Below are positions 1-64,000 of a stretch of 64,000 nucleotides of DNA, piece by piece. Within the stretch, counting starts at the first letter, position 1, and the number at the start of each line of letters is the position of its first letter. Origin of the DNA: Bacteroidetes bacterium GWB2_32_14. GTDB lineage: Bacteria > Bacteroidota > Bacteroidia > Bacteroidales > UBA12077. The stretch is taken from NCBI GenBank assembly GCA_001768235.1, contig MENK01000014.1:128977-192976 (forward strand). The letters run 5' to 3'. Below the pieces are notes generated by a model. That model saw only the letters and a program-made list of their open reading frames with translations, was not told the origin of the DNA and made no database searches. A program made the translations under genes and the position numbers.

Positions 1-813
1 TCAACCTATAAGTTGATTTTAAACGGAACACCATTAAGCCGCAACCTGCTCGATTTATGGGCGCAAATGGAGTTTCTTTCGCCAAAAATACTTAACATGG
101 CTATGGTAGAGTACAAAAATACATTTTGCGAGTACCTTACAATTACCAAGCGGTTAGGTTACAAGAGCCTTACTAAGGAGTTTATAGTCGGGTATCATAA
201 TGTTGATTATTTATACAAGCTAATTGAGCCATACGTGTTCGAAGCCGATTTACAAATCGACACCAAGAAGCATTACTTCGACCTGGATTATTCCCTTACA
301 GAAGCAGAAAAGAAAGAACACGAAAGGTTAAAAGAAAAGTATCTCGACAACGACAGGATGGAAATTCGCAACAACAACATCTTTTTAGAAATAACACAGA
401 AGTTGCAGCACAATTACAGTTGTTCTCCCGAAAAGTTTAGCATAATTAGACAAATTTTGTCCAAAAACGACAAATCAAAAGTACTTATATGTGCTAAGTA
501 TATCGATACTCAGGAAGAACTACGAAAGCGATTTCCTGATGTTCGTGTATTATCGTGGCAAAAAAATGCATTTGCATTAAACCTGCAACAATATAACGTT
601 TTAATTAAGTTCGATAAGCATTGGGATTACGCCCTGCACGAACAAATAGAGCACCGCATTTACAGGCAGGGGCAGCACGACGATTGCAAGATTTACGACC
701 TTACAGGAAACATCGGCCTTGAAGATATGATGAACAAGAACGTTGTTAAAAAAGGCATGTTACTCCAGTATTTCAAACAAAAATCAGTAACCGAATTAAA
801 GAAAATATTATGA
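1..813 (+). CDS. SNF2/DEAD-like helicase, C-terminal part (5' end lies outside window)
   Basis: Reading frame is open to the left edge (STYKLILNGTPLSRN, motif III-like) and ends with a helicase motif VI-like EQIEHRIYRQGQ; ATGA overlap with next gene. Confidence 0.75.
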   Translation, partial: STYKLILNGTPLSRNLLDLWAQMEFLSPKILNMAMVEYKNTFCEYLTITKRLGYKSLTKEFIVGYHNVDYLYKLIEPYVFEADLQIDTKKHYFDLDYSLTEAEKKEHERLKEKYLDNDRMEIRNNNIFLEITQKLQHNYSCSPEKFSIIRQILSKNDKSKVLICAKYIDTQEELRKRFPDVRVLSWQKNAFALNLQQYNVLIKFDKHWDYALHEQIEHRIYRQGQHDDCKIYDLTGNIGLEDMMNKNVVKKGMLLQYFKQKSVTELKKIL

Positions 814-2099
814 ACGTTTACGAAGCTGCAATAAAAAGAATCGAATTCATTTTTAATGAGTTCGATAACGTATTGGTTGCTTTTTCTGGGGGCAAAGACA
901 GTGGAGTATGCCTTAACCTTTGTTACGATTTTGCAAAACAAAACAATTTGCTTTTTAAATTGGCTGTGTATCACGAAGATTATGAAGCTGGTTATCCTCA
1001 CACGTTTGAATACGTTGAAAAAGAATTTGATGCTAAGTCGGACATTAAAAGATACTGGTTATGCCTTCCTATAAAAGCTGCCTGCTCAGTATCGATGCAC
1101 CAAACACATTGGATACCATGGGATGATGACGATAAAGAAATATGGGTTAGAGAAATGCCTTCAAAAGAGTATATCTATAATATTAAAAATATCTGGTTTC
1201 CTTTTGAAAAAGGTACTTCGGGCTTCGATACACGAATAATATTTGCGAATGAATTTGCAAAGAAATTTGGTAAAACTGCTGTAATTGTTGGGCTTAGGAT
1301 GGATGAAAGCCTTTCAAGGAGATCAATAATTACATCATCTATGCGGGTTAATTTTTATAAAGAAAAAAGATATTCTGTAGTCAAAGGCGAACACACTGTT
1401 AATTTTTATCCAATTTATGACTGGCGAACAGATGATATTTGGATTGCCAATTATAGATACAGATGGAATTACAACAAACTGTACGATTTATACTACATGG
1501 CGGGACTTAATGCTCCTGAAATGAGAACGGCAAGTCCATTCCATAGTGCCGGGCAAAAGCACCTCCGATTGTTCAAGGTAATATGCCCTGCCATGTGGGG
1601 TAAAATGGTCAGCCGTGTTAATGGTGTTAATTTCACTGGAATTTACGGTGGAACCACCGCAATGGGCTGGAAAAATATCAAAAAACCTCCGCATTTTACG
1701 TGGAAACAGTACATGGAATTTTTGCTGTCTACTTTGCCTGATGACATTAGGAAGAAGTTTGAAGTTAAAATAGAAAAATCAAAATGGCATTGGCGAGTCC
1801 AGGGCGGAGCAAGAAACAAGAGCTTTATCGAACATTTAGAAAAAGAAGGGGTTCCGCTAAGAAGAAGCGGGCTGAAATCTGCATCATGCAAGGTTAATAC
1901 AGATAAGGAGATAATTTACATCGATGATTGGTTTGACGACACATCGGTTGATGATTTCAAAAAAGCACCAACCTATAAAAGAGCCTGTATTGCGATAATG
2001 AAAAATGACACTCAATGCTTGTTTATGGGATTTAGCCGGACAAAACAAGATATGGAACGAAGAAAAAACATAATGGAAAAATATAAAAAACTACTATGA
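810..2099 (+). CDS. Phosphoadenosine phosphosulfate reductase family protein, DUF3440/IbrA-like
   Basis: PP-loop SGGKDS near the N-terminus, PAPS-reductase-like core and DUF3440-like C-terminal half; 4-bp overlaps on both sides. Confidence 0.8.
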   Translation: MNVYEAAIKRIEFIFNEFDNVLVAFSGGKDSGVCLNLCYDFAKQNNLLFKLAVYHEDYEAGYPHTFEYVEKEFDAKSDIKRYWLCLPIKAACSVSMHQTHWIPWDDDDKEIWVREMPSKEYIYNIKNIWFPFEKGTSGFDTRIIFANEFAKKFGKTAVIVGLRMDESLSRRSIITSSMRVNFYKEKRYSVVKGEHTVNFYPIYDWRTDDIWIANYRYRWNYNKLYDLYYMAGLNAPEMRTASPFHSAGQKHLRLFKVICPAMWGKMVSRVNGVNFTGIYGGTTAMGWKNIKKPPHFTWKQYMEFLLSTLPDDIRKKFEVKIEKSKWHWRVQGGARNKSFIEHLEKEGVPLRRSGLKSASCKVNTDKEIIYIDDWFDDTSVDDFKKAPTYKRACIAIMKNDTQCLFMGFSRTKQDMERRKNIMEKYKKLL

Positions 2100-2752
2100 A
2101 TACTTTTGAAGAATTTGAAAAAGGAATGAAGATAAGAGAACTTATTTCAGACCTGGTCGAAGAGATTGACGAACTTGCGGATATTGATGAAAAAATAGAC
2201 GTTCTCAATTATGTACGTAAAATGCTTCACGATGTTAGTCCGCTAAAGCATCACCCCGTTGACTATGTTATGTGGGAAAAATCAGACAATGTGGAATGCA
2301 ACGACTATAACCCAAACGCAGTTGCACCCCCTGAATTTAAATTACTTACTACGTCCATTATAGAAGATGGGTTTACGATGCCAATATATACTAATCCTGA
2401 AAATAGTCATAAAACTATAATTGATGGGTTTCATAGACGAAAAGCAGAAAAGAGCAATAAAAACATTAGCGATTCAACGTTTAATCGAATTCCTATTACA
2501 TTATCCAGAGAAGATAAACGCGATGTTTCAAACCGCATGGCATCAACTATACGTCACAATCGGGCACGTGGCAGCCACGATATTGATTTAATGGTAAATA
2601 TTATTAGTGAACTTACCAAAAGTGGAATGAGCGATGCGTGGATTATTAGACACATAGGCATGGATGCAGACGAATTGCTCAGGTTAAAACAAATATCAGG
2701 TTTGGCAGAGCTATTTAAGGATAAAGAATTTTCAAACTCAAAAGAAATATAA
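2096..2752 (+). CDS. ParB/Srx-fold nuclease-like protein, IbrB-like
   Basis: ParB-like motifs DGFHRRKAE and ASTIRHNRARGSH; sits directly downstream of the IbrA-like gene. Confidence 0.75.
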   Translation: MNTFEEFEKGMKIRELISDLVEEIDELADIDEKIDVLNYVRKMLHDVSPLKHHPVDYVMWEKSDNVECNDYNPNAVAPPEFKLLTTSIIEDGFTMPIYTNPENSHKTIIDGFHRRKAEKSNKNISDSTFNRIPITLSREDKRDVSNRMASTIRHNRARGSHDIDLMVNIISELTKSGMSDAWIIRHIGMDADELLRLKQISGLAELFKDKEFSNSKEI

Positions 2753-2753
2753 A

Positions 2754-3038
2754 ATGGAAACAGAAGAAAAATACAAAGAAGCAAGGCGCATGTTGTGCCA
2801 ATACTTACGAAAACTAGCAGCCGAAAAAGGAATAACACATGCAGAAATTGCCGAAAAAACAGGATTCTCGGCAAATAATGTTTCACGCATGTTAATGGGC
2901 AGATACCCGCCCACGCTCGATAGTTTTATTAAATTAGCCGAAGCCGTTAATACATTCTTTTTTGTTATAGACAAAGAAGCCAACGACGACCTGGTAGAAA
3001 CAATGAAAAACAGGTGGGGAAAAATTGAAAATAATTAA
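2754..3038 (+). CDS. XRE-type helix-turn-helix protein
   Basis: HTH signature ITHAEIAEKTGFSANNVSRMLMGRYPPTLDSFIKLAEAV. Confidence 0.75.
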   Translation: METEEKYKEARRMLCQYLRKLAAEKGITHAEIAEKTGFSANNVSRMLMGRYPPTLDSFIKLAEAVNTFFFVIDKEANDDLVETMKNRWGKIENN

Positions 3039-4186
3039 ATTTTAAAATCATTAAAAACTTCCATTTCTTTTTCAACATCTTCGCCCAGCACGTGCGCGTA
3101 TATCATAGTTTCGCTTATGTTGGTATGGCCGAGAAGCTTTTGCAATACCGCAATGTTTTTTGTTTTACGCAAGAAAAGAGTTGCAAAAGTATGCCTGGCG
3201 CTATGCGAAGATATTTCCTTATCAATACCAGCAGCGGTTGCAATCTTTTTTAAATGGCGGTTTGTTACCTGGTCGGAATAAGTATCGAAAATAAAACCAA
3301 CCGTCCGCAATGGAGCTGCATTTTTAATTAATATTAATGCCGGTTCTTTTAACGGGATCTTAATTACTTTCGATTTTGTCTTATAAGCATGAAATACAAG
3401 GGTATTATTAACAATATCGTCGTGTGTAATTCTTTTCAGGTCGCTCACGCGTAGGCCCGTGAAACAGGCAAACAAATAATACCTTAATACCCGTTGGTGG
3501 TTTGGTGTAAGTGTGTTTTTGCGGTATAACTCAATTAACTTATCGAGCTCTTCCGGATCAAGATAAATACGATCGGGATTTATGCGTTTAATTTTAATGT
3601 GATCAAACGGGTTTTCTGTTATAATCTTTTTGCGAATGGCAATATTAATGTACGATTTAAACACGGCCATATTTTTCTGTATCGTGTTTTCTTTATTATC
3701 AAGCCTGAGTTTAAGATACTTTTTATAATCATTAATCATCTCCACGGAGATCTCGCTAAACATGAGTTGTTTTTTATATAACTTTAATTTATTTAGTACC
3801 GATTCGTGCATGGCGATGGTGTTTGGCGAAAGAATTCCTTTTTGTTCCAGGATTGTTTTTTCCACGAAGTCGTAAAAGTCGATGTAAGTAGATGGAATTT
3901 TATATTCCTTCCGGAGCAGATCAGGAGTAAGCTCTTTCCCTTGCAACCGGTAACGAACAAAAGCATCGGTAATTCGCTTTTTGCAATTGTCGATAATCAG
4001 GTTATCGTCTTTAACCGTTTTCGAAGTACCCTTAATTCTTTTTTTAATGGGATCCCAATTATCTGGATTAACCGAAACACCCGTATTAAAACGTACCTTC
4101 TCGTTCATCAGGTGAGTGTAAATGTACACCGCAGATGTTTTGTCTGATTTCTGGTAATCTTTTAAGTAAACAGTAAGTTTATTCAT
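3035..4186 (-). CDS. Tyrosine-type site-specific integrase
   Basis: Catalytic motifs TGLRVSDL (R), HSARHTFA (HxxR), LLGHTN (H) and MIYAHV (Y); adjacent to a tRNA gene. Confidence 0.93.
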   Translation of the reverse strand: MNKLTVYLKDYQKSDKTSAVYIYTHLMNEKVRFNTGVSVNPDNWDPIKKRIKGTSKTVKDDNLIIDNCKKRITDAFVRYRLQGKELTPDLLRKEYKIPSTYIDFYDFVEKTILEQKGILSPNTIAMHESVLNKLKLYKKQLMFSEISVEMINDYKKYLKLRLDNKENTIQKNMAVFKSYINIAIRKKIITENPFDHIKIKRINPDRIYLDPEELDKLIELYRKNTLTPNHQRVLRYYLFACFTGLRVSDLKRITHDDIVNNTLVFHAYKTKSKVIKIPLKEPALILIKNAAPLRTVGFIFDTYSDQVTNRHLKKIATAAGIDKEISSHSARHTFATLFLRKTKNIAVLQKLLGHTNISETMIYAHVLGEDVEKEMEVFNDFKI

Positions 4187-4283
4187 AGCAAAAAGTTTAA
4201 GTCGTTTTTGGGACGGATTTTAACACTTTTTCGAAAAACTCACATAATCCAGGCGATATTGAAAGCCATACTACGCGAAAAGG

Positions 4284-4317
4284 AAAAAGCCGCCCATTAA
4301 AAGATGGCGGCTTTTTT
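4284..4317. terminator. Rho-independent-like hairpin
   Basis: AAAAAGCCGCC-CATTAAAAGAT-GGCGGCTTTTTT immediately downstream of tRNA-Phe. Confidence 0.7.
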
Positions 4318-4318
4318 G

Positions 4319-4391
<73 letters not shown>

Positions 4392-4545
4392 GAATGCTCA
4401 TTGGCGGTTGCAAATATAATTGAAAAAATTCGTTTACAAAATATTTTTACTCAATTTTTAAAAAATCTCAAAAACTCACTTTAACGATCTATTTATTAGT
4501 TTGATGTATAGAATTTTATATTTTTGCTCTCATATATAATTTAAA

Positions 4546-5766
4546 ATGAATTATCAAAGTTTTACTCTCAATAACGGGATACGCATAATACATTTACATA
4601 CTTTATCGCATGTTGCACATTGCGGTTTACTCATTAATGCAGGTTCGCGCGATGAGCACGAACATGAACATGGCATGGCTCACTTTATTGAACACGCCAT
4701 ATTTAAAGGTACAAAAAAACGTAAAGCATATCATATTCTCAGTCGTATGGAAGATGTCGGAGGCGAAATTAATGCTTATACTTCAAAAGAAGAGACAGCT
4801 ATACATACTTCATTCTTAAAAAACGATTACGAACGGGCTATAGAGCTCATTTGGGATATCACTTTTAACTCTGTATTTCCACAAAAAGAAATTGACCGCG
4901 AAAAAGAAGTCATTATTGAAGAAATAAAATCCTATAAAGACGACCCTGCAGAGCTTATTTTTGATGAATTCGAAGAACTGGTATTCAGAAACCAGCCATT
5001 GGGTAAAAATATCCTGGGAAATCCTAAAGATTTAAGAAGATTTACCAAAAATGATGTCGAATCGTTTATTAAAAACAATTACCACACTAACGAGATGGTA
5101 CTTTGTTCAATTGGTAACATTTCGTTCGAAAAGTTTAAGAAACTTGCCGAAAAATATTTTGGCCAAATAGCATCAAATCCACGAACAAAAAAACGTGCAT
5201 TAATCAACAATTATTTACCCGAAATAAAAACCCTGCACAAAAAAACACATCAAACACACTTTATTATTGGTAACCTGGCATACAATGTTCACGATCCCAA
5301 AAAGGTCGGACTTACTTTACTCGACAACATGCTTGGTGGCCCGGGATTAAATTCACGTTTAAGTCTCGTTCTTCGTGAAAAATACGGTTATGTTTATTAT
5401 ATTGAATCAAACTATACTCCCTATAGTGATACAGGTATTTTCTCTATTTATTTTGGAACCGATAAAAACAATGTTGATAAAAGCTTATCGCTTGTAAAGA
5501 AAGAGTTTGATTTACTTCGAAATAAAAAGTTGGGAATTGTACAACTTAGAAAAGCAAAAAAACAGATATTTGGCCAGATTGCAATTAATTCGGAAAATAG
5601 CGCCAACCTGATGTTGTCTATGGGTAAAAGCTTTTTGCTTTTTAACAAAGTAGATAGCCTGGAAGAGATTCGAACAAAAATTGAGTCAATAACCATTGAT
5701 GATATTCAGAAAATAGCAAACGAAATCCTGGATATTGACAACATGTCGATGTTAATTTATAAATAA
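4546..5766 (+). CDS. M16 family zinc peptidase (insulinase/processing-peptidase-like)
   Basis: HFIEH inverted zinc motif and downstream glutamate region typical of M16. Confidence 0.9.
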   Translation: MNYQSFTLNNGIRIIHLHTLSHVAHCGLLINAGSRDEHEHEHGMAHFIEHAIFKGTKKRKAYHILSRMEDVGGEINAYTSKEETAIHTSFLKNDYERAIELIWDITFNSVFPQKEIDREKEVIIEEIKSYKDDPAELIFDEFEELVFRNQPLGKNILGNPKDLRRFTKNDVESFIKNNYHTNEMVLCSIGNISFEKFKKLAEKYFGQIASNPRTKKRALINNYLPEIKTLHKKTHQTHFIIGNLAYNVHDPKKVGLTLLDNMLGGPGLNSRLSLVLREKYGYVYYIESNYTPYSDTGIFSIYFGTDKNNVDKSLSLVKKEFDLLRNKKLGIVQLRKAKKQIFGQIAINSENSANLMLSMGKSFLLFNKVDSLEEIRTKIESITIDDIQKIANEILDIDNMSMLIYK

Positions 5767-5769
5767 TAA

Positions 5770-6426
5770 GTGCCTGAAATGTCTGATTTTTATTTCAACA
5801 TTGAAGAATACATTCTGAATCATTCTGACGCAGAAGACCCCGTTTTGGCTGAGCTTAACCGTGAAACGAATCTGAAAATTCTTCGCCCCCGGATGCTTTC
5901 AGGACACTTGCAAGGTAAAATTCTTGAAATGATAAGCAAGATGATTCGTCCAGAGAAAATCCTTGAGATTGGCACTTACACGGGATATTCAGCTATCTGC
6001 ATGGCTAAAGGGCTAAAAGAAAATGGTATTTTACATACCATAGAAATAAACGACGAGCTTGAAGAAATCATTTCGAGATACGTTGAAAAATCAGGACTGC
6101 GAGATAAAATCATGATTCATTTTGGTAATGCATTGGAAATAATTCCTTCGTTGAATGAAATGTTCGATCTGGCATTTATTGATGGTGATAAACGTGAATA
6201 TATGGATTATTACAATCTGGTTTTAGGGTATATAAAACCCGGGGGATTTATTCTGGCCGACAATGTACTTTGGAGTGGAAAAGTAGTTGAAATGGAATCT
6301 CCAGACGATGAATACACCAAAGGAATTTTCGATTTTAATGATTTCCTGAAAAACGATACCCGCGTGGAAAAAGTAATTCTTCCTTTACGCGATGGACTTA
6401 CCCTGATTAGAAAAATTAGTGAGTAG
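5770..6426 (+). CDS. O-methyltransferase (class I SAM-dependent)
   Basis: ILEIGTYTGYSAICMAKGL, AFIDGDKREYMDYY, ADNVLWSGKV. Start could be the GTG at 5770 or ATG at 5779. Confidence 0.88.
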   Translation: MPEMSDFYFNIEEYILNHSDAEDPVLAELNRETNLKILRPRMLSGHLQGKILEMISKMIRPEKILEIGTYTGYSAICMAKGLKENGILHTIEINDELEEIISRYVEKSGLRDKIMIHFGNALEIIPSLNEMFDLAFIDGDKREYMDYYNLVLGYIKPGGFILADNVLWSGKVVEMESPDDEYTKGIFDFNDFLKNDTRVEKVILPLRDGLTLIRKISE

Positions 6427-6469
6427 TGACTTGGAGATTATTCACTATTCACAGAGTACTATCCACCAG

Positions 6470-7300
6470 CTATTCTTTCATTTTTTCCTCATTTACCACA
6501 CTAAACCCGAATGATTTAATTACTCGCATATCAGGCGGAATTGAGAAAATCCAGTCGATAATTTTCTTATATTCCACATCGCTGGTATAAGGAATATCTT
6601 CTTTCATAAATACCATGATCATACGGTGAATTTCTGATTTTTTTTCGGTATAGAGCGTGTAATCCATTGTTTCTGATGGAAAGTTGTATTGTGTATTTGC
6701 ATTAAGCAGATAAGAAGCTTCGTAATCACTGGGAAACAATTGAAAAGCTTCAGTTTCGCTAAGGATAAAGATTTTCACATAAGCATCTTTCGATGGTTTT
6801 ACCTTGAACACCAGGTTTGTTTCGCTGGGATAAAACATACCAACACCGTCAACCCAGGCATCGAAAGCAATATCTTTTTCGGTTAAGTATTTTACAACCG
6901 TGCAATTGATGATAACTTCAACCTTTAAATGCCCAATTTCATCGAATGATTTTTTAGTATTAGTTATCTCAATATTTTTAACTGCACCACGAATATCAGA
7001 TAGAAAATCAGAGGTGAATACATCTTCATAAGAACCTTTATCTTCTTTCTGAAAATAATCGGTGTACGATGCAATATTCTCTTCTATACCTGCTAACTTT
7101 AAAGCTTCCGTTTTTGCTTCATTTATTGCCCGCTGGGTAACCTGTTCAATGGATTCGTTATCGCCTCCAATGGCCATTCCTTTAATCTCTGTCATTTTTA
7201 TTTCTTTCACATTTTTATCGGCAAAAACAGTGTGAAAAGCAAAAAAAATCTGAAAAATAACAAGTAAAGCAATCATCCTTTTTCGTTTCATAACAAGCAA
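6470..7300 (-). CDS. Exported protein with DUF4384-like domain
   Basis: Signal peptide; C-terminal pattern KPSKDAYVKIFILSETEAFQLFPSDYE typical of DUF4384. Confidence 0.55.
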   Translation of the reverse strand: MLVMKRKRMIALLVIFQIFFAFHTVFADKNVKEIKMTEIKGMAIGGDNESIEQVTQRAINEAKTEALKLAGIEENIASYTDYFQKEDKGSYEDVFTSDFLSDIRGAVKNIEITNTKKSFDEIGHLKVEVIINCTVVKYLTEKDIAFDAWVDGVGMFYPSETNLVFKVKPSKDAYVKIFILSETEAFQLFPSDYEASYLLNANTQYNFPSETMDYTLYTEKKSEIHRMIMVFMKEDIPYTSDVEYKKIIDWIFSIPPDMRVIKSFGFSVVNEEKMKE

Positions 7301-7469
7301 ATTTAAATTCTGACTAAAAATATAAAATCATTCCCCAATTAAGAAGTATTTGAATAAAAAACATGAATCAAATACTTTGCCAAAACAAAATATTCAAATT
7401 CACTTCAATTTTCGGGCTTGAAATTATTTTAATTCTTTATATTTAGCTTTCTTTTTTTGCAATAAAAAC

Positions 7470-10013
7470 ATGATGAGAATTGAGATTAACCGTTTAAAAC
7501 TACTGATTTTTGCTGCTTTTGCTATCTTTGTTTCCTGTCAAAACAATCAGAAAAAGACAATTACCTTAATCGAAAACTGGGAGTTTAAAAACAATTTGTC
7601 CAATCAATGGTATCCGGCACAAGTTCCCGGAAGTATTCATTCCGATCTTTTCAAAAACAATTTAATTCCGGATCCTTATTTTGAAAAAAACGAACAAAAA
7701 CTTCATTGGATTGATACCTGTGATTGGGTTTACAGAACAAATTTCGAAAAACCAAAATATATTCAGCAAAACGAACATGTTGAACTTATTTTTGATGGAT
7801 TAGACACGTATGCAGATGTATATTTAAATGATTCATGCCTTTTTTCAGCGGATAACATGTTTATTCCGTGGCAAAAAGAAATCGATATTGAAAACCTAAA
7901 GGATACAAACTCATTGGTTGTAAATTTAAAATCAGCTTTAAAAGAAGAAAAGAAGAAACACCAGCTATTGCTTTACGAACTCCCTGGTGGAACAAGAACA
8001 TTTACCAGGAAAGCTGCTTATCAATATGGATGGGATTGGGCTCCGGCATACGTTTCTGCCGGTATTTGGCAGGATGTGAAATTGAAACGATGGAATACAG
8101 CCATAATCCGTGATATTAAATCAACTATTGACACATTAAATGCTGAAATTGCATTCGTTACATTACAACTCGAAATACAGTCGGATATTGATTTTAAAGC
8201 AAGAATAAAAATTAAAGGACGAAATTATTTTTTAAGAAAAACATTCAAGGATATTGCCATAAAAAAAGGAAGACACTTTTACTCTTTACCATTCGAAATA
8301 AATAAACCCAAACTGTGGTGGGTGCATAACCTGGGTGAACCTTTTTTATACAAATTAAATATTCAGCTTTCGAACAACAACAAATTGATTGATTCAAAAA
8401 GCATTTCCCTGGGGTTACGAACAATAAAATTAGTAAGGGAAAAAGATGATACGGGCGAATCATTTTATTTTAAATTAAATGGTGTTCCGGTATTTATGAA
8501 GGGAGCTAATTATGTCCCACAAAGTTCATTTCCGGGAACAGTAAAAGATTCAGGTTACAATAAAATAATTTCTGATGCCTTAAAAGCCAACATGAACATG
8601 CTTAGGGTTTGGGGTGGTGGTATTTACGAAAAAGATATTTTTTATGATTTATGTGATAGTTTAGGAATCATGGTCTGGCAGGATTTTATGTTTGCTAACG
8701 CCATGTATCCGGGCGATAGCACTTTTCTTGATAATGTAAAAAAAGAAGCAGAATACCAGGTAAACCGGTTAAGCAACCATCCATCAATAACTGTTTGGTG
8801 TGGCAATAATGAAATTAACGAAGCGTGGCACAACTGGGGATGGACGCGAAGTTACTCCAAGCAAGATTCTACAGAAATATGGAATAATTACCAGAAATTG
8901 TTTCATTCGATTTTACCTGAAATCGTTCATAAAAATAGTCCAGATATTCCTTATACACCATCATCACCGGTATTTGGCAGGGGAAATTCACGAAGCAGCT
9001 TCGAAGGCGATAATCATTACTGGTATGTTTGGCACGATGGATACGATTTTGATTGGTACAATAAAGTTACAGGAAGATTTATGAGTGAATTTGGTTTTCA
9101 GGCGTTCCCATCGATAAAAACTATTGAAATGTTTGACTCTTCAGAATTTAGAACCATCGATTCTGAAATCATACTGGCACATCAGAAACATCCAAAAGGG
9201 AATGAAAAAATCAAACAATATATGCAGAATTATTACCCTGTTCCTGATAATTTCTCAGATTTTGTTTATGTAAGTCAACTGTTGCAGGCTGAAGGAATAC
9301 GAACAGGTATTCTCTCACAACGAAGAGCAAAACCCTTTTGCACGGGCAGCTTGTACTGGCAATTAAACGATTGCTGGCCGGCCATTTCGTGGTCGGGCAT
9401 CGACTATTCCGGCCAATGGAAAGCTTTACATTATTTTGCAAGGGAAGATTTTAAAAACATCCTTATTTCCCCATATTTATTTAATGATTCGCTTGAAATT
9501 ACTGTTGTTTCTGATAGTTTAAAAAGTTTCCAGGGAGAACTCCTGTTAAACCTTATAGATTTTAATGGAACGAGAACTCAGGAATGGAAACTCAATTTTA
9601 ACATAGAAAGTAACCAGAGTCAAAAAGTTTTTAAAACTTCAATCAAGGAACTTTTAAACGGGAAACTAAAAAATAAACATCTTCTTTATATCGAATTAAT
9701 TAACAACAATAAGATTCTTGCAACAAGAGTAGTATATTTTGAAAAACCAAAAGATTTATTACTCGAAAATTCCGATTTTGAATACCTGGTAGCAAGAATC
9801 GACAATGGTTATGAAATTACTTTAACAACAAAGAATCTTATTAAAAATATATATCTTGATTTGCCTTTTGATGGCTTTTTTACAGATAATTTCTTTGATG
9901 TAATTCCGGGAATACCTAAAAAAATTGTTTTCGAGTGTAGTAATAAAAAAATTAAAATTAATAAAGAATTGAAATATAATTGTTTGAATAGAGTTTTAGC
10001 AAAATCTAAATAA
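7470..10013 (+). CDS. Glycoside hydrolase family 2, beta-mannosidase-like lipoprotein
   Basis: Lipobox (FVSCQ), GH2 core including VWCGNNEINEAWHNWGW and SEFGFQAFPS. Confidence 0.88.
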   Translation: MMRIEINRLKLLIFAAFAIFVSCQNNQKKTITLIENWEFKNNLSNQWYPAQVPGSIHSDLFKNNLIPDPYFEKNEQKLHWIDTCDWVYRTNFEKPKYIQQNEHVELIFDGLDTYADVYLNDSCLFSADNMFIPWQKEIDIENLKDTNSLVVNLKSALKEEKKKHQLLLYELPGGTRTFTRKAAYQYGWDWAPAYVSAGIWQDVKLKRWNTAIIRDIKSTIDTLNAEIAFVTLQLEIQSDIDFKARIKIKGRNYFLRKTFKDIAIKKGRHFYSLPFEINKPKLWWVHNLGEPFLYKLNIQLSNNNKLIDSKSISLGLRTIKLVREKDDTGESFYFKLNGVPVFMKGANYVPQSSFPGTVKDSGYNKIISDALKANMNMLRVWGGGIYEKDIFYDLCDSLGIMVWQDFMFANAMYPGDSTFLDNVKKEAEYQVNRLSNHPSITVWCGNNEINEAWHNWGWTRSYSKQDSTEIWNNYQKLFHSILPEIVHKNSPDIPYTPSSPVFGRGNSRSSFEGDNHYWYVWHDGYDFDWYNKVTGRFMSEFGFQAFPSIKTIEMFDSSEFRTIDSEIILAHQKHPKGNEKIKQYMQNYYPVPDNFSDFVYVSQLLQAEGIRTGILSQRRAKPFCTGSLYWQLNDCWPAISWSGIDYSGQWKALHYFAREDFKNILISPYLFNDSLEITVVSDSLKSFQGELLLNLIDFNGTRTQEWKLNFNIESNQSQKVFKTSIKELLNGKLKNKHLLYIELINNNKILATRVVYFEKPKDLLLENSDFEYLVARIDNGYEITLTTKNLIKNIYLDLPFDGFFTDNFFDVIPGIPKKIVFECSNKKIKINKELKYNCLNRVLAKSK

Positions 10014-10019
10014 GTTATA

Positions 10020-12998
10020 ATGAAAAAAATAATTGTCCTTATCAGTTTAATAGCCGTATTCTGCTATTCGTGCCAAAACAATAATCCTGCAGATTATGTC
10101 GATCCATTTATTGGTACAGGTGGCCATGGGCATACTTATCCCGGAGCAACCATGCCTTTCGGAATGGTTCAGCTAAGTCCTGATACCCGGCTCGAAGGCT
10201 GGGATGGCTGTTCGGGTTATCATTATACAGATTCAATAATCTACGGTTTTTCACATACACATTTAAGTGGTACAGGCGTTCCCGACTATTGCGACATTTT
10301 ATTCATGCCTGCTACCGACAAATTTTATCTGAAGAATGGGTACAACGATACTATTGAAAAAGGCTACAGTTCTCGATTCAGCAAAAAAACAGAATATGCA
10401 AAACCCGGGTTTTATAAAGTAAAACTCGACGATTATGGCATTTTTGTTGAACTTACGGCCAGCAATCGTGTTGGGTTTCACAAATATATTTTCCCAGGAA
10501 GTAAAAATGCCTTTGTAACTATCGATCTTACACATAGAGACGAGGTTCTGGAATCATCATTAAAACAAATTAATGAATACGAGATAGAAGGTATGCGCCG
10601 TTCACGTTCATGGGCAAAAGATCAACATGTTTATTTTGTTGCTCGTTTCAGCCAACCCATTAAATCCCTGAATCTTGCTGTTAATGATATTATTAAATCC
10701 GACCTACAGGAAGCATCAGGCAAAAACATTAAAGCAGGAATTGATTTTGGACAAATCAGAAAAAAAGAACTTTTAATAAAAGTGGGGATTTCAGCAGTAA
10801 GCTGCGAAGGAGCCAGAAAAAACCTGGAATCAGAAATTCCTGATTGGGACTTCGAAACAATAAAAAAATCTGCTTACGATACATGGAATAAGGAGTTGAG
10901 TAAAATCAATATAAAATCTGATAAAAAAAATAAAACGATATTTTATACGGCACTCTATCACTCGATGGTAGTCCCCAACCTGTTCATGGATATTGATGGG
11001 CAATATCGCGGAATGGATTTGCAGGTTCATAAAGCAGAAGATTTTACCAATTACACTGTTTTCTCTTTGTGGGATACTTACAGGGCAACACATCCACTAT
11101 ACACTATTATTGACCAAACCAGAACAAATGATTTTATCAGGACTTTTATAAATCAGTATAAAAATGGTGGCAGAATACCAATTTGGGAACTTGCAGGCAA
11201 TTACACAGGTTGTATGATTGGATATCACTCTATTCCTGTTATTGCCGACGCTTATTTAAAAGGAATAAGGAATTACGACACCGAACTGGCTTTTGAAGCA
11301 ATGAAACATAGTGCAATGCTCGATTGGCTTGGATTGGAAAGCTATAAAAAATACGGGTTTATACCTGCCGATAAGGAATCTGAATCGGTTTCTAAAACTC
11401 TCGAATATGCTTACGATGATTGGTGTATAGCACAAATGGCAAAAACCATGGGCAAAGAAACCGATTATTCCAATTTCTTAAAACGGGCACAGTCGTTTAA
11501 AAACCTGTATGACCCATCGACAGGATTTATGCGTGCCAAACTTTTTGGAGCATGGAAATACCCGTTCGATCCTACAGAAGTTGATTTTAATTACACCGAA
11601 GCCAATTCGTGGCAATATTCATTTTATGTTCCACAGGATGTCTCCGGATTAATAGATTTAATGGGTGGAAAAGAAAAGTTTTCAATAAAGCTTGATGAGC
11701 TTTTCTCAACAAGCAACCAAACATCAGGACGCCACCAGGTTGATATTACGGGATTAATTGGACAATACGCACATGGCAACGAACCAAGCCATCATATGGC
11801 CTATTTATACAACTATGTTAATCAACCCTGGAAAACCCAGGAAATGGTCCGCAAAATAATGAATGAGATGTATTCAACAAATCCTGAAGGACTTATAGGA
11901 AATGAAGATTGTGGGCAGATGTCAGCATGGTATGTATTAAGCTCAATGGGTTTTTATCCTGTTACCCCGGCATCTGGTATTTATGTAATTGGAAGCCCGG
12001 TTTTAAAAGAAGCCCGAATAAATCTTGAAAACCTGCCTGACGGTTTAACTGCCGGAGGAAGTCGGGCAGGCGGAAAATCATTTTTGATAAAAGCTGAGAA
12101 TATCTCTGATAAAAATATTTACATCCAGTCTGCAACATTGAATGGAGAAGCATATACAAAATCCTATTTAAAGCACGAAACCATTATGAATGGCGGTGAA
12201 TTGGTTTTTGTCATGGGAGATAAACCCAATATATGGGGTTCAAGTAATGATGATATTCCTGTTTCATCAATATCTGAACAACGAATAATGCCAGTACCTT
12301 TCACGAATGCTAAATCGAGAAGTTTTAACAAGAGTACCAACATAGAATTTTACTCGAATGTGCCTGATGCAAAAATATTTTACACCTTAAACGGGGAAAC
12401 CCCGACAACTCAATCCATTTTATATACATCACCCATTTTTATTGACAAAACAACAACCATCAATTATTTTGCCATTGCTAATGAAAGGCCTGCCAGTAAT
12501 GTTGTTGAACTTAATATGGTTAAATTCCCCGAAGGCAGAAGTATAATACTTAAAAACAGGCCGCATCGTCAATATACTGGTAATTCAGATTCCACATTAA
12601 TCGACGGGATTTATGGAAATATTGACTTCCGGCTGGGTTCATGGCATGGATACAATGGTGTTGATTTAGATGCTGTAGTTGACCTGGGTAAACCAACTTG
12701 GATTTCATACCTGTCAGTTAACTTTTTACAAGATGTGAACTCATGGATATTTATGCCTGCCTATGTTGAATATTATTCATCTGAAGATGGAGAAAACTTT
12801 AAGCTAATCGGAAAAGTTGATAATACTATTGATGAAAATAATTGGGAAGTAATTATTAAAGACTTTACTTTAAAAATATATCCTTTAAAAACAAGGTATA
12901 TTAAAGTTGTTGGAAAAAGTAACATTATGTGTCCCGAATGGCATAAAGGACGTGGCAACGAATTGTTTATATTTACAGATGAAATAACTATAAAATAA
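10020..12998 (+). CDS. GH92 alpha-1,2-mannosidase with C-terminal chitobiase-like and F5/8 (discoidin) domains
   Basis: VDPFIGTGGHGHTYPGATMPFGMVQLSPDT and HMAYLYNYVNQPWKTQ / GNEDCGQMSAWYVLSSMGFYPV are GH92 signatures; lipobox YSCQ. Confidence 0.95.
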   Translation: MKKIIVLISLIAVFCYSCQNNNPADYVDPFIGTGGHGHTYPGATMPFGMVQLSPDTRLEGWDGCSGYHYTDSIIYGFSHTHLSGTGVPDYCDILFMPATDKFYLKNGYNDTIEKGYSSRFSKKTEYAKPGFYKVKLDDYGIFVELTASNRVGFHKYIFPGSKNAFVTIDLTHRDEVLESSLKQINEYEIEGMRRSRSWAKDQHVYFVARFSQPIKSLNLAVNDIIKSDLQEASGKNIKAGIDFGQIRKKELLIKVGISAVSCEGARKNLESEIPDWDFETIKKSAYDTWNKELSKINIKSDKKNKTIFYTALYHSMVVPNLFMDIDGQYRGMDLQVHKAEDFTNYTVFSLWDTYRATHPLYTIIDQTRTNDFIRTFINQYKNGGRIPIWELAGNYTGCMIGYHSIPVIADAYLKGIRNYDTELAFEAMKHSAMLDWLGLESYKKYGFIPADKESESVSKTLEYAYDDWCIAQMAKTMGKETDYSNFLKRAQSFKNLYDPSTGFMRAKLFGAWKYPFDPTEVDFNYTEANSWQYSFYVPQDVSGLIDLMGGKEKFSIKLDELFSTSNQTSGRHQVDITGLIGQYAHGNEPSHHMAYLYNYVNQPWKTQEMVRKIMNEMYSTNPEGLIGNEDCGQMSAWYVLSSMGFYPVTPASGIYVIGSPVLKEARINLENLPDGLTAGGSRAGGKSFLIKAENISDKNIYIQSATLNGEAYTKSYLKHETIMNGGELVFVMGDKPNIWGSSNDDIPVSSISEQRIMPVPFTNAKSRSFNKSTNIEFYSNVPDAKIFYTLNGETPTTQSILYTSPIFIDKTTTINYFAIANERPASNVVELNMVKFPEGRSIILKNRPHRQYTGNSDSTLIDGIYGNIDFRLGSWHGYNGVDLDAVVDLGKPTWISYLSVNFLQDVNSWIFMPAYVEYYSSEDGENFKLIGKVDNTIDENNWEVIIKDFTLKIYPLKTRYIKVVGKSNIMCPEWHKGRGNELFIFTDEITIK

Positions 12999-13004
12999 TC
13001 TAAA

Positions 13005-14465
13005 ATGACTGATCAGAAACCAGCCTTGCCGGCAGGCAGGAAAAATTACACCAGTGCACTTATTGTGCTTACCAGTTTATTTTTTATGTGGGGATTTATT
13101 ACCTGCATGAACGATATTTTAATTCCCTTTTTCAGAAAGATGTTCGAACTCGACCGCTTTCAATCCATGATGGTTCAGTTTGCATTTTTTACCGCTTACT
13201 TCGTGGGTTCGCTCATTTATTTTATTGTTTCGGCCCGCAAAGGCGACCCTATATCAAGAATTGGGTATAAAAATGGGATTATCTGGGGATTAGTTATTTC
13301 AGCTTTTGCCTGTTTGTTATTTTATCCGGCAGCAGAACTCCAGATTTTCGGGTTATTCCTTGGTGCATTGTTTATTCTTGCACTCGGGTTTACACTGTTA
13401 CAAATTGCAGCTAATCCGTATGTTGCCTTATTAGGGCCTCCAGAAACCGCATCAAGCAGGTTAAACCTGTCGCAGGCATTTAACTCGCTTGGAACAACCA
13501 TAGCTCCTATTATTGGCGGGTATCTTGTATTCCACTATTTTGCAAAAATGGGAACACCTTTGATTAACCAGAACGGAATTCCTGTTTTAACCGATAGTGG
13601 TGAGCCTTTATCTGCATTAGGAGTTCAATTACCCTATTTGATTTTTGCGGGGGTTTTCCTGTCATTGGCTGTATTGTTCAGATTTACTCATCTTCCACGT
13701 TTTACCAGCTCATCAAATATAGAAAAAGGTGCAGGCGCATTAGGACACAGGCACTTGGTTTTGGGCATGATTGCTATTTTCATGTATGTTGGAGCCGAGG
13801 TTAGCATTGGCAGCTCATTTATTAACTATGCAGGTGAATTATTGGCTTATCCCGAAATGGAAGCTAAGAATTTTCTTGCTTTTTATTGGGGTGGCGCTAT
13901 GATTGGCAGGTTTTTGGGAGCTATTTCATTAAGCGATATCCAGAAAATAAAAAAATACCTGCTTATGCTGGCCACATCTATACTTACATTCTTTTTAATC
14001 TACGGTGTTATTTATTTAGAGAGTGGTTCTCAATTTGAATTTAGCAGAATAACACCTTTTCTTATTTTCTTAGCATTAAACTACATCGGCTTTATAATAG
14101 GGAAATCATTGCCCGGCAGAACTCTGGCAATATTTGCATTCATTGTTATCGGATTGCTGGCAACAACATTGGTGAGTGATGGAGCTGTTGCATTATGGAC
14201 AATTATTGGTATCGGCTTATTTAATTCTATCATGTGGTCGAATATTTTTACATTAGCCATAAAAGATTTGGAAAAAAATACTGCTCAGGGCTCATCCTTA
14301 CTGGTTATGATGATTTTAGGCGGAGCCATTATTCCTGTTTTACAGGGAGCAGTTGCCGATGCATTGAACGGGTACCATTTATCTTACTTTGTACCGATTT
14401 TCTGCTACATTTACCTGATGTATTATGGCTGGAAAGGATATATACCAAGGAAAACTTTGCAATAA
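13005..14465 (+). CDS. MFS sugar transporter, glucose/galactose (FucP-type)
   Basis: About 12 TM segments, FFMWGFITCMNDILIPFFRKMFELD motif. Confidence 0.88.
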   Translation: MTDQKPALPAGRKNYTSALIVLTSLFFMWGFITCMNDILIPFFRKMFELDRFQSMMVQFAFFTAYFVGSLIYFIVSARKGDPISRIGYKNGIIWGLVISAFACLLFYPAAELQIFGLFLGALFILALGFTLLQIAANPYVALLGPPETASSRLNLSQAFNSLGTTIAPIIGGYLVFHYFAKMGTPLINQNGIPVLTDSGEPLSALGVQLPYLIFAGVFLSLAVLFRFTHLPRFTSSSNIEKGAGALGHRHLVLGMIAIFMYVGAEVSIGSSFINYAGELLAYPEMEAKNFLAFYWGGAMIGRFLGAISLSDIQKIKKYLLMLATSILTFFLIYGVIYLESGSQFEFSRITPFLIFLALNYIGFIIGKSLPGRTLAIFAFIVIGLLATTLVSDGAVALWTIIGIGLFNSIMWSNIFTLAIKDLEKNTAQGSSLLVMMILGGAIIPVLQGAVADALNGYHLSYFVPIFCYIYLMYYGWKGYIPRKTLQ

Positions 14466-14508
14466 GTTGTTTTTTTCGCAATTTTAAAGTCGTATAAATC
14501 AAAACACC

Positions 14509-15474
14509 ATGCAACGATTAGCAATAGGAATAGATATAGGTGGGACAAACGTTTCGTACGGATTAGTAACCGAAGATGGTTTGGTAAAACTTAAAGAATC
14601 GTTCCCCATAAAAGATTTTGAACAAGTAACTGATTTCGTGGATTATTTATCTGCCCGAATAAATCATTCTTTAAAAGGATTAAGTAAAACCGATTTTAAG
14701 CTTATCGGCGTTGGGATTGGTGCTCCCAATGGTAATTATTACAAAGGAACCATCGAGTTTGCTCCAAATTTGAGATGGAAAGGTATTATTCCACTGGCCG
14801 ATTTATTGAGAGAAAAAATTTGTGTTCCCACCTATTTAACTAACGATGCCAATGCAGCTGCAATGGGAGAGAAAATCTACGGCGGTGCAAAAAACATGAA
14901 TGATTTCTTTATGGTAACTCTTGGAACCGGTTTAGGTAGTGGTTTTTTTGCAAACGGTCAGCTTATATTAGGGCACGATGGCTTTGCCGGCGAACTTGGC
15001 CATGCTATTGTTGACCCCAATGGGCGTTTATGCGGTTGTGGAAGAAAAGGCTGCCTCGAAACTTACGCTTCGGCAACCGGAATAGTAAAAACTGTAAGAG
15101 AATCACTTGAAAGCACAGACGAACCAAGTGTATTAAGGAAATTTAACATCGATGAAATTACATCAGAAAAAATATATAAAGCAGCTCTCGAAAATGATCC
15201 AATTGCACTAAGAGCATTTGATTTTACAGCAAAAATGTTAGGATTAATGCTTGCAAATACTGTTGCCATAACAAGCCCTGAAGCAATTTTCTTATTCGGC
15301 GGATTGGCCAATGCAGGAGATCTTATTTTTAAACCAACAAAAACCTACATGGAAGATTACCTGCTTGTAATTTATAAAAACAAAGTAGAAATAAAACCAT
15401 CCTCATTGCCCGAAAACGATGCTGCTATTCTCGGCGCTGCTGCTTTGGTTTGGAATGAAAAAATTGGAGATTAG
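14509..15474 (+). CDS. ROK family sugar kinase (glucokinase-like)
   Basis: IGIDIGGTNVSYGLV; ROK zinc motif CGCGRKGCLETYAS. Confidence 0.92.
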   Translation: MQRLAIGIDIGGTNVSYGLVTEDGLVKLKESFPIKDFEQVTDFVDYLSARINHSLKGLSKTDFKLIGVGIGAPNGNYYKGTIEFAPNLRWKGIIPLADLLREKICVPTYLTNDANAAAMGEKIYGGAKNMNDFFMVTLGTGLGSGFFANGQLILGHDGFAGELGHAIVDPNGRLCGCGRKGCLETYASATGIVKTVRESLESTDEPSVLRKFNIDEITSEKIYKAALENDPIALRAFDFTAKMLGLMLANTVAITSPEAIFLFGGLANAGDLIFKPTKTYMEDYLLVIYKNKVEIKPSSLPENDAAILGAAALVWNEKIGD

Positions 15475-15482
15475 AGAAAAAA

Positions 15483-15512
15483 CAAAAAACCGATGATTAC
15501 TCATCGGTTTTT
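15483..15512. terminator. Bidirectional hairpin between ROK kinase and tRNA genes
   Basis: AAAAAACCGATGA-TTAC-TCATCGGTTTTTT. Confidence 0.8.
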
Positions 15513-15514
15513 TG

Positions 15515-15599
15515 TACCCGGGGCGGGACTTGAACCCGCACAGCCATAATGGCCACAGGATTTTAAGTCCTGCGTGTCTACCAATTCCACCACCTGGGC
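15515..15599 (-). tRNA. tRNA-Leu (TAA)
   Basis: GCCCAGGTGGTGGAATTGGTAGACACGCAGGACTTAAAATCCTGTGG...GGGTTCAAGTCCCGCCCCGGGT; long variable arm. Confidence 0.93.
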
Positions 15600-15615
15600 A
15601 TTAGTAATAAAAAAG

Positions 15616-15688
<73 letters not shown>

Positions 15689-15771
15689 ATTTTGCGACTG
15701 CAAATATATCTAAAATTTTTGTTTCGCAAAAAATAATATTCAAAAAATGTTCTTATTTTTTTTGATTTTTA

Positions 15772-18399
15772 CTACAATCCTATATGTCGCTTAATATCAT
15801 TCAGTTTATTCAGGGCTTCAACCGGAGTGAGATTATTTATATCCAGTTTCTTAATTTCATCCCGAATTTGTTTGAGTACCGGATCGTCTAACTGGAAAAT
15901 CGTTGTCTGGTATCCTTCGCGATGTTGAGCAATTTCACCTACAGGTTTTGCTAAAGAATCTTTCTGTCCTGATTTCTCGAGATCTTTTAAAATTTCGTTC
16001 GCCCTGTTTACAACGCTTTTTGGCATACCGGCCATTTGTGCCACATGAATACCAAAACTGTGTTCGCTCCCGCCCCTTTTCAATTTCCGAAGAAATATCA
16101 CTTTATTATCGAGCTCTTTAATCGACACATTATAATTTTTAATTCGGACAAATGATTTCTCCATTTCATTTAATTCGTGGTAATGGGTTGCAAAAAGGGT
16201 TTTTGCTTTTGCAGTAGGATGTTCATGTATGTATTCAGCCATAGCCCAGGCAATGGAAATGCCATCGTATGTACTTGTTCCACGACCAATCTCATCCAAT
16301 AAAATCAGGCTTCGATGTGATAAATTATTCAGGATGCTTGCAGCTTCGTGCATCTCTACCATAAAGGTTGATTCGCCCAACGATATATTATCTGAAGCAC
16401 CAACACGGGTAAAAATTTTATCAACCAGGCCTATTTTAGCAGAAGCTGCCGGTACATAACTCCCAATCTGAGCAAGTAGCACAATTAAAGCCGTTTGACG
16501 TAACAATGCCGATTTCCCTGACATATTCGGTCCGGTAATCATAATGATTTGTTGCTGGTCGTTATCGAGTAAAATATCGTTGGAAATATACGGTTCATCA
16601 ATGGGCAGCATCTTTTCAATAACCGGGTGCCTGCCATCCCTGATATTAATAATATCGGTATTATTAATCTCGGGGCGAAAATAATTATTTGCTTCTGCAA
16701 CAACTGCAAAAGATAACAGACAGTCGAGTTTTGCAATTAGCGATGCATTTAACTGGATTGCAGGAATATAATCAGAGAGACTTGCAACAAGATCCAAGAA
16801 CAGCTGATTTTCGAGCTCAAGAGCTTTTTCTTCAGCACCCAGAATCTTTGTTTCGTATTCTTTAAGCTCTTCGGTAATGTATCTTTCGGCACTTACCAGG
16901 GTTTGTTTTCGAATCCATTCAGCGGGTACCTTGTCCTTATGCGTATTTCGTACTTCAATATAATAACCGAATACATTATTAAAACTTATTTTTAACGAGG
17001 CAATTCCTGTTCGCTCAATCTCTCGTTGCTGAATCTGGGCAAGGTAATCTTTACCTGAATATGCAAGCTTTCGGTACTCATCAAGTTCTGCTGATATTCC
17101 GTTTGCCATAAAATTCCCTTTGCTAAGCAATACCGAAGGATCAGGAAGAAGTTCTTTTTCAATTCTGTCGCGAATAGCAAAACAAGGATTTAACTGATCG
17201 CCAATTTTTGTTAGCGCGGCATCTCCCGACTCAAGGCATGCTTGTTTTATAGGTTGAATAGCTGTTAAGGCTATTTTGAGCTGAACCACTTCACGAGGAT
17301 TTACCCTTCCTGTAGCTACCTTAGAAATAATTCGCTCCAAATCACCAATATTTTTAACATGTTCTGAAAGCAAATCCCTGAAATCATTATTTTTAATAAG
17401 GTGTTCAACCACATCATGCCGTTCCTTAATTGGTTTTTCTTCTTTCAGCGGAAGTGCTACCCAGCGTTTAAGCATCCTTGCTCCCATTGGAGATAGGGTA
17501 CGATCGATAACATCAATTAAGGTTTTTGCTCCCTCGTTTATAGAATAAAACAATTCAAGATTACGAATAGTAAATTTATCGAGCCACACGTAATGTTCTT
17601 CTTCTATTCTCGAAAGCGATGATATGTGTTGTGTTTTATCGTGATGTGTTAATTCGAGATATTGCAAAATGGCTCCTGCAGCAATAATACCATATTGTAA
17701 ATTATGAACGCCAAATCCTTTTAATGAGGCTGTTTGAAATTTTTTAAGTAGTTTTTCTGTAGTATTTTCTTCGGTAAATACCCAGTCGTCGAGTTTATAG
17801 AGATAAAACTTTTCTCCAAAAAGTTCTTTAAATTGCTGTTGCTTGCTTCTTTCGCACAGTACTTCTTTGGGGCGAAAGCTATTTAACAATTTGTCGATAT
17901 ACTCGAAGCTACCCTCGGCAGTAAAAAACTCGCCGGTAGAAATATCAAGAAAAGATACTCCTGCAATATTTTTTTCGAGATGTACCGATGCCAGGAAATT
18001 ATTTTCACGATGTTCAAGCACATTATCATTAAGCGAAACACCCGGGGTTACGAGTTCTGTAACGCCTCGTTTGACAATGTTTTTTGTTTTTTTGGGGTCT
18101 TCGAGTTGTTCGCAAATAGCTACACGCTGCCCGGCTCTTACTAACTTAGGTAAATACGTGTCGATAGCATGATAAGGAACTCCGGCAAGTTCTACAAACG
18201 AAGCCGAACCATTTGCCCTTCGGGTTAATGTAATTCCAAGTATCTCAGATGCTTTTATTGCGTCTTCACCAAAAGTTTCGTAAAAATCTCCAACCCGGAA
18301 CAACAAAATGGCATCAGGATGTTTCCTCTTGATCTCATAATATTGTTTCATTAATGGTGTTTCGGCGTATTTCTGTTCTACTGTAGGTTCCTGCATCAT
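15772..18399 (-). CDS. mutS: DNA mismatch repair protein MutS
   Basis: [31 protein letters not shown], Walker [29 protein letters not shown]. Confidence 0.97.
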
Positions 18400-18570
18400 T
18401 ATTCAATTTCTCAATATCAACAAAAATAGAATTAATCCATCATTAATTAAAATGAATACGTTTTGTTTTTTTAACAAGCGAATAAATATTTTAAAAGTAT
18501 GCTAAAAACCATTTTTCTTGGAAAAAAATAATTATACATTAGCGCATCGAAATAAATTAAACTTATTGAT

Positions 18571-19908
18571 ATGAAAAAGATATTAATTCTGGGAGCAGGA
18601 TTATCCTCATCAAGCATGATAAAGTACATGCTGGATCATTCTGAACAATACAACTGGAAAGTACGAGTTGGAGACATGTCGTTAGAAGTTGCAAAACGAA
18701 AAATTGCAAATCACAAAAACGGGGAAGCATTTGAATTTGATATATTTAACGAAAAGCAACGTCACGAAGAAATTCAAAAAGCAGATGTTGTTATTTCCAT
18801 GTTACCTGCACGATTTCATTACCTTGCAGCTGAAAAATGTGTTGAGTTCGGCAAACACATGGTAACTGCATCGTATGTATCGAAAGAGATAAAAGCAATG
18901 CACGACCAGGCTCTTGCTAAGAATATCTTGTTATTAAACGAAATTGGTGTTGACCCGGGAATTGACCACATGTCGGCCATGAAAGTGATTGATGAGATAA
19001 AAGCAAAAGGAGGCGAATTGATTTCATTTAAATCGAGCACAGGGGGTTTGGTTGCCCCGGAATATGACAACAACCCCTGGAACTACAAATTCACATGGAA
19101 CCCAAGAAACGTGGTTGTTGCCGGTCAATCGGTTGCTCAATACATTGACCATGGCCAGCTTAAATTTATTCCTTATCATAAATTATTCACCCGTTCAGAA
19201 AAAATGTCGGTATTGGATTTAGGTGATTTTGAAATGTACCCAAACCGCGATTCATTGAGCTACCGTGAAGTTTATGATTTACAAAACATTCAAACACTTT
19301 TAAGAGGAACATTACGTCGCCCCGGGTATTGTGCCGGCTGGAATGTATTTGTTCAACTTGGGGCAACAGACGATACCTATGTTGTTGAGAACTCAGAGAA
19401 CATGACTTACAGAGATTTTACCAACAGTTTCCTTCCATTTGACGAGAAAGATACTGTTGAGCAAAAGCTGGCCAAATATGTGGGTATCGATTTAAAATCA
19501 GAAACCATGAAACGACTCGAATGGTTAGGAATTTTTGAAAAACGTAAAATTGGTTTACCAAATGCCACTCCGGCACAGATTTTACAGAAATTGCTCGAAG
19601 AAAAATGGGCTCTTGGCCCTGAAGATAAGGATTTAATCGTAATGCAACATGAGTTTATTTTTAAACTAAAAGGAAAAACAAAACGAATAACATCATCTTT
19701 GATTGTCAGAGGACAGGATACTGTTCATACAGCCATGTCTATAACTGTTGGTATTCCGGTTGCTATTGCTACAAAACTTTTACTTACCGGAGTAATTACT
19801 AAACGGGGAGTTGTTATTCCTATTATGAAAGATGTTTATTTACCGGTTCTGAATGAATTAAAAGAATACGGGATTGACTTTATTGAAGAAGAACAGGATT
19901 TGGATTAA
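18571..19908 (+). CDS. Saccharopine dehydrogenase family protein
   Basis: N-terminal Rossmann (ILILGAGLSSSSMIKYML) plus saccharopine-dehydrogenase C-terminal region (NEIGVDPGIDHMSAMKVID). Confidence 0.9.
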   Translation: MKKILILGAGLSSSSMIKYMLDHSEQYNWKVRVGDMSLEVAKRKIANHKNGEAFEFDIFNEKQRHEEIQKADVVISMLPARFHYLAAEKCVEFGKHMVTASYVSKEIKAMHDQALAKNILLLNEIGVDPGIDHMSAMKVIDEIKAKGGELISFKSSTGGLVAPEYDNNPWNYKFTWNPRNVVVAGQSVAQYIDHGQLKFIPYHKLFTRSEKMSVLDLGDFEMYPNRDSLSYREVYDLQNIQTLLRGTLRRPGYCAGWNVFVQLGATDDTYVVENSENMTYRDFTNSFLPFDEKDTVEQKLAKYVGIDLKSETMKRLEWLGIFEKRKIGLPNATPAQILQKLLEEKWALGPEDKDLIVMQHEFIFKLKGKTKRITSSLIVRGQDTVHTAMSITVGIPVAIATKLLLTGVITKRGVVIPIMKDVYLPVLNELKEYGIDFIEEEQDLD

Positions 19909-19926
19909 TACAACCGTTATAATTTC

Positions 19927-19967
19927 AAAACCGCCAAAACACGAAGAATCCTGTTTTGGCGGTTTTT
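19927..19967. terminator. Rho-independent-like terminator
   Basis: AAAACCGCCAAAACA-loop-TGTTTTGGCGGTTTTTT after saccharopine dehydrogenase. Confidence 0.85.
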
Positions 19968-20034
19968 TATTTTGACAATAGAATATTGACAATAAAACGC
20001 GAATTAAACCCCAGCATTATATTTTGTTTCTGAA

Positions 20035-20529
20035 TTATTTTTGGGGAGTATAAGTATTCACGCCTGTAACCTCAAGCCATTTTGAATTTTGTTTTTCTAA
20101 AATAAATAAAGATGCGATTTCAGTACTATCAATTTTCTCATTTCCAAGAGAGTCTATATTTGAGTAAAAAACTCTCATATTCACCATATACCAAGCCATA
20201 GTAGCATCTTTCGAAATATGTATAATAGTTTCTTCAAGCTCATTAAATTCTGTATATTTAAACTTTTGATTAGAAAAAACCTTTTCAGAATCCTTTTTTA
20301 TATCTTCCTTAGAAAGATGTACAATTTTTCCTCCTATAGGATAAACGCAACTATCTGCATAGAGTGAACCCCATTTCTCTAAATCTTTTTCAATGTTTGC
20401 TTGCACTGCTTTTTCAATGTAATTTGTTATTTCTTCTTTTTCCTTATTTAAATCAACCTTTGATTGACAAGAAGAAAGAAATAATACAATTAAAAAAATT
20501 CCGGATAGTAACAATTTCATTTTTTTCAT
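20035..20529 (-). CDS. SnoaL/DUF4440-like lipoprotein
   Basis: Lipobox FLSSCQ; NTF2-like pattern (YIEKAVQANIEKDLEKWGSLYADSCVYPIGGKI). Confidence 0.6.
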   Translation of the reverse strand: MKKMKLLLSGIFLIVLFLSSCQSKVDLNKEKEEITNYIEKAVQANIEKDLEKWGSLYADSCVYPIGGKIVHLSKEDIKKDSEKVFSNQKFKYTEFNELEETIIHISKDATMAWYMVNMRVFYSNIDSLGNEKIDSTEIASLFILEKQNSKWLEVTGVNTYTPQK

Positions 20530-20656
20530 AATAGTTAGTTTTTAATTATTAAAAAAACAAATGCAAGTTACTCAATATCAACACAGAAGTCAATTTTCAG
20601 GATAAAAATCTTCGTAAAACAATAATTGCTGGTTACTCGGTTAAATAAATATAGTT

Positions 20657-21370
20657 TTATAAGAACAAATAAAAATCCCGTGTCAATTCTTTATAATTTT
20701 CCGAGTATTCGTGGCGGTTTCCTGACTCAATGATCAAATCCTGGTCAACAAACGTTTTTTTTGTTTTTTGAAATTCGAGTAATAAGCGTTTGGTTGCTGC
20801 TTTGGGTTTTGGCAACACATTTGTTTGTCGAACACAATACAATCCTTCTTCTGCGGCATAGGTAATAAATAAAACCCCTTCGATATAAGGAAGAATAATA
20901 CTCAAAGTACCCTTATCGGCAAGTAATTTTGACGCTCCTGAAAGAATATCATTTAATTCAAGTTCTTTATTATGCCTTGCTGTTGAACGTTGTTCACCGG
21001 GAGCATGTAATGAATTCTGGAAATACGGTGGATTGGAAACAATTAAATCGTATTTTTTACCTGTTTCATTTGCATAATCCTGAAACGATTGATTTATCAG
21101 GCTTATTCTGTTATTCCACGATGAATTTTTAAAATTTTCTTTGGCCTGCATACAGGCATCCGTATCTATTTCTATAGCATCAATAATTGCATTTGATCGC
21201 TGAGCTAACATAAGAGCAATTAACCCGGTTCCTGTTCCAATATCTAAAACCGTTGTTGCATCATCACATTTCGCCCATGCGCCAAGCAATACTCCATCGG
21301 TTCCCACTTTCATGGCACACTTATCCTGGTGAATCGTAAATTGTTTAAACTTAAAGTAGGTATTTGCCAT
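20657..21370 (-). CDS. trmN6: tRNA1(Val) (adenine(37)-N6)-methyltransferase-like
   Basis: FKFKQFTIHQDKCAMKVGTDGVLLGAWA, VLDIGTGTGLIALMLAQR, catalytic NPPY. Confidence 0.88.
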   Translation of the reverse strand: MANTYFKFKQFTIHQDKCAMKVGTDGVLLGAWAKCDDATTVLDIGTGTGLIALMLAQRSNAIIDAIEIDTDACMQAKENFKNSSWNNRISLINQSFQDYANETGKKYDLIVSNPPYFQNSLHAPGEQRSTARHNKELELNDILSGASKLLADKGTLSIILPYIEGVLFITYAAEEGLYCVRQTNVLPKPKAATKRLLLEFQKTKKTFVDQDLIIESGNRHEYSENYKELTRDFYLFL

Positions 21371-21386
21371 AATTTCCTTTATTATA

Positions 21387-21447
21387 GAACGCTGATGACG
21401 CGGATAAATATGATATATATGATTTTATATGCTTAATCAGCGTTATC
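21387..21447. repeat. Imperfect palindromic intergenic repeat, copy A
   Basis: GAACGCTGATGACGCGGATAAATATG...TTAATCAGCGTTATC; arms pair imperfectly; same family as 23018-23097. Confidence 0.6.
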
Positions 21448-21477
21448 CCTGCTTACAGCAGGCAAGTGTTTCCATTT

Positions 21478-22266
21478 TTAAAACTTTTCAAATATTCCCA
21501 AGCCAAATAATGCAAAATCGTATTTTACCGGATCGTTTGCATCTAATATTCTCAGGTTCGATGTTACTTCTTCAACAGCCTGCCAGTCGTTTTGTTTACG
21601 TTTTAATAATCCAAGCTTCCGGGCTACATTCCCGCTATGAACATCCAAGGGCAAATATAATGCAGACGCGGGAATTTTATTCCACAATCCAAAATCAACA
21701 CCCCGTTTGTCGTTTCGAACCATCCATCGCAAAAACATGTTTAAACGTTTTGCTGATGCACCTTTTAGAACATCTGCAAAATGTTTTTCTGTTCTTTTGG
21801 GGTGATCAATTTCGAAAAAAGTTTTCCTTATCCCTGACAAAGTTTCTTTAATCTCTTTTTTATAGAGATAAATACCCTGAAACAACTCTCCCAGCCCGCC
21901 ATGATTTTTATAAATATTTTGTAACGATTCTAAAAAAAAGATACAGTCTGTTCCATTGAATGTTCTGTGAACAAAAAACCTGAATCGTTCACGTTCATGC
22001 CGGCTACAATTAACAACAAAATCATGAGGCGCATTATCCATCAGAGACATTAACCTGGCCATGTTTTTGATAATTGTCGGCCTTTGCCCCCAGGCAATTG
22101 TTGCAGCAAGGAAAGCTGATATCTCAATATCATTTGGATCGGAAAATAAATGAGGTATCTGAACAGGGTCACTCTCAATAAACTCAGGACGATTGTATTT
22201 ATCGAATTTTTCGTCGAGAAAATCTTTTAAGTCGGGTTGATTAACATCTGGCTGTAACGAACTCAT
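21478..22266 (-). CDS. TIGR02757 family protein
   Basis: [36 protein letters not shown] and [28 protein letters not shown] match the family as recalled; ATGA overlap with ABC ATPase. Confidence 0.8.
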
Positions 22267-22916
22267 TGAATAAATCTGCCATCCTTCATTAAAAGTTTAC
22301 GGTCGGCCATATTTGCAAGGCCTTCGTCGTGGGTAACAATAACAAACGATGAGTTGTATTTTTTACGAATAGAAAAAAACAGTTCGTGCAGTTCCTTCTT
22401 ATTCTGCGAATCAAGATTCCCGGAAGGTTCATCGGCAAAAATAACCGAGGGATTATTAATTAACGCTCTTGCCACTGCAACACGTTGTTGTTCGCCACCC
22501 GACATTTCTTTGGGTTTATGATCAACCCGGTGACTCAGGTTTAAAAAACCCATGATTTCAAGAGCTTTATCTTCTGCTTCTTCTTTTTTCGTTTGAGCAA
22601 TAAATGCAGGGATACATACATTTTCGAGTGCAGTAAATTCAGGCAACAGGTGATGAAACTGAAAAACAAAACCGATGTTTTTATTCCGAAAAGCCGCCAG
22701 TTGTTTGTCTTTGAATTTATTTACTTCGTCGTTTTCAAAAAGTATTTTTCCTGAATCGGGCCTGCTAAGGGTTCCAAGTATCTGGAGAAAAGTTGTTTTA
22801 CCTGCTCCGCTGGGGCCAACAATTGAAATGATTTCTCCTTTACCGATTTTTAAATCAATACCTTTTAGTACCTGTAATTCGCCGTATGATTTAGTAATAT
22901 TTTGTGCAACAATCAT
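22263..22916 (-). CDS. ABC transporter ATP-binding protein (LolD-type)
   Basis: Walker [10 protein letters not shown], signature [15 protein letters not shown], Walker [13 protein letters not shown]. Confidence 0.9.
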
Positions 22917-23017
22917 CTGATGAACATTTTAAATTTATTAAATAAATATCACTTTTTTGATTAACGTGAGTTCGATTTAAGTTAATTGTTATTGTCTATC
23001 CATTAAGTTGTAAAATA

Positions 23018-23097
23018 GAACGCAGATGACACAGATGCAACGGATATACACGGATTAAATCAGTGAAAATCAGTCAAATCAGCGTTATCAGTGTTCC
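23018..23097. repeat. Imperfect palindromic intergenic repeat, copy B
   Basis: GAACGCAGATGACACAGATGCAACGGATATACACGGATT / AAATCAGTGAAAATCAGTCAAATCAGCGTTATCAGTGTTC. Confidence 0.7.
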
Positions 23098-23162
23098 ATT
23101 GCATTTTATTTTAGCGACATTATAGGCAGTCACTAATTAATATAACTTAATAATGTATATTT

Positions 23163-23408
23163 TTAACCTAATATGTCGTTTTTTGTTTTATCAATATCTT
23201 TTTTTATGTCTTTTAAGTCATTCTTTAAATCGCTTCCCTGGCTGTTTATTTCCTTTTTGATTTCGTCGGCAGCTTTTTTAAACTCCCTCGCTCCTTTTCC
23301 AAGTGCTTTAGCTATTTCAGGAATTTTATCGGCCCCGAAAAGCAGTAATATAACAAGAAACACGATAAATATTTCCGAACCACTGATAAACAGAAAAGGA
23401 TAAATCAT
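23163..23408 (-). CDS. tatA: TatA/E-type twin-arginine translocase subunit
   Basis: Single TM plus LLLFGADKIPEIAKALGKGAREFKKAADE. Confidence 0.92.
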   Translation of the reverse strand: MIYPFLFISGSEIFIVFLVILLLFGADKIPEIAKALGKGAREFKKAADEIKKEINSQGSDLKNDLKDIKKDIDKTKNDILG

Positions 23409-23590
23409 AGAAAATCATTTTTAACAAATATACATTTTATATCAATGTCGTTTAGTCGGCAAATTTGTTTTTTTATTCAATTTCTGCACAAGGTTTGTAC
23501 TTTCTGGTGGCAAAAGAAATTCTTGCCATAAAGACTTAAAAACACTAAGAATCACCTGGAAGCTTTAGCTAAACCATTGCATTAAAATAC

Positions 23591-23618
23591 AAAAAAGCCC
23601 CGAAATTTCGGGGCTTTT
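23591..23618. terminator. Rho-independent terminator of secDF
   Basis: Perfect palindrome AAAAGCCCCGAAATTTCGGGGCTTTT. Confidence 0.88.
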
Positions 23619-23636
23619 GGTTTCTTAAAGATATTT

Positions 23637-26600
23637 TTATTCTTCGTTCTCAGTTCCTTTTTCGTTGTCTTTTCTTTTATATGCAGTTTCATAAACCACG
23701 GGAGAAGCAACAAATACTGAAGAATATGTACCAACAGCAATACCAATTAAAAGTGCGAAAACAAATCCGCGGATAACCTCACCACCCAACAGGAATATAA
23801 TAATTAAAACCAAGAGTGTGGTAAACGATGTATTGAATGTACGGCTTAATGTATCGTTAATAGACATATTCATAACAGAACGTTTGCTTCGTTTTGGGTG
23901 CAACCCGATGTTTTCACGGATACGGTCGAACACGATAACTGTATCGTTCACAGAGTAACCCACAACAGTTAAAATTGCCGCTATAAATGCCTGATCAATC
24001 TCGAGAGAAAATGGTAATCTTCCCCAAAACAATGAGAAAATACCCAAAACAATCGTAACATCATGAATCAATGCAGCAACAGCCCCAAAGCCATACGACC
24101 AGTTTTTAAATCGGATAAAGATGTAAATAAACATTGCTATAAAAGCAGCAAGCATAACGATAAATGAACCAAAAATAATATCATCGGCAATGGTTGCCCC
24201 TACTTTTTGAGAACTCATTTTATGATTTGTATTGAAATCGTCGAAAGTAACCTGGCTGCCCAAAATTGGTTTTAAGCCTTCGTACAATTTGGTTTCCACA
24301 TCAGCATCAACGGCAACATCATCTTCGTTTATACGATATTTGGTAGTTATTTTTACCTGGTTGTCGGCTCCAAAAGTTTTTACTTCGGGTGCTTGTCCAT
24401 ATTGTTCTTTTAATAAATTAGCTACATTATTTGTAGTTACCGATTGGTCGAAACGAACCACATAAGTTCTACCCCCGGTAAAATCAACACCCATATTTAA
24501 TCCACGGGTAAACAATGATCCTAAACTTAAAATTATAATAGCACCAGAAATTACATAAGCATACTTTCTGTTATCAATCCATTTAAAGCGAATGTTTTTG
24601 AATGCTTTATCAGTAAGTTTTGATACAAATGAAATTGGTTTATTACGATCTAAATACCACTCGAAAATCAAGCGGGTTAAGAAAATAGCTGTGAATAATG
24701 AGGATATAATACCAATTATAAGAGTCGTAGCAAAGCCTTTAATCGGCCCGGTACCAAATACATAAAGAATAACAGCTGTTAACAATGTGGTTATGTTCCC
24801 ATCGAGGATTGCAGAATATGAATTTTTAAACCCGTCTTTAACCGCCAGTTTAATTCCTTTGCCGGCAGTTATTTCTTCACGGATACGTTCGTATATAATC
24901 ACGTTGGCATCAACAGCCATACCGAGAGTTAACACGATACCGGCAATACCGGGCAATGTAAGAACTGCACCAAGTGAAGCCAATACACCAAATATAAAAA
25001 ACATGTTTGCAAGAAGTGCCAAATCGGCAACTAATCCGGCTTGTCGGGTGTACCAGAAAATCATATAAGCCATAACCAAAAGGAAAGCAATTAAGAAAGA
25101 ATTTAATCCTGCATTAATCGCTTCTTTACCTAAAGAAGGGCCAACGATTTCTTCCTGGATAATACGGGCAGGAGCAGGTAATTTACCTGATTTAAGAATG
25201 TTTGCCAAGTCTTTTGCTTCGTTTACAGTAAAATCACCTGAAATTGAAGAACGTCCGCCTTTAATTTCGTCGTTAACACGTGGTGCAGAGTAAACATAAT
25301 CATCAAGAACAATTGCAATGAAATTGCCAATATTGTTTTTTGTTAAACGGGCCCACACTTTAGCGCCATCGGCATTCATCGACATGGATACTTCGGCAGC
25401 GCCTGAATTCTGGTCGAATTCTGAACGTGCATCGGTAACAACGTCGCCATCGAGTGGAGCTTTACCATCGCGGCCTGTAGCTTTTATAGCATGTAACTCG
25501 TAATAGCTTTTTGCAGGATCATGTTTGTATGGTTTTACACCCCACATGAAAACGATATCGCGTGGGAATACTGAACGAACCTGTTTTAAATTTAAATACC
25601 GGTTTACTTTAGCTGTATCGCCAAAATGAGCCATACCAACTACAGAACCTTCCATAGGTGCATTTGTATTTGGGTTGATGCTTGGACGCAATACAGAGAA
25701 AAGAGGATATCTTTCTGCTATCTGTGACTGCGCTAAGTCTGAAGTATCTTGTTTCGTTGAATCAGAAGCCAGCTGGTCAACCAGTGACAAATCTTTGGTT
25801 TCTTCTGCCTGATCTTTTGTTTTAGCTTCTTCTTGCTGAGTACTTCCATTTTCAGTTTTATCAAGTTCTTTCTGGGCTTTTTCAAGTTCATAAATCACGT
25901 TGTTTGCCTGAAGAATATATGAATAAACCTGTGTATTGTTATATGTTTCCCAGAATTCGAGATTTGCAGAACCTTGCAGAAGGCTGCGAACACGCTTCTG
26001 ATCTTTAACCCCGGGTAATTCAATCATAATTCTGCCTGCCTGCTCTAGCTTTTGAATATTTGGCTGAACAACACCAAAACGGTCGATACGGCTACGAAGA
26101 ATATTGAATGAATTATCAATAGCATCTTTTGATTCCTGGCTGATAACTTTTAGCACTTCTTCGTTTGAAGCGTTGAAATCAATTTTATCTTTTAATTCAA
26201 TGGTATTAAATACAGCTGCTAATCGTGCATTTGGATCAACTGTTTCGAAAGCACGCCCAAATAATGTAATAAAATCTTCGCGGCTGTCTTTCTGATATTC
26301 CTTAGCAAGTCTGATTGCTTTTTGGAATGTTGTATCCTTACTGTTGTTTGCCATTGCCTTGATAATATCTTCAACCGATATCTCAAGAATAACGTTCATA
26401 CCACCTTTTAAGTCAAGGCCAAGGTTGATTTCTCTTTCCTGACACTCACGCAAAGTGTATTTACGAAACCCAAGGTTATAAACAACTTCGCTTGACAATG
26501 AATCCATATATTGATATTCTTTGTCAGGATTGCCTTTCGCATATTCTTTTGCATCTTTAGCTACATTTTGTGTAATCACAGTAAATGATAGGTAATAAAT

Positions 26601-26654
26601 ACATATACCGGCCAATAATACGGCCACAGTTTTAATAGCTCCTTTAATCTGCAT
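23637..26654 (-). CDS. secDF: Fused protein translocase SecDF
   Basis: NLGLDLKGGMNVILE, SecD and SecF halves both present (VDFTGGRTYVVRF, GYSVNDTVIVFDRIRE). Confidence 0.96.
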   Translation of the reverse strand: MQIKGAIKTVAVLLAGICIYYLSFTVITQNVAKDAKEYAKGNPDKEYQYMDSLSSEVVYNLGFRKYTLRECQEREINLGLDLKGGMNVILEISVEDIIKAMANNSKDTTFQKAIRLAKEYQKDSREDFITLFGRAFETVDPNARLAAVFNTIELKDKIDFNASNEEVLKVISQESKDAIDNSFNILRSRIDRFGVVQPNIQKLEQAGRIMIELPGVKDQKRVRSLLQGSANLEFWETYNNTQVYSYILQANNVIYELEKAQKELDKTENGSTQQEEAKTKDQAEETKDLSLVDQLASDSTKQDTSDLAQSQIAERYPLFSVLRPSINPNTNAPMEGSVVGMAHFGDTAKVNRYLNLKQVRSVFPRDIVFMWGVKPYKHDPAKSYYELHAIKATGRDGKAPLDGDVVTDARSEFDQNSGAAEVSMSMNADGAKVWARLTKNNIGNFIAIVLDDYVYSAPRVNDEIKGGRSSISGDFTVNEAKDLANILKSGKLPAPARIIQEEIVGPSLGKEAINAGLNSFLIAFLLVMAYMIFWYTRQAGLVADLALLANMFFIFGVLASLGAVLTLPGIAGIVLTLGMAVDANVIIYERIREEITAGKGIKLAVKDGFKNSYSAILDGNITTLLTAVILYVFGTGPIKGFATTLIIGIISSLFTAIFLTRLIFEWYLDRNKPISFVSKLTDKAFKNIRFKWIDNRKYAYVISGAIIILSLGSLFTRGLNMGVDFTGGRTYVVRFDQSVTTNNVANLLKEQYGQAPEVKTFGADNQVKITTKYRINEDDVAVDADVETKLYEGLKPILGSQVTFDDFNTNHKMSSQKVGATIADDIIFGSFIVMLAAFIAMFIYIFIRFKNWSYGFGAVAALIHDVTIVLGIFSLFWGRLPFSLEIDQAFIAAILTVVGYSVNDTVIVFDRIRENIGLHPKRSKRSVMNMSINDTLSRTFNTSFTTLLVLIIIFLLGGEVIRGFVFALLIGIAVGTYSSVFVASPVVYETAYKRKDNEKGTENEE

Positions 26655-26836
26655 TTTTCAATCTATTTTATTGATATTAATATATTTTTTAACTTTTAAT
26701 CTAATAGAAGTGCAAAGATAAAATTATTTTTAATATACACACTTTTTCAATTCATTAAGATGAATTAAGATTTTTAATATTTAATCTTGACCTGTGAATA
26801 ATATAATTCTGGGTAAGTATCTATTATTAAAAAATT

Positions 26837-26878
26837 AAGCTGCGAGCTATGAGCTATGAGCTGTGAGCTACGAACTTT
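26837..26878. repeat. 7-bp tandem repeat (GAGCTAT)n, degenerate
   Basis: AAGCTGC GAGCTAT GAGCTAT GAGCTGT GAGCTAC GAACTTT. Confidence 0.75.
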
Positions 26879-27084
26879 AATTCATTTAAAAACCCTGAAT
26901 CCTGTATCTTGCCTCCTGCTACTGCCAAATGCCGCTTCTTTCTTTCCATTCTTTATCCCCTATACTTTACACTCTTTTTATTTTTTTTAACCACTAAGCG
27001 CACAAAGAAATACACAAGCTCAATACTTCCCGCTTACTTCTACTGCCAGCTGTATCCTGCATTATGAATTCTTTTTTAAAAAAT

Positions 27085-28581
27085 CTATTTGAGAAGTTCT
27101 TTAAAATCCGTTTCCAGCGGTTGATCTTTTATAAAATCGAACAGTGTAATTCTACGCAAAGTATAAAAATCGGCCCAATATTGACGAAGGGCAGAGATGT
27201 AATTAATTTTTGCCACATCTTTTTCAGATAAAGCAACATTCAGGTCGAGTACATCCACTTTACCTATTAAGAACCGTTGTTTAGTAAGATCGTATCGGCG
27301 TTGAGCAATGGTGTCGGATTTGGCAGCAATTTTCAACTGATCGTCCTGTAAATTAAACTGCATAACATTTAAATACACGCTTTGGGTAAAATCGGTTCGA
27401 GACTGATCTACAGTTGTTTTAACAACTTCCTGGCTCGATTGCGCCATTCGGTATTTTCCCCGTCCCAACCCCCAATCCAGTATTGGTATTTGTAAGCCTA
27501 AGGTTACCCGTTGCTGATCCTGCGGGTTTATGTAAACGGAAGAAAGTTCGTTGGACTGTTGAGTATATCCTACACTTGCATACAAATCGGCCTGCAAGCC
27601 TTTTTCTGAGCGAGCCTTAGCAACATCTCTCCGTGCTTCAATCAACTGGCGCTCAAAGCTTATAATATCCGGGTTATTCCGGGTCGCTATTTCCAGAGCC
27701 CGATCAACCTGAACGGTCAATTCAGGAATTTCTTTTGGAATAATAAGTTTCAAATCAACTTGTTCGTTAAACCCCAGGAATGATCGCAACTGGAACTTTT
27801 TCACTTCCAGATCAACCATTGCCGAATTGAGTGAAGAGCCTGCATTCAATAAACTCAGCTCCATCTGCATCAGTTCGTTTTCGGCTATTGTTCCTATATT
27901 GTATCTTCCTTTGGCAATTTTATACAAGGTATCGGCATTTGAATAATTGATTTTAGCAACTTGTAAATTCTGTTGTGCCAGTGCCAAATCGAAGAAATAA
28001 TTAACAGCTTTAATCGATACTTCTTCAAGAGATGAAATGTAATTCTTTTTAGCTTCTTCGTATTTTAAGGGTTCTATCTTTTTTTGCCAGCGATACTCGT
28101 TGTAAAACAATACAGGCTGACTGTATCCAATACTTACCGGAGTAGATAAATAAGAATACGAACGGTCGCCCCCCAATTCATCGGTACGAACCAGGTTCGA
28201 TGTTGCAAAAATCTGTCCTCCTGTAAAACCAACATTCTGCCTAAGATTTAAATTGAGTGTTGAATAATTCACGTTATCTTCAACGTACGAATAGGTTCCG
28301 TCGGCATTTTGATATTTTTTAATTACCCTGCTAAATTCAGGAAATGTAGCACCTAATGAAAGATTGGGCAAATAATCGGCTTTATAAGTCCTGTATTGCC
28401 AATAATTTGCACGAAACCTGTGTTTTGCCATAATGGCATCGGGCGATTGCTGACGTGCAAGCTGGATAACTTCTTCAAATGTCAGCTCTTCGATTACATT
28501 TTGGCTTTTAAGTTTTACACTAACAGAAAGTATTAAAATCAAAAGCAACCCTGAACAAATTTTATATTTAATCATTTTCAA
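27085..28581 (-). CDS. TolC family outer-membrane efflux protein
   Basis: Signal peptide, LTFEEVIQLARQQSPDAIMAKHRFRANYWQYRTYKADYLPNLSLGA, duplicated coiled-coil/OEP pattern. Confidence 0.92.
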   Translation of the reverse strand: MKMIKYKICSGLLLILILSVSVKLKSQNVIEELTFEEVIQLARQQSPDAIMAKHRFRANYWQYRTYKADYLPNLSLGATFPEFSRVIKKYQNADGTYSYVEDNVNYSTLNLNLRQNVGFTGGQIFATSNLVRTDELGGDRSYSYLSTPVSIGYSQPVLFYNEYRWQKKIEPLKYEEAKKNYISSLEEVSIKAVNYFFDLALAQQNLQVAKINYSNADTLYKIAKGRYNIGTIAENELMQMELSLLNAGSSLNSAMVDLEVKKFQLRSFLGFNEQVDLKLIIPKEIPELTVQVDRALEIATRNNPDIISFERQLIEARRDVAKARSEKGLQADLYASVGYTQQSNELSSVYINPQDQQRVTLGLQIPILDWGLGRGKYRMAQSSQEVVKTTVDQSRTDFTQSVYLNVMQFNLQDDQLKIAAKSDTIAQRRYDLTKQRFLIGKVDVLDLNVALSEKDVAKINYISALRQYWADFYTLRRITLFDFIKDQPLETDFKELLK

Positions 28582-28588
28582 TTTTTAT

Positions 28589-28705
28589 TTATTCGTATCT
28601 CAACGATTCAATCGGGTCTCTATCGGCTGCACGTTTTGCAGGAGATATACCAAAAATTACACCAATAATAGCACCTACACCAAAAGAAATAATAACATTC
28701 AATAC
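28589..28705 (-). pseudogene. Remnant of a second MacB-like ABC permease (C-terminal 38 codons)
   Basis: Minus-strand translation VLNVIISFGVGAIIGVIFGISPAKRAADRDPIESLRYE* nearly matches the C-terminus of the intact permease at 29923-31290 (...IIIAFGVSAIIGVIFGISPAKRAADRDPIESLRYE*). Confidence 0.85.
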
Positions 28706-28724
28706 TTATTCATATCACAATTGA

Positions 28725-29855
28725 CTACAATAGCATTATAAATTTTTCAAAATTTTCTTTATTTACAATTTCTATTTCCGGACTATATGCTTGTATAAAT
28801 GTTTTTGAGATTCTGGCTTTAGCTTTTACATTCCATTTAAACTCGTAAGCATATATCTTTCCATCTTTTTCTTCAATATAATCAATCTCTTGTTTTTGTG
28901 TCGTACGCCAAAAATAGATATTAGCTGATATTTGATTATTTAATAAGTATTTTTTACGTTCGCTTATTAAAAAATTTTCCCATAAAGCCCCTGTATCCTG
29001 CCGCATACTTAAAGGGTTGTAATTTGAAATAAGAGCATTACGAATACCATTATCGTAAAAATATATTTTTCTGTTTGTACTAATTTCATTTCTTAAATTT
29101 CTGCTAAAGGGTTCTAAGCGAAATATTATAAATGTTTTTTCTAATAAATCAATATAAGATGCAATGGTATCCTTACTAACTTTTAACAGATTTGACAACT
29201 CATTCATAGAAACTTCATTCCCTAATTGAAGGGCAAGTGCTTGAAGAAGCTTAGGTAATAATTCGGGTTTTCGAATAGATTTTAAAGCCAATAAATCTTT
29301 ATATAAATAACTATTACTTAATTGTTTTAGCAATTCTTCCTCATCACTAAAATGATTTATTACATCAGGATACATTCCATATATTAATCGTTGTTCTAAT
29401 TGTTGTTGAGTTTTTAAATATCCAAAATAAGAATAAAACTCCTGCCAACTTATAGGCAATAGTAAATATTCCCACTTTCTGCCAGTAAGTGGCTCATTTA
29501 TTTGATCAGCTAATTCTAATGCAGACGATCCACTTACAAGCAGTTGCACATTTTTAATTCTGTCTGCAATAATTTTAAGGCTTAAACCTATATTTTTTAC
29601 TCGTTGAGCCTCATCAATAAAAACAAGATTATGCTTACCTATTAATTGTTTTAAATTCTCAATATTAGCATCTTCAAGCTTTTCTCGAACTAATATTTCA
29701 TCGCAATCGAGTAATAGAAAATCACCTGTTTCGGTTGCAATTTTATTTAACAATGTAGTTTTTCCTGTTTGCCTTGGACCAAGCAATATTATAGCTTTAC
29801 CACTATTTATACGTTTCTTTATTATATCTTCTAATTGACGTTTAATCATATTCAC
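28725..29855 (-). CDS. AAA+ ATPase with DUF4143-type C-terminus
   Basis: LLGPRQTGKTTLLNKIA Walker A, LVFIDEAQRV Walker B, LVSGSSALEL, C-terminal FWRTTQKQEIDYIEEKDGKIYAYEFKWN. Confidence 0.93.
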   Translation of the reverse strand: MNMIKRQLEDIIKKRINSGKAIILLGPRQTGKTTLLNKIATETGDFLLLDCDEILVREKLEDANIENLKQLIGKHNLVFIDEAQRVKNIGLSLKIIADRIKNVQLLVSGSSALELADQINEPLTGRKWEYLLLPISWQEFYSYFGYLKTQQQLEQRLIYGMYPDVINHFSDEEELLKQLSNSYLYKDLLALKSIRKPELLPKLLQALALQLGNEVSMNELSNLLKVSKDTIASYIDLLEKTFIIFRLEPFSRNLRNEISTNRKIYFYDNGIRNALISNYNPLSMRQDTGALWENFLISERKKYLLNNQISANIYFWRTTQKQEIDYIEEKDGKIYAYEFKWNVKAKARISKTFIQAYSPEIEIVNKENFEKFIMLL

Positions 29856-29922
29856 AATACATGTTAGCTATATATTATGATTTTTGGCTAATATAGCTGT
29901 AATAATTACAAATTACAAAATT

Positions 29923-31290
29923 TTATTCATATCTTAATGATTCAATCGGGTCTCTGTCGGCAGCACGTTTTGCCGGTGATATGCCAAAAATTACACCAAT
30001 AATGGCACTTACACCAAAAGCAATAATGATTGATCCCGGAGAAATAATTGTTAATATTCCGGAAAATTTAGTAATTAACTTTGACAGAACTACACCTAAA
30101 ATTACCCCAATGAGTCCACCCGAAACACTTATCATGATTGCTTCGGATAAAAACTGGGCGATAATATCTGCTTTCTTGGCTCCAAGAGCTAATCGTATTC
30201 CAATTTCTTTTATACGCTCCATTACCGTGGCATACATGATATTCATAATGCCTATACCCCCCACGATAAGAGAAATGCTGGCTATGGCTCCAAGTACAAT
30301 ATTGAAAATATCTTTTGTTCGCTGTTGTTGTTTTAGTAAAAGCTCGGGTACCGTAATCTCGTAGTCTTTAACTTCCATGTGCCTGCGTAAAAGCATGCGG
30401 CTGAGTATTTCGGTTGTAGCTGTAATCTGTTCTGTTTCTTCAACCTGAACAACAATTTTATCGAGCTGGTTGTAATTGGATGATGTTGTTGTTTCCTGTC
30501 CGCCTGAAAAAGAAAAAAAGAATCCTCCCATAAAGCCCGAACCGCCTGTTAATTTTTTCGAGTTTACCAGTGCCCTGTTCTTATATCGAAGCAACATGGT
30601 TTGTACCGGAATAAAAACATTGTCGTTAACCAGGTTTACTCCGGCATTTTCGGAAGCGGAAAGCTTGATATCACTTTTCTCGAGAACACCAATCACTTTT
30701 AACCACACGTGGCCAAACTTCAGGTACTGGTTTATTGGATCAACGTCACTAAATATTTTTGAGCTGATGTTAGCCCCAATAACACAAACCGGAATTCCGT
30801 TATCGACCTGGTAATCGTTAAATACAGTACCTTTCTCAAGTTTTACATTGTATAAATCGAAATAATCGTTATTTACACCTACTACTTTTGCAGGAACACG
30901 TTTGCCATTCTGAACAACAAACGAGTTGGTTATAATTTCCGGGGCAATTCGTTTAACCGAGGGAACCACATTTTTTATGGCCTGCACATCTTCGAGTGTT
31001 AACCCGGGAGAAAATTTTTTCTTTTGTTTCGATTCGTCTCCGCTTGATTCATCCGATTCTTCGCCATTTTCGGTAACATCAACAATTGGAGTAATAACAA
31101 TATTATTTACACCAACCATTTTAATTTGTTCCAGAATTTCTTGCTGGGCCCCATTACCAATGGCAAGCATACTGATTACCGCTGCTGTACCAAAAATAAT
31201 ACCCAGGGCAGTGAGACTTGATTTTAGCTTATTATCTAAAATTGATTCAAAAGCAATTTCAAAATCATGGAAATATCGTTCAAATATCAT
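29923..31290 (-). CDS. MacB-like ABC transporter permease (FtsX domain)
   Basis: SLTALGIIFGTAAVISMLAIGNGAQQEI N-terminus; C-terminal FtsX domain IKEIGIRLALGAKKADIIAQFLSEA. Confidence 0.92.
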   Translation of the reverse strand: MIFERYFHDFEIAFESILDNKLKSSLTALGIIFGTAAVISMLAIGNGAQQEILEQIKMVGVNNIVITPIVDVTENGEESDESSGDESKQKKKFSPGLTLEDVQAIKNVVPSVKRIAPEIITNSFVVQNGKRVPAKVVGVNNDYFDLYNVKLEKGTVFNDYQVDNGIPVCVIGANISSKIFSDVDPINQYLKFGHVWLKVIGVLEKSDIKLSASENAGVNLVNDNVFIPVQTMLLRYKNRALVNSKKLTGGSGFMGGFFFSFSGGQETTTSSNYNQLDKIVVQVEETEQITATTEILSRMLLRRHMEVKDYEITVPELLLKQQQRTKDIFNIVLGAIASISLIVGGIGIMNIMYATVMERIKEIGIRLALGAKKADIIAQFLSEAIMISVSGGLIGVILGVVLSKLITKFSGILTIISPGSIIIAFGVSAIIGVIFGISPAKRAADRDPIESLRYE

Positions 31291-31375
31291 TTCTTTCTTT
31301 TATGTAAGTTCATTATTCTTATAGTAATTAATTTCCAATTTCCAACACACAATATTGAATGTAGATGGACTAAAC

Positions 31376-31801
31376 CTATTTCTTAACATGAGCAACTTTA
31401 TTTCTTTGAGCTGTATCAATACTCTTGACAAAAATTGCAATTAATTCGTCACATTCTTTCAATGCCTCATCAATAATTTAATCAGATTTAAGAAGAGGTT
31501 TTCTTTTAATAATCTTCAATGAAATTTTTGTTTCACGTAATTCTTTCAAACATATTTTCATTTTATGAATAAAGTCATTAATCGACTCTGCACTTTGCGC
31601 TTCACCATAGTTAAAAGCAGGGGAAGTTCCCGATCGGAGTAACTGCCCACCAATATGATTACCTACTTTATTATCAGGAAGTATTTCTACAATCTGAATA
31701 ACCAATAAAGCGAATCCTATTAATCGTTCCTCTAAATCATATTTTCTTGTGTTTTCTGCTGCCATATTTTTTACATTCAACATTTGATATTGAATGTTCA
31801 T
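31376..31801 (-). pseudogene. Four-helix-bundle protein (S23/IVS-type) with in-frame stop
   Basis: ORF 31478-31801 (KYDLEERLIGFALLVIQIVEILPDNKVGNHIGGQLLRSGTSPAFNYGEAQSAES...) ends at TAA, but the same frame continues IIDEALKECDELIAIFVKSIDTAQRNKVAHVKK* down to 31376. Confidence 0.75.
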
Positions 31802-31819
31802 TATTCATAATTGAATTTA

Positions 31820-33196
31820 TTAATTCTTTTTAAACGAGTTTTTCCCATTCTGTCGATTATTCTCTTTCATTATTTTTCGTTCTTCTGCTTTTTGTTGTTT
31901 CAATTGCTCATTAAGTTTTTTTTGTTTTTCCCTTTCTTTTAACACAGGAATAAGTTCTAACCCTGAATATTTCATTTTTTCTTCTTCTTCAGGAATTGAT
32001 AAATAAACTTCTTCACTTTCCTGTATGCCTTGTTCTATAATTATATGATTTTCATTTGATACTCCGGGAATAATAATTTGCTTTTTATTCGATGTAGTAT
32101 AAACAAAGCTTAAACTGTCGTTTGTATGAATTGCTTCGAGCGGTAAAAAAACAACATCGGTAAACACTTCAGTAATTATCTGGTTGCTGGTAGTCATCGA
32201 TGGGCGTAAAATACTATCAGCCTGATCGACACTAACAAGCACTTCAAACACTTTGGCATCGGTATTTGGCAGTTGTTCTCCAATGTTTGCCACCTCGAGT
32301 ACTTTACCCGTGTATTTCTTTTCAGGAAAAGCATCTATTCCAATTCGAACATATTGCCCTGACTTTACTTTACTGATATCAATTTCGTTTACAAACGTTT
32401 TTGATAACATGCTCGATAAATCCGGTAAAGTAGCAATACTTAAATCCCAGGGATTAATCGTTGAACCTACCTTACGTTTCTCACCACTCCATTCTTTTTT
32501 ATAAATTACCATACCGGATGAAGGAGCAAAGATTGTAAACTTACTAATCACATTTTCGAGTTCAATAACTTTTCTGCGTGCTTTTTCAAGATTTATACTT
32601 GCTTCACGCATATCGGCCCTGGCTTGTTCTTTTTTTAAGGAATAGTTCTTTTCTGCCTGATCGAATGCTCTGTCTGATTTTTCCAAATCTATTTTTGCCT
32701 GTCGTATTGTTGCCGGGGGTTCGAACTGGCTCTGATCAAGCACGATTTGCTTTTCTTCTCTTTCGAATTTCAGGTTCACTAACTGATCGCGCAAATCTCG
32801 AAGTTGCATGGTTGTATCAAGCTGGATTTTTATAAATTGCGATTCGGCTTTTTCAAGTTCATCTTTTAAATCTTTTAAACTTATTGAAACTTCCGAGCGA
32901 TCCAGATCGCCAACATACTGGCCGGAATCAACCAATGTTCCTTCGGGAACCAAATCCTGTATTTTTATTTCACGAATACGCAATTCGCGACTATTTCCCA
33001 ATTCTGTTGGCCCGGTTATATCAATTGAACTTTTAGCCTGTAACTCACCTGTAGTAGTAACAAGAATCTCAAATTCGCCTTTCTGTGCTTTTACAGTGAG
33101 CTGATTATTGGGTTTTTCTTTCCCAAGCTTTACAATTACCATTACCAAGATAACTATAGCTACTATGGCTATAATGATGTAGTGTTTTCGGTTCAT
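31820..33196 (-). CDS. HlyD-family periplasmic adaptor (efflux RND/ABC membrane fusion protein)
   Basis: N-terminal TM, coiled-coil, lipoyl/barrel segments (APSSGMVIYKKEWSGEKRKVGSTINPW). Confidence 0.88.
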   Translation of the reverse strand: MNRKHYIIIAIVAIVILVMVIVKLGKEKPNNQLTVKAQKGEFEILVTTTGELQAKSSIDITGPTELGNSRELRIREIKIQDLVPEGTLVDSGQYVGDLDRSEVSISLKDLKDELEKAESQFIKIQLDTTMQLRDLRDQLVNLKFEREEKQIVLDQSQFEPPATIRQAKIDLEKSDRAFDQAEKNYSLKKEQARADMREASINLEKARRKVIELENVISKFTIFAPSSGMVIYKKEWSGEKRKVGSTINPWDLSIATLPDLSSMLSKTFVNEIDISKVKSGQYVRIGIDAFPEKKYTGKVLEVANIGEQLPNTDAKVFEVLVSVDQADSILRPSMTTSNQIITEVFTDVVFLPLEAIHTNDSLSFVYTTSNKKQIIIPGVSNENHIIIEQGIQESEEVYLSIPEEEEKMKYSGLELIPVLKEREKQKKLNEQLKQQKAEERKIMKENNRQNGKNSFKKN

Positions 33197-33209
33197 TATT
33201 ATTTGTTGT

Positions 33210-34595
33210 TTATATCATTTTTCTTATTTCGCTGATTATCTTTCCTGCAAGCTCATTGGCGCTGTTCATATCTTTACTTTCGGCATAAATCCGAATAATC
33301 GGTTCTGTATTTGATTTTCGCAGATGTACCCAGCCATGTTCAAATTCAATTTTTACCCCGTCAATATCAACAACCTGAAAATCACTAAACTTACTTTTTA
33401 CAGACTCTAAAATCTGGTCAACGTTTATTTGTGGAGTTAATTCAATTTTATTTTTCGAGATTACATATTCCGGATATTGTGCCCTGAGCTGCGAACATTT
33501 CTTGCCTGTTTTAGCCAGATGAGTTAAAAACAAAGCTATTCCGACCAAAGCATCGCGGCCATAATGTATTTCAGGATAAATAACGCCCCCGTTACCTTCA
33601 CCGCCAATCACCGCATTGTACTTTTTCATGCTTTCCACCACATTCACTTCGCCCACGGCTGAAGCAAAATAATTACCTCCATACGATTCTGTAACATTTC
33701 GTAATGCACGTGTAGATGACAGGTTGGAAACCGTATTCCCGGGTTTGTTTTTCAGTATGTAATCGGCCACTGCAACAAGTGTATATTCTTCTCCAAACAT
33801 GGTTCCATCTTCATTTACAATTGCTAATCGATCAACATCAGGATCAACAACAAAACCCAGGTGTGCTTTATTATTTTTAACCACCTTCGATATTTCGGTT
33901 AAATGTTCGGGTAATGGTTCCGGGTTGTGTGGAAATATTCCATTGGGTTCGCAGTACAATTCAATAACTTCCTGTACACCAAGGGCTTTTAATAAAGCTG
34001 GAATTGCTGTTCCTCCCACAGAATTTACAGCATCCACGGCAATCCTGAATCGGGCTTCTTTAATTGCATTTACATCTACTAATGGCAAATCCAGTATTTG
34101 TTGAATATGAATACCGAGGTAATTGGTTTTTATTTCAACCTTGCCCAATTCATCCACGCCGGAAAAGTTAAAATTCTCTTTTTCTGCAATATCAAGTATC
34201 TGTTCTCCATCGGCAGCTGAAAGAAACTCTCCTTTATAATTAAGTAACTTTAAGGCATTCCATTGCTTCGGGTTATGACTGGCAGTCAGAATAATTCCCC
34301 CATGTGCTTTCTCGTTGGTAACTGCTATTTCTGTTGTGGGAGTTGTGGCAAGGCCAATATCTATTACATCAATACCCATACCCATGAGTGTTCCAACAAC
34401 AACATGATTTACCATTTCTCCAGAAATACGGGCATCACGGCCTACAACTACTTTTCTTTTTTTATCTTTTGTATTATTTATTATCCACTGTGCATACGCC
34501 GATACAAATTTCACGGTATCGAGCGGGCTTAACCCGTCGCCGGCTTTTCCGCCAATAGTTCCACGAATACCCGAGATTGATTTTATTAATGTCAT
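33210..34595 (-). CDS. glmM: Phosphoglucosamine mutase / phosphohexomutase
   Basis: SISGIRGTIGG, catalytic TASHNPKQWNALKLL, metal site DPDVDRLAIV, GEGNGGVIYPEIHYGRDA. Confidence 0.9.
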   Translation of the reverse strand: MTLIKSISGIRGTIGGKAGDGLSPLDTVKFVSAYAQWIINNTKDKKRKVVVGRDARISGEMVNHVVVGTLMGMGIDVIDIGLATTPTTEIAVTNEKAHGGIILTASHNPKQWNALKLLNYKGEFLSAADGEQILDIAEKENFNFSGVDELGKVEIKTNYLGIHIQQILDLPLVDVNAIKEARFRIAVDAVNSVGGTAIPALLKALGVQEVIELYCEPNGIFPHNPEPLPEHLTEISKVVKNNKAHLGFVVDPDVDRLAIVNEDGTMFGEEYTLVAVADYILKNKPGNTVSNLSSTRALRNVTESYGGNYFASAVGEVNVVESMKKYNAVIGGEGNGGVIYPEIHYGRDALVGIALFLTHLAKTGKKCSQLRAQYPEYVISKNKIELTPQINVDQILESVKSKFSDFQVVDIDGVKIEFEHGWVHLRKSNTEPIIRIYAESKDMNSANELAGKIISEIRKMI

Positions 34596-34785
34596 ATTTT
34601 AGATGTTTTTTATTTGACGATTTATGAAAAATCGACTAAAGATACTGATTTCATATTATATGAATAATATTTTATGAAAACTTTAACACTTGCCGGGTGT
34701 TTATTCTAAAAAAATTATCGGTATTTGAAACTTTATGCTGAAATTAAAACCATTCTGTACGAATGAATTATGGGAAATAAATTGT

Positions 34786-34793
34786 TACCTTTG
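34786..34793 (+). promoter_or_regulatory. Bacteroidota -7 element TACCTTTG
   Basis: Exact TAnnTTTG 38 bp upstream of ATG 34831; a clear -33 element was not found. Confidence 0.5.
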
Positions 34794-34830
34794 CAAAAAT
34801 TTAAAAAGGATTAATACCAGAGCAAACGAC

Positions 34831-35673
34831 ATGAACAAGCAATATCATAAACCTGAACGAAGAAATCAGAAACCAACGGGGAAGCCGGAAAGAGCGGGTA
34901 TAAAAAACTCAACATTCAACAAGGATAAAGGAAAAGAGAAACCTAAAAACTTTGACGAACCAAGCCGTTTAAATAAATACATTGCTAATTCAGGCGTTTG
35001 TTCTCGTCGTGAAGCAGACGAGCTAATCGAAGCAGGATTTATAACTGTAAATGGCGAAGTAGTTACCGAGCTTGGAGCTAAAGTTATGCCCAAAGACGTT
35101 GTACGTTATAAAGGGAAGCTTCTGAGCAATGAAAAGAAAGTCTATATCCTTTTAAATAAACCCAAAGATTTTATTACAACTGTTCGCGACCGCCATGCCG
35201 AGAAAACAGTACTTGATTTAGTAAAAAACGCATGTGAAGAACGTGTTTACCCGGTTGGGCGGCTCGATAAAAATACTACCGGTGTTTTACTTTTGACAAA
35301 CGACGGCGAATTAACGAAACAATTAACTCACCCGAGCTATATTAAAAAGAAAATCTACCATGTATTTCTTGATAAACCAGTTACTAAAGCAGATATGATA
35401 AGCATAGTGGAGGGCATCCAGGTTGATGAAGACTTTGTTACCGCCGACGCTATAAGCTATGTCGAGGAAAATGATAAATCGCAGGTTGGCATTGAGATTC
35501 ATACAGGACAGAACCGAATTGTACGACGTATTTTCGAATCGCTGGGTTATAAAATACTAAAACTCGACCGTGTATATTTTGCAGGATTAACCAAGAAAAA
35601 CCTGCCCCGTGGCAAATGGAGATTTCTTACACCACAGGAAGTTGCCCAGTTAAAAATGAAATCGTTTAAATAA
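34831..35673 (+). CDS. rRNA pseudouridine synthase (RluB/RsuA type) with S4 domain
   Basis: S4 domain RLNKYIANSGVCSRREADELIEAGFITVNG, catalytic VGRLDKNTTGVLLLTNDGEL. ORF track start 34735 is probably too far upstream. Confidence 0.9.
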   Translation: MNKQYHKPERRNQKPTGKPERAGIKNSTFNKDKGKEKPKNFDEPSRLNKYIANSGVCSRREADELIEAGFITVNGEVVTELGAKVMPKDVVRYKGKLLSNEKKVYILLNKPKDFITTVRDRHAEKTVLDLVKNACEERVYPVGRLDKNTTGVLLLTNDGELTKQLTHPSYIKKKIYHVFLDKPVTKADMISIVEGIQVDEDFVTADAISYVEENDKSQVGIEIHTGQNRIVRRIFESLGYKILKLDRVYFAGLTKKNLPRGKWRFLTPQEVAQLKMKSFK

Positions 35674-38087
35674 TGCGTTCATTTGGATTATCTTTATTCC
35701 TGCTGCTTATTTCATATATAGCTGGTGGGCAAAATTATATCCTGTCGGGTAAAATTCACGATCAAAAAACCAAAGAGAACTTACCTTTTGTACATATCTG
35801 TTATGGCGAAAACGGGCTCGGTACAGCAACAAATATTGATGGATATTTCGAGATAAAATCAGAAAAACCAATTTCCCGGATTATTGTTAGTTATCTCGGT
35901 TATTCGACTGATACAATCAGGATAAACGAAACCTATACTCAAAAAGAAATACACGTTGAACTTGTTCCAACTTCGTTCAATATTGAAGAGGCAATAATAC
36001 TTCCGGGAACAAACCCCGCACATCGTATCATAAACAAAGTAATTGAAAACAGGGATAAAAAAAATCCCGAGAAAATGCAATCGTTTTCGTACAAATCGTA
36101 CAATAAAATGCATTTTACTGCCCGGAAAGATACATCGAAAATGCCCGATTCACTTGTTGCTGCAACATACAAGATTGATCGCAAACTCGAACAACAACAT
36201 ATACTCATACTGGAAACGGTTAATGAAAAAGAGTTTATTTATCCCGATAAAAAAAATGAACGAATAGTTGCAAGTAAAGTCTCGGGGTTCAGCGACCCCA
36301 TAATTTCTTTAATTGCATCTCAAATACAGTCGTTTTCGTTTTACAACGATTATTTTTCCATATTCGATAAAATGTACATTAACCCGATTAGTAACGGAAG
36401 TACAAACCGGTATTTTTTCTTACTCGAAGATACCATGTACACTGCACAAGGTGATACTGTTTTCATTATCTCTTACTGTCCCAAGAAAGATAAAATATTC
36501 GACGGATTAAAAGGTTTTTTACATATCAACACCAATGGTTACGCCATTCAGTCTGTGGTTGCCAAGCCACTCGAAAAGGACAACGGCATGATGGTAAGCA
36601 TTAAACAAAACTATGAATTTGTAAATAACCAACAATGGTTCCCGAAAGAATTACATACTGAAATTATTTTCGATAATGTTCTGAAAGCATCGCAGAATAT
36701 AACATACCAGATGGTTGCTGTCGGGAGATCATATGTCACGGATATTAATCTGAATCCATCGCTAAATTCAAAAGATTTCTCGCAGGTGGAAATAAAAATT
36801 CTTCCTGATGCGAATCAAAAACCTGATGCATACTGGAATGAGAACCGTACAGAGCCCTTGTACAAAAAAGACTCCCTGACCTATGTTCGTGTTGACAGTA
36901 TCTCGAAAGCAAAAAATCTAGATACAAAACTTTCTGGTTACGAAGCCATTGTAAATGGTTCTATACCCTATGGATTTATTAATTTCCCTATTAATAAAAT
37001 TATTGATTATAATCTGTACGAGGGTTGGCGGCTTGGATTTGGATTCATGACAAACTATAAGTTATCGGCTGTTTTTGAGCTGGGAGGTTATTTTGGATAT
37101 GGATTTAACGATAAAGCATTCAAATATGGAGGCGATCTTATTTTAAATATCCATAAAAATTCCGAGAGTAAACTACATTTCTCTTACTCTTACGATGTTA
37201 CAGAAAAAGCAGGCTATCATTTTTTTGAAAGATTAGACCTTACAACGACCGAATTATACAGAAAATACATCATATCCAACATGGATAAGATTGAGAAACA
37301 GGAATTTTCTTATTCATTCAGGGCTTTTAAATACCTGAACACAAACCTTTATCTCAGTAACGAAATTATCGAAAGTACCGATGGATATACCTATGAAACG
37401 ACCATTGACAATGCCACAAATCGTTTTTCTTTTACCGAAATAGGTATTCAGCTCAAGTACGCATACAATGAAAAATTTATGCAAACCCCAAAATTTAGCT
37501 ATTCTTTGGGCACTGATTATCCTGTTTTCTATGGGAACCTGGTAAAAGGAATAAGTTTTTATACCGGCGAGTTCGAATATTCAAAATATGAATTAAAAAT
37601 TATGCAAACCTTCAGAACAAAAGCATTAGGAAAAACAAAACTTACTTTTGTCGGAGGATTTATAGATGGGGATGTGCCTCTTTCCAAACTATACACAGGG
37701 CATGCAAATTACTATTCTTTCGATCCGGATGCCGAAAACAGTTTTGCAACCATGCGCATGAATGAATTTTATAACGATCGTTTCATATCTCTATTCTTCA
37801 GACAGGAAGTCGGAAGCTTATTTAAGATAAAAAGTTTTTCACCCAAGTTCGTACTGGCAAGTAATTTTGGAATAGGAGAAATCAATTACAATCCCAAACA
37901 TCATTCGGTTGAACCAATACAATCGACAAACAAAGGTTTTTACGAAAGCGGTGTGCTGGTAAATAATATCTTGAAACAACAATTTATAGGTATCGGGTTA
38001 GGCGTATATTACCGTTATGGCCCATACACTTTTATGAAAACCGCCGATAATTTTGCGTATAAATTTACATGTACAATCAACCTGTAA
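35673..38087 (+). CDS. DUF5686 outer-membrane protein with carboxypeptidase-regulatory-like N-terminal domain
   Basis: SGKIHDQKTKENLPFVHICYGENGLGTATNIDGYFEIK; long beta-barrel-like C-terminus; start overlaps previous stop (TAATG). Confidence 0.85.
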   Translation: MRSFGLSLFLLLISYIAGGQNYILSGKIHDQKTKENLPFVHICYGENGLGTATNIDGYFEIKSEKPISRIIVSYLGYSTDTIRINETYTQKEIHVELVPTSFNIEEAIILPGTNPAHRIINKVIENRDKKNPEKMQSFSYKSYNKMHFTARKDTSKMPDSLVAATYKIDRKLEQQHILILETVNEKEFIYPDKKNERIVASKVSGFSDPIISLIASQIQSFSFYNDYFSIFDKMYINPISNGSTNRYFFLLEDTMYTAQGDTVFIISYCPKKDKIFDGLKGFLHINTNGYAIQSVVAKPLEKDNGMMVSIKQNYEFVNNQQWFPKELHTEIIFDNVLKASQNITYQMVAVGRSYVTDINLNPSLNSKDFSQVEIKILPDANQKPDAYWNENRTEPLYKKDSLTYVRVDSISKAKNLDTKLSGYEAIVNGSIPYGFINFPINKIIDYNLYEGWRLGFGFMTNYKLSAVFELGGYFGYGFNDKAFKYGGDLILNIHKNSESKLHFSYSYDVTEKAGYHFFERLDLTTTELYRKYIISNMDKIEKQEFSYSFRAFKYLNTNLYLSNEIIESTDGYTYETTIDNATNRFSFTEIGIQLKYAYNEKFMQTPKFSYSLGTDYPVFYGNLVKGISFYTGEFEYSKYELKIMQTFRTKALGKTKLTFVGGFIDGDVPLSKLYTGHANYYSFDPDAENSFATMRMNEFYNDRFISLFFRQEVGSLFKIKSFSPKFVLASNFGIGEINYNPKHHSVEPIQSTNKGFYESGVLVNNILKQQFIGIGLGVYYRYGPYTFMKTADNFAYKFTCTINL

Positions 38088-38272
38088 ACACATAATCTAC
38101 AGTCAGGCAGTGCATTATTTAAATTGATTGGTTATTGTAGTTTACAACCTGCGAATACAGTTTGGTACAGGCCAAACAAACATTTTTTACTTCTTTTTAC
38201 TCAGAATCTTCGATAAAACAATCTCGATAATATGAATTGGCTTAAAAAATAAATTTCAAAAAATATTTTTTT

Positions 38273-38288
38273 GTTAGATTATACTAAC
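38273..38288. promoter_or_regulatory. Putative MarR operator O1 GTTAG-ATTATA-CTAAC
   Basis: Perfect 5-bp inverted repeat with 6-bp spacer, located between TTG and TATATTTG promoter-like elements upstream of marR. Confidence 0.6.
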
Positions 38289-38296
38289 TATATTTG
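38289..38296 (+). promoter_or_regulatory. Bacteroidota -7 element TATATTTG of marR
   Basis: Exact TAnnTTTG 5 bp before ATG 38301. Confidence 0.55.
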
Positions 38297-38300
38297 CCTT

Positions 38301-38717
38301 ATGGAAAATTTAATACCGGTTATTTCAAAGCTTTCTCAGTTTATTAGCCAGATGGAAGAATCTGCAAAAGAACAATTTAACCTGTCTTCCCTTACTTTTT
38401 CACAAATGCATTACCTTGAAACAATTAATCTTCTTATCAATCCAAATATTACCGAGCTGGCTGCAGCTATGAAACTTTCAAAGCCAACAGTAAAAGTTGG
38501 AATAGACAAGCTTATCGAAAGAGATTATGTGTTTAAAGTACAATCAGACGAAGACAGGCGAAGCGCACACATACACCTTACCGAAAAAGGAAAACTGATA
38601 AACCTGATGCACGATTATGCCCATAAACGAATAGCCGAATCAATTACCAAGAAGCTTGATGACAATGAACAAAAAATACTGATTAAATTATTAAATACCG
38701 TTTTTCCGGAAAAATAA
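38301..38717 (+). CDS. MarR family transcriptional regulator
   Basis: Winged-helix pattern NPNITELAAAMKLSKPTVKVGIDKLIERDYVFKVQSDEDRRSAHIHLTEKG; ATG 38301 preferred over the TTG at 38271 in the ORF track. Confidence 0.88.
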   Translation: MENLIPVISKLSQFISQMEESAKEQFNLSSLTFSQMHYLETINLLINPNITELAAAMKLSKPTVKVGIDKLIERDYVFKVQSDEDRRSAHIHLTEKGKLINLMHDYAHKRIAESITKKLDDNEQKILIKLLNTVFPEK

Positions 38718-38730
38718 TAACAAACCATAT

Positions 38731-38748
38731 CGTTAGCATTTACTAACG
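38731..38748. promoter_or_regulatory. Putative MarR operator O2 CGTTAG-CATTTA-CTAACG
   Basis: Perfect inverted repeat with the same half-sites and same 6-bp spacing as 38273-38288; lies upstream of the P-type ATPase. Confidence 0.65.
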
Positions 38749-38766
38749 ATAACAAACCTGAATTTG

Positions 38767-41319
38767 ATGGAACCTTTTTTAAAATCCGAGAATTATACAG
38801 GGCTTACTGAAGGCCAGGTGTATCAAAAACTCATTTCTGAAGGATATAATGAATTGCCCTCATCTAAACCCAGGGGAATTCTCCAAATAGGACTTGGTGT
38901 GATAAAAGAACCCATGTTCCTGTTATTGGTAGCCTGTGGCACTTTATATCTCATCCTGGGTGATATCCAGGAAGGATTAATGCTTCTGGGGTTCGTATTT
39001 GTAATCATGGGTATTGAGTTTTATCAGGAGAAAAAAACAGAAAAGGCTCTGGATGCATTGAAAGACCTTGCAAGTCCCAGAGCTTTGGTTATTCGGGATG
39101 GAATAACTAAAAGAATTGCCGGGAAAGAAGTTGTTACAGATGATATTGTTATTTTACAGGAAGGCGACAGAGTTCCGGCAGATGCAATAGTTCTGAATTG
39201 CAATAACTTATTAGCCGACGAATCATTATTAACAGGAGAATCGGTACCTGTTAGAAAAAGAGAATGGAAAGAAGGAGATAAAACTTTTATTCCCGGGGGC
39301 GATGACATTCCGGTTGTTTATTCAGGTTCAATGATTGTTCAGGGTAATGGAATAGTTAAGGTTATTGCAACAGCAACAAACACTGAAATTGGAAAAATCG
39401 GCAAAGCACTAGAATCAGTAAAAGAAGAACCTACCCGATTAAAAAGAGAGATGGGTGTCTTGGTCAGGCGTCTTGCCATAATTGGTATTACATTATGTAT
39501 CCTGGTTATTGGTATTTATACATTAACCAGGGGTGATTTATTAAAAGGGTTTCTTGCGGGTATTACCCTTGCAATGGCCATGTTGCCTGAAGAATTCCCT
39601 GTAGTCTTAACCGTTTTCCTTGCCCTTGGCGCATGGCGGATATCAAAAAAGAACGTTTTAACCAGAAACCCGGCTGCAATTGAAACACTTGGTTCGGCTA
39701 CTGTTCTCTGTACTGATAAAACAGGGACATTAACCCAAAATAAAATGACTGTTACACGTCTTTATAACGGGGCAATTTTTCATAAAATAATATCCGGGAA
39801 CATCTTGCCTGAACCATTTCACCAAGTCATTGAATACGGGATTTTATCGAGCCAGGCAAATGCCTACGACCCAATGGAAAGAGCGATAATTAATATTGGG
39901 AACCAATTCCTGCAAGATACCGAGCACATTCATACAGATTGGGTAATGGAAAAAGAATATCCATTATCAAAAGAATTACTGGCAATGTCGCGGGTGTTTT
40001 CAAATACGGGAACAAATGAACGGGTAATAGCAGCGAAAGGTGCACCTGAAGCTATCTTCGACTTGTGCCACCTGAATAACAATACAATAGCAAATTTTGA
40101 AAAAGCTGTAGCTGAAATGGCATCATCAGGGTTAAGAGTACTGGGAGTTGCCAGGGCTAAATTAATCCCTGAAGAACTGCCGTCCATTCAACATGATTTT
40201 GATTTTGAATTTATTGGTTTAATCGGCTTGTCAGACCCTATTCGGGAAAATGTTCCGGCTGCAGTAAAAGAATGTTATAAAGCGGGTATAAGGGTTATAA
40301 TGATTACCGGAGACTATCCTGTAACTGCAACCAATATAGGCAAAGATATTGGAATTAAAAATTACGAGCTTTGTATAACAGGCCCTGAATTACAGGATAT
40401 GACCGAAGAAGTTCTTTGTGAACGTATTAAAACGGCGAATATTTTTGCCCGTGTTGTTCCTGAACAAAAACTTAAAATCGTGAATGCCCTTAAACGGAAT
40501 AATGAAATTGTTGCAATGACCGGCGACGGGGTTAATGATGCTCCTGCACTAAAAGCTTCAAATATAGGAATTGCCATGGGAGAAAAAGGTACCGATGTAG
40601 CCCGGGAAGCATCGTCGCTGGTTTTAATGGACGATAATTTTGCTTCCATTGTCGGAGCCGTAAAAATGGGACGAAAAATATTTGATAACCTTCAAAAAGC
40701 TTTAGCATATATTTTTGCTATCCATGTTCCTATTGCAGGCTTATCTCTAATTCCGGTATTTTTTGCAGATTTACCCCTCATCCTGTGGCCGATACATATT
40801 GTTTTCCTGGAACTAATTATAGATCCTGCCTGTTCTATCATTTTTGAAGCAGAAATTGAGGAAAAAAATGTGATGTCGAGGCCCCCGAAAAATATTGAAG
40901 AACCATTCTTTGGTGCCAAAAAAATAATATTAAGCTGTATTCAGGGAGTTGGAATCTTAATTATTAGTTTACTGGTATATTTTATCAGCATCAAAATGGG
41001 ATATTCCGAAAAAAGTGTAAGAACGCTTACATTTGTTACTTTAATAATCTCAAATATTGCCGTTATTCTTTCAAACCGTTCATGGTCAACAAATATATTT
41101 AAAATCATCGTTACTCCGAACAAAGCCGTTAAGTGGGTAATTGGCGGGGCTGTAATTTTTCTTATCCTGATTCTGAATATACCGTTTTTATTAGACTTGT
41201 TCCTGTTTGAGAAAATTGGCATCCCGGAAATATTAATATGTACATTTGCCGGGTTTTTCAGCATCTTATGGTTTGAGTTCTATAAAAAAATGAGACAGGC
41301 TAAAAAAGCAATCATTTAA
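38767..41319 (+). CDS. P-type cation-transporting ATPase (Ca2+-ATPase-like)
   Basis: LLTGESVPV, phosphorylation site CTDKTGTLTQNKMT, MTGDGVNDAPALKASNIGIAMG, MLPEEFPVVLTVFLALGAWRISKKNVLTRN. Confidence 0.95.
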   Translation: MEPFLKSENYTGLTEGQVYQKLISEGYNELPSSKPRGILQIGLGVIKEPMFLLLVACGTLYLILGDIQEGLMLLGFVFVIMGIEFYQEKKTEKALDALKDLASPRALVIRDGITKRIAGKEVVTDDIVILQEGDRVPADAIVLNCNNLLADESLLTGESVPVRKREWKEGDKTFIPGGDDIPVVYSGSMIVQGNGIVKVIATATNTEIGKIGKALESVKEEPTRLKREMGVLVRRLAIIGITLCILVIGIYTLTRGDLLKGFLAGITLAMAMLPEEFPVVLTVFLALGAWRISKKNVLTRNPAAIETLGSATVLCTDKTGTLTQNKMTVTRLYNGAIFHKIISGNILPEPFHQVIEYGILSSQANAYDPMERAIINIGNQFLQDTEHIHTDWVMEKEYPLSKELLAMSRVFSNTGTNERVIAAKGAPEAIFDLCHLNNNTIANFEKAVAEMASSGLRVLGVARAKLIPEELPSIQHDFDFEFIGLIGLSDPIRENVPAAVKECYKAGIRVIMITGDYPVTATNIGKDIGIKNYELCITGPELQDMTEEVLCERIKTANIFARVVPEQKLKIVNALKRNNEIVAMTGDGVNDAPALKASNIGIAMGEKGTDVAREASSLVLMDDNFASIVGAVKMGRKIFDNLQKALAYIFAIHVPIAGLSLIPVFFADLPLILWPIHIVFLELIIDPACSIIFEAEIEEKNVMSRPPKNIEEPFFGAKKIILSCIQGVGILIISLLVYFISIKMGYSEKSVRTLTFVTLIISNIAVILSNRSWSTNIFKIIVTPNKAVKWVIGGAVIFLILILNIPFLLDLFLFEKIGIPEILICTFAGFFSILWFEFYKKMRQAKKAII

Positions 41320-41397
41320 TTTTAATTAAAAAACAATATCACAAAATAAAACCAAGATTAGAAGAAACAAAATAGGTTTATAACACGAACTAAAACT

Positions 41398-42036
41398 ATG
41401 AAAAATCAAGCAGACAAAGAAAGGAAATTTTGGAATTCATTTGCCGGGAAATACGATAAGTTTATAAGTAAAGCATTAGGCTCAACCTACGAGAGTTTAT
41501 ATAAAAACCTTATCGGAGATGTTCAAAATACAGATAACGTTTTGGAAATTGGAACCGGAACAGGCCTTATTGCCTTCCGGATTTCCGAATATGTAAAAAA
41601 TATAACCGCACTTGACTATTCCCCTGAAATGATACAAATTGCTAAAAAGAAACAAACAGGTAAGCAAAATACCACTATTCATTTTGAAACAGGCGATTGT
41701 TACAATCTTAATTTTAACGAAAAAACCTTTGACCTGGTAATTGCTTCGAATATAATGCACCTTTTAACCGAGCCTGAAAAAGCATTATCAGAAATTAAAC
41801 GGGTAATGAAATTAAACGGCAGGGTAATTCTTCCAACTTTTTGTCATGGCGATACAACAATCAGTCGTTTTTTATCAGGCATCTTTGGGTTATTTGGATT
41901 CCGGGCTTATAACAAATGGAGTACAGGAAATTTTAAAAAATTTATTGAAAATAACGGGTTTAAAATTATCAGGAGTGAAGCAATCAGGAGTAAAATCCCG
42001 CTGATGTATATAATAGCAGAAAAACATCCGGTTTAG
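41398..42036 (+). CDS. Class I SAM-dependent methyltransferase
   Basis: VLEIGTGTGLIAFRISEYVKNITALDYSPEMI. Confidence 0.88.
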   Translation: MKNQADKERKFWNSFAGKYDKFISKALGSTYESLYKNLIGDVQNTDNVLEIGTGTGLIAFRISEYVKNITALDYSPEMIQIAKKKQTGKQNTTIHFETGDCYNLNFNEKTFDLVIASNIMHLLTEPEKALSEIKRVMKLNGRVILPTFCHGDTTISRFLSGIFGLFGFRAYNKWSTGNFKKFIENNGFKIIRSEAIRSKIPLMYIIAEKHPV

Positions 42037-42096
42037 TATATAGCAAGTGAAAAACACGGATAACAAGCCGGCTTTTGTAACTGCCTTTTTAAAAAT

Positions 42097-42294
42097 CTAT
42101 GAATCCAAAATGGTTTTTACGCGCCCAATTTCGCCTGAAGAAAGCCTTACTTTTATTCCATGCGGGTGTGTTGCCGAGTTAGTTAGTATATCCTGAACAA
42201 ACCCTTCGGTTAATTTTCCCGTGCGTTGATCTTTTTTGAGTACAATTGCTACCTTCGTACCCGCTTTGATACCCGATCTGTTTGTTCCACTCAT
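42097..42294 (-). CDS. YwbE family protein
   Basis: GTNRSGIKAGTKVAIVLKKDQRTGKLTEGFVQDILTNSATHPHGIKVRLSSGEIGRV. Confidence 0.88.
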   Translation of the reverse strand: MSGTNRSGIKAGTKVAIVLKKDQRTGKLTEGFVQDILTNSATHPHGIKVRLSSGEIGRVKTILDS

Positions 42295-42332
42295 TCCTTT
42301 TATCCTTTAAAAAATCTGTATTTATTGAATTA

Positions 42333-42456
42333 ACAACGGTAAGTATAAGAATAGAGCCGACTGCGGGCTACATTCCTGTCAAGTTGCACAAGAGTTTAAG
42401 CGGGCTACAACCTTTGAATTTACTACTGTCTCGGCTATTATTTTTATACATTGTTG
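42333..42456. repeat. Large imperfect palindrome with internal GCGGGCTACA direct repeat
   Basis: Arms CAACGGTAAGTATAAGAATAGAGCCGA and TCGGCTATTATTTTTATACATTGTTG; GCGGGCTACA at 42363-42372 and 42400-42409. Confidence 0.65.
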
Positions 42457-42477
42457 TGGTACGTTTTTCTAATTCTA

Positions 42478-42753
42478 TTATTGCTTTAATAATTCAATCA
42501 GTCCATTGAATAATGTTGTTCCAATTTGAATTCCATTTTTCATAAAGAAATCTTTTAATTTATGTGATGATTTATCTTTTGATGTTATAATTTCATTTAG
42601 TTCCTTTTTTTGAGTCTCACTTAATGAAGATATTGCATTTTCAAAATTTCTGAGTGTCGTTTTATCTTCAAATGATAGTTTCAATGATTTCAAAACTCCT
42701 TCAATATTTACATTTTGAATGTTCTGGGTTTTTGCATTAAATATTAGTTTCAT
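42478..42753 (-). CDS. Uncharacterised 91-aa protein coupled to the Roco GTPase
   Basis: ATGA overlap with upstream Roco gene; no recognised family; hydrophobic C-terminal segment NGIQIGTTLFNGLIELLKQ. Confidence 0.75.
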   Translation of the reverse strand: MKLIFNAKTQNIQNVNIEGVLKSLKLSFEDKTTLRNFENAISSLSETQKKELNEIITSKDKSSHKLKDFFMKNGIQIGTTLFNGLIELLKQ

Positions 42754-44912
42754 AGGTTATAATTAGTTTCATTATTAATTATTGTGATATTTTGTGTTTC
42801 AGAATTGAATTGTATTGAATTCTTGGAATACAAACCAAGTAGTTTCGGGATGTCTACCTCGATTGCACTAATATTGCAAGTAATAACTCCTTTCCCTTTC
42901 TTTTGAAAGTTTATAATTTGTGAATAAGAAAATAGGGATGGATTTGAAGATTTACTACATTCTTTACATATACATGGTATTTTAAGGTCGTTAGTGGGGT
43001 TATTAAGAGATATATGTATTTTATCTATTTCGTGAATAATAATGTTTAATAAATGGTTTACATTGTCACCATTTAAATAAATGGTGATTTTTCTCTCAAA
43101 AGGCTGAGATATTACAATACCCTTTGTTTCTTCAATTACTCTATATTTTTCTTCTCCGTATTTTTGATTAGGAATTTTCTCCGTCACTGTTTTTTGCAAC
43201 TCAAAACCATCTTTCCAAATCTTTCTTGTATTAACAAGATGTTGAAGTTTTACCATAAGCCTGGTTACTATTCCTGATGGCATGAATGGGTATTCAATTA
43301 CAAATCTTTTATATCCATTGAATGAAGATTTTGAAAATGGAGAATTTACTGACAGCAATTCCGGGACAACATATTTATTATCTCCAATACCAAATATTAT
43401 TTCAAATTTTTTCATTAGTTCAATGAAATATTTGTAATGTTCTTCTTTATATTCTTGCCACACTTTTGAAAGGTCTGCACTAGAAAATATACCATAATTT
43501 TCTTGAATGAATTTTGTGTCAATCAACTTGTAGACAGCTTCTGTAGCCCAATCAGGATTGACAAATATTAAATCCTTAAGAATATCGTGCTCCTTAAAAT
43601 GCAAAAAGACTCCAAGGTCATGATAGTATTCACTGAGAAATAAGGCACTAGATTTATTTAATCCATTTTTTTCGCAAATTTGGATGTAATGCGATATGCT
43701 TAAGTAATTATAATTTTCTTTCTCAAGATATTTTCTTATGTCAATCCATTTTTTTGGCAAATAATCTCCTATGTGGTCTAGTTTTTCAATTTCATTAGTA
43801 ATAGCTTTTATAAGTTCTTTAACACCTTCTCCAGTTTTTGCGCTTACCTTGTGAAAGCCTTTTATATTTTTGAAGGTGGTTTTTAACGTTGCTTCATCAA
43901 TGTTTTTATATCTCTCATCGCTTTTATTACATACGATTAATATTGGAGAATCTTTCCCAAGTAGCGATATAACATTCAACCAATAGTCAAATTGAACGTT
44001 TAAATCATCTCTTCGAGCTTCCCATACAAAAATGTATATAGACCTACGAGTCAAAAAAAATTGATGAGTAGAATGGTATATTTCCTGCCCCCCAAAATCC
44101 CATAAATTCAATTTTATTTCAGTTGAATTATTACTTATCAAAGTCATAGAATCAATATCAATACCTTCTGTGCTAACTTGATTTTCATCAATTTTGTACT
44201 CAAAATCTTTCAATTTTTTTAACAAGCATGTTTTTCCAACAGCTCCTTCACCAACTGTTAATAGCTTCGCCTCAAACAACTGAACTTTTTCATCAGTAGA
44301 TAATTCTTTCAAATAAGTTATAATCGCTTTACTACCTTTGGAGAAAATTTCTAAAGGAATATTTGAAATATTATTTCCTTCGTATAGAATGAATGAGAGA
44401 CCTTTTGCATTCCCTAATTCTGTTGGTAATAATTTAATATTATTATTTAAAATAAATAGTGTCTTAATATTTGTTAGATTTCCAAAATTCAGAGGTAAAG
44501 AATTCAATTTATTATTACAAATATAAAGATGTTCAAGTGATTTTAATCTTCCGAATTCAGATGGCAATTCCTCAATTAAATTATTATCTAAATATAAAAA
44601 TTTTAGTCTTTTTAGGTTTTCTATGTTTTTGGGAATAGTTTCAATGAAATTATTAGATAAATAAATTGTTTCCAATTTTTCCAATTCAAATAGTTCAACT
44701 GGGAGTGATTTAATTTGGTTATTCCCTAAATCTAATACTTTCAAATTTTGCAAACGATTTATGCTTGGGGGAATTTCCGTAATGTTATTTGAGTTAAGAA
44801 ATAGGTATTCAATATTGGTACTTTCAAATAATTCTTCAGGAAATACATTTAGTCCTTTTCCCCAATAACTTATTGTTTTATTTAATGATTGTATACTATT
44901 GTTGTTATTCAT
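42750..44912 (-). CDS. Leucine-rich-repeat Roc-COR (Roco) family GTPase
   Basis: About seven LRRs, Roc GTPase motifs GEGAVGKTCLLKKL / WDFGGQEIYHSTHQFFL / CNKSD, COR-like region, C-terminal CxCxxC...C segment. Confidence 0.93.
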   Translation of the reverse strand: MNNNNSIQSLNKTISYWGKGLNVFPEELFESTNIEYLFLNSNNITEIPPSINRLQNLKVLDLGNNQIKSLPVELFELEKLETIYLSNNFIETIPKNIENLKRLKFLYLDNNLIEELPSEFGRLKSLEHLYICNNKLNSLPLNFGNLTNIKTLFILNNNIKLLPTELGNAKGLSFILYEGNNISNIPLEIFSKGSKAIITYLKELSTDEKVQLFEAKLLTVGEGAVGKTCLLKKLKDFEYKIDENQVSTEGIDIDSMTLISNNSTEIKLNLWDFGGQEIYHSTHQFFLTRRSIYIFVWEARRDDLNVQFDYWLNVISLLGKDSPILIVCNKSDERYKNIDEATLKTTFKNIKGFHKVSAKTGEGVKELIKAITNEIEKLDHIGDYLPKKWIDIRKYLEKENYNYLSISHYIQICEKNGLNKSSALFLSEYYHDLGVFLHFKEHDILKDLIFVNPDWATEAVYKLIDTKFIQENYGIFSSADLSKVWQEYKEEHYKYFIELMKKFEIIFGIGDNKYVVPELLSVNSPFSKSSFNGYKRFVIEYPFMPSGIVTRLMVKLQHLVNTRKIWKDGFELQKTVTEKIPNQKYGEEKYRVIEETKGIVISQPFERKITIYLNGDNVNHLLNIIIHEIDKIHISLNNPTNDLKIPCICKECSKSSNPSLFSYSQIINFQKKGKGVITCNISAIEVDIPKLLGLYSKNSIQFNSETQNITIINNETNYNL

Positions 44913-45068
44913 TAATTGTCAATTCTATAAGTTACATAAACTAACATAAACGTATATTTTGAAGCAGGTTAAAATTTACCACAACTAATAAATAAACCTG
45001 AATATAATGGTTCAAAGTTAATCTAATACATCTATTTTAAAAACACTGTACGGATTTCTATTTTGATA

Positions 45069-45851
45069 TTATTTTTGATCGGCATATCTCCACCAGGTTA
45101 TTGTGCCAAGGAACCCGGCCAGGCTGGTTATAATCACGATAAGGTAACTCCCGTAAAACAATTCCATTCCTTCTGTTCCTTCAGGCACTGAAAGCACACC
45201 CGGAACAGCCCACGGGAAATACGGCCCAAGACCCACTAAGGCAATAAATTGGGACATTATAAGCATAAGTATTACAAATGCTAACGCTGCTATTATACCT
45301 CTGCCATAACTTGCAATGAAAGCTACAGGGCTACTTAGCAATATGGTTAAACCTGAAATCAGAATGTATTTAGAAAAAAATTGTGAAAATAACTGATCAG
45401 ACCAACCTGGAATACCAATTAAATATCCGATAGAAATTCCTGCCACTAATATAATCAGCACCAATAATAAACACCATAAAACAACAATGCTAAACTTAGC
45501 AGTTACAATCGCTGTACGAGATACAGGCAAGCAAAGAATATTTGTAATAGTCCGGTCGATATATTCGCGACCAAAAACCCAGCTTGTTACAAAACCGAAT
45601 CCGATAAGTCCAATAGTAGCTACTAACTGATTCAGCATCGTTAAATACCCTTCCCAGTTATTTTCGCCAAATAGTTTGGCTTTTGCTCCAACCAGTCCTA
45701 GTTTTTCTCCAATTTCCGGATGTTGAGCTACAAGCATTAACAACCCCATCATCAGAGGAACGAAAATAAAAAAGACAATGGTAATCCAAAATATTTTCGA
45801 CCTGCGTAATTTCATGCATTCGGTAACTAAAGCTGCTGTAAAATTTTTCAT
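45069..45851 (-). CDS. ABC-2 type transporter permease
   Basis: Six-TM ABC-2 pattern; start overlaps the end of ABC ATPase. Confidence 0.85.
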   Translation of the reverse strand: MKNFTAALVTECMKLRRSKIFWITIVFFIFVPLMMGLLMLVAQHPEIGEKLGLVGAKAKLFGENNWEGYLTMLNQLVATIGLIGFGFVTSWVFGREYIDRTITNILCLPVSRTAIVTAKFSIVVLWCLLLVLIILVAGISIGYLIGIPGWSDQLFSQFFSKYILISGLTILLSSPVAFIASYGRGIIAALAFVILMLIMSQFIALVGLGPYFPWAVPGVLSVPEGTEGMELFYGSYLIVIITSLAGFLGTITWWRYADQK

Positions 45852-46771
45852 TTTATACCTCCATTCATCTCAATTGTTCTTAAAAAATACGATTCCAGAT
45901 TCTCCTCATCAACTTTTAACAAGCTTGGCGGACATCCGGCATTTACCAAAATTGTCGCAATTTGTTCCGGATGCTCAATGGCTCTACTGTCATCAAGATG
46001 GATTATTCCATTTTGAGCTACAGGATTTGAAAATCCATTTTGCAGGATGATTTTTCCTGCCAACTCCAAATCTCTCGCTCCAATCAACAATTGCTTTTTA
46101 CATAAAATATCCAGTTGATCTGCATCAAATTCCTGCACCATTTTACCCTGATGAATGATCCCGATACGTGTTGCAAATCGTGAAATTTCGCCAAGTATGT
46201 GGCTCGAAATAAACACAGTTACCCCGTGGTTTTTAGCCAAATTGCTTAGCATTTCACGAATCTCAAAAATACCGGCAGGATCGAGTCCATTTGTAGGTTC
46301 ATCTAAAATAAGTATTTCGGGATTGTGAATTAACGCATAAGCTAATCCAAGCCGTTGAGCATTTCCAAGCGACAGGTTTTTTGCTTTCCGGTTTGCATAA
46401 GCCCCCAGCTGCAATTTATCGATAATGTCATCAACCGGTTTCTTACCTGAAATAAATCGTAAACGACGTATTATTTCGAGGTTCTCGCGAACAGTAAGGT
46501 TTGGGTACGAGTACGGAATCTCAACCAAGTAACCAATCTTTTTAAATAACTCATTGTGGTTTGCATGTACCTTTTCGTTTAATATAAATGCATTCCCGGA
46601 AGTTGGCTTTATTAAACCAAGAAGCATTCGAATGGTTGTTGTTTTTCCCGCCCCATTCAATCCGAGAAATCCATAGATTTCACCTTTTCTAACATTCAGG
46701 TTAATTTCCGAAACTGCTTTCACATCGCTGTAACTCTTCGATAAATTAACCGTTCTGATAACATTTTGCAT
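45848..46771 (-). CDS. ABC transporter ATP-binding protein
   Basis: LNGAGKTTTIRMLLGL, LSLGNAQRLGLAYAL, LILDEPTNGLDPAGI. Confidence 0.93.
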   Translation of the reverse strand: MQNVIRTVNLSKSYSDVKAVSEINLNVRKGEIYGFLGLNGAGKTTTIRMLLGLIKPTSGNAFILNEKVHANHNELFKKIGYLVEIPYSYPNLTVRENLEIIRRLRFISGKKPVDDIIDKLQLGAYANRKAKNLSLGNAQRLGLAYALIHNPEILILDEPTNGLDPAGIFEIREMLSNLAKNHGVTVFISSHILGEISRFATRIGIIHQGKMVQEFDADQLDILCKKQLLIGARDLELAGKIILQNGFSNPVAQNGIIHLDDSRAIEHPEQIATILVNAGCPPSLLKVDEENLESYFLRTIEMNGGIK

Positions 46772-46876
46772 ATTTTTCTTAAATTAGTTCGACTAGAATC
46801 CTTTTGGAGTTACTTTTCCCCAGGGTTTAACCCGTTATTTATTTTCTTTAATTTAAATTATTCTCATCAATTTTAT

Positions 46877-46890
46877 ACCGAACGTTCGGT
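46877..46890. promoter_or_regulatory. Putative TetR operator ACCGAACGTTCGGT
   Basis: Perfect 14-bp palindrome between tetR stop and ABC ATPase start. Confidence 0.65.
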
Positions 46891-46910
46891 TTGTTGTTGT
46901 ATAAAAAAAC

Positions 46911-47513
46911 TCACGCTTTCAGGTTGCTGTAAATAGAATCAAAAGCATTGAGTAAACTGGTTTCGTAACTCGTATTTTGATCGCTGTTAACAAACCTGAT
47001 AAAAACCCCGTCGGTGCAATACAAAAACAAATTTGCAATTTGTTCATCAGACGAAACGGTTTTTATCTCGCCTGTTTCTTTCGCGTGTTTTATTACTTTT
47101 ACCCATGCATCAATATCCTTGTTATGCTGTTCCAATTCGAATTTTAAAAATTCGGGAAAGCGGCCAACAGCTTCAAACATGATCAGGAAAAAATTTACCG
47201 AAACCTTCCCATCCTTTGAAACCCCAACCAATTCGTACATTTTATGAAATGTAATGCGCATGTATTCGACATAGTGATTGTAAAACGTTTTTAGAGAATC
47301 CCCTGGAAAACGTGTATAATCAATAGCCCCACTCGAGAAAAACAAGTTTACTATTTCTTTATACAGTTCTTCTTTGCTGGTAAAATAATGATAAAACGCT
47401 CCTTTTGAAAGGCCTGTTTTTTCAACTATCTCTTTCATGGTTACATCTTTATAACTCATCTGCAAAAAGAGCTTTAAAGATGTCCTGAGTATATGTTCTT
47501 TTGTTTCATTCAT
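46911..47513 (-). CDS. TetR/AcrR family transcriptional regulator
   Basis: HTH ILRTSLKLFLQMSYKDVTMKEIVEKTGLSKGAFYHYFTSKEELYKEI. ATG at 47513 preferred because the operator and -7 element lie upstream of it. Confidence 0.9.
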   Translation of the reverse strand: MNETKEHILRTSLKLFLQMSYKDVTMKEIVEKTGLSKGAFYHYFTSKEELYKEIVNLFFSSGAIDYTRFPGDSLKTFYNHYVEYMRITFHKMYELVGVSKDGKVSVNFFLIMFEAVGRFPEFLKFELEQHNKDIDAWVKVIKHAKETGEIKTVSSDEQIANLFLYCTDGVFIRFVNSDQNTSYETSLLNAFDSIYSNLKA

Positions 47514-47517
47514 ACAA

Positions 47518-47531
47518 ACCGACCGTTTGGT
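47518..47531. promoter_or_regulatory. Putative TetR operator ACCGACCGTTTGGT
   Basis: 12 of 14 bases identical to the palindrome at 46877-46890; next to -7 element TATATTTG (minus strand, 47535-47542). Confidence 0.6.
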
Positions 47532-47611
47532 ATGCAAATATAGGTAAGTTTTTTTAATACAAGAAAGAAACTAAAAAAAAATATTTACAGGATTAAATTA
47601 CAAGAAAAAAG

Positions 47612-48370
47612 CTATTCCTGTTTTATACCTATAACTATAAATTCCTTCGATTTTTCATTTAGTTCATTTCCCCGATAATCACCCAGAATTTTATAGTGTT
47701 TAAAACGCGAACGTTCAATTAAATGTTCCAGCTCGTACCTGAAAAAGAACCGTAACGGGAACTTCCAATCTTCGTGCATTACCCTGTTGTTTTCGTCCCA
47801 TTCGAGCCTGAAATGAATATTTATCAACTGATTTATTAAATCCGGCCTGGTAGAAACGATTCGTTTCAGCTTTTTACCGGGTTCATATTCCCCGTCAAAA
47901 TCGGTATGATTGTGCAGCCCGGTAAGTAATTGTTTTAAATCGGGAATAAACGTGTCGAATATAAACCTGCCACCAGGAGCTAAATGTTTGTACACATTGT
48001 TCAACGCTTCCAATTGTTCTGATTTTTCCAAAACATGCATCATAACCCGGAATGGGGCAATAATAAGGTCGAACTGGAAATCAAAATTGAAATCTGTTAT
48101 ACTTTGTACGCTAATTCTGCGATGTTCCTTCTCGTCCAGTTTCCCAAGTAAGACACCAACCATAGTTTCGCTAATGTCAATTCCATAAATATCTGCACCT
48201 GTATTCAACGCATCGGTAAAAAAGCGGCCGGTACCCACTCCTATTTCCAGAACTTTTCCTTTAGTTTGTTTTATCTCGTTCAGATGAAAATTATTATCGA
48301 CACCATCACGCAGTTGATGATACATGGTATCGTAGAACCTTGCAAAGTTTATCGGGTATTCGTGCGACAT
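47612..48370 (-). CDS. Class I SAM-dependent methyltransferase
   Basis: KVLEIGVGTGRFFTDALNTGADIYGIDISETMV. Confidence 0.88.
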   Translation of the reverse strand: MSHEYPINFARFYDTMYHQLRDGVDNNFHLNEIKQTKGKVLEIGVGTGRFFTDALNTGADIYGIDISETMVGVLLGKLDEKEHRRISVQSITDFNFDFQFDLIIAPFRVMMHVLEKSEQLEALNNVYKHLAPGGRFIFDTFIPDLKQLLTGLHNHTDFDGEYEPGKKLKRIVSTRPDLINQLINIHFRLEWDENNRVMHEDWKFPLRFFFRYELEHLIERSRFKHYKILGDYRGNELNEKSKEFIVIGIKQE

Positions 48371-48404
48371 CGTTTTTTATACTATATATTTTTTTAAATT
48401 TTCT

Positions 48405-48710
48405 TTATATTTCATAATCTACAGCAGCTCTCAAATCTCTGACTTTTGCAACCCATTCGGCAACTTTTTTATGCTCGGGATGGATTTGGTATGTTTTCAT
48501 TTCCTCGTAGTTTTCGAAAAACATATCCAGCACCAGATCGTAGTTTGAATATTCCGATGAATCCATATTTATACCTACCTCCATCTCTTTTATTTCAGGT
48601 ATTTTTATTTTCAGGTCTTCAAGTTTTTCCTTCATCAATTCCGCGTTCTCCCCTCGGGATTTTCCCTCGGCAAAATCTTTGAGTTTCCACATTACAATAT
48701 GATGCAGCAT
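48405..48710 (-). CDS. Dabb (stress-responsive alpha/beta barrel) family protein
   Basis: MLHHIVMWKLKDFAEG...NSSEYSNYDLVLDMFFENYEEMKTYQIHPEHKKVAEWVAKV-type pattern. Confidence 0.9.
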   Translation of the reverse strand: MLHHIVMWKLKDFAEGKSRGENAELMKEKLEDLKIKIPEIKEMEVGINMDSSEYSNYDLVLDMFFENYEEMKTYQIHPEHKKVAEWVAKVRDLRAAVDYEI

Positions 48711-48752
48711 ATTTTAAGGAGTTAAGTTACTAATCTGTATGTAAATTCAGCC

Positions 48753-49469
48753 CTATAATGAATTGTTTATTGCCCGTTTAAAAATCTTACTCATCATTAT
48801 GCCAGCTATTATTAGTGCCATCCAATCGATTGCAATTACAGCCACTTCGAAACGGTACTCGCGGTTTATTCCAAATTTCAACGAAACAATAAGTAAAGAA
48901 ATAACCATGAGAATAAAGCTAATTATAAAAACCCGGCGTATTGAATTTTCCATCCTGCCGGATTTTGAAAAAGCAAAAGCCATAAACAGAAACGACAAAC
49001 TCATCATGATGTACCCGATATCTTCAAGGGCAATAAATAACCCGTGCGAATTGAACTGGGTTAACAGGGCTATTCCATCGGTTTCGCCAAGCAAAAGGCT
49101 CTGCTGAACCACCGAAACCTGAACAAAGTAATCAACAACCAGTATGCTAGTTGAAATAACAGCAAACAATACAGCTGCCTGGCTAAATATCTTTCTTTGT
49201 TCGTTTATATAATTATGAATGCTAATCATAAATACCAGGTAACTCAAAGTTAAGACTATGGCCGGGTACATCCAGTAATAATCCCTGGGAAAACGCGAAA
49301 TAATATCGGCATAAGGGTATTCGTAACAATTACCTGCACAAAAAGGGCCGGACAGGGGTGGCGTACAAATGGCTATTCCAAAAGTAATTAGAATAAGTAC
49401 TATTGTCAGAATTGAAGTATAATATCCAAACCTGGAATTAATAACTTCTTTGCCTGGTTGATTTTTCAT
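48753..49469 (-). CDS. Multi-pass membrane protein
   Basis: Several predicted TM segments; family not recognised. Confidence 0.6.
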   Translation of the reverse strand: MKNQPGKEVINSRFGYYTSILTIVLILITFGIAICTPPLSGPFCAGNCYEYPYADIISRFPRDYYWMYPAIVLTLSYLVFMISIHNYINEQRKIFSQAAVLFAVISTSILVVDYFVQVSVVQQSLLLGETDGIALLTQFNSHGLFIALEDIGYIMMSLSFLFMAFAFSKSGRMENSIRRVFIISFILMVISLLIVSLKFGINREYRFEVAVIAIDWMALIIAGIMMSKIFKRAINNSL

Positions 49470-49477
49470 ATTCTGGT

Positions 49478-50386
49478 TTATTTTAATCGTTCGATAATTA
49501 CTGATTTAAATTCATAATTCCCAATATTTCCATGAGCTAATTTGTATTTATTTATATCTAAATAGCTTTCAATAAACGAGATACCCGGGGCGTAATAAAA
49601 TTTCCCGCCAATTTTCAAGGACTGTAAAATATCCATATATGTTTTTGCATAGTTTATAAAATCGCCATCGTTCCTAAAATGGTGATGTTTAAAATGGTTT
49701 GTAAACCCAAGGTTGCTGATTATTGTTCCCCATTTATCTGATCCAAAATCATAATCGAACCAGTCGGAACGGGTAAGAAATGGTTTCTCAAATGCAAAAC
49801 GGTCAAATCCACAGGCTTCAAACCCAAGTTCACGAAAATAATACACCAGGTTGCCCTGCTTTCCACATCCAACATCCAATACCGGTTCAATGAGTCGCGT
49901 GATATCAATCTGAAGAAGTTCTACCTGCAACCCGGCACTGTACTCTGAACAAGCTACCGGCTCTATGTTCTCATTTTTGCCCGAGTATATTTTCTCTGCA
50001 AATGAATTGGTTTCGCGTAGCCAGCGGGTTAAATTTTCATAATGTATCCTTGAAACTGAATCAGCCGGATAGGAATAGTTTTTAATGTTCATGAACAATT
50101 CAGCGTAAATTGTTCGCAATCTTTCTCGTGCTTGTTTATCGAAGCTATAGTATTGATTCACCCTGCAAAACTCATCGAGTGCCCTGTTTGTAATGTAATC
50201 TATCAATATATTTTCTGAAACCTTATCTATTTCTCCTATTTGCTCAATTGCACGTATCGTTTCCGGAATAAACTTCAACGAATCCTGAATTCCATCAGAA
50301 AAGATATTTTTCCCTTTATTCGATTGAAACTGTTTATCAATATTTTCAAGAAACTTTTTCAAAATATCGGGTTTTATTAAAAACAA
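49478..50386 (-). CDS. Methyltransferase-like protein
   Basis: PVLDVGCGKQGNLVYYFRELGFEACGFDRFAF. Confidence 0.75.
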   Translation of the reverse strand: MFLIKPDILKKFLENIDKQFQSNKGKNIFSDGIQDSLKFIPETIRAIEQIGEIDKVSENILIDYITNRALDEFCRVNQYYSFDKQARERLRTIYAELFMNIKNYSYPADSVSRIHYENLTRWLRETNSFAEKIYSGKNENIEPVACSEYSAGLQVELLQIDITRLIEPVLDVGCGKQGNLVYYFRELGFEACGFDRFAFEKPFLTRSDWFDYDFGSDKWGTIISNLGFTNHFKHHHFRNDGDFINYAKTYMDILQSLKIGGKFYYAPGISFIESYLDINKYKLAHGNIGNYEFKSVIIERLK

Positions 50387-50430
50387 ATATCAGAAATACT
50401 TTTATGCAGTTAAAGGTAAAAAAAATTCAG

Positions 50431-50943
50431 CTATTTTCCTTTATTAAACAGTTTATCTACCGGGCAACCCATCTCCTTTTGCCTGCAATATTTACAGGCA
50501 AAGTTACCACGAATAAAACCATTACCAAATGTAGATAAAACGATTAGAAGTATTACACCAATTAAATATTTTATATCAAAATGAATAATTAGTAAAACTA
50601 TACCTGTAACAAATGGAATTAATGAAACCAGCATATCAGGTATCATTTCATTCCAGGTCATTTCGTGTAAACAAAATTGTGAGATATCTCCTTTTTTAAA
50701 AAACCACGAGCTTATTTTCCCGTTTCCAAATCCACATATCTTTCCCCAATAAAAACAATTGGTACAATGATTCTTAACCAGCCTGTATTCCAAAACCAAA
50801 ATATAGGCTAAATAGATAATTGCAGCAATCCATCCTAACCTGAACATGATTGCAAAACCCAGCCCGCATATTGATAAAGATAGCAGGTTAGACAGCAGCA
50901 CGATCCACAACGGGAAGTTGTCATATTTTTCAGATTGTTCCAT
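50431..50943 (-). CDS. Cysteine-rich membrane protein
   Basis: Several TM segments; HCTNCFYWGKICGFGNGK and CKYCRQKEMGCPVDKLF cysteine clusters. Confidence 0.6.
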   Translation of the reverse strand: MEQSEKYDNFPLWIVLLSNLLSLSICGLGFAIMFRLGWIAAIIYLAYILVLEYRLVKNHCTNCFYWGKICGFGNGKISSWFFKKGDISQFCLHEMTWNEMIPDMLVSLIPFVTGIVLLIIHFDIKYLIGVILLIVLSTFGNGFIRGNFACKYCRQKEMGCPVDKLFNKGK

Positions 50944-50969
50944 AATGCCCGGTTTGTGTTTGTTTGCTT

Positions 50970-51329
50970 TTATTCTGTTGGTATTGGCAAGTGATGTTGC
51001 CGGAGGAAAGAGAGTTTATCCCAGTATCCGCGCTGGAATTTTATTTTGCCATCAACAACATGAAAAAACCCGCATCCCCTGAGGCCGAGTGGATCTTTCC
51101 ATTCCAGGACAGCCCACTCCCCGTCTTCAAAAATATGTTCCACGATACAAACCATGTCGGCCATGGCAAATTCGTTTGTAAACATTTCCGTTATTGCCTT
51201 TTTACCAACAACCGGCTCGTTGGCTACCTGGTGATTTATGGCATCATCGTGATAAAGTTCAGCCAATCCGTTTATGTCTTTTTTGTTGAACAATTCAACA
51301 AACTTTTGCACGATTTCCTTAGGTTCCAT
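50970..51329 (-). CDS. SnoaL-like (NTF2-fold) protein
   Basis: FVELFNKKDINGLAELYHDDAINHQVANEPVVGKKAI. Confidence 0.85.
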   Translation of the reverse strand: MEPKEIVQKFVELFNKKDINGLAELYHDDAINHQVANEPVVGKKAITEMFTNEFAMADMVCIVEHIFEDGEWAVLEWKDPLGLRGCGFFHVVDGKIKFQRGYWDKLSFLRQHHLPIPTE

Positions 51330-51365
51330 GGGTTTATTTTTAATTAGAGCCTTAGGCGTAAAAAG

Positions 51366-51620
51366 TCAGTTGCCCGCCTTCAGGTTTTTTTCGTATTCTT
51401 CAACAATTAATTTCGCGTTTTCATAATCCGCGTTTGAAATAAAAATTTTTATCGGGCTGGCACCCCCCGGCGATGTCCACCAGGGGGTTAATGTACCAAG
51501 AATTCCATCTTTCAAAAACGCTTTAATGCCTGCATTTTCCAACAAACTCTTGACAATAGCTGTTTGCCATGTTGTTCCGGCAAAAATTTCAATTATTTCA
51601 ACTTCTTTACCCGTGCTCAT
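51366..51620 (-). CDS. DUF2007-type putative signal-transducing protein
   Basis: EIFAGTTWQTAIVKSLLENAGIKAFLKD...IKIFISNADYENAKLIVEEYEKN. Confidence 0.75.
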   Translation of the reverse strand: MSTGKEVEIIEIFAGTTWQTAIVKSLLENAGIKAFLKDGILGTLTPWWTSPGGASPIKIFISNADYENAKLIVEEYEKNLKAGN

Positions 51621-51690
51621 GGATATTTTTTTTAATTATCGCTTTCGACAAACAGGGAGTTTAACAATCAGTTATAAATTTAGATGATAT

Positions 51691-53088
51691 TTATTTCAAA
51701 TTCAAAAATTTCTTTGCATTAGTAAATGCTATTCGCGTGAATTCCTTGTCAGGAAATACCCTGTTGAAATTGCCCAGGTAAATATTTAAAGAATCGGTAT
51801 ATAGCAAATCGAGATAAAAATCGGAACCGTAAAGGATTTTACTTTTCACATAATCCGACGCGTTTTTATAATACATATCGTAAAATGATTGCAAGCCGAT
51901 TTCATCTTTACTTGGGTCGTTCAGGTTGCACCAGCACGATAAATCGGTATGCATATTCGGGTATTTCGGATTACCAATCATGCTGTAAATTTTTTTCTGC
52001 CAGTCGGCATTCCCGTTTCCAAAATGGGCCAGGTTTAATTTAAGCGTCGGGTATTTTTCCATTACTTTTTCCCAAATATCGGGATGATTAAATTTTGTAG
52101 CCCTCTCCTGCACCCAGCCTGTAGAAAAAGCTTTGCTTAAACTCACCGGGCCATGCACTTCTTTTACCCCATTATCGTAAATTAATCCATCTATTTCCAC
52201 GCTGCCAAGCGGTGTGGCAAAACCACCAAACGAGTGGTGTGCAGTAATCGGGATGTTATGCTGAACACAAAAATCGTACAACCCGCCCGGTTTCATTAAA
52301 TCGGTATCGGCTGGCGAATACCCGTTTGGGGCATACAGCTTTACCCCGCAAAATATGTTTTCTGCATATATTTCGTTTATGAATTTATCAATAATACCTT
52401 CTCTCCGCGGGTCGATAGCAATAAACGGATATACATCGTCAGGATGGGTTGCTTTAAGCTGGGAAATATCTTTTAATTGAATATCGTAATTGGTAACAAG
52501 CGATACCATCAGGTTCTGGCTTGCCATTTTTTCATCTTTGAAAAGGTCAAGCTCTGCTTCCAGTTCCTTGCTTAGCTTTTGTAATTCGGCCAAATCACCG
52601 TGATCGTGGTTTAACCTGTCGGCCATTTTCATACCCGAAATAATAATCATTGCTTCCTGGATAAACGACTTATTGCTTGCATGCAATTCGTCAACAATTC
52701 GTTGGTATTCTGCAACGATAAGGTTCTGGTGCGACATAAAATCTACGCTACCCCCGGTACGTTCGGCAACAAAAACACATTCCAGGTCGAACATAAGCGG
52801 GGCAACCTTAAAACTTACCCCATAGCTGCTTTCCATTTTTGCCAGGATATCCTCTTCCGAACCCGAGAACCCTGTTTTAAGAAAATTCAGGATACGCCTT
52901 AACATTTGTATTTTCCCGCGTACGCGTTCAAAAATATTTTCTTTTGCAGCCAAAGTTTTCTGAGCGGCTTTGTCTTTTTCCTGTTCTTTAGGGAAACCAA
53001 AAATGATTTCGAATAATAAACGCAGGTTAATCGTTTCTTTGCCTGTAAACAAATGGCAATGACTGTCGTAATTGGTAATGTTTTGCAT
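51691..53088 (-). CDS. Amidohydrolase family protein (TIM barrel)
   Basis: NYDSHCHLF, ITAHHSFGG, LNLAHFGNG, LYGSDFYLD metal-ligand-like motifs. Confidence 0.82.
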   Translation of the reverse strand: MQNITNYDSHCHLFTGKETINLRLLFEIIFGFPKEQEKDKAAQKTLAAKENIFERVRGKIQMLRRILNFLKTGFSGSEEDILAKMESSYGVSFKVAPLMFDLECVFVAERTGGSVDFMSHQNLIVAEYQRIVDELHASNKSFIQEAMIIISGMKMADRLNHDHGDLAELQKLSKELEAELDLFKDEKMASQNLMVSLVTNYDIQLKDISQLKATHPDDVYPFIAIDPRREGIIDKFINEIYAENIFCGVKLYAPNGYSPADTDLMKPGGLYDFCVQHNIPITAHHSFGGFATPLGSVEIDGLIYDNGVKEVHGPVSLSKAFSTGWVQERATKFNHPDIWEKVMEKYPTLKLNLAHFGNGNADWQKKIYSMIGNPKYPNMHTDLSCWCNLNDPSKDEIGLQSFYDMYYKNASDYVKSKILYGSDFYLDLLYTDSLNIYLGNFNRVFPDKEFTRIAFTNAKKFLNLK

Positions 53089-53331
53089 GGTTAATGAATT
53101 CGTTTGATTTTAGATTTATAATAGTTATTAGTACATTCTTTTTTAAATACAGTAGGACGTTTATTTATTTTTTATTTAATGCATTAGTAAAAGCCCATAA
53201 TGGTTGACGGGATTGTGCGTGTGGGATTACGTGGCGATTCCCTGTCAGTTTACACCGACTTTTTTTACGAGCCACAAACATTCGAAAACATCTGAAACCC
53301 TTATTGACTATGAGCCGATATTAGCACACGT

Positions 53332-53949
53332 TTATTTTATCATATTATTAATCATTTCAATTATTAATGGAGTAGCAGCATTTCCAACAACTCCCTCCAA
53401 TATGCTCCTAACAGTCTTCAAAGATTCTGTCAGAATGATATTTTTTGGTTTTGGTGATTTAATCTGAGATTTAAGTGTCTCTATTTCGGAAACTAATTCA
53501 TCAAACATCAATCTATCAAGTATAATTTGCTCTTTAATATTCTCAATCTCGTTAATTATCTTTTTTAAGTCTTCTGTCTTATCAGCACTAAAATTAATTG
53601 TTTGAGTCGAATAACTTGACCCTTGTTGGATCGCTGAGTTATTCATATTCTCTATGTGTATCACATTCATAGGTAGAAAATGTTGAGTTGGAAAATCTGG
53701 ATTTGATTGAACTTCTTCAATTTCAATTATCCCATAATGTGTAATCGCAATTCCTCCACCTAATGCTTTGGGTTCTATTAATCCCTCGCCAATCAGATAA
53801 TCAACTACATTATGTATTTTTCCTCTATCAAATCCCAATTCATCTCCTAATTTCCACATATTTATCATATATGCTGAATTACCATCTGTAGTGTCATATA
53901 GTTTTTGTAAGAACAAAAATCTATCTTTCTTTTTATCTTCTATACTCAT
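53332..53949 (-). CDS. Winged-helix-like protein with NNSAIQQGS segment and C-terminal hydrophobic helix
   Basis: N-terminal wHTH-like region, middle IENMNNSAIQQGSSYSTQTINF, C-terminal VRSILEGVVGNAATPLIIEMINNMIK. Confidence 0.65.
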   Translation of the reverse strand: MSIEDKKKDRFLFLQKLYDTTDGNSAYMINMWKLGDELGFDRGKIHNVVDYLIGEGLIEPKALGGGIAITHYGIIEIEEVQSNPDFPTQHFLPMNVIHIENMNNSAIQQGSSYSTQTINFSADKTEDLKKIINEIENIKEQIILDRLMFDELVSEIETLKSQIKSPKPKNIILTESLKTVRSILEGVVGNAATPLIIEMINNMIK

Positions 53950-54040
53950 TGGTTGTTTTTATTAAATGGGTGCTAACATGTGTTACGCACTCTCATTGTT
54001 CTAAAAAACTAATGTTCTTAATAGGATCAATATTTCCAAT

Positions 54041-54370
54041 TTATTTGTGTCGCAAGCAATCTCCAAAACCATCAAAAGCATCTTTTACTTCTCCATCGGA
54101 ACTTGCTCTACCCAGATTAACTTCTAAGTTCCTAAAACATTTAGATAGTCTAAATCTAATTTGAATTGCTACATCTGTCGTCAGTTTATCATCAAAAATA
54201 TCTTTAAACTCTTTTGCTTCCGGCAATTTTTCAATCATTACGGAAGCATATTCTTTTTTTGTCATTAAAATTGATGCCGCTATCAAAGGATATTCTTTTA
54301 CCACTGATTTCCATTGACTGGCAATTTCTTTTTCCAAAAACCCTTTTAAATTGACTTCTTTTGTTTTCAT
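54041..54370 (-). CDS. Hypothetical protein, 109 aa
   Basis: Complete ATG-initiated ORF in minus-strand series; no recognised family. Confidence 0.5.
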   Translation of the reverse strand: MKTKEVNLKGFLEKEIASQWKSVVKEYPLIAASILMTKKEYASVMIEKLPEAKEFKDIFDDKLTTDVAIQIRFRLSKCFRNLEVNLGRASSDGEVKDAFDGFGDCLRHK

Positions 54371-54573
54371 AAATATATACTTTAAAAATTAGTATCTTTA
54401 TTTTAGTGGCGTCTCTTTTTTAAAATCTGTCATCGTCCGCACTTTGTCCTAAGCATGAAATACAATCACAATCAAATAAATATTAATGCACCAAACTTTA
54501 AGCGTAGTAGAAAATTCACTTAATTGCTTAATAATCAGTGTTTTATGCCGTTTGTTGTATACCGTTTTTCTTA

Positions 54574-54783
54574 TTACTTAAAAAGTCTAAGTCTTGTTGT
54601 CTGTTGCGTTAAAACATCAATAATGTGCCTTTCGTTACCCGGCTTTTGTCTGTGCTTTTCGGCATCTTCATATGCCTCATCTGAATTATTCCGCCATTTA
54701 CCATGATAGTTGCAAGTCATACAAACTGCTTGATGTTTAATTAACATCGAAGCCATTTCATTTGAAAATGTTGTCTTAGCCAT
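54574..54783 (-). CDS. Small protein with CxxC...H motif
   Basis: VCMTCNYHGKWRNNSDEAYEDAEKH; next to 54785-56167. Confidence 0.5.
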   Translation of the reverse strand: MAKTTFSNEMASMLIKHQAVCMTCNYHGKWRNNSDEAYEDAEKHRQKPGNERHIIDVLTQQTTRLRLFK

Positions 54784-54784
54784 A

Positions 54785-56167
54785 TTACTTTGATTTTACG
54801 TTTGTTTTAAAATTGAATGGAAAAGTGACTCTTAATCCGTAGTCACTCCTTTTTACCAAACTTTCTTCCGAATGTCTATTGTTTGCCAAATCGAACAAAT
54901 TTGCATAGGGTTCTATGTTAACAATATTGCCGCTTTCAGTTTTGTTTTTAAACGTAAATAAAAAACCAAAACCAAGATTAGTAATAGGTTCTATTCCTGT
55001 CGCAATTTTTTCTTCTGGGTAGATGTGAATTGCTGCTTTATTGTCTTTAAAAAGAAAATAGTAAAAGTCAGCGTTGAATGACACTGTGTGTAAACTGTCT
55101 TTGTATGCACCTTTGTATGCGTTGTATTTATCAGTAATTTTTCTTTCATTGTTTGGTCCATAGCTTTCTGCTTCACTTATTTCAACTTTTGTAAGACTTG
55201 AAAGGTTATCTTCGAATGAATATTTTGCACCAACCGATATGAAGAATGTTTTATATGCAACAGGTGTATAGATGTAATAGTTGTATTTTAATTCAACCGA
55301 ATGGGAAAGAAAATTGTGCTTAGAAACTTGGCTATCAAAAGGTGATGAAGGGTCAAAAAGTTTAAATGAATTGTTTGAAATACCATACCCGATGGAAAAC
55401 CAACCTAACTTAAATCCTGAAATTTTTATATTCGACTCAATTGTATCTAACTTTAAATTATACCAATTATTTAATTCTGTCTCTTGTTGTGATTTTGATG
55501 GGATTTTTGCGAGTTGGTCTTGATTGAACGCTAATTCGGAATTTTGTTTTTCCAAGTCAATTTGTAATTTCTTTGTTTGCAACGCTAAACTGTCTTTGTT
55601 TAATGTAGTGGTTGTATCTATTAGCTTTCCAATATCAGTTATTGCTTTTTCTTTTTTCTTAATTTCACTTTGGATTTTAACAATCTCAATATTTAATTCA
55701 TTTTTAGCATTTTCATGCTCTAATTCAATTTTCTTTATTTTATACTCTTGCTTTAGTTTCCCTTCCTGCTTTTTGTATTTTAAATATTCAGAACGAAAGT
55801 ATTCTATGGTTTTCTTTTTGTGAAAAAGAAAATTATACTGAACGTCTGCTCCAAATTTTGTATTGAATTCTGTGTTTGAAAAGATTGAAAGTAATCCGTC
55901 AGTTATCCCACCATTTGCTTTGATTCCAAGTATTGAGCCGTTTTTGAACACAATATTACCTGCAAAATTAAGTTCTGCATCTTTCGCGTCGATTGATGCA
56001 AAGTTCCCAATAATATTATTGGATTCTGGATTTATAAGATTAGCGAATTCTTTGTAAATTAATCGTTTCACTAACTTTTGGTCAAAGTGAATACTCGTGT
56101 CTTGGACTTGTCCATAACCTTTTAGGCATAGAGCCAATAACAATATTAAAGTAAATTTCTGTTTCAT
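54785..56167 (-). CDS. Exported protein with coiled coil and outer-membrane-like C-terminal region
   Basis: Signal peptide, long Lys/Glu coiled coil, repeated aromatic beta-strand-like segments to C-terminus. Confidence 0.6.
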   Translation of the reverse strand: MKQKFTLILLLALCLKGYGQVQDTSIHFDQKLVKRLIYKEFANLINPESNNIIGNFASIDAKDAELNFAGNIVFKNGSILGIKANGGITDGLLSIFSNTEFNTKFGADVQYNFLFHKKKTIEYFRSEYLKYKKQEGKLKQEYKIKKIELEHENAKNELNIEIVKIQSEIKKKEKAITDIGKLIDTTTTLNKDSLALQTKKLQIDLEKQNSELAFNQDQLAKIPSKSQQETELNNWYNLKLDTIESNIKISGFKLGWFSIGYGISNNSFKLFDPSSPFDSQVSKHNFLSHSVELKYNYYIYTPVAYKTFFISVGAKYSFEDNLSSLTKVEISEAESYGPNNERKITDKYNAYKGAYKDSLHTVSFNADFYYFLFKDNKAAIHIYPEEKIATGIEPITNLGFGFLFTFKNKTESGNIVNIEPYANLFDLANNRHSEESLVKRSDYGLRVTFPFNFKTNVKSK

Positions 56168-56804
56168 ATTCGTGTCGTTTTAAAATGGCACACAACTAAT
56201 TTATAGGAACCTATTTATTATATTTATATTACCATTTTGGATATGTAATTAATCCATTTAGCATATATAAATCAAACTTCTTAAAAATCACGTTCTTAAA
56301 GTTGCAATAAATATTAACCAAAAAGAAAGTTCATATTAAAAAATTGCACATCCTTTCACTTATATGTGCTGCTTTTTTAAAAAAGGTAACCCGGTTTGCT
56401 GTATGTTATAAAACATGTTTGAACATAGAGACGTGCAAGGGTTTGGGAAATAAAAGTCTAATGTTTTTAAGGCATTGTTATATATTAAAATTTTGTTGCC
56501 CGGTAAAATCTTTAATATCTTAATTATATACTGAAATATAAAGGCACCCGTGTTTCTGTCGCCCGTATCGGGCTTCCTTTTTTTATTTGTATAGTTTTAG
56601 TTCCAATGAAACTAACAAGCCCCATCGGGCAAAAGGAAGGCAACAGCTCGTAAATAAGAAAAGTACCGCTGGTACAACAGGTTTACAGATTTTCAGGTTT
56701 AACCAGACAGCGATATAAAAATGCACTTAACAAGAAAATAACATCGAAAAACTTTTGTATAAGCGGGTTAAAAGGTTAAGAAAAAGAATCCCGAAAAATT
56801 GGCT

Positions 56805-56812
56805 TATCTTTG
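56805..56812 (+). promoter_or_regulatory. Bacteroidota -7 element TATCTTTG of era
   Basis: Exact TAnnTTTG 23 bp upstream of era ATG. Confidence 0.5.
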
Positions 56813-56835
56813 CAGCAATCTATATAATTTTTTAA

Positions 56836-57717
56836 ATGTCACATAAATCAGGTTTTGTAAATATACTGGGTAATCCCAACGTGGGCAAATCAACTTTAAT
56901 GAACGCCCTGGTGGGAGAGAAACTTTCAATAATCACATCGAAAGCCCAAACCACCCGCCACCGCATAATGGGTATTGTTAATGGCGACGATTTCCAGATC
57001 GTGTATTCCGATACCCCGGGTATTCTTAAACCCAACTACAAGTTACAGGAAAAAATGATGGGCTACGTGGGTTCTGCTTTCGAAGATGCCGATATTATCC
57101 TGTATTTAACCGATGTAATCGAGAAATCGGATAAAAACCAACTGTACATCGATCGCCTTTCGCAGGCAGATGCCCCCGTGTTATTGCTTATAAATAAAAT
57201 TGACCTTTCGAACCAGGAAGATTTGGAAAAGATTGTTGACAGGTGGAAAAAGATTTTACCAAAAGCAGAAATAATTCCTATTTCGGCATTAAAGAATTTT
57301 AATCTCGAATATGTATTAAAACGTATTATTGAAAAACTTCCCGAAAGCCCGCCTTATTTCCCGAAAGATTCGTTTACCGATAAAACGGAACGTTTCTTTG
57401 CATCTGAAATTATTCGCGAGAAAATATTGCTCAACTACCAGAAAGAAATTCCGTATTCGGTAGAAGTGGAAATCGAGGAATTTAAAGATACTGAAAAGCT
57501 GCTCCGCATGCGTGCAATTATTTACGTGATACGCAGTTCGCAAAAGGGAATTATTATCGGCCACAAGGGCGAAGCACTAAAAAAAACGGGAACAGAAGCA
57601 CGCAAAGATCTCGAAGATTTTTTCGGCAAAAAAGTTTTCCTGGAGATGTTTGTTAAGGTTAGCAAAGACTGGCGTGACAAAGACCGGACATTAAATAATT
57701 TTGGATACACTATTTAA
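56836..57717 (+). CDS. era: GTPase Era
   Basis: [27 protein letters not shown]-domain tail GIIIGHKGEALKKTGTEARKDLEDFFGKKVFLEMFVKVSKDWRD. Confidence 0.96.
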   Translation: MSHKSGFVNILGNPNVGKSTLMNALVGEKLSIITSKAQTTRHRIMGIVNGDDFQIVYSDTPGILKPNYKLQEKMMGYVGSAFEDADIILYLTDVIEKSDKNQLYIDRLSQADAPVLLLINKIDLSNQEDLEKIVDRWKKILPKAEIIPISALKNFNLEYVLKRIIEKLPESPPYFPKDSFTDKTERFFASEIIREKILLNYQKEIPYSVEVEIEEFKDTEKLLRMRAIIYVIRSSQKGIIIGHKGEALKKTGTEARKDLEDFFGKKVFLEMFVKVSKDWRDKDRTLNNFGYTI

Positions 57718-57727
57718 AGAATAACAA

Positions 57728-58069
57728 ATGCAGGAGTTAGAACAAAAAACATACAATTATACAGTACAAACCATCGGTTTTATTAAATCGCTGGAAAAAG
57801 AATTGCCCCACCTGGTAAACGAAGAACTCAGAACAACTGCCGGAGCTGTGTCGCTTAAGTTTATGGATGCCATGGAGTCGATTGAAAACAAAGATTTTTC
57901 CGACAATATAAAAAAAAGTTTCGATAATGCCAGGCGCTCGTTCGAAATCTTAAAAACACTGAATTGCAGTGCGAACAAAGAACTGGAGAAACAAAAAGCA
58001 TTTTTGTTATCCGAATCGCACGAGATAATTGAGAAACTCAATTTTATAATCAGCAAGTTAATTTATTAA
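57728..58069 (+). CDS. Helical hypothetical protein between era and der
   Basis: 113-aa alpha-helical ORF, co-oriented, 10-15 bp gaps on both sides. Confidence 0.6.
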   Translation: MQELEQKTYNYTVQTIGFIKSLEKELPHLVNEELRTTAGAVSLKFMDAMESIENKDFSDNIKKSFDNARRSFEILKTLNCSANKELEKQKAFLLSESHEIIEKLNFIISKLIY

Positions 58070-58084
58070 ACAACATAAAATCAA

Positions 58085-59380
58085 ATGATATTAGCAATTG
58101 TAGGAAGGCCCAACGTAGGTAAATCAACGCTTTTTAACCGTTTAACAGGAACAAAACATGCCATAGTTGATGAAACCAGCGGTGTAACAAGAGACCGCCT
58201 TTACGGAAAAGCCGAATGGTCGGGGAGAGAATTTTCTGTAATCGATACGGGGGGGTACGTTCGTAATTCGGACGATATTTTCGAGGAAGAAATACGCAAG
58301 CAGGTTGATATTGCCATTGAAGAGGCCCATGTTGTTCTTTTTGTTGTTGATGTTACCAGCGGTGTTACCGACCTCGATAATTCGGTAGCCGAAATTTTAC
58401 GCAAGTCGAAAAAGAAAGTCATCCTGGCTGTAAATAAAGTGGATAACAACGCCCGTATTATCGAGTCGCATGAATTCTACAAGTTTGGTTTAGGCGAACC
58501 ATTCTGTATATCATCGATAAACGGGAGTGGCACAGGCGAACTGCTCGACGAGGTAATTAAATATGTTGAAACAGACCTTCCCGCTGAACTCGAAATACCC
58601 AAGTTTGCTGTCGTGGGACGCCCGAATGTAGGTAAATCGTCGCTTGTAAATGCTCTTTTAGGTGAAGAACGCAATATTGTTACTCCAATTTCAGGTACTA
58701 CCCGCGATTCCATTTACACCCGTTACAACAAGTACGGGCACGATTTCTACCTTGTTGACACGGCGGGGTTACGTAAAAAGGGCAAGGTTAACGAAGACCT
58801 AGAGTTTTTCTCTGTAATGCGTTCCATACGCGCAATAGAAAATGCCGACGTGTGTCTTTTAATGCTTGATGCTGCCCAGGGCCTCGAAGCCCAGGATATG
58901 AACATTATAAAAGTTATCCTTAAAAACAACAAGGGACTGGTTGTCCTTGTAAACAAGTGGGATTTATACGAGAAAGATACCAATACATCAAAACACTATA
59001 TCGAACAGATAAAACAGAAAATCGCTCCTTTTGTAGATATTCCAATAATTTTTACATCCACGGTTACCAAACAACGCATAAACAAAGTATTGGAAGAAGC
59101 AATGCGGGTTCACGAGAACCGTCAGCGACGCATTTCTACAGCTAAACTGAATGATATTATGCTTGAGGTTATTGCCAGCTACCCGCCACCGGCAGTAAAA
59201 GGGAAATATGTAAAAGTAAAGTATGTTACCCAGTTAAATACACATTACCCATCGTTTGTATTTTTCTGTAACCTGCCTCAGTACGTGACCGATGCATACA
59301 AGCGGTATCTGGAAAATAAGCTTAGAGATAAGTTTGACTTTACAGGAACACCCATACAGATATATATGCGAAAAAAATAA
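58085..59380 (+). CDS. der: GTPase Der (EngA)
   Basis: Two tandem G domains [14 protein letters not shown] and [14 protein letters not shown] plus KH-like C-terminus. Confidence 0.97.
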
Positions 59381-59384
59381 ACAG

Positions 59385-59876
59385 GTGACTCGTTTTGTAA
59401 AAATATCGTTGGTTTTGTTTATCGGCATAGTGCTATCATGCGAAAAAGCTGAAGAATATTCGATTGTACCCGAAATAAAATACAGCGATTTTTATTTAAT
59501 ACCCGGGGTTAGTGGTTCTACTATTGCTACAGGAGTTCTTGTTTTTTCATTTACCGATGGTGATGGCGATATTGGCAATTTCAACAATCCCGACGAAGAC
59601 AATGAAGCCGACTCGTTGAACATGTTTATTTTTGGCTCGTACATTGATGGCGGTGAATTAACTCCTTTTTATACCAACAGCTTAAACCTGCCGTATATTG
59701 AAGAAGGTATTTACAGGAAAAGTATCAGGGGCGATATTGAAATTGAAATCGACCTTACGATACTGACTCCCGATACTTTGCAATACTCTTTTTATTTAGT
59801 TGACAGGGCAGGGCATCAGAGCAATACCGAAGCAACCCCTGTTTTGATTATTTCTGAACTTTTGGAACAATTATAA
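59385..59876 (+). CDS. Lipoprotein of unknown function (GTG start)
   Basis: VTRFVKISLVLFIGIVLSCEK lipobox; the 59292 start in the ORF track overlaps der. Confidence 0.65.
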   Translation: MTRFVKISLVLFIGIVLSCEKAEEYSIVPEIKYSDFYLIPGVSGSTIATGVLVFSFTDGDGDIGNFNNPDEDNEADSLNMFIFGSYIDGGELTPFYTNSLNLPYIEEGIYRKSIRGDIEIEIDLTILTPDTLQYSFYLVDRAGHQSNTEATPVLIISELLEQL

Positions 59877-59913
59877 CATTATCTTGTTTTTAAACTAAAC
59901 CGATTACAAAACA

Positions 59914-60654
59914 ATGATGATAACAAGAGATATAAAAATGGCTGATGTAATTCATATGAATCACTTTAGCCTGTCGATACTCGACCGCTTTGGCATTGAG
60001 CTGGGTTTCGGTGATAAAAGCGTTGACGAAACATGCAAAGCCTATAACGTTGACACCGATTTCTTTCTTGAAATCATTAATGCCTTTGTTGACAAGGATT
60101 ATTTTCCTAAAAAACAACTGCAAAGCTTTCCTGTAAAACTGATTACCGAGTATCTTCAAAAAACACACGATTACTACATGCAGGTTAAAGTTCCTGAAAT
60201 TGAATCGCTCATTGAACAAATGGTATTAACCTGCTACACTCAAAAAGAAAATATAAGTCTTTTGGAACGCTTTTTCTCGGGATATAAAACAGAACTTAAA
60301 AATCATATCCAGCGCGAGGAAAAAGTAGTTTTTCCATACACTCACCTGATTGAAAATGCCTTTTATTCAGAAAGAATCGACAAGAAGGTTCTCCAGCAAA
60401 TGGAAGATTATTCGATAGATATTTTCGAAAAAGAACACGACGATATTGAAGAAAAACTTTTTGATCTTAAAAATATAATCATAAAATACCTGCCCCAACC
60501 CAATAACAAAAACCTGTGCCATAATTTATTGCACGAGCTTTTCGGGCTGGAAAAAGACATTAACGATCATTCCCGGATTGAAGACAAGGTGCTTGTACCC
60601 AAAATCCGAGAAATGGAAAAAGGAATCAAAAAGAAAGCCGGAATAATTGCTTAA
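59914..60654 (+). CDS. Hemerythrin-domain protein (RIC/ScdA-like)
   Basis: N-terminal DUF542-like region ILDRFGIELGFGDKSVDETCKAYNVD and hemerythrin helices with spaced His/Glu (HIQREEKVVFPY, EHDDIEE, HSRIEDKVLVPK). Confidence 0.82.
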   Translation: MMITRDIKMADVIHMNHFSLSILDRFGIELGFGDKSVDETCKAYNVDTDFFLEIINAFVDKDYFPKKQLQSFPVKLITEYLQKTHDYYMQVKVPEIESLIEQMVLTCYTQKENISLLERFFSGYKTELKNHIQREEKVVFPYTHLIENAFYSERIDKKVLQQMEDYSIDIFEKEHDDIEEKLFDLKNIIIKYLPQPNNKNLCHNLLHELFGLEKDINDHSRIEDKVLVPKIREMEKGIKKKAGIIA

Positions 60655-61252
60655 TACTATGCCAGGAATTCAACTTCTTATTTTGGAGGAATCAATAATT
60701 ATTCAGCATGGATTATCGGCTGTTATTGAAAAAATACCGGCAATTCGTGATATTCGTTTTGTGAATTCATCCCGGGAATTGTTATCGTTTTTAAAACATA
60801 TTACCCCTGGTTTAATCATTTTAAACCCCTGTTTAATCGAAAAAAATCATTTAAAATCGATCGATGAAATTGTTAAAAAAGAAAAAATAAAAACCATTTC
60901 GATACACTACGATAAAATACAGGCCACACCTTCGATTCACGGGAATAATACCATTGATTTGAGCTACAGCGAAGAACAAATCAGGGAAGTAATAAGGGCT
61001 GAACTGGGTACCCTGCAACAGGAAAAGAAACCGAAAGAAAAAGAAACATTAAGTACGCGCGAAGAAGATATCGTGCGTGAAATTGCAATGGGTTTATCGA
61101 ATAAAGAAATTGCCGACAAACTGTTTATAAGCCAACATACCGTGATAACCCACAGGAAAAATATAACCCGAAAGCTTGGAATAAAATCCGTTTCGGGTAT
61201 TACTATTTATGCTATACTGAACAAATTAATCCGGATGAACGAAATGGAATAA
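60647..61252 (+). CDS. LuxR-type response-regulator-like transcription factor, degenerate receiver
   Basis: C-terminal LSTREEDIVREIAMGLSNKEIADKLFISQHTVITHRKNITRKLGIKS; 8-bp overlap with hemerythrin gene. Confidence 0.88.
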   Translation: MLNTMPGIQLLILEESIIIQHGLSAVIEKIPAIRDIRFVNSSRELLSFLKHITPGLIILNPCLIEKNHLKSIDEIVKKEKIKTISIHYDKIQATPSIHGNNTIDLSYSEEQIREVIRAELGTLQQEKKPKEKETLSTREEDIVREIAMGLSNKEIADKLFISQHTVITHRKNITRKLGIKSVSGITIYAILNKLIRMNEME

Positions 61253-61255
61253 AGA

Positions 61256-64000
61256 TTAAATCTGAACACCCATAAAGAGTACGTCATCAATTTGGTTAAG
61301 TTTTCCTTTCCATTCATTAAACGATTTGCTGATATAAGCCTGTTGTTCTTCCATTGTTTTATCGCAAACATCGGCCAGCATATTTTTTGTACGGTCGATT
61401 TTGAATTTTTTACCACGTGGCCCGCCAAACTGGTCGGTAAACCCGTCGGAGAACATGTATATAATGTCGCCCTTTTCGAGTTGGAACCCCGTGTTTTCAA
61501 ATTGTTTCTCGGCTTTTGCATCGCCTCCGATGGAAGCTTTGTTTCCCTTAACGTATTGTAACTTCTTGTTTTTGTACAATATAAGCGGACGCATTGCCGA
61601 AGCAAAACGCATGTAATGTGTTTTAATATCTATTTCGCAAACAATAATATCCATACCATCGTTAGCACGTTCTGCATCTATGTTTTGATTTAATGTTCCC
61701 TGCAAATCCTGGTCAAGTTTTTCGAGAACCTCTGACGGGGATTTAATTTCAGTGCGCAAACAAATATCCTTTATCAGGGTAGTTCCGATCATCGACATAA
61801 AAGCACCCGGAACACCATGACCGGTGGAATCGGCACAAACTATAATAAATTTATCGTCATTCACCCTGTCGTACCAGTAAAAGTCGCCACTGACGATATC
61901 GCGTGGCTGGAAATACACGAATGCTCCCGAAAAATACTTACTTATAGTATTTACAGAAGGCAGAATACTATGCTGAATGCGTTGGGCATAATTTATACTA
62001 TCTGTAATATCGCGGTTTTTGATTTCGAGAAGTTCTTTTTGTTCAACTACTTCTTTCGTTCGGGCAGTAAGTTCAGTTTCAAGATATTCCTGGAGGGCCT
62101 TTTGCTTACGTTCCCTGTTTTTAATGAATGCTATAATTAATCCTATTCCAAGAATAATCATTGATAAAATAAACCACCATGTTTTCCAAAATGGGGGATT
62201 TATAACTATTGGAACCTGAAATGGTTCTTCCACGCAATACCCGTCGGAATTGCATGCCTTAATCAGAAATGTATAATTACCATCTTCGATACGCGGGTAA
62301 AAAACCTCCCTGTTTTTAGTAATCTCCGACCATTCGAGATCGTACCCATCGAGTTTATATTGATATGTAACTCCCTGTGGATCGGAATAACTTAAACCTA
62401 CATAATCTATTTTTAATTTATAAATACCATATTTTAATTCAACGGGTTTAGTTATGTCGAAAGGATTATCTGAAAACAAAATACCGGATAAGTTTATTTT
62501 GGGTTTAATCGTGTTCTCTTTTTCTTTCGAACTGTCGTAGCGTATAACACCATTTGTTGTACCTATATAAACTATCCCCGACTCTTTCTTTAAAGCAGCA
62601 TTGTAATTGCAATCGCCCGCTATTCCAATTTCCTTTCCGTAGGTTTTTATCTCCAGGGTTTTAATGTTAATACTGCTTAACGACAACCTGTGCCCAACCC
62701 ATATTTTGCCTGCATTATCGGCAATTAAACTGTAACAGTAATTTGATTTCAAACCATTATCTGTAGAAAAATACTGAATAGTATCTTTTGAGAATTTAAA
62801 TACCCCGTCGCCATATGTTGATGCCCATAAATTGCCATCGCTATCTTCAGCAATTGATGTAAAATCGAGTTTTACATTCCCTGCAATTATAAATTTTAAC
62901 GTGTCGTTTAATACAAATATCCCATTGCTCTTTGTAGCAATCCAGGGATTTTTGTACGAATCGATAAAAACATACCTGATATCGTTGTGAGGCAAACCCT
63001 GGGTTGTATTAAAAATTTCTTTCGTGCCTGTTTTGATATTGTACCGGAACACCCCGTTTTTTGTAGCAACATATACCAGATCGTCAGTTCCTTTTATTGA
63101 GTTTATATTGTTTTCGAGCGAATTTGAAGAAAACGAATACCGTTGTATTGAATTTGTGGTTGTATTTAAATGATAAATACCTGCTTTTTCGGTACCTATC
63201 CACAAAATATTATTTTTATCAAGATATAATGAAACTATTTTCTCTTCGGGAAGGCCGTTTTTTTTATCGAAAACCCGTTTTTCATTCGTTTCTTTATCAA
63301 CTTTAACAATTACTTTTTCTCCACCAAGCCACATGCTTGATTGCGATTCTTCAAACGAGATTATGTTCCCGTTTAATTCGCGAATATCCTGAAATAAAAA
63401 TGTAAATGCCTCATCAATAGATAAAGCAACACCATTGCCATAGGTTGCAATCCAGAAGTTATTTTCCCAATCCTGGTAAACCTCCTTAATAAAATTGTTT
63501 GGTAATCCGTTTAACGTGGAGTAATGAATAAACTTACTAAACTGGTATTCGCCTTTTTTATCGGGGATAAGTTTTAATATTCCTTTACCAAATGTACTGA
63601 TCCACAGGTTATCGTCATGGTCTTCGAAAACAGATTGTACATTTTCGAACCCAAAATCAAATTTTTCTCCAACGTTTTCTATTTGGTACGACTCAAAACT
63701 ATCATCTTTAAAATTGAGCAAATAAAAACCCGAATCTTCGGTTCCTATCCAGAATGAATTCTCTTTTTTCCCTTTATTTATTGATTGAACAGAAATATAG
63801 GACAATTCGCTTACTGAAAGCACTTTCTCAATTTCTTTATTTTTTATTTTATATATATGCAATCCGTCACCTGTGCCGATTAAAAAATTTGAGTTCCCTG
63901 CATACTGGACAGAATATATTATTTTGCCCTTAAATACAGTAGTAAATGTGTCAATATCAAATTGTTTATTTACTCTCAGCAAGCCATTATTCTGAGAAAC
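61256..64000 (-). CDS. Two-component-propeller / triple-Y sensor with SpoIIE (PP2C) phosphatase domain (5' end outside window)
   Basis: Repeated propeller units (NLWISTFGKGI, NILWIGTEKAGIYHL), Y_Y_Y domain, TM, SpoIIE ADSTGHGVPGAFMSMIG; frame open to right edge (VSQNNGLLRVNK). Confidence 0.93.
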   Translation of the reverse strand, partial: VSQNNGLLRVNKQFDIDTFTTVFKGKIIYSVQYAGNSNFLIGTGDGLHIYKIKNKEIEKVLSVSELSYISVQSINKGKKENSFWIGTEDSGFYLLNFKDDSFESYQIENVGEKFDFGFENVQSVFEDHDDNLWISTFGKGILKLIPDKKGEYQFSKFIHYSTLNGLPNNFIKEVYQDWENNFWIATYGNGVALSIDEAFTFLFQDIRELNGNIISFEESQSSMWLGGEKVIVKVDKETNEKRVFDKKNGLPEEKIVSLYLDKNNILWIGTEKAGIYHLNTTTNSIQRYSFSSNSLENNINSIKGTDDLVYVATKNGVFRYNIKTGTKEIFNTTQGLPHNDIRYVFIDSYKNPWIATKSNGIFVLNDTLKFIIAGNVKLDFTSIAEDSDGNLWASTYGDGVFKFSKDTIQYFSTDNGLKSNYCYSLIADNAGKIWVGHRLSLSSINIKTLEIKTYGKEIGIAGDCNYNAALKKESGIVYIGTTNGVIRYDSSKEKENTIKPKINLSGILFSDNPFDITKPVELKYGIYKLKIDYVGLSYSDPQGVTYQYKLDGYDLEWSEITKNREVFYPRIEDGNYTFLIKACNSDGYCVEEPFQVPIVINPPFWKTWWFILSMIILGIGLIIAFIKNRERKQKALQEYLETELTARTKEVVEQKELLEIKNRDITDSINYAQRIQHSILPSVNTISKYFSGAFVYFQPRDIVSGDFYWYDRVNDDKFIIVCADSTGHGVPGAFMSMIGTTLIKDICLRTEIKSPSEVLEKLDQDLQGTLNQNIDAERANDGMDIIVCEIDIKTHYMRFASAMRPLILYKNKKLQYVKGNKASIGGDAKAEKQFENTGFQLEKGDIIYMFSDGFTDQFGGPRGKKFKIDRTKNMLADVCDKTMEEQQAYISKSFNEWKGKLNQIDDVLFMGVQI

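Follow-up and report, generated by a model that had tools for sequence, protein, structure and literature searches.

A Roco gene and a small gene lie next to each other on the minus strand of the window, that is, the whole stretch of 64,000 nucleotides of Bacteroidetes bacterium GWB2_32_14 analyzed here. Both open reading frames and their ATGA overlap lie where the original prediction had placed them, and the overlap of the two genes likely reflects translational coupling. Their features are as follows, with the evidence for each in brackets.

42750..44912, minus strand: Roco gene, LRR-Roc-COR GTPase of 720 aa, P0001 (Pfam domains and structure alignment)
44343..44816, minus strand: leucine-rich repeats, putative sensor, approx. 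aa 33-190 (Pfam LRR_8/LRR_4/LRR_14)
43785..44267, minus strand: Roc GTPase domain, approx. aa 216-376 (Pfam Roc 8.7e-27, Ras 4.2e-19; alignment A3)
43353..43757, minus strand: COR-A domain, aa 386-520 (Pfam COR-A 1.3e-39)
42837..43307, minus strand: COR-B domain, aa 536-692 (Pfam COR-B 7.3e-23)
42768..42809, minus strand: Roco C-terminal candidate coupling motif FNSETQNITIINNE at aa 702-715, within the variable tail that follows COR-B (motif alignment; homologues diverge here)
42750..42753, minus strand: ATGA stop/start overlap of the Roco gene and the small ORF (ORF coordinates)
42478..42753, minus strand: small partner gene of 91 aa, P0002 (ORF; homologous to small ORFs after the L019 and L058 Rocos)
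42700..42741, minus strand: N-terminal candidate coupling motif of P0002, FNAKTQNIQNVNIE, aa 5-18 (motif alignment; predicted disordered)
42484..42705, minus strand: P0002 helical domain, putative effector, aa 17-90, five predicted helices (AlphaFold2)

P0001 is a member of the Roco (LRR-Roc-COR) family, and its earlier annotation was correct. Indeed, LRR, Roc, COR-A, and COR-B are all matched in Pfam far above the cut-offs (LRR_8 at 9.9e-23, the others as listed), the protein aligns with the structures of LRRK2 and of the Chlorobium tepidum Roco, the latter over residues 32-575, and its GTP-binding motifs (the P-loop GEGAVGKT, WDFGGQE, NKSD, and SAK) are all intact and conserved in alignment A3. 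XopAC/XopAE and other effector names returned by NCBIfam for this region reflect the LRRs and lie far below cut-off. COR-B ends at residue 692, beyond which Roco homologues are wholly divergent in alignment A3, and the 28-residue tail that follows contains no Pfam EAD. By COR-A count, P0001 is the one Roco found in the source genome; within the phylum, Roco genes are likewise rare, occurring in 17 of 396 genomes. COR-A matches also gave tandem, near-identical Rocos (L161 and L167) on contig C301 of the Bacteroidales genome G1033, together with contig C664; G1033 has ten COR-A matches in all, and these tandem genes suggest a recent Roco expansion there.

The Roco gene and the small gene have a GC content of 24-31%, against mostly 34-40% in the flanking genes. 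In a genome of the same genus (G006), the neighboring ABC genes are kept at about 80% DNA identity and no Roco is present there; the AT-rich segment at 42750-45069 of the window is absent from the matching place, synteny being lost where the ABC-permease gene ends. Since a same-genus relative has the syntenic ABC genes and lacks a Roco beside them, the pair looks acquired. No specific defense-system match was obtained with PADLOC among ten neighbors, and a defense island was rejected, the nearby PADLOC matches being generic ABC ATPase and methyltransferase similarities.

P0002 belongs to a family of which three sequences are available, the two others being encoded after the Rocos of an Ignavibacteria locus (L019) and a Lacihabitans locus (L058). 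A profile of those two proteins gives 17.2 bits with the helical part of P0002, against a best score of 12.1 bits in 5000 shuffled controls, and P0002 compares pairwise with both at p ≤ 2e-4. Lack of conservation of the small ORF, which would have spoken against the original prediction, was thus not what we found, as diverged homologues follow other Rocos in what is a rare family. No significant relative of P0002 was retrieved from 396 phylum, 25 family, and 395 class genomes, no direct sequence homologue from the plasmids or phages searched, and no significant new member by profile A1 from phylum genomes, L058-family genomes, or viral contigs. Weak matches (L098-L105, E 0.002-0.01) are internal to longer ORFs and were set aside. 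Profile comparison gave no support for common ancestry with the cyanobacterial domain A2 or with the helical tail fused to the Roco of L022; of the viral matches to the L022 tail (L212 and L213), L212 is a chance match to a homing-endonuclease-like ORF.

AlphaFold2 predicts five helices for P0002 (mean pLDDT 72) and disorder in the motif-bearing N-terminus (pLDDT below 50 at aa 1-14); for the L058 partner, it predicts four helices with a pLDDT of about 90 and a disordered motif at aa 1-21. Neither model has a fold match in PDB or among viral structures. No known domain of Pfam, NCBIfam, or PADLOC is found in P0002 above cut-off, a PADLOC match to RT_UG23 at 0.0048 being judged chance, and the domain searches revealed no enzymatic or toxic feature. 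The small protein had been thought to end in a hydrophobic segment, as a membrane-active effector might. The segment is present but weak, its mean Kyte-Doolittle hydropathy of 0.68 over 19 residues being far from that of a transmembrane segment. Because no stretch of P0002 reaches the hydropathy needed for a transmembrane helix, the membrane-active idea, for which there is no fold match either, is unsupported and a transmembrane effector was rejected; P0002 may still act on membranes in an amphipathic manner.

The end of the Roco and the start of P0002 resemble each other. The tail FNSETQNITIINNE-TNYNL and the start MKLI-FNAKTQNIQNVNIE are identical at 8 of 14 residues (FNxxTQNIxxxNxE), as alignment confirms, and at 64% of positions at the DNA level; for five of the 8 residues in common the codons differ, each time at the third base, again as first reported. 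With 60-aa windows, 0.6% of mismatched Roco/ORF pairs score as high as the cognate pair (41), and the window pair ranks fifth among 30 Roco/downstream-ORF pairs; in all pairs ranked above it (L019, L058, L095, and L048), the Roco tail matches its own downstream partner. With 100-aa windows and 59 pairs, the score is reached by 2.3% of mismatched pairs, a null inflated by genuine homologues. When the last 24 residues are compared with the first 24, composition-preserving shuffles give p 2.5e-4 for the window pair, and none of 1273 other ORFs matches its score. By itself, this match is modest and suggestive: chance is unlikely, yet the case is not overwhelming. What makes the sharing convincing is that homologous Roco/partner pairs show likewise matching motifs.

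These were sought in 80 Roco loci and further COR-A matches, from which tails and downstream ORFs were extracted. The Roco tail and the partner read INIDNSLVNFADSI and INIKDSQVNFADKI in L019, GDIFIRESNVSFNEN and GNINIKNSTVNFNEN in L058, and NGSAQIHQQNQGEGQFN and NGSTQIHQQNEGEANFN in L095, a cyanobacterial locus from Crocosphaera. A wider scan gave L206/L214 and L188/L215, with cyanobacterial partners, in which the Roco tail is QYGDGDNFVGDQVGHDK or HQHGERDNFGGDQVGRDK and the small protein starts with MATNIHQYGSGDNIAGDKVMGDKIG; the matching motif of L214 and L215 is QYGDGDNFVGDQV..DK in the Roco and QYGSGDNIAGDKVMGDK in the partner. In these two loci, the Roco gene is followed by a DUF6883 gene that overlaps its stop codon by ATGA (and in L215 by a DUF4926 gene), and then by the gene of the motif-bearing small protein (coordinates 2517-2852 and 3097-3447 in L214; 1890-2458 and 2470-2841 in L215). 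Motifs vary between loci, and each is common to the tail of a given Roco and its own small partner. When the members of five unrelated pairs are permuted in all 120 ways, the cognate assignment has the best score, and in end-to-end shuffles the four pairs other than that of the window reach p 5e-5 to 2e-4. A lack of shared motifs in homologous operons, which would have told against the original prediction, was therefore not what we found: L019, L058, L095, L214, and L215 each have a motif shared by Roco and partner, and the notion of a two-gene unit joined by a shared short motif is supported by a motif that tracks its partner from locus to locus.

The two motif copies are 76% identical in DNA in L095; for the pairs of the window, L019, and L058, the figure is 58-65%, and different codons specify most of the identical residues in L058 and in the window. 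In a neutral-divergence test on four pairs (window, L019, L058, and L095), amino-acid identity is above neutral in each, and the pooled 47 identical residues exceed a neutral mean of 28.9 and a maximum of 38 in 2000 simulations, an excess biased upward because similarity at the protein level had guided the choice of motifs. The test lends support, not proof, to the earlier argument for protein-level constraint over DNA duplication.

Examination of other Roco loci indicates that the motif and the partner domain are, at the sequence level, separable modules. In L214 and L215, the small proteins are identical over their first 30 residues (30/30); their remainders, both helical domains, are unrelated (score 25, p 0.53) and on inspection look like domains that other Rocos carry as fusions (L086/L096/L192 and L190/L191/L193). 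The partner domain detached in L095 is fused to the Roco C-terminus in L083, L074, L047, L035, and L041; for the P0002 domain, no such fusion was found, other domains being involved in these cases. Furthermore, in the Bacteroidales locus L136/L218, the Roco (1024-3786) ends in a Pfam EAD1 (1.9e-8) and the adjoining gene (3847-5132) encodes an EAD1-CHAT protein, caspase-like (EAD1 1.0e-11, CHAT 1.5e-11), which, judging from these domain matches, is a Pfam-certified, folded-domain version of the same homotypic coupling. Taken together, the fused, EAD1, and short-motif cases imply that what follows COR-B can be a domain fused to the Roco, a homotypic domain that is folded, or a short motif, likewise homotypic, matched by a detached partner.

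Almost nothing is known about the function of bacterial Roco proteins (PMC6337361). Kaur et al. 2021 (PMC8195603) proposed that LRR-AP-GTPase-COR proteins are switches that sense invaders and that carry, at the C-terminus, one of at least 24 alternative effectors or EADs, the latter linking core and effector by homotypic contact (PMC7159879). Judged by that description, the window pair shares with these systems the LRR, Roc, and COR core, the C-terminal place, and a probable homotypic link to a neighboring candidate effector, since its motif, as in AP-GTPase/EAD systems, has a second copy on the adjoining partner. It differs in that the motif, of about 14 residues, is too short for an EAD and has no Pfam EAD match, and in that the partner is small, has no fold match, and is not a known enzyme. 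Because it occupies the place of an EAD, the motif would be EAD-like in its working without being an EAD. The L136/L218 locus offers the same homotypic C-terminal/N-terminal coupling in adjacent genes, there with a folded EAD1 and a recognizable CHAT protease domain. The Chlorobium tepidum Roco (PDB 6hlu and 8r4b; PMC11052575) has the LRR-Roc-COR architecture, matched over the residues given above, and differs in that the available part of that source reports no partner protein or coupling motif.

The second likeness is to BASS, of which motifs 1-10 connect Bell-domain effectors with NLRs (Dyrka et al. 2020, as related in PMC12261475 and PMC8086366). From these accounts, BASS pairs have a short polar, beta-branched motif in receptor and adjacent effector, a small helical effector, and many unrelated motif families, each pair being self-matching and co-varying, all of which recalls the Roco pairs. 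BASS is defined (PMC12261475) by an NLR receptor and by a motif at the receptor N-terminus and effector C-terminus. The window receptor, in contrast, is a Roco GTPase (Roc) and not an NLR/STAND NTPase, and its motif lies at the receptor C-terminus (aa 702-715 of 720) and the partner N-terminus (aa 5-18); the effector of BASS is a Bell (HeLo/MLKL-like) domain; the window-type partners have four or five predicted helices and no fold match, and no Bell homology emerged from the fold comparisons. The analogy first drawn, with the termini swapped, was fair and the reversal of motif placement is confirmed; as both defining features fail, the pair should not be classed as BASS. In the literature searched, no paper was found that joins Roco proteins to short-motif or amyloid signaling.

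On these grounds, the pair is best read as a variant of both AP-GTPase/EAD conflict systems and BASS with the motif termini reversed, and its sequence features place it within the AP-GTPase conflict class, a putative short motif replacing the EAD. We favor, with a probability of about 0.6, a two-gene receptor-partner unit of this class in which a short recruitment motif fills the C-terminal effector place of the Roco and a separate helical partner carries the motif. Weighing against it are the modest match of the window pair itself, the rarity of P0002 relatives, the absence from the searches of a fused P0002 domain, of a toxic or enzymatic feature, and of a fold match, and the isolated position of the pair, with no specific defense-system match among ten neighbors. 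Motif-mediated coupling of the Roco and P0002 is in itself probable, a response to invaders is slightly favored as the role of the unit, and assembly of the motif in a beta- or amyloid-type manner is possible at somewhat less than even odds.

A different origin of the likeness would be a footprint, left when a fused Roco-effector gene was split by tandem duplication of its linker, with young motif copies that have no binding role. Related genomes do hold fused and split forms of one domain (L083/L074 against L095), the motif sits exactly at both gene ends, and the DNA identity in L095 is high (76%), but the 58-65% of the window, L019, and L058, with mostly different codons in the window and L058, and an amino-acid identity above neutral in every pair tested, albeit with ascertainment bias, argue against it, as do the motif copies of L214/L215, which are one or two genes apart with one module on two unrelated domains; we regard this origin as quite unlikely. 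It is very improbable that two N/Q/I-rich, AT-biased termini are alike merely by composition: N, Q, I, and T abound in the two segments, the region has 24-31% GC, and 100-aa windows give p 0.023, yet the composition-preserving end-to-end shuffles (p 2.5e-4), the four further pairs, and the cognate assignment, best of 120, speak against chance.

The small protein might also be a regulator or scaffold of the Roco (an inhibitor, a GAP-like factor, or a dimer stabilizer) that docks on its tail, the output lying elsewhere. The lack of enzymatic, transmembrane, or toxic signatures in P0002, the matched stoichiometry implied by ATGA coupling, and the short tails of other Rocos with no partner found nearby would fit such a role; it is nevertheless unlikely in view of overt effectors at related loci (CHAT after EAD1, and C-termini that are TIR-like or nuclease-like by inspection) and of a class described with C-terminal effectors (PMC8195603). 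A toxin-antitoxin-like module, brought to mind by the overlap of a small gene with a larger one and by an AT-rich segment that looks acquired, is scarcely credible: no 720-aa LRR sensor GTPase is known to be an antitoxin, partners can be exchanged and in some loci are fused in cis, and domain searches gave no evidence for such a module.

Returning to the receptor-partner unit, sequence comparison suggests that an LRR sensor Roco recruits or activates the small protein by a like-to-like motif. The LRR would detect a ligand, upon which the Roc-COR GTPase cycle would alter the oligomeric state; exposed or clustered Roco tails could then pair like with like, in a beta-type manner or otherwise, with the N-terminal motif of P0002, bringing several copies together, and the gathered helical domains might act, most likely by arresting growth or killing the cell when an invader is present. 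The sensor, the GTPase, and the coupling are well supported by the sequence comparisons; sensing, GTP-driven tail exposure, beta-type templating, effector activity, toxicity, and phage defense are what we infer from them. More speculatively, and with odds that we put below those of beta-type assembly itself, LRRK2-like Roco receptors widespread in bacteria could signal to detached helical effectors by templated short beta motifs placed at the termini opposite to those of NLR/BASS, the motifs diversifying pairwise for insulation and acting as plug-in modules movable to new effector domains.

Bacterial Roco structures serve as models of LRRK2, the Parkinson's disease protein of which P0001 is a bacterial relative. 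A cognate partner bearing the motif of the Roco tail would allow the LRR as input, Roc-COR as switch, and the small protein as output to be tested separately, and the five naturally insulated motif pairs and the natural module swap of L214/L215 could be used for specificity studies. If the proposal is true, short-motif and possibly amyloid-type signaling extends from NLRs to a GTPase receptor.

Other Roco tails deserve mention in their own right. Two Rocos, L216 (80-2377, minus strand) and L217 (1120-2196, minus strand), have N/G-rich, beta-like tails (NITNNYISIKGDDNIIGQNV and QIANKIYNINKIEGGAKFE), with no motif-matched small partner in the stretch read, L216 ending at a contig edge. By inspection, the C-termini of L014 and L021 resemble DUF4062, a TIR-like NADase (FLASSSELR / FLASGKDM... 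pattern). A domain of about 180 aa, shared by the C-termini of the Bacteroidota Rocos L017, L020, L023, L024, L026, L029, L067, L161, and L167, resembles, again by inspection, a PD-(D/E)XK nuclease (GELDIMI...IIEC pattern). In L048 (Leptolyngbyaceae), the Roco tail (end at 5186) shares a longer, helical, coiled-coil-like EW-x-LRN...FELE segment with the 180-aa protein encoded downstream (ORF at 5206), and a third copy is present in an upstream 57-aa ORF; this repeated segment is possibly an undescribed EAD-like helical domain.
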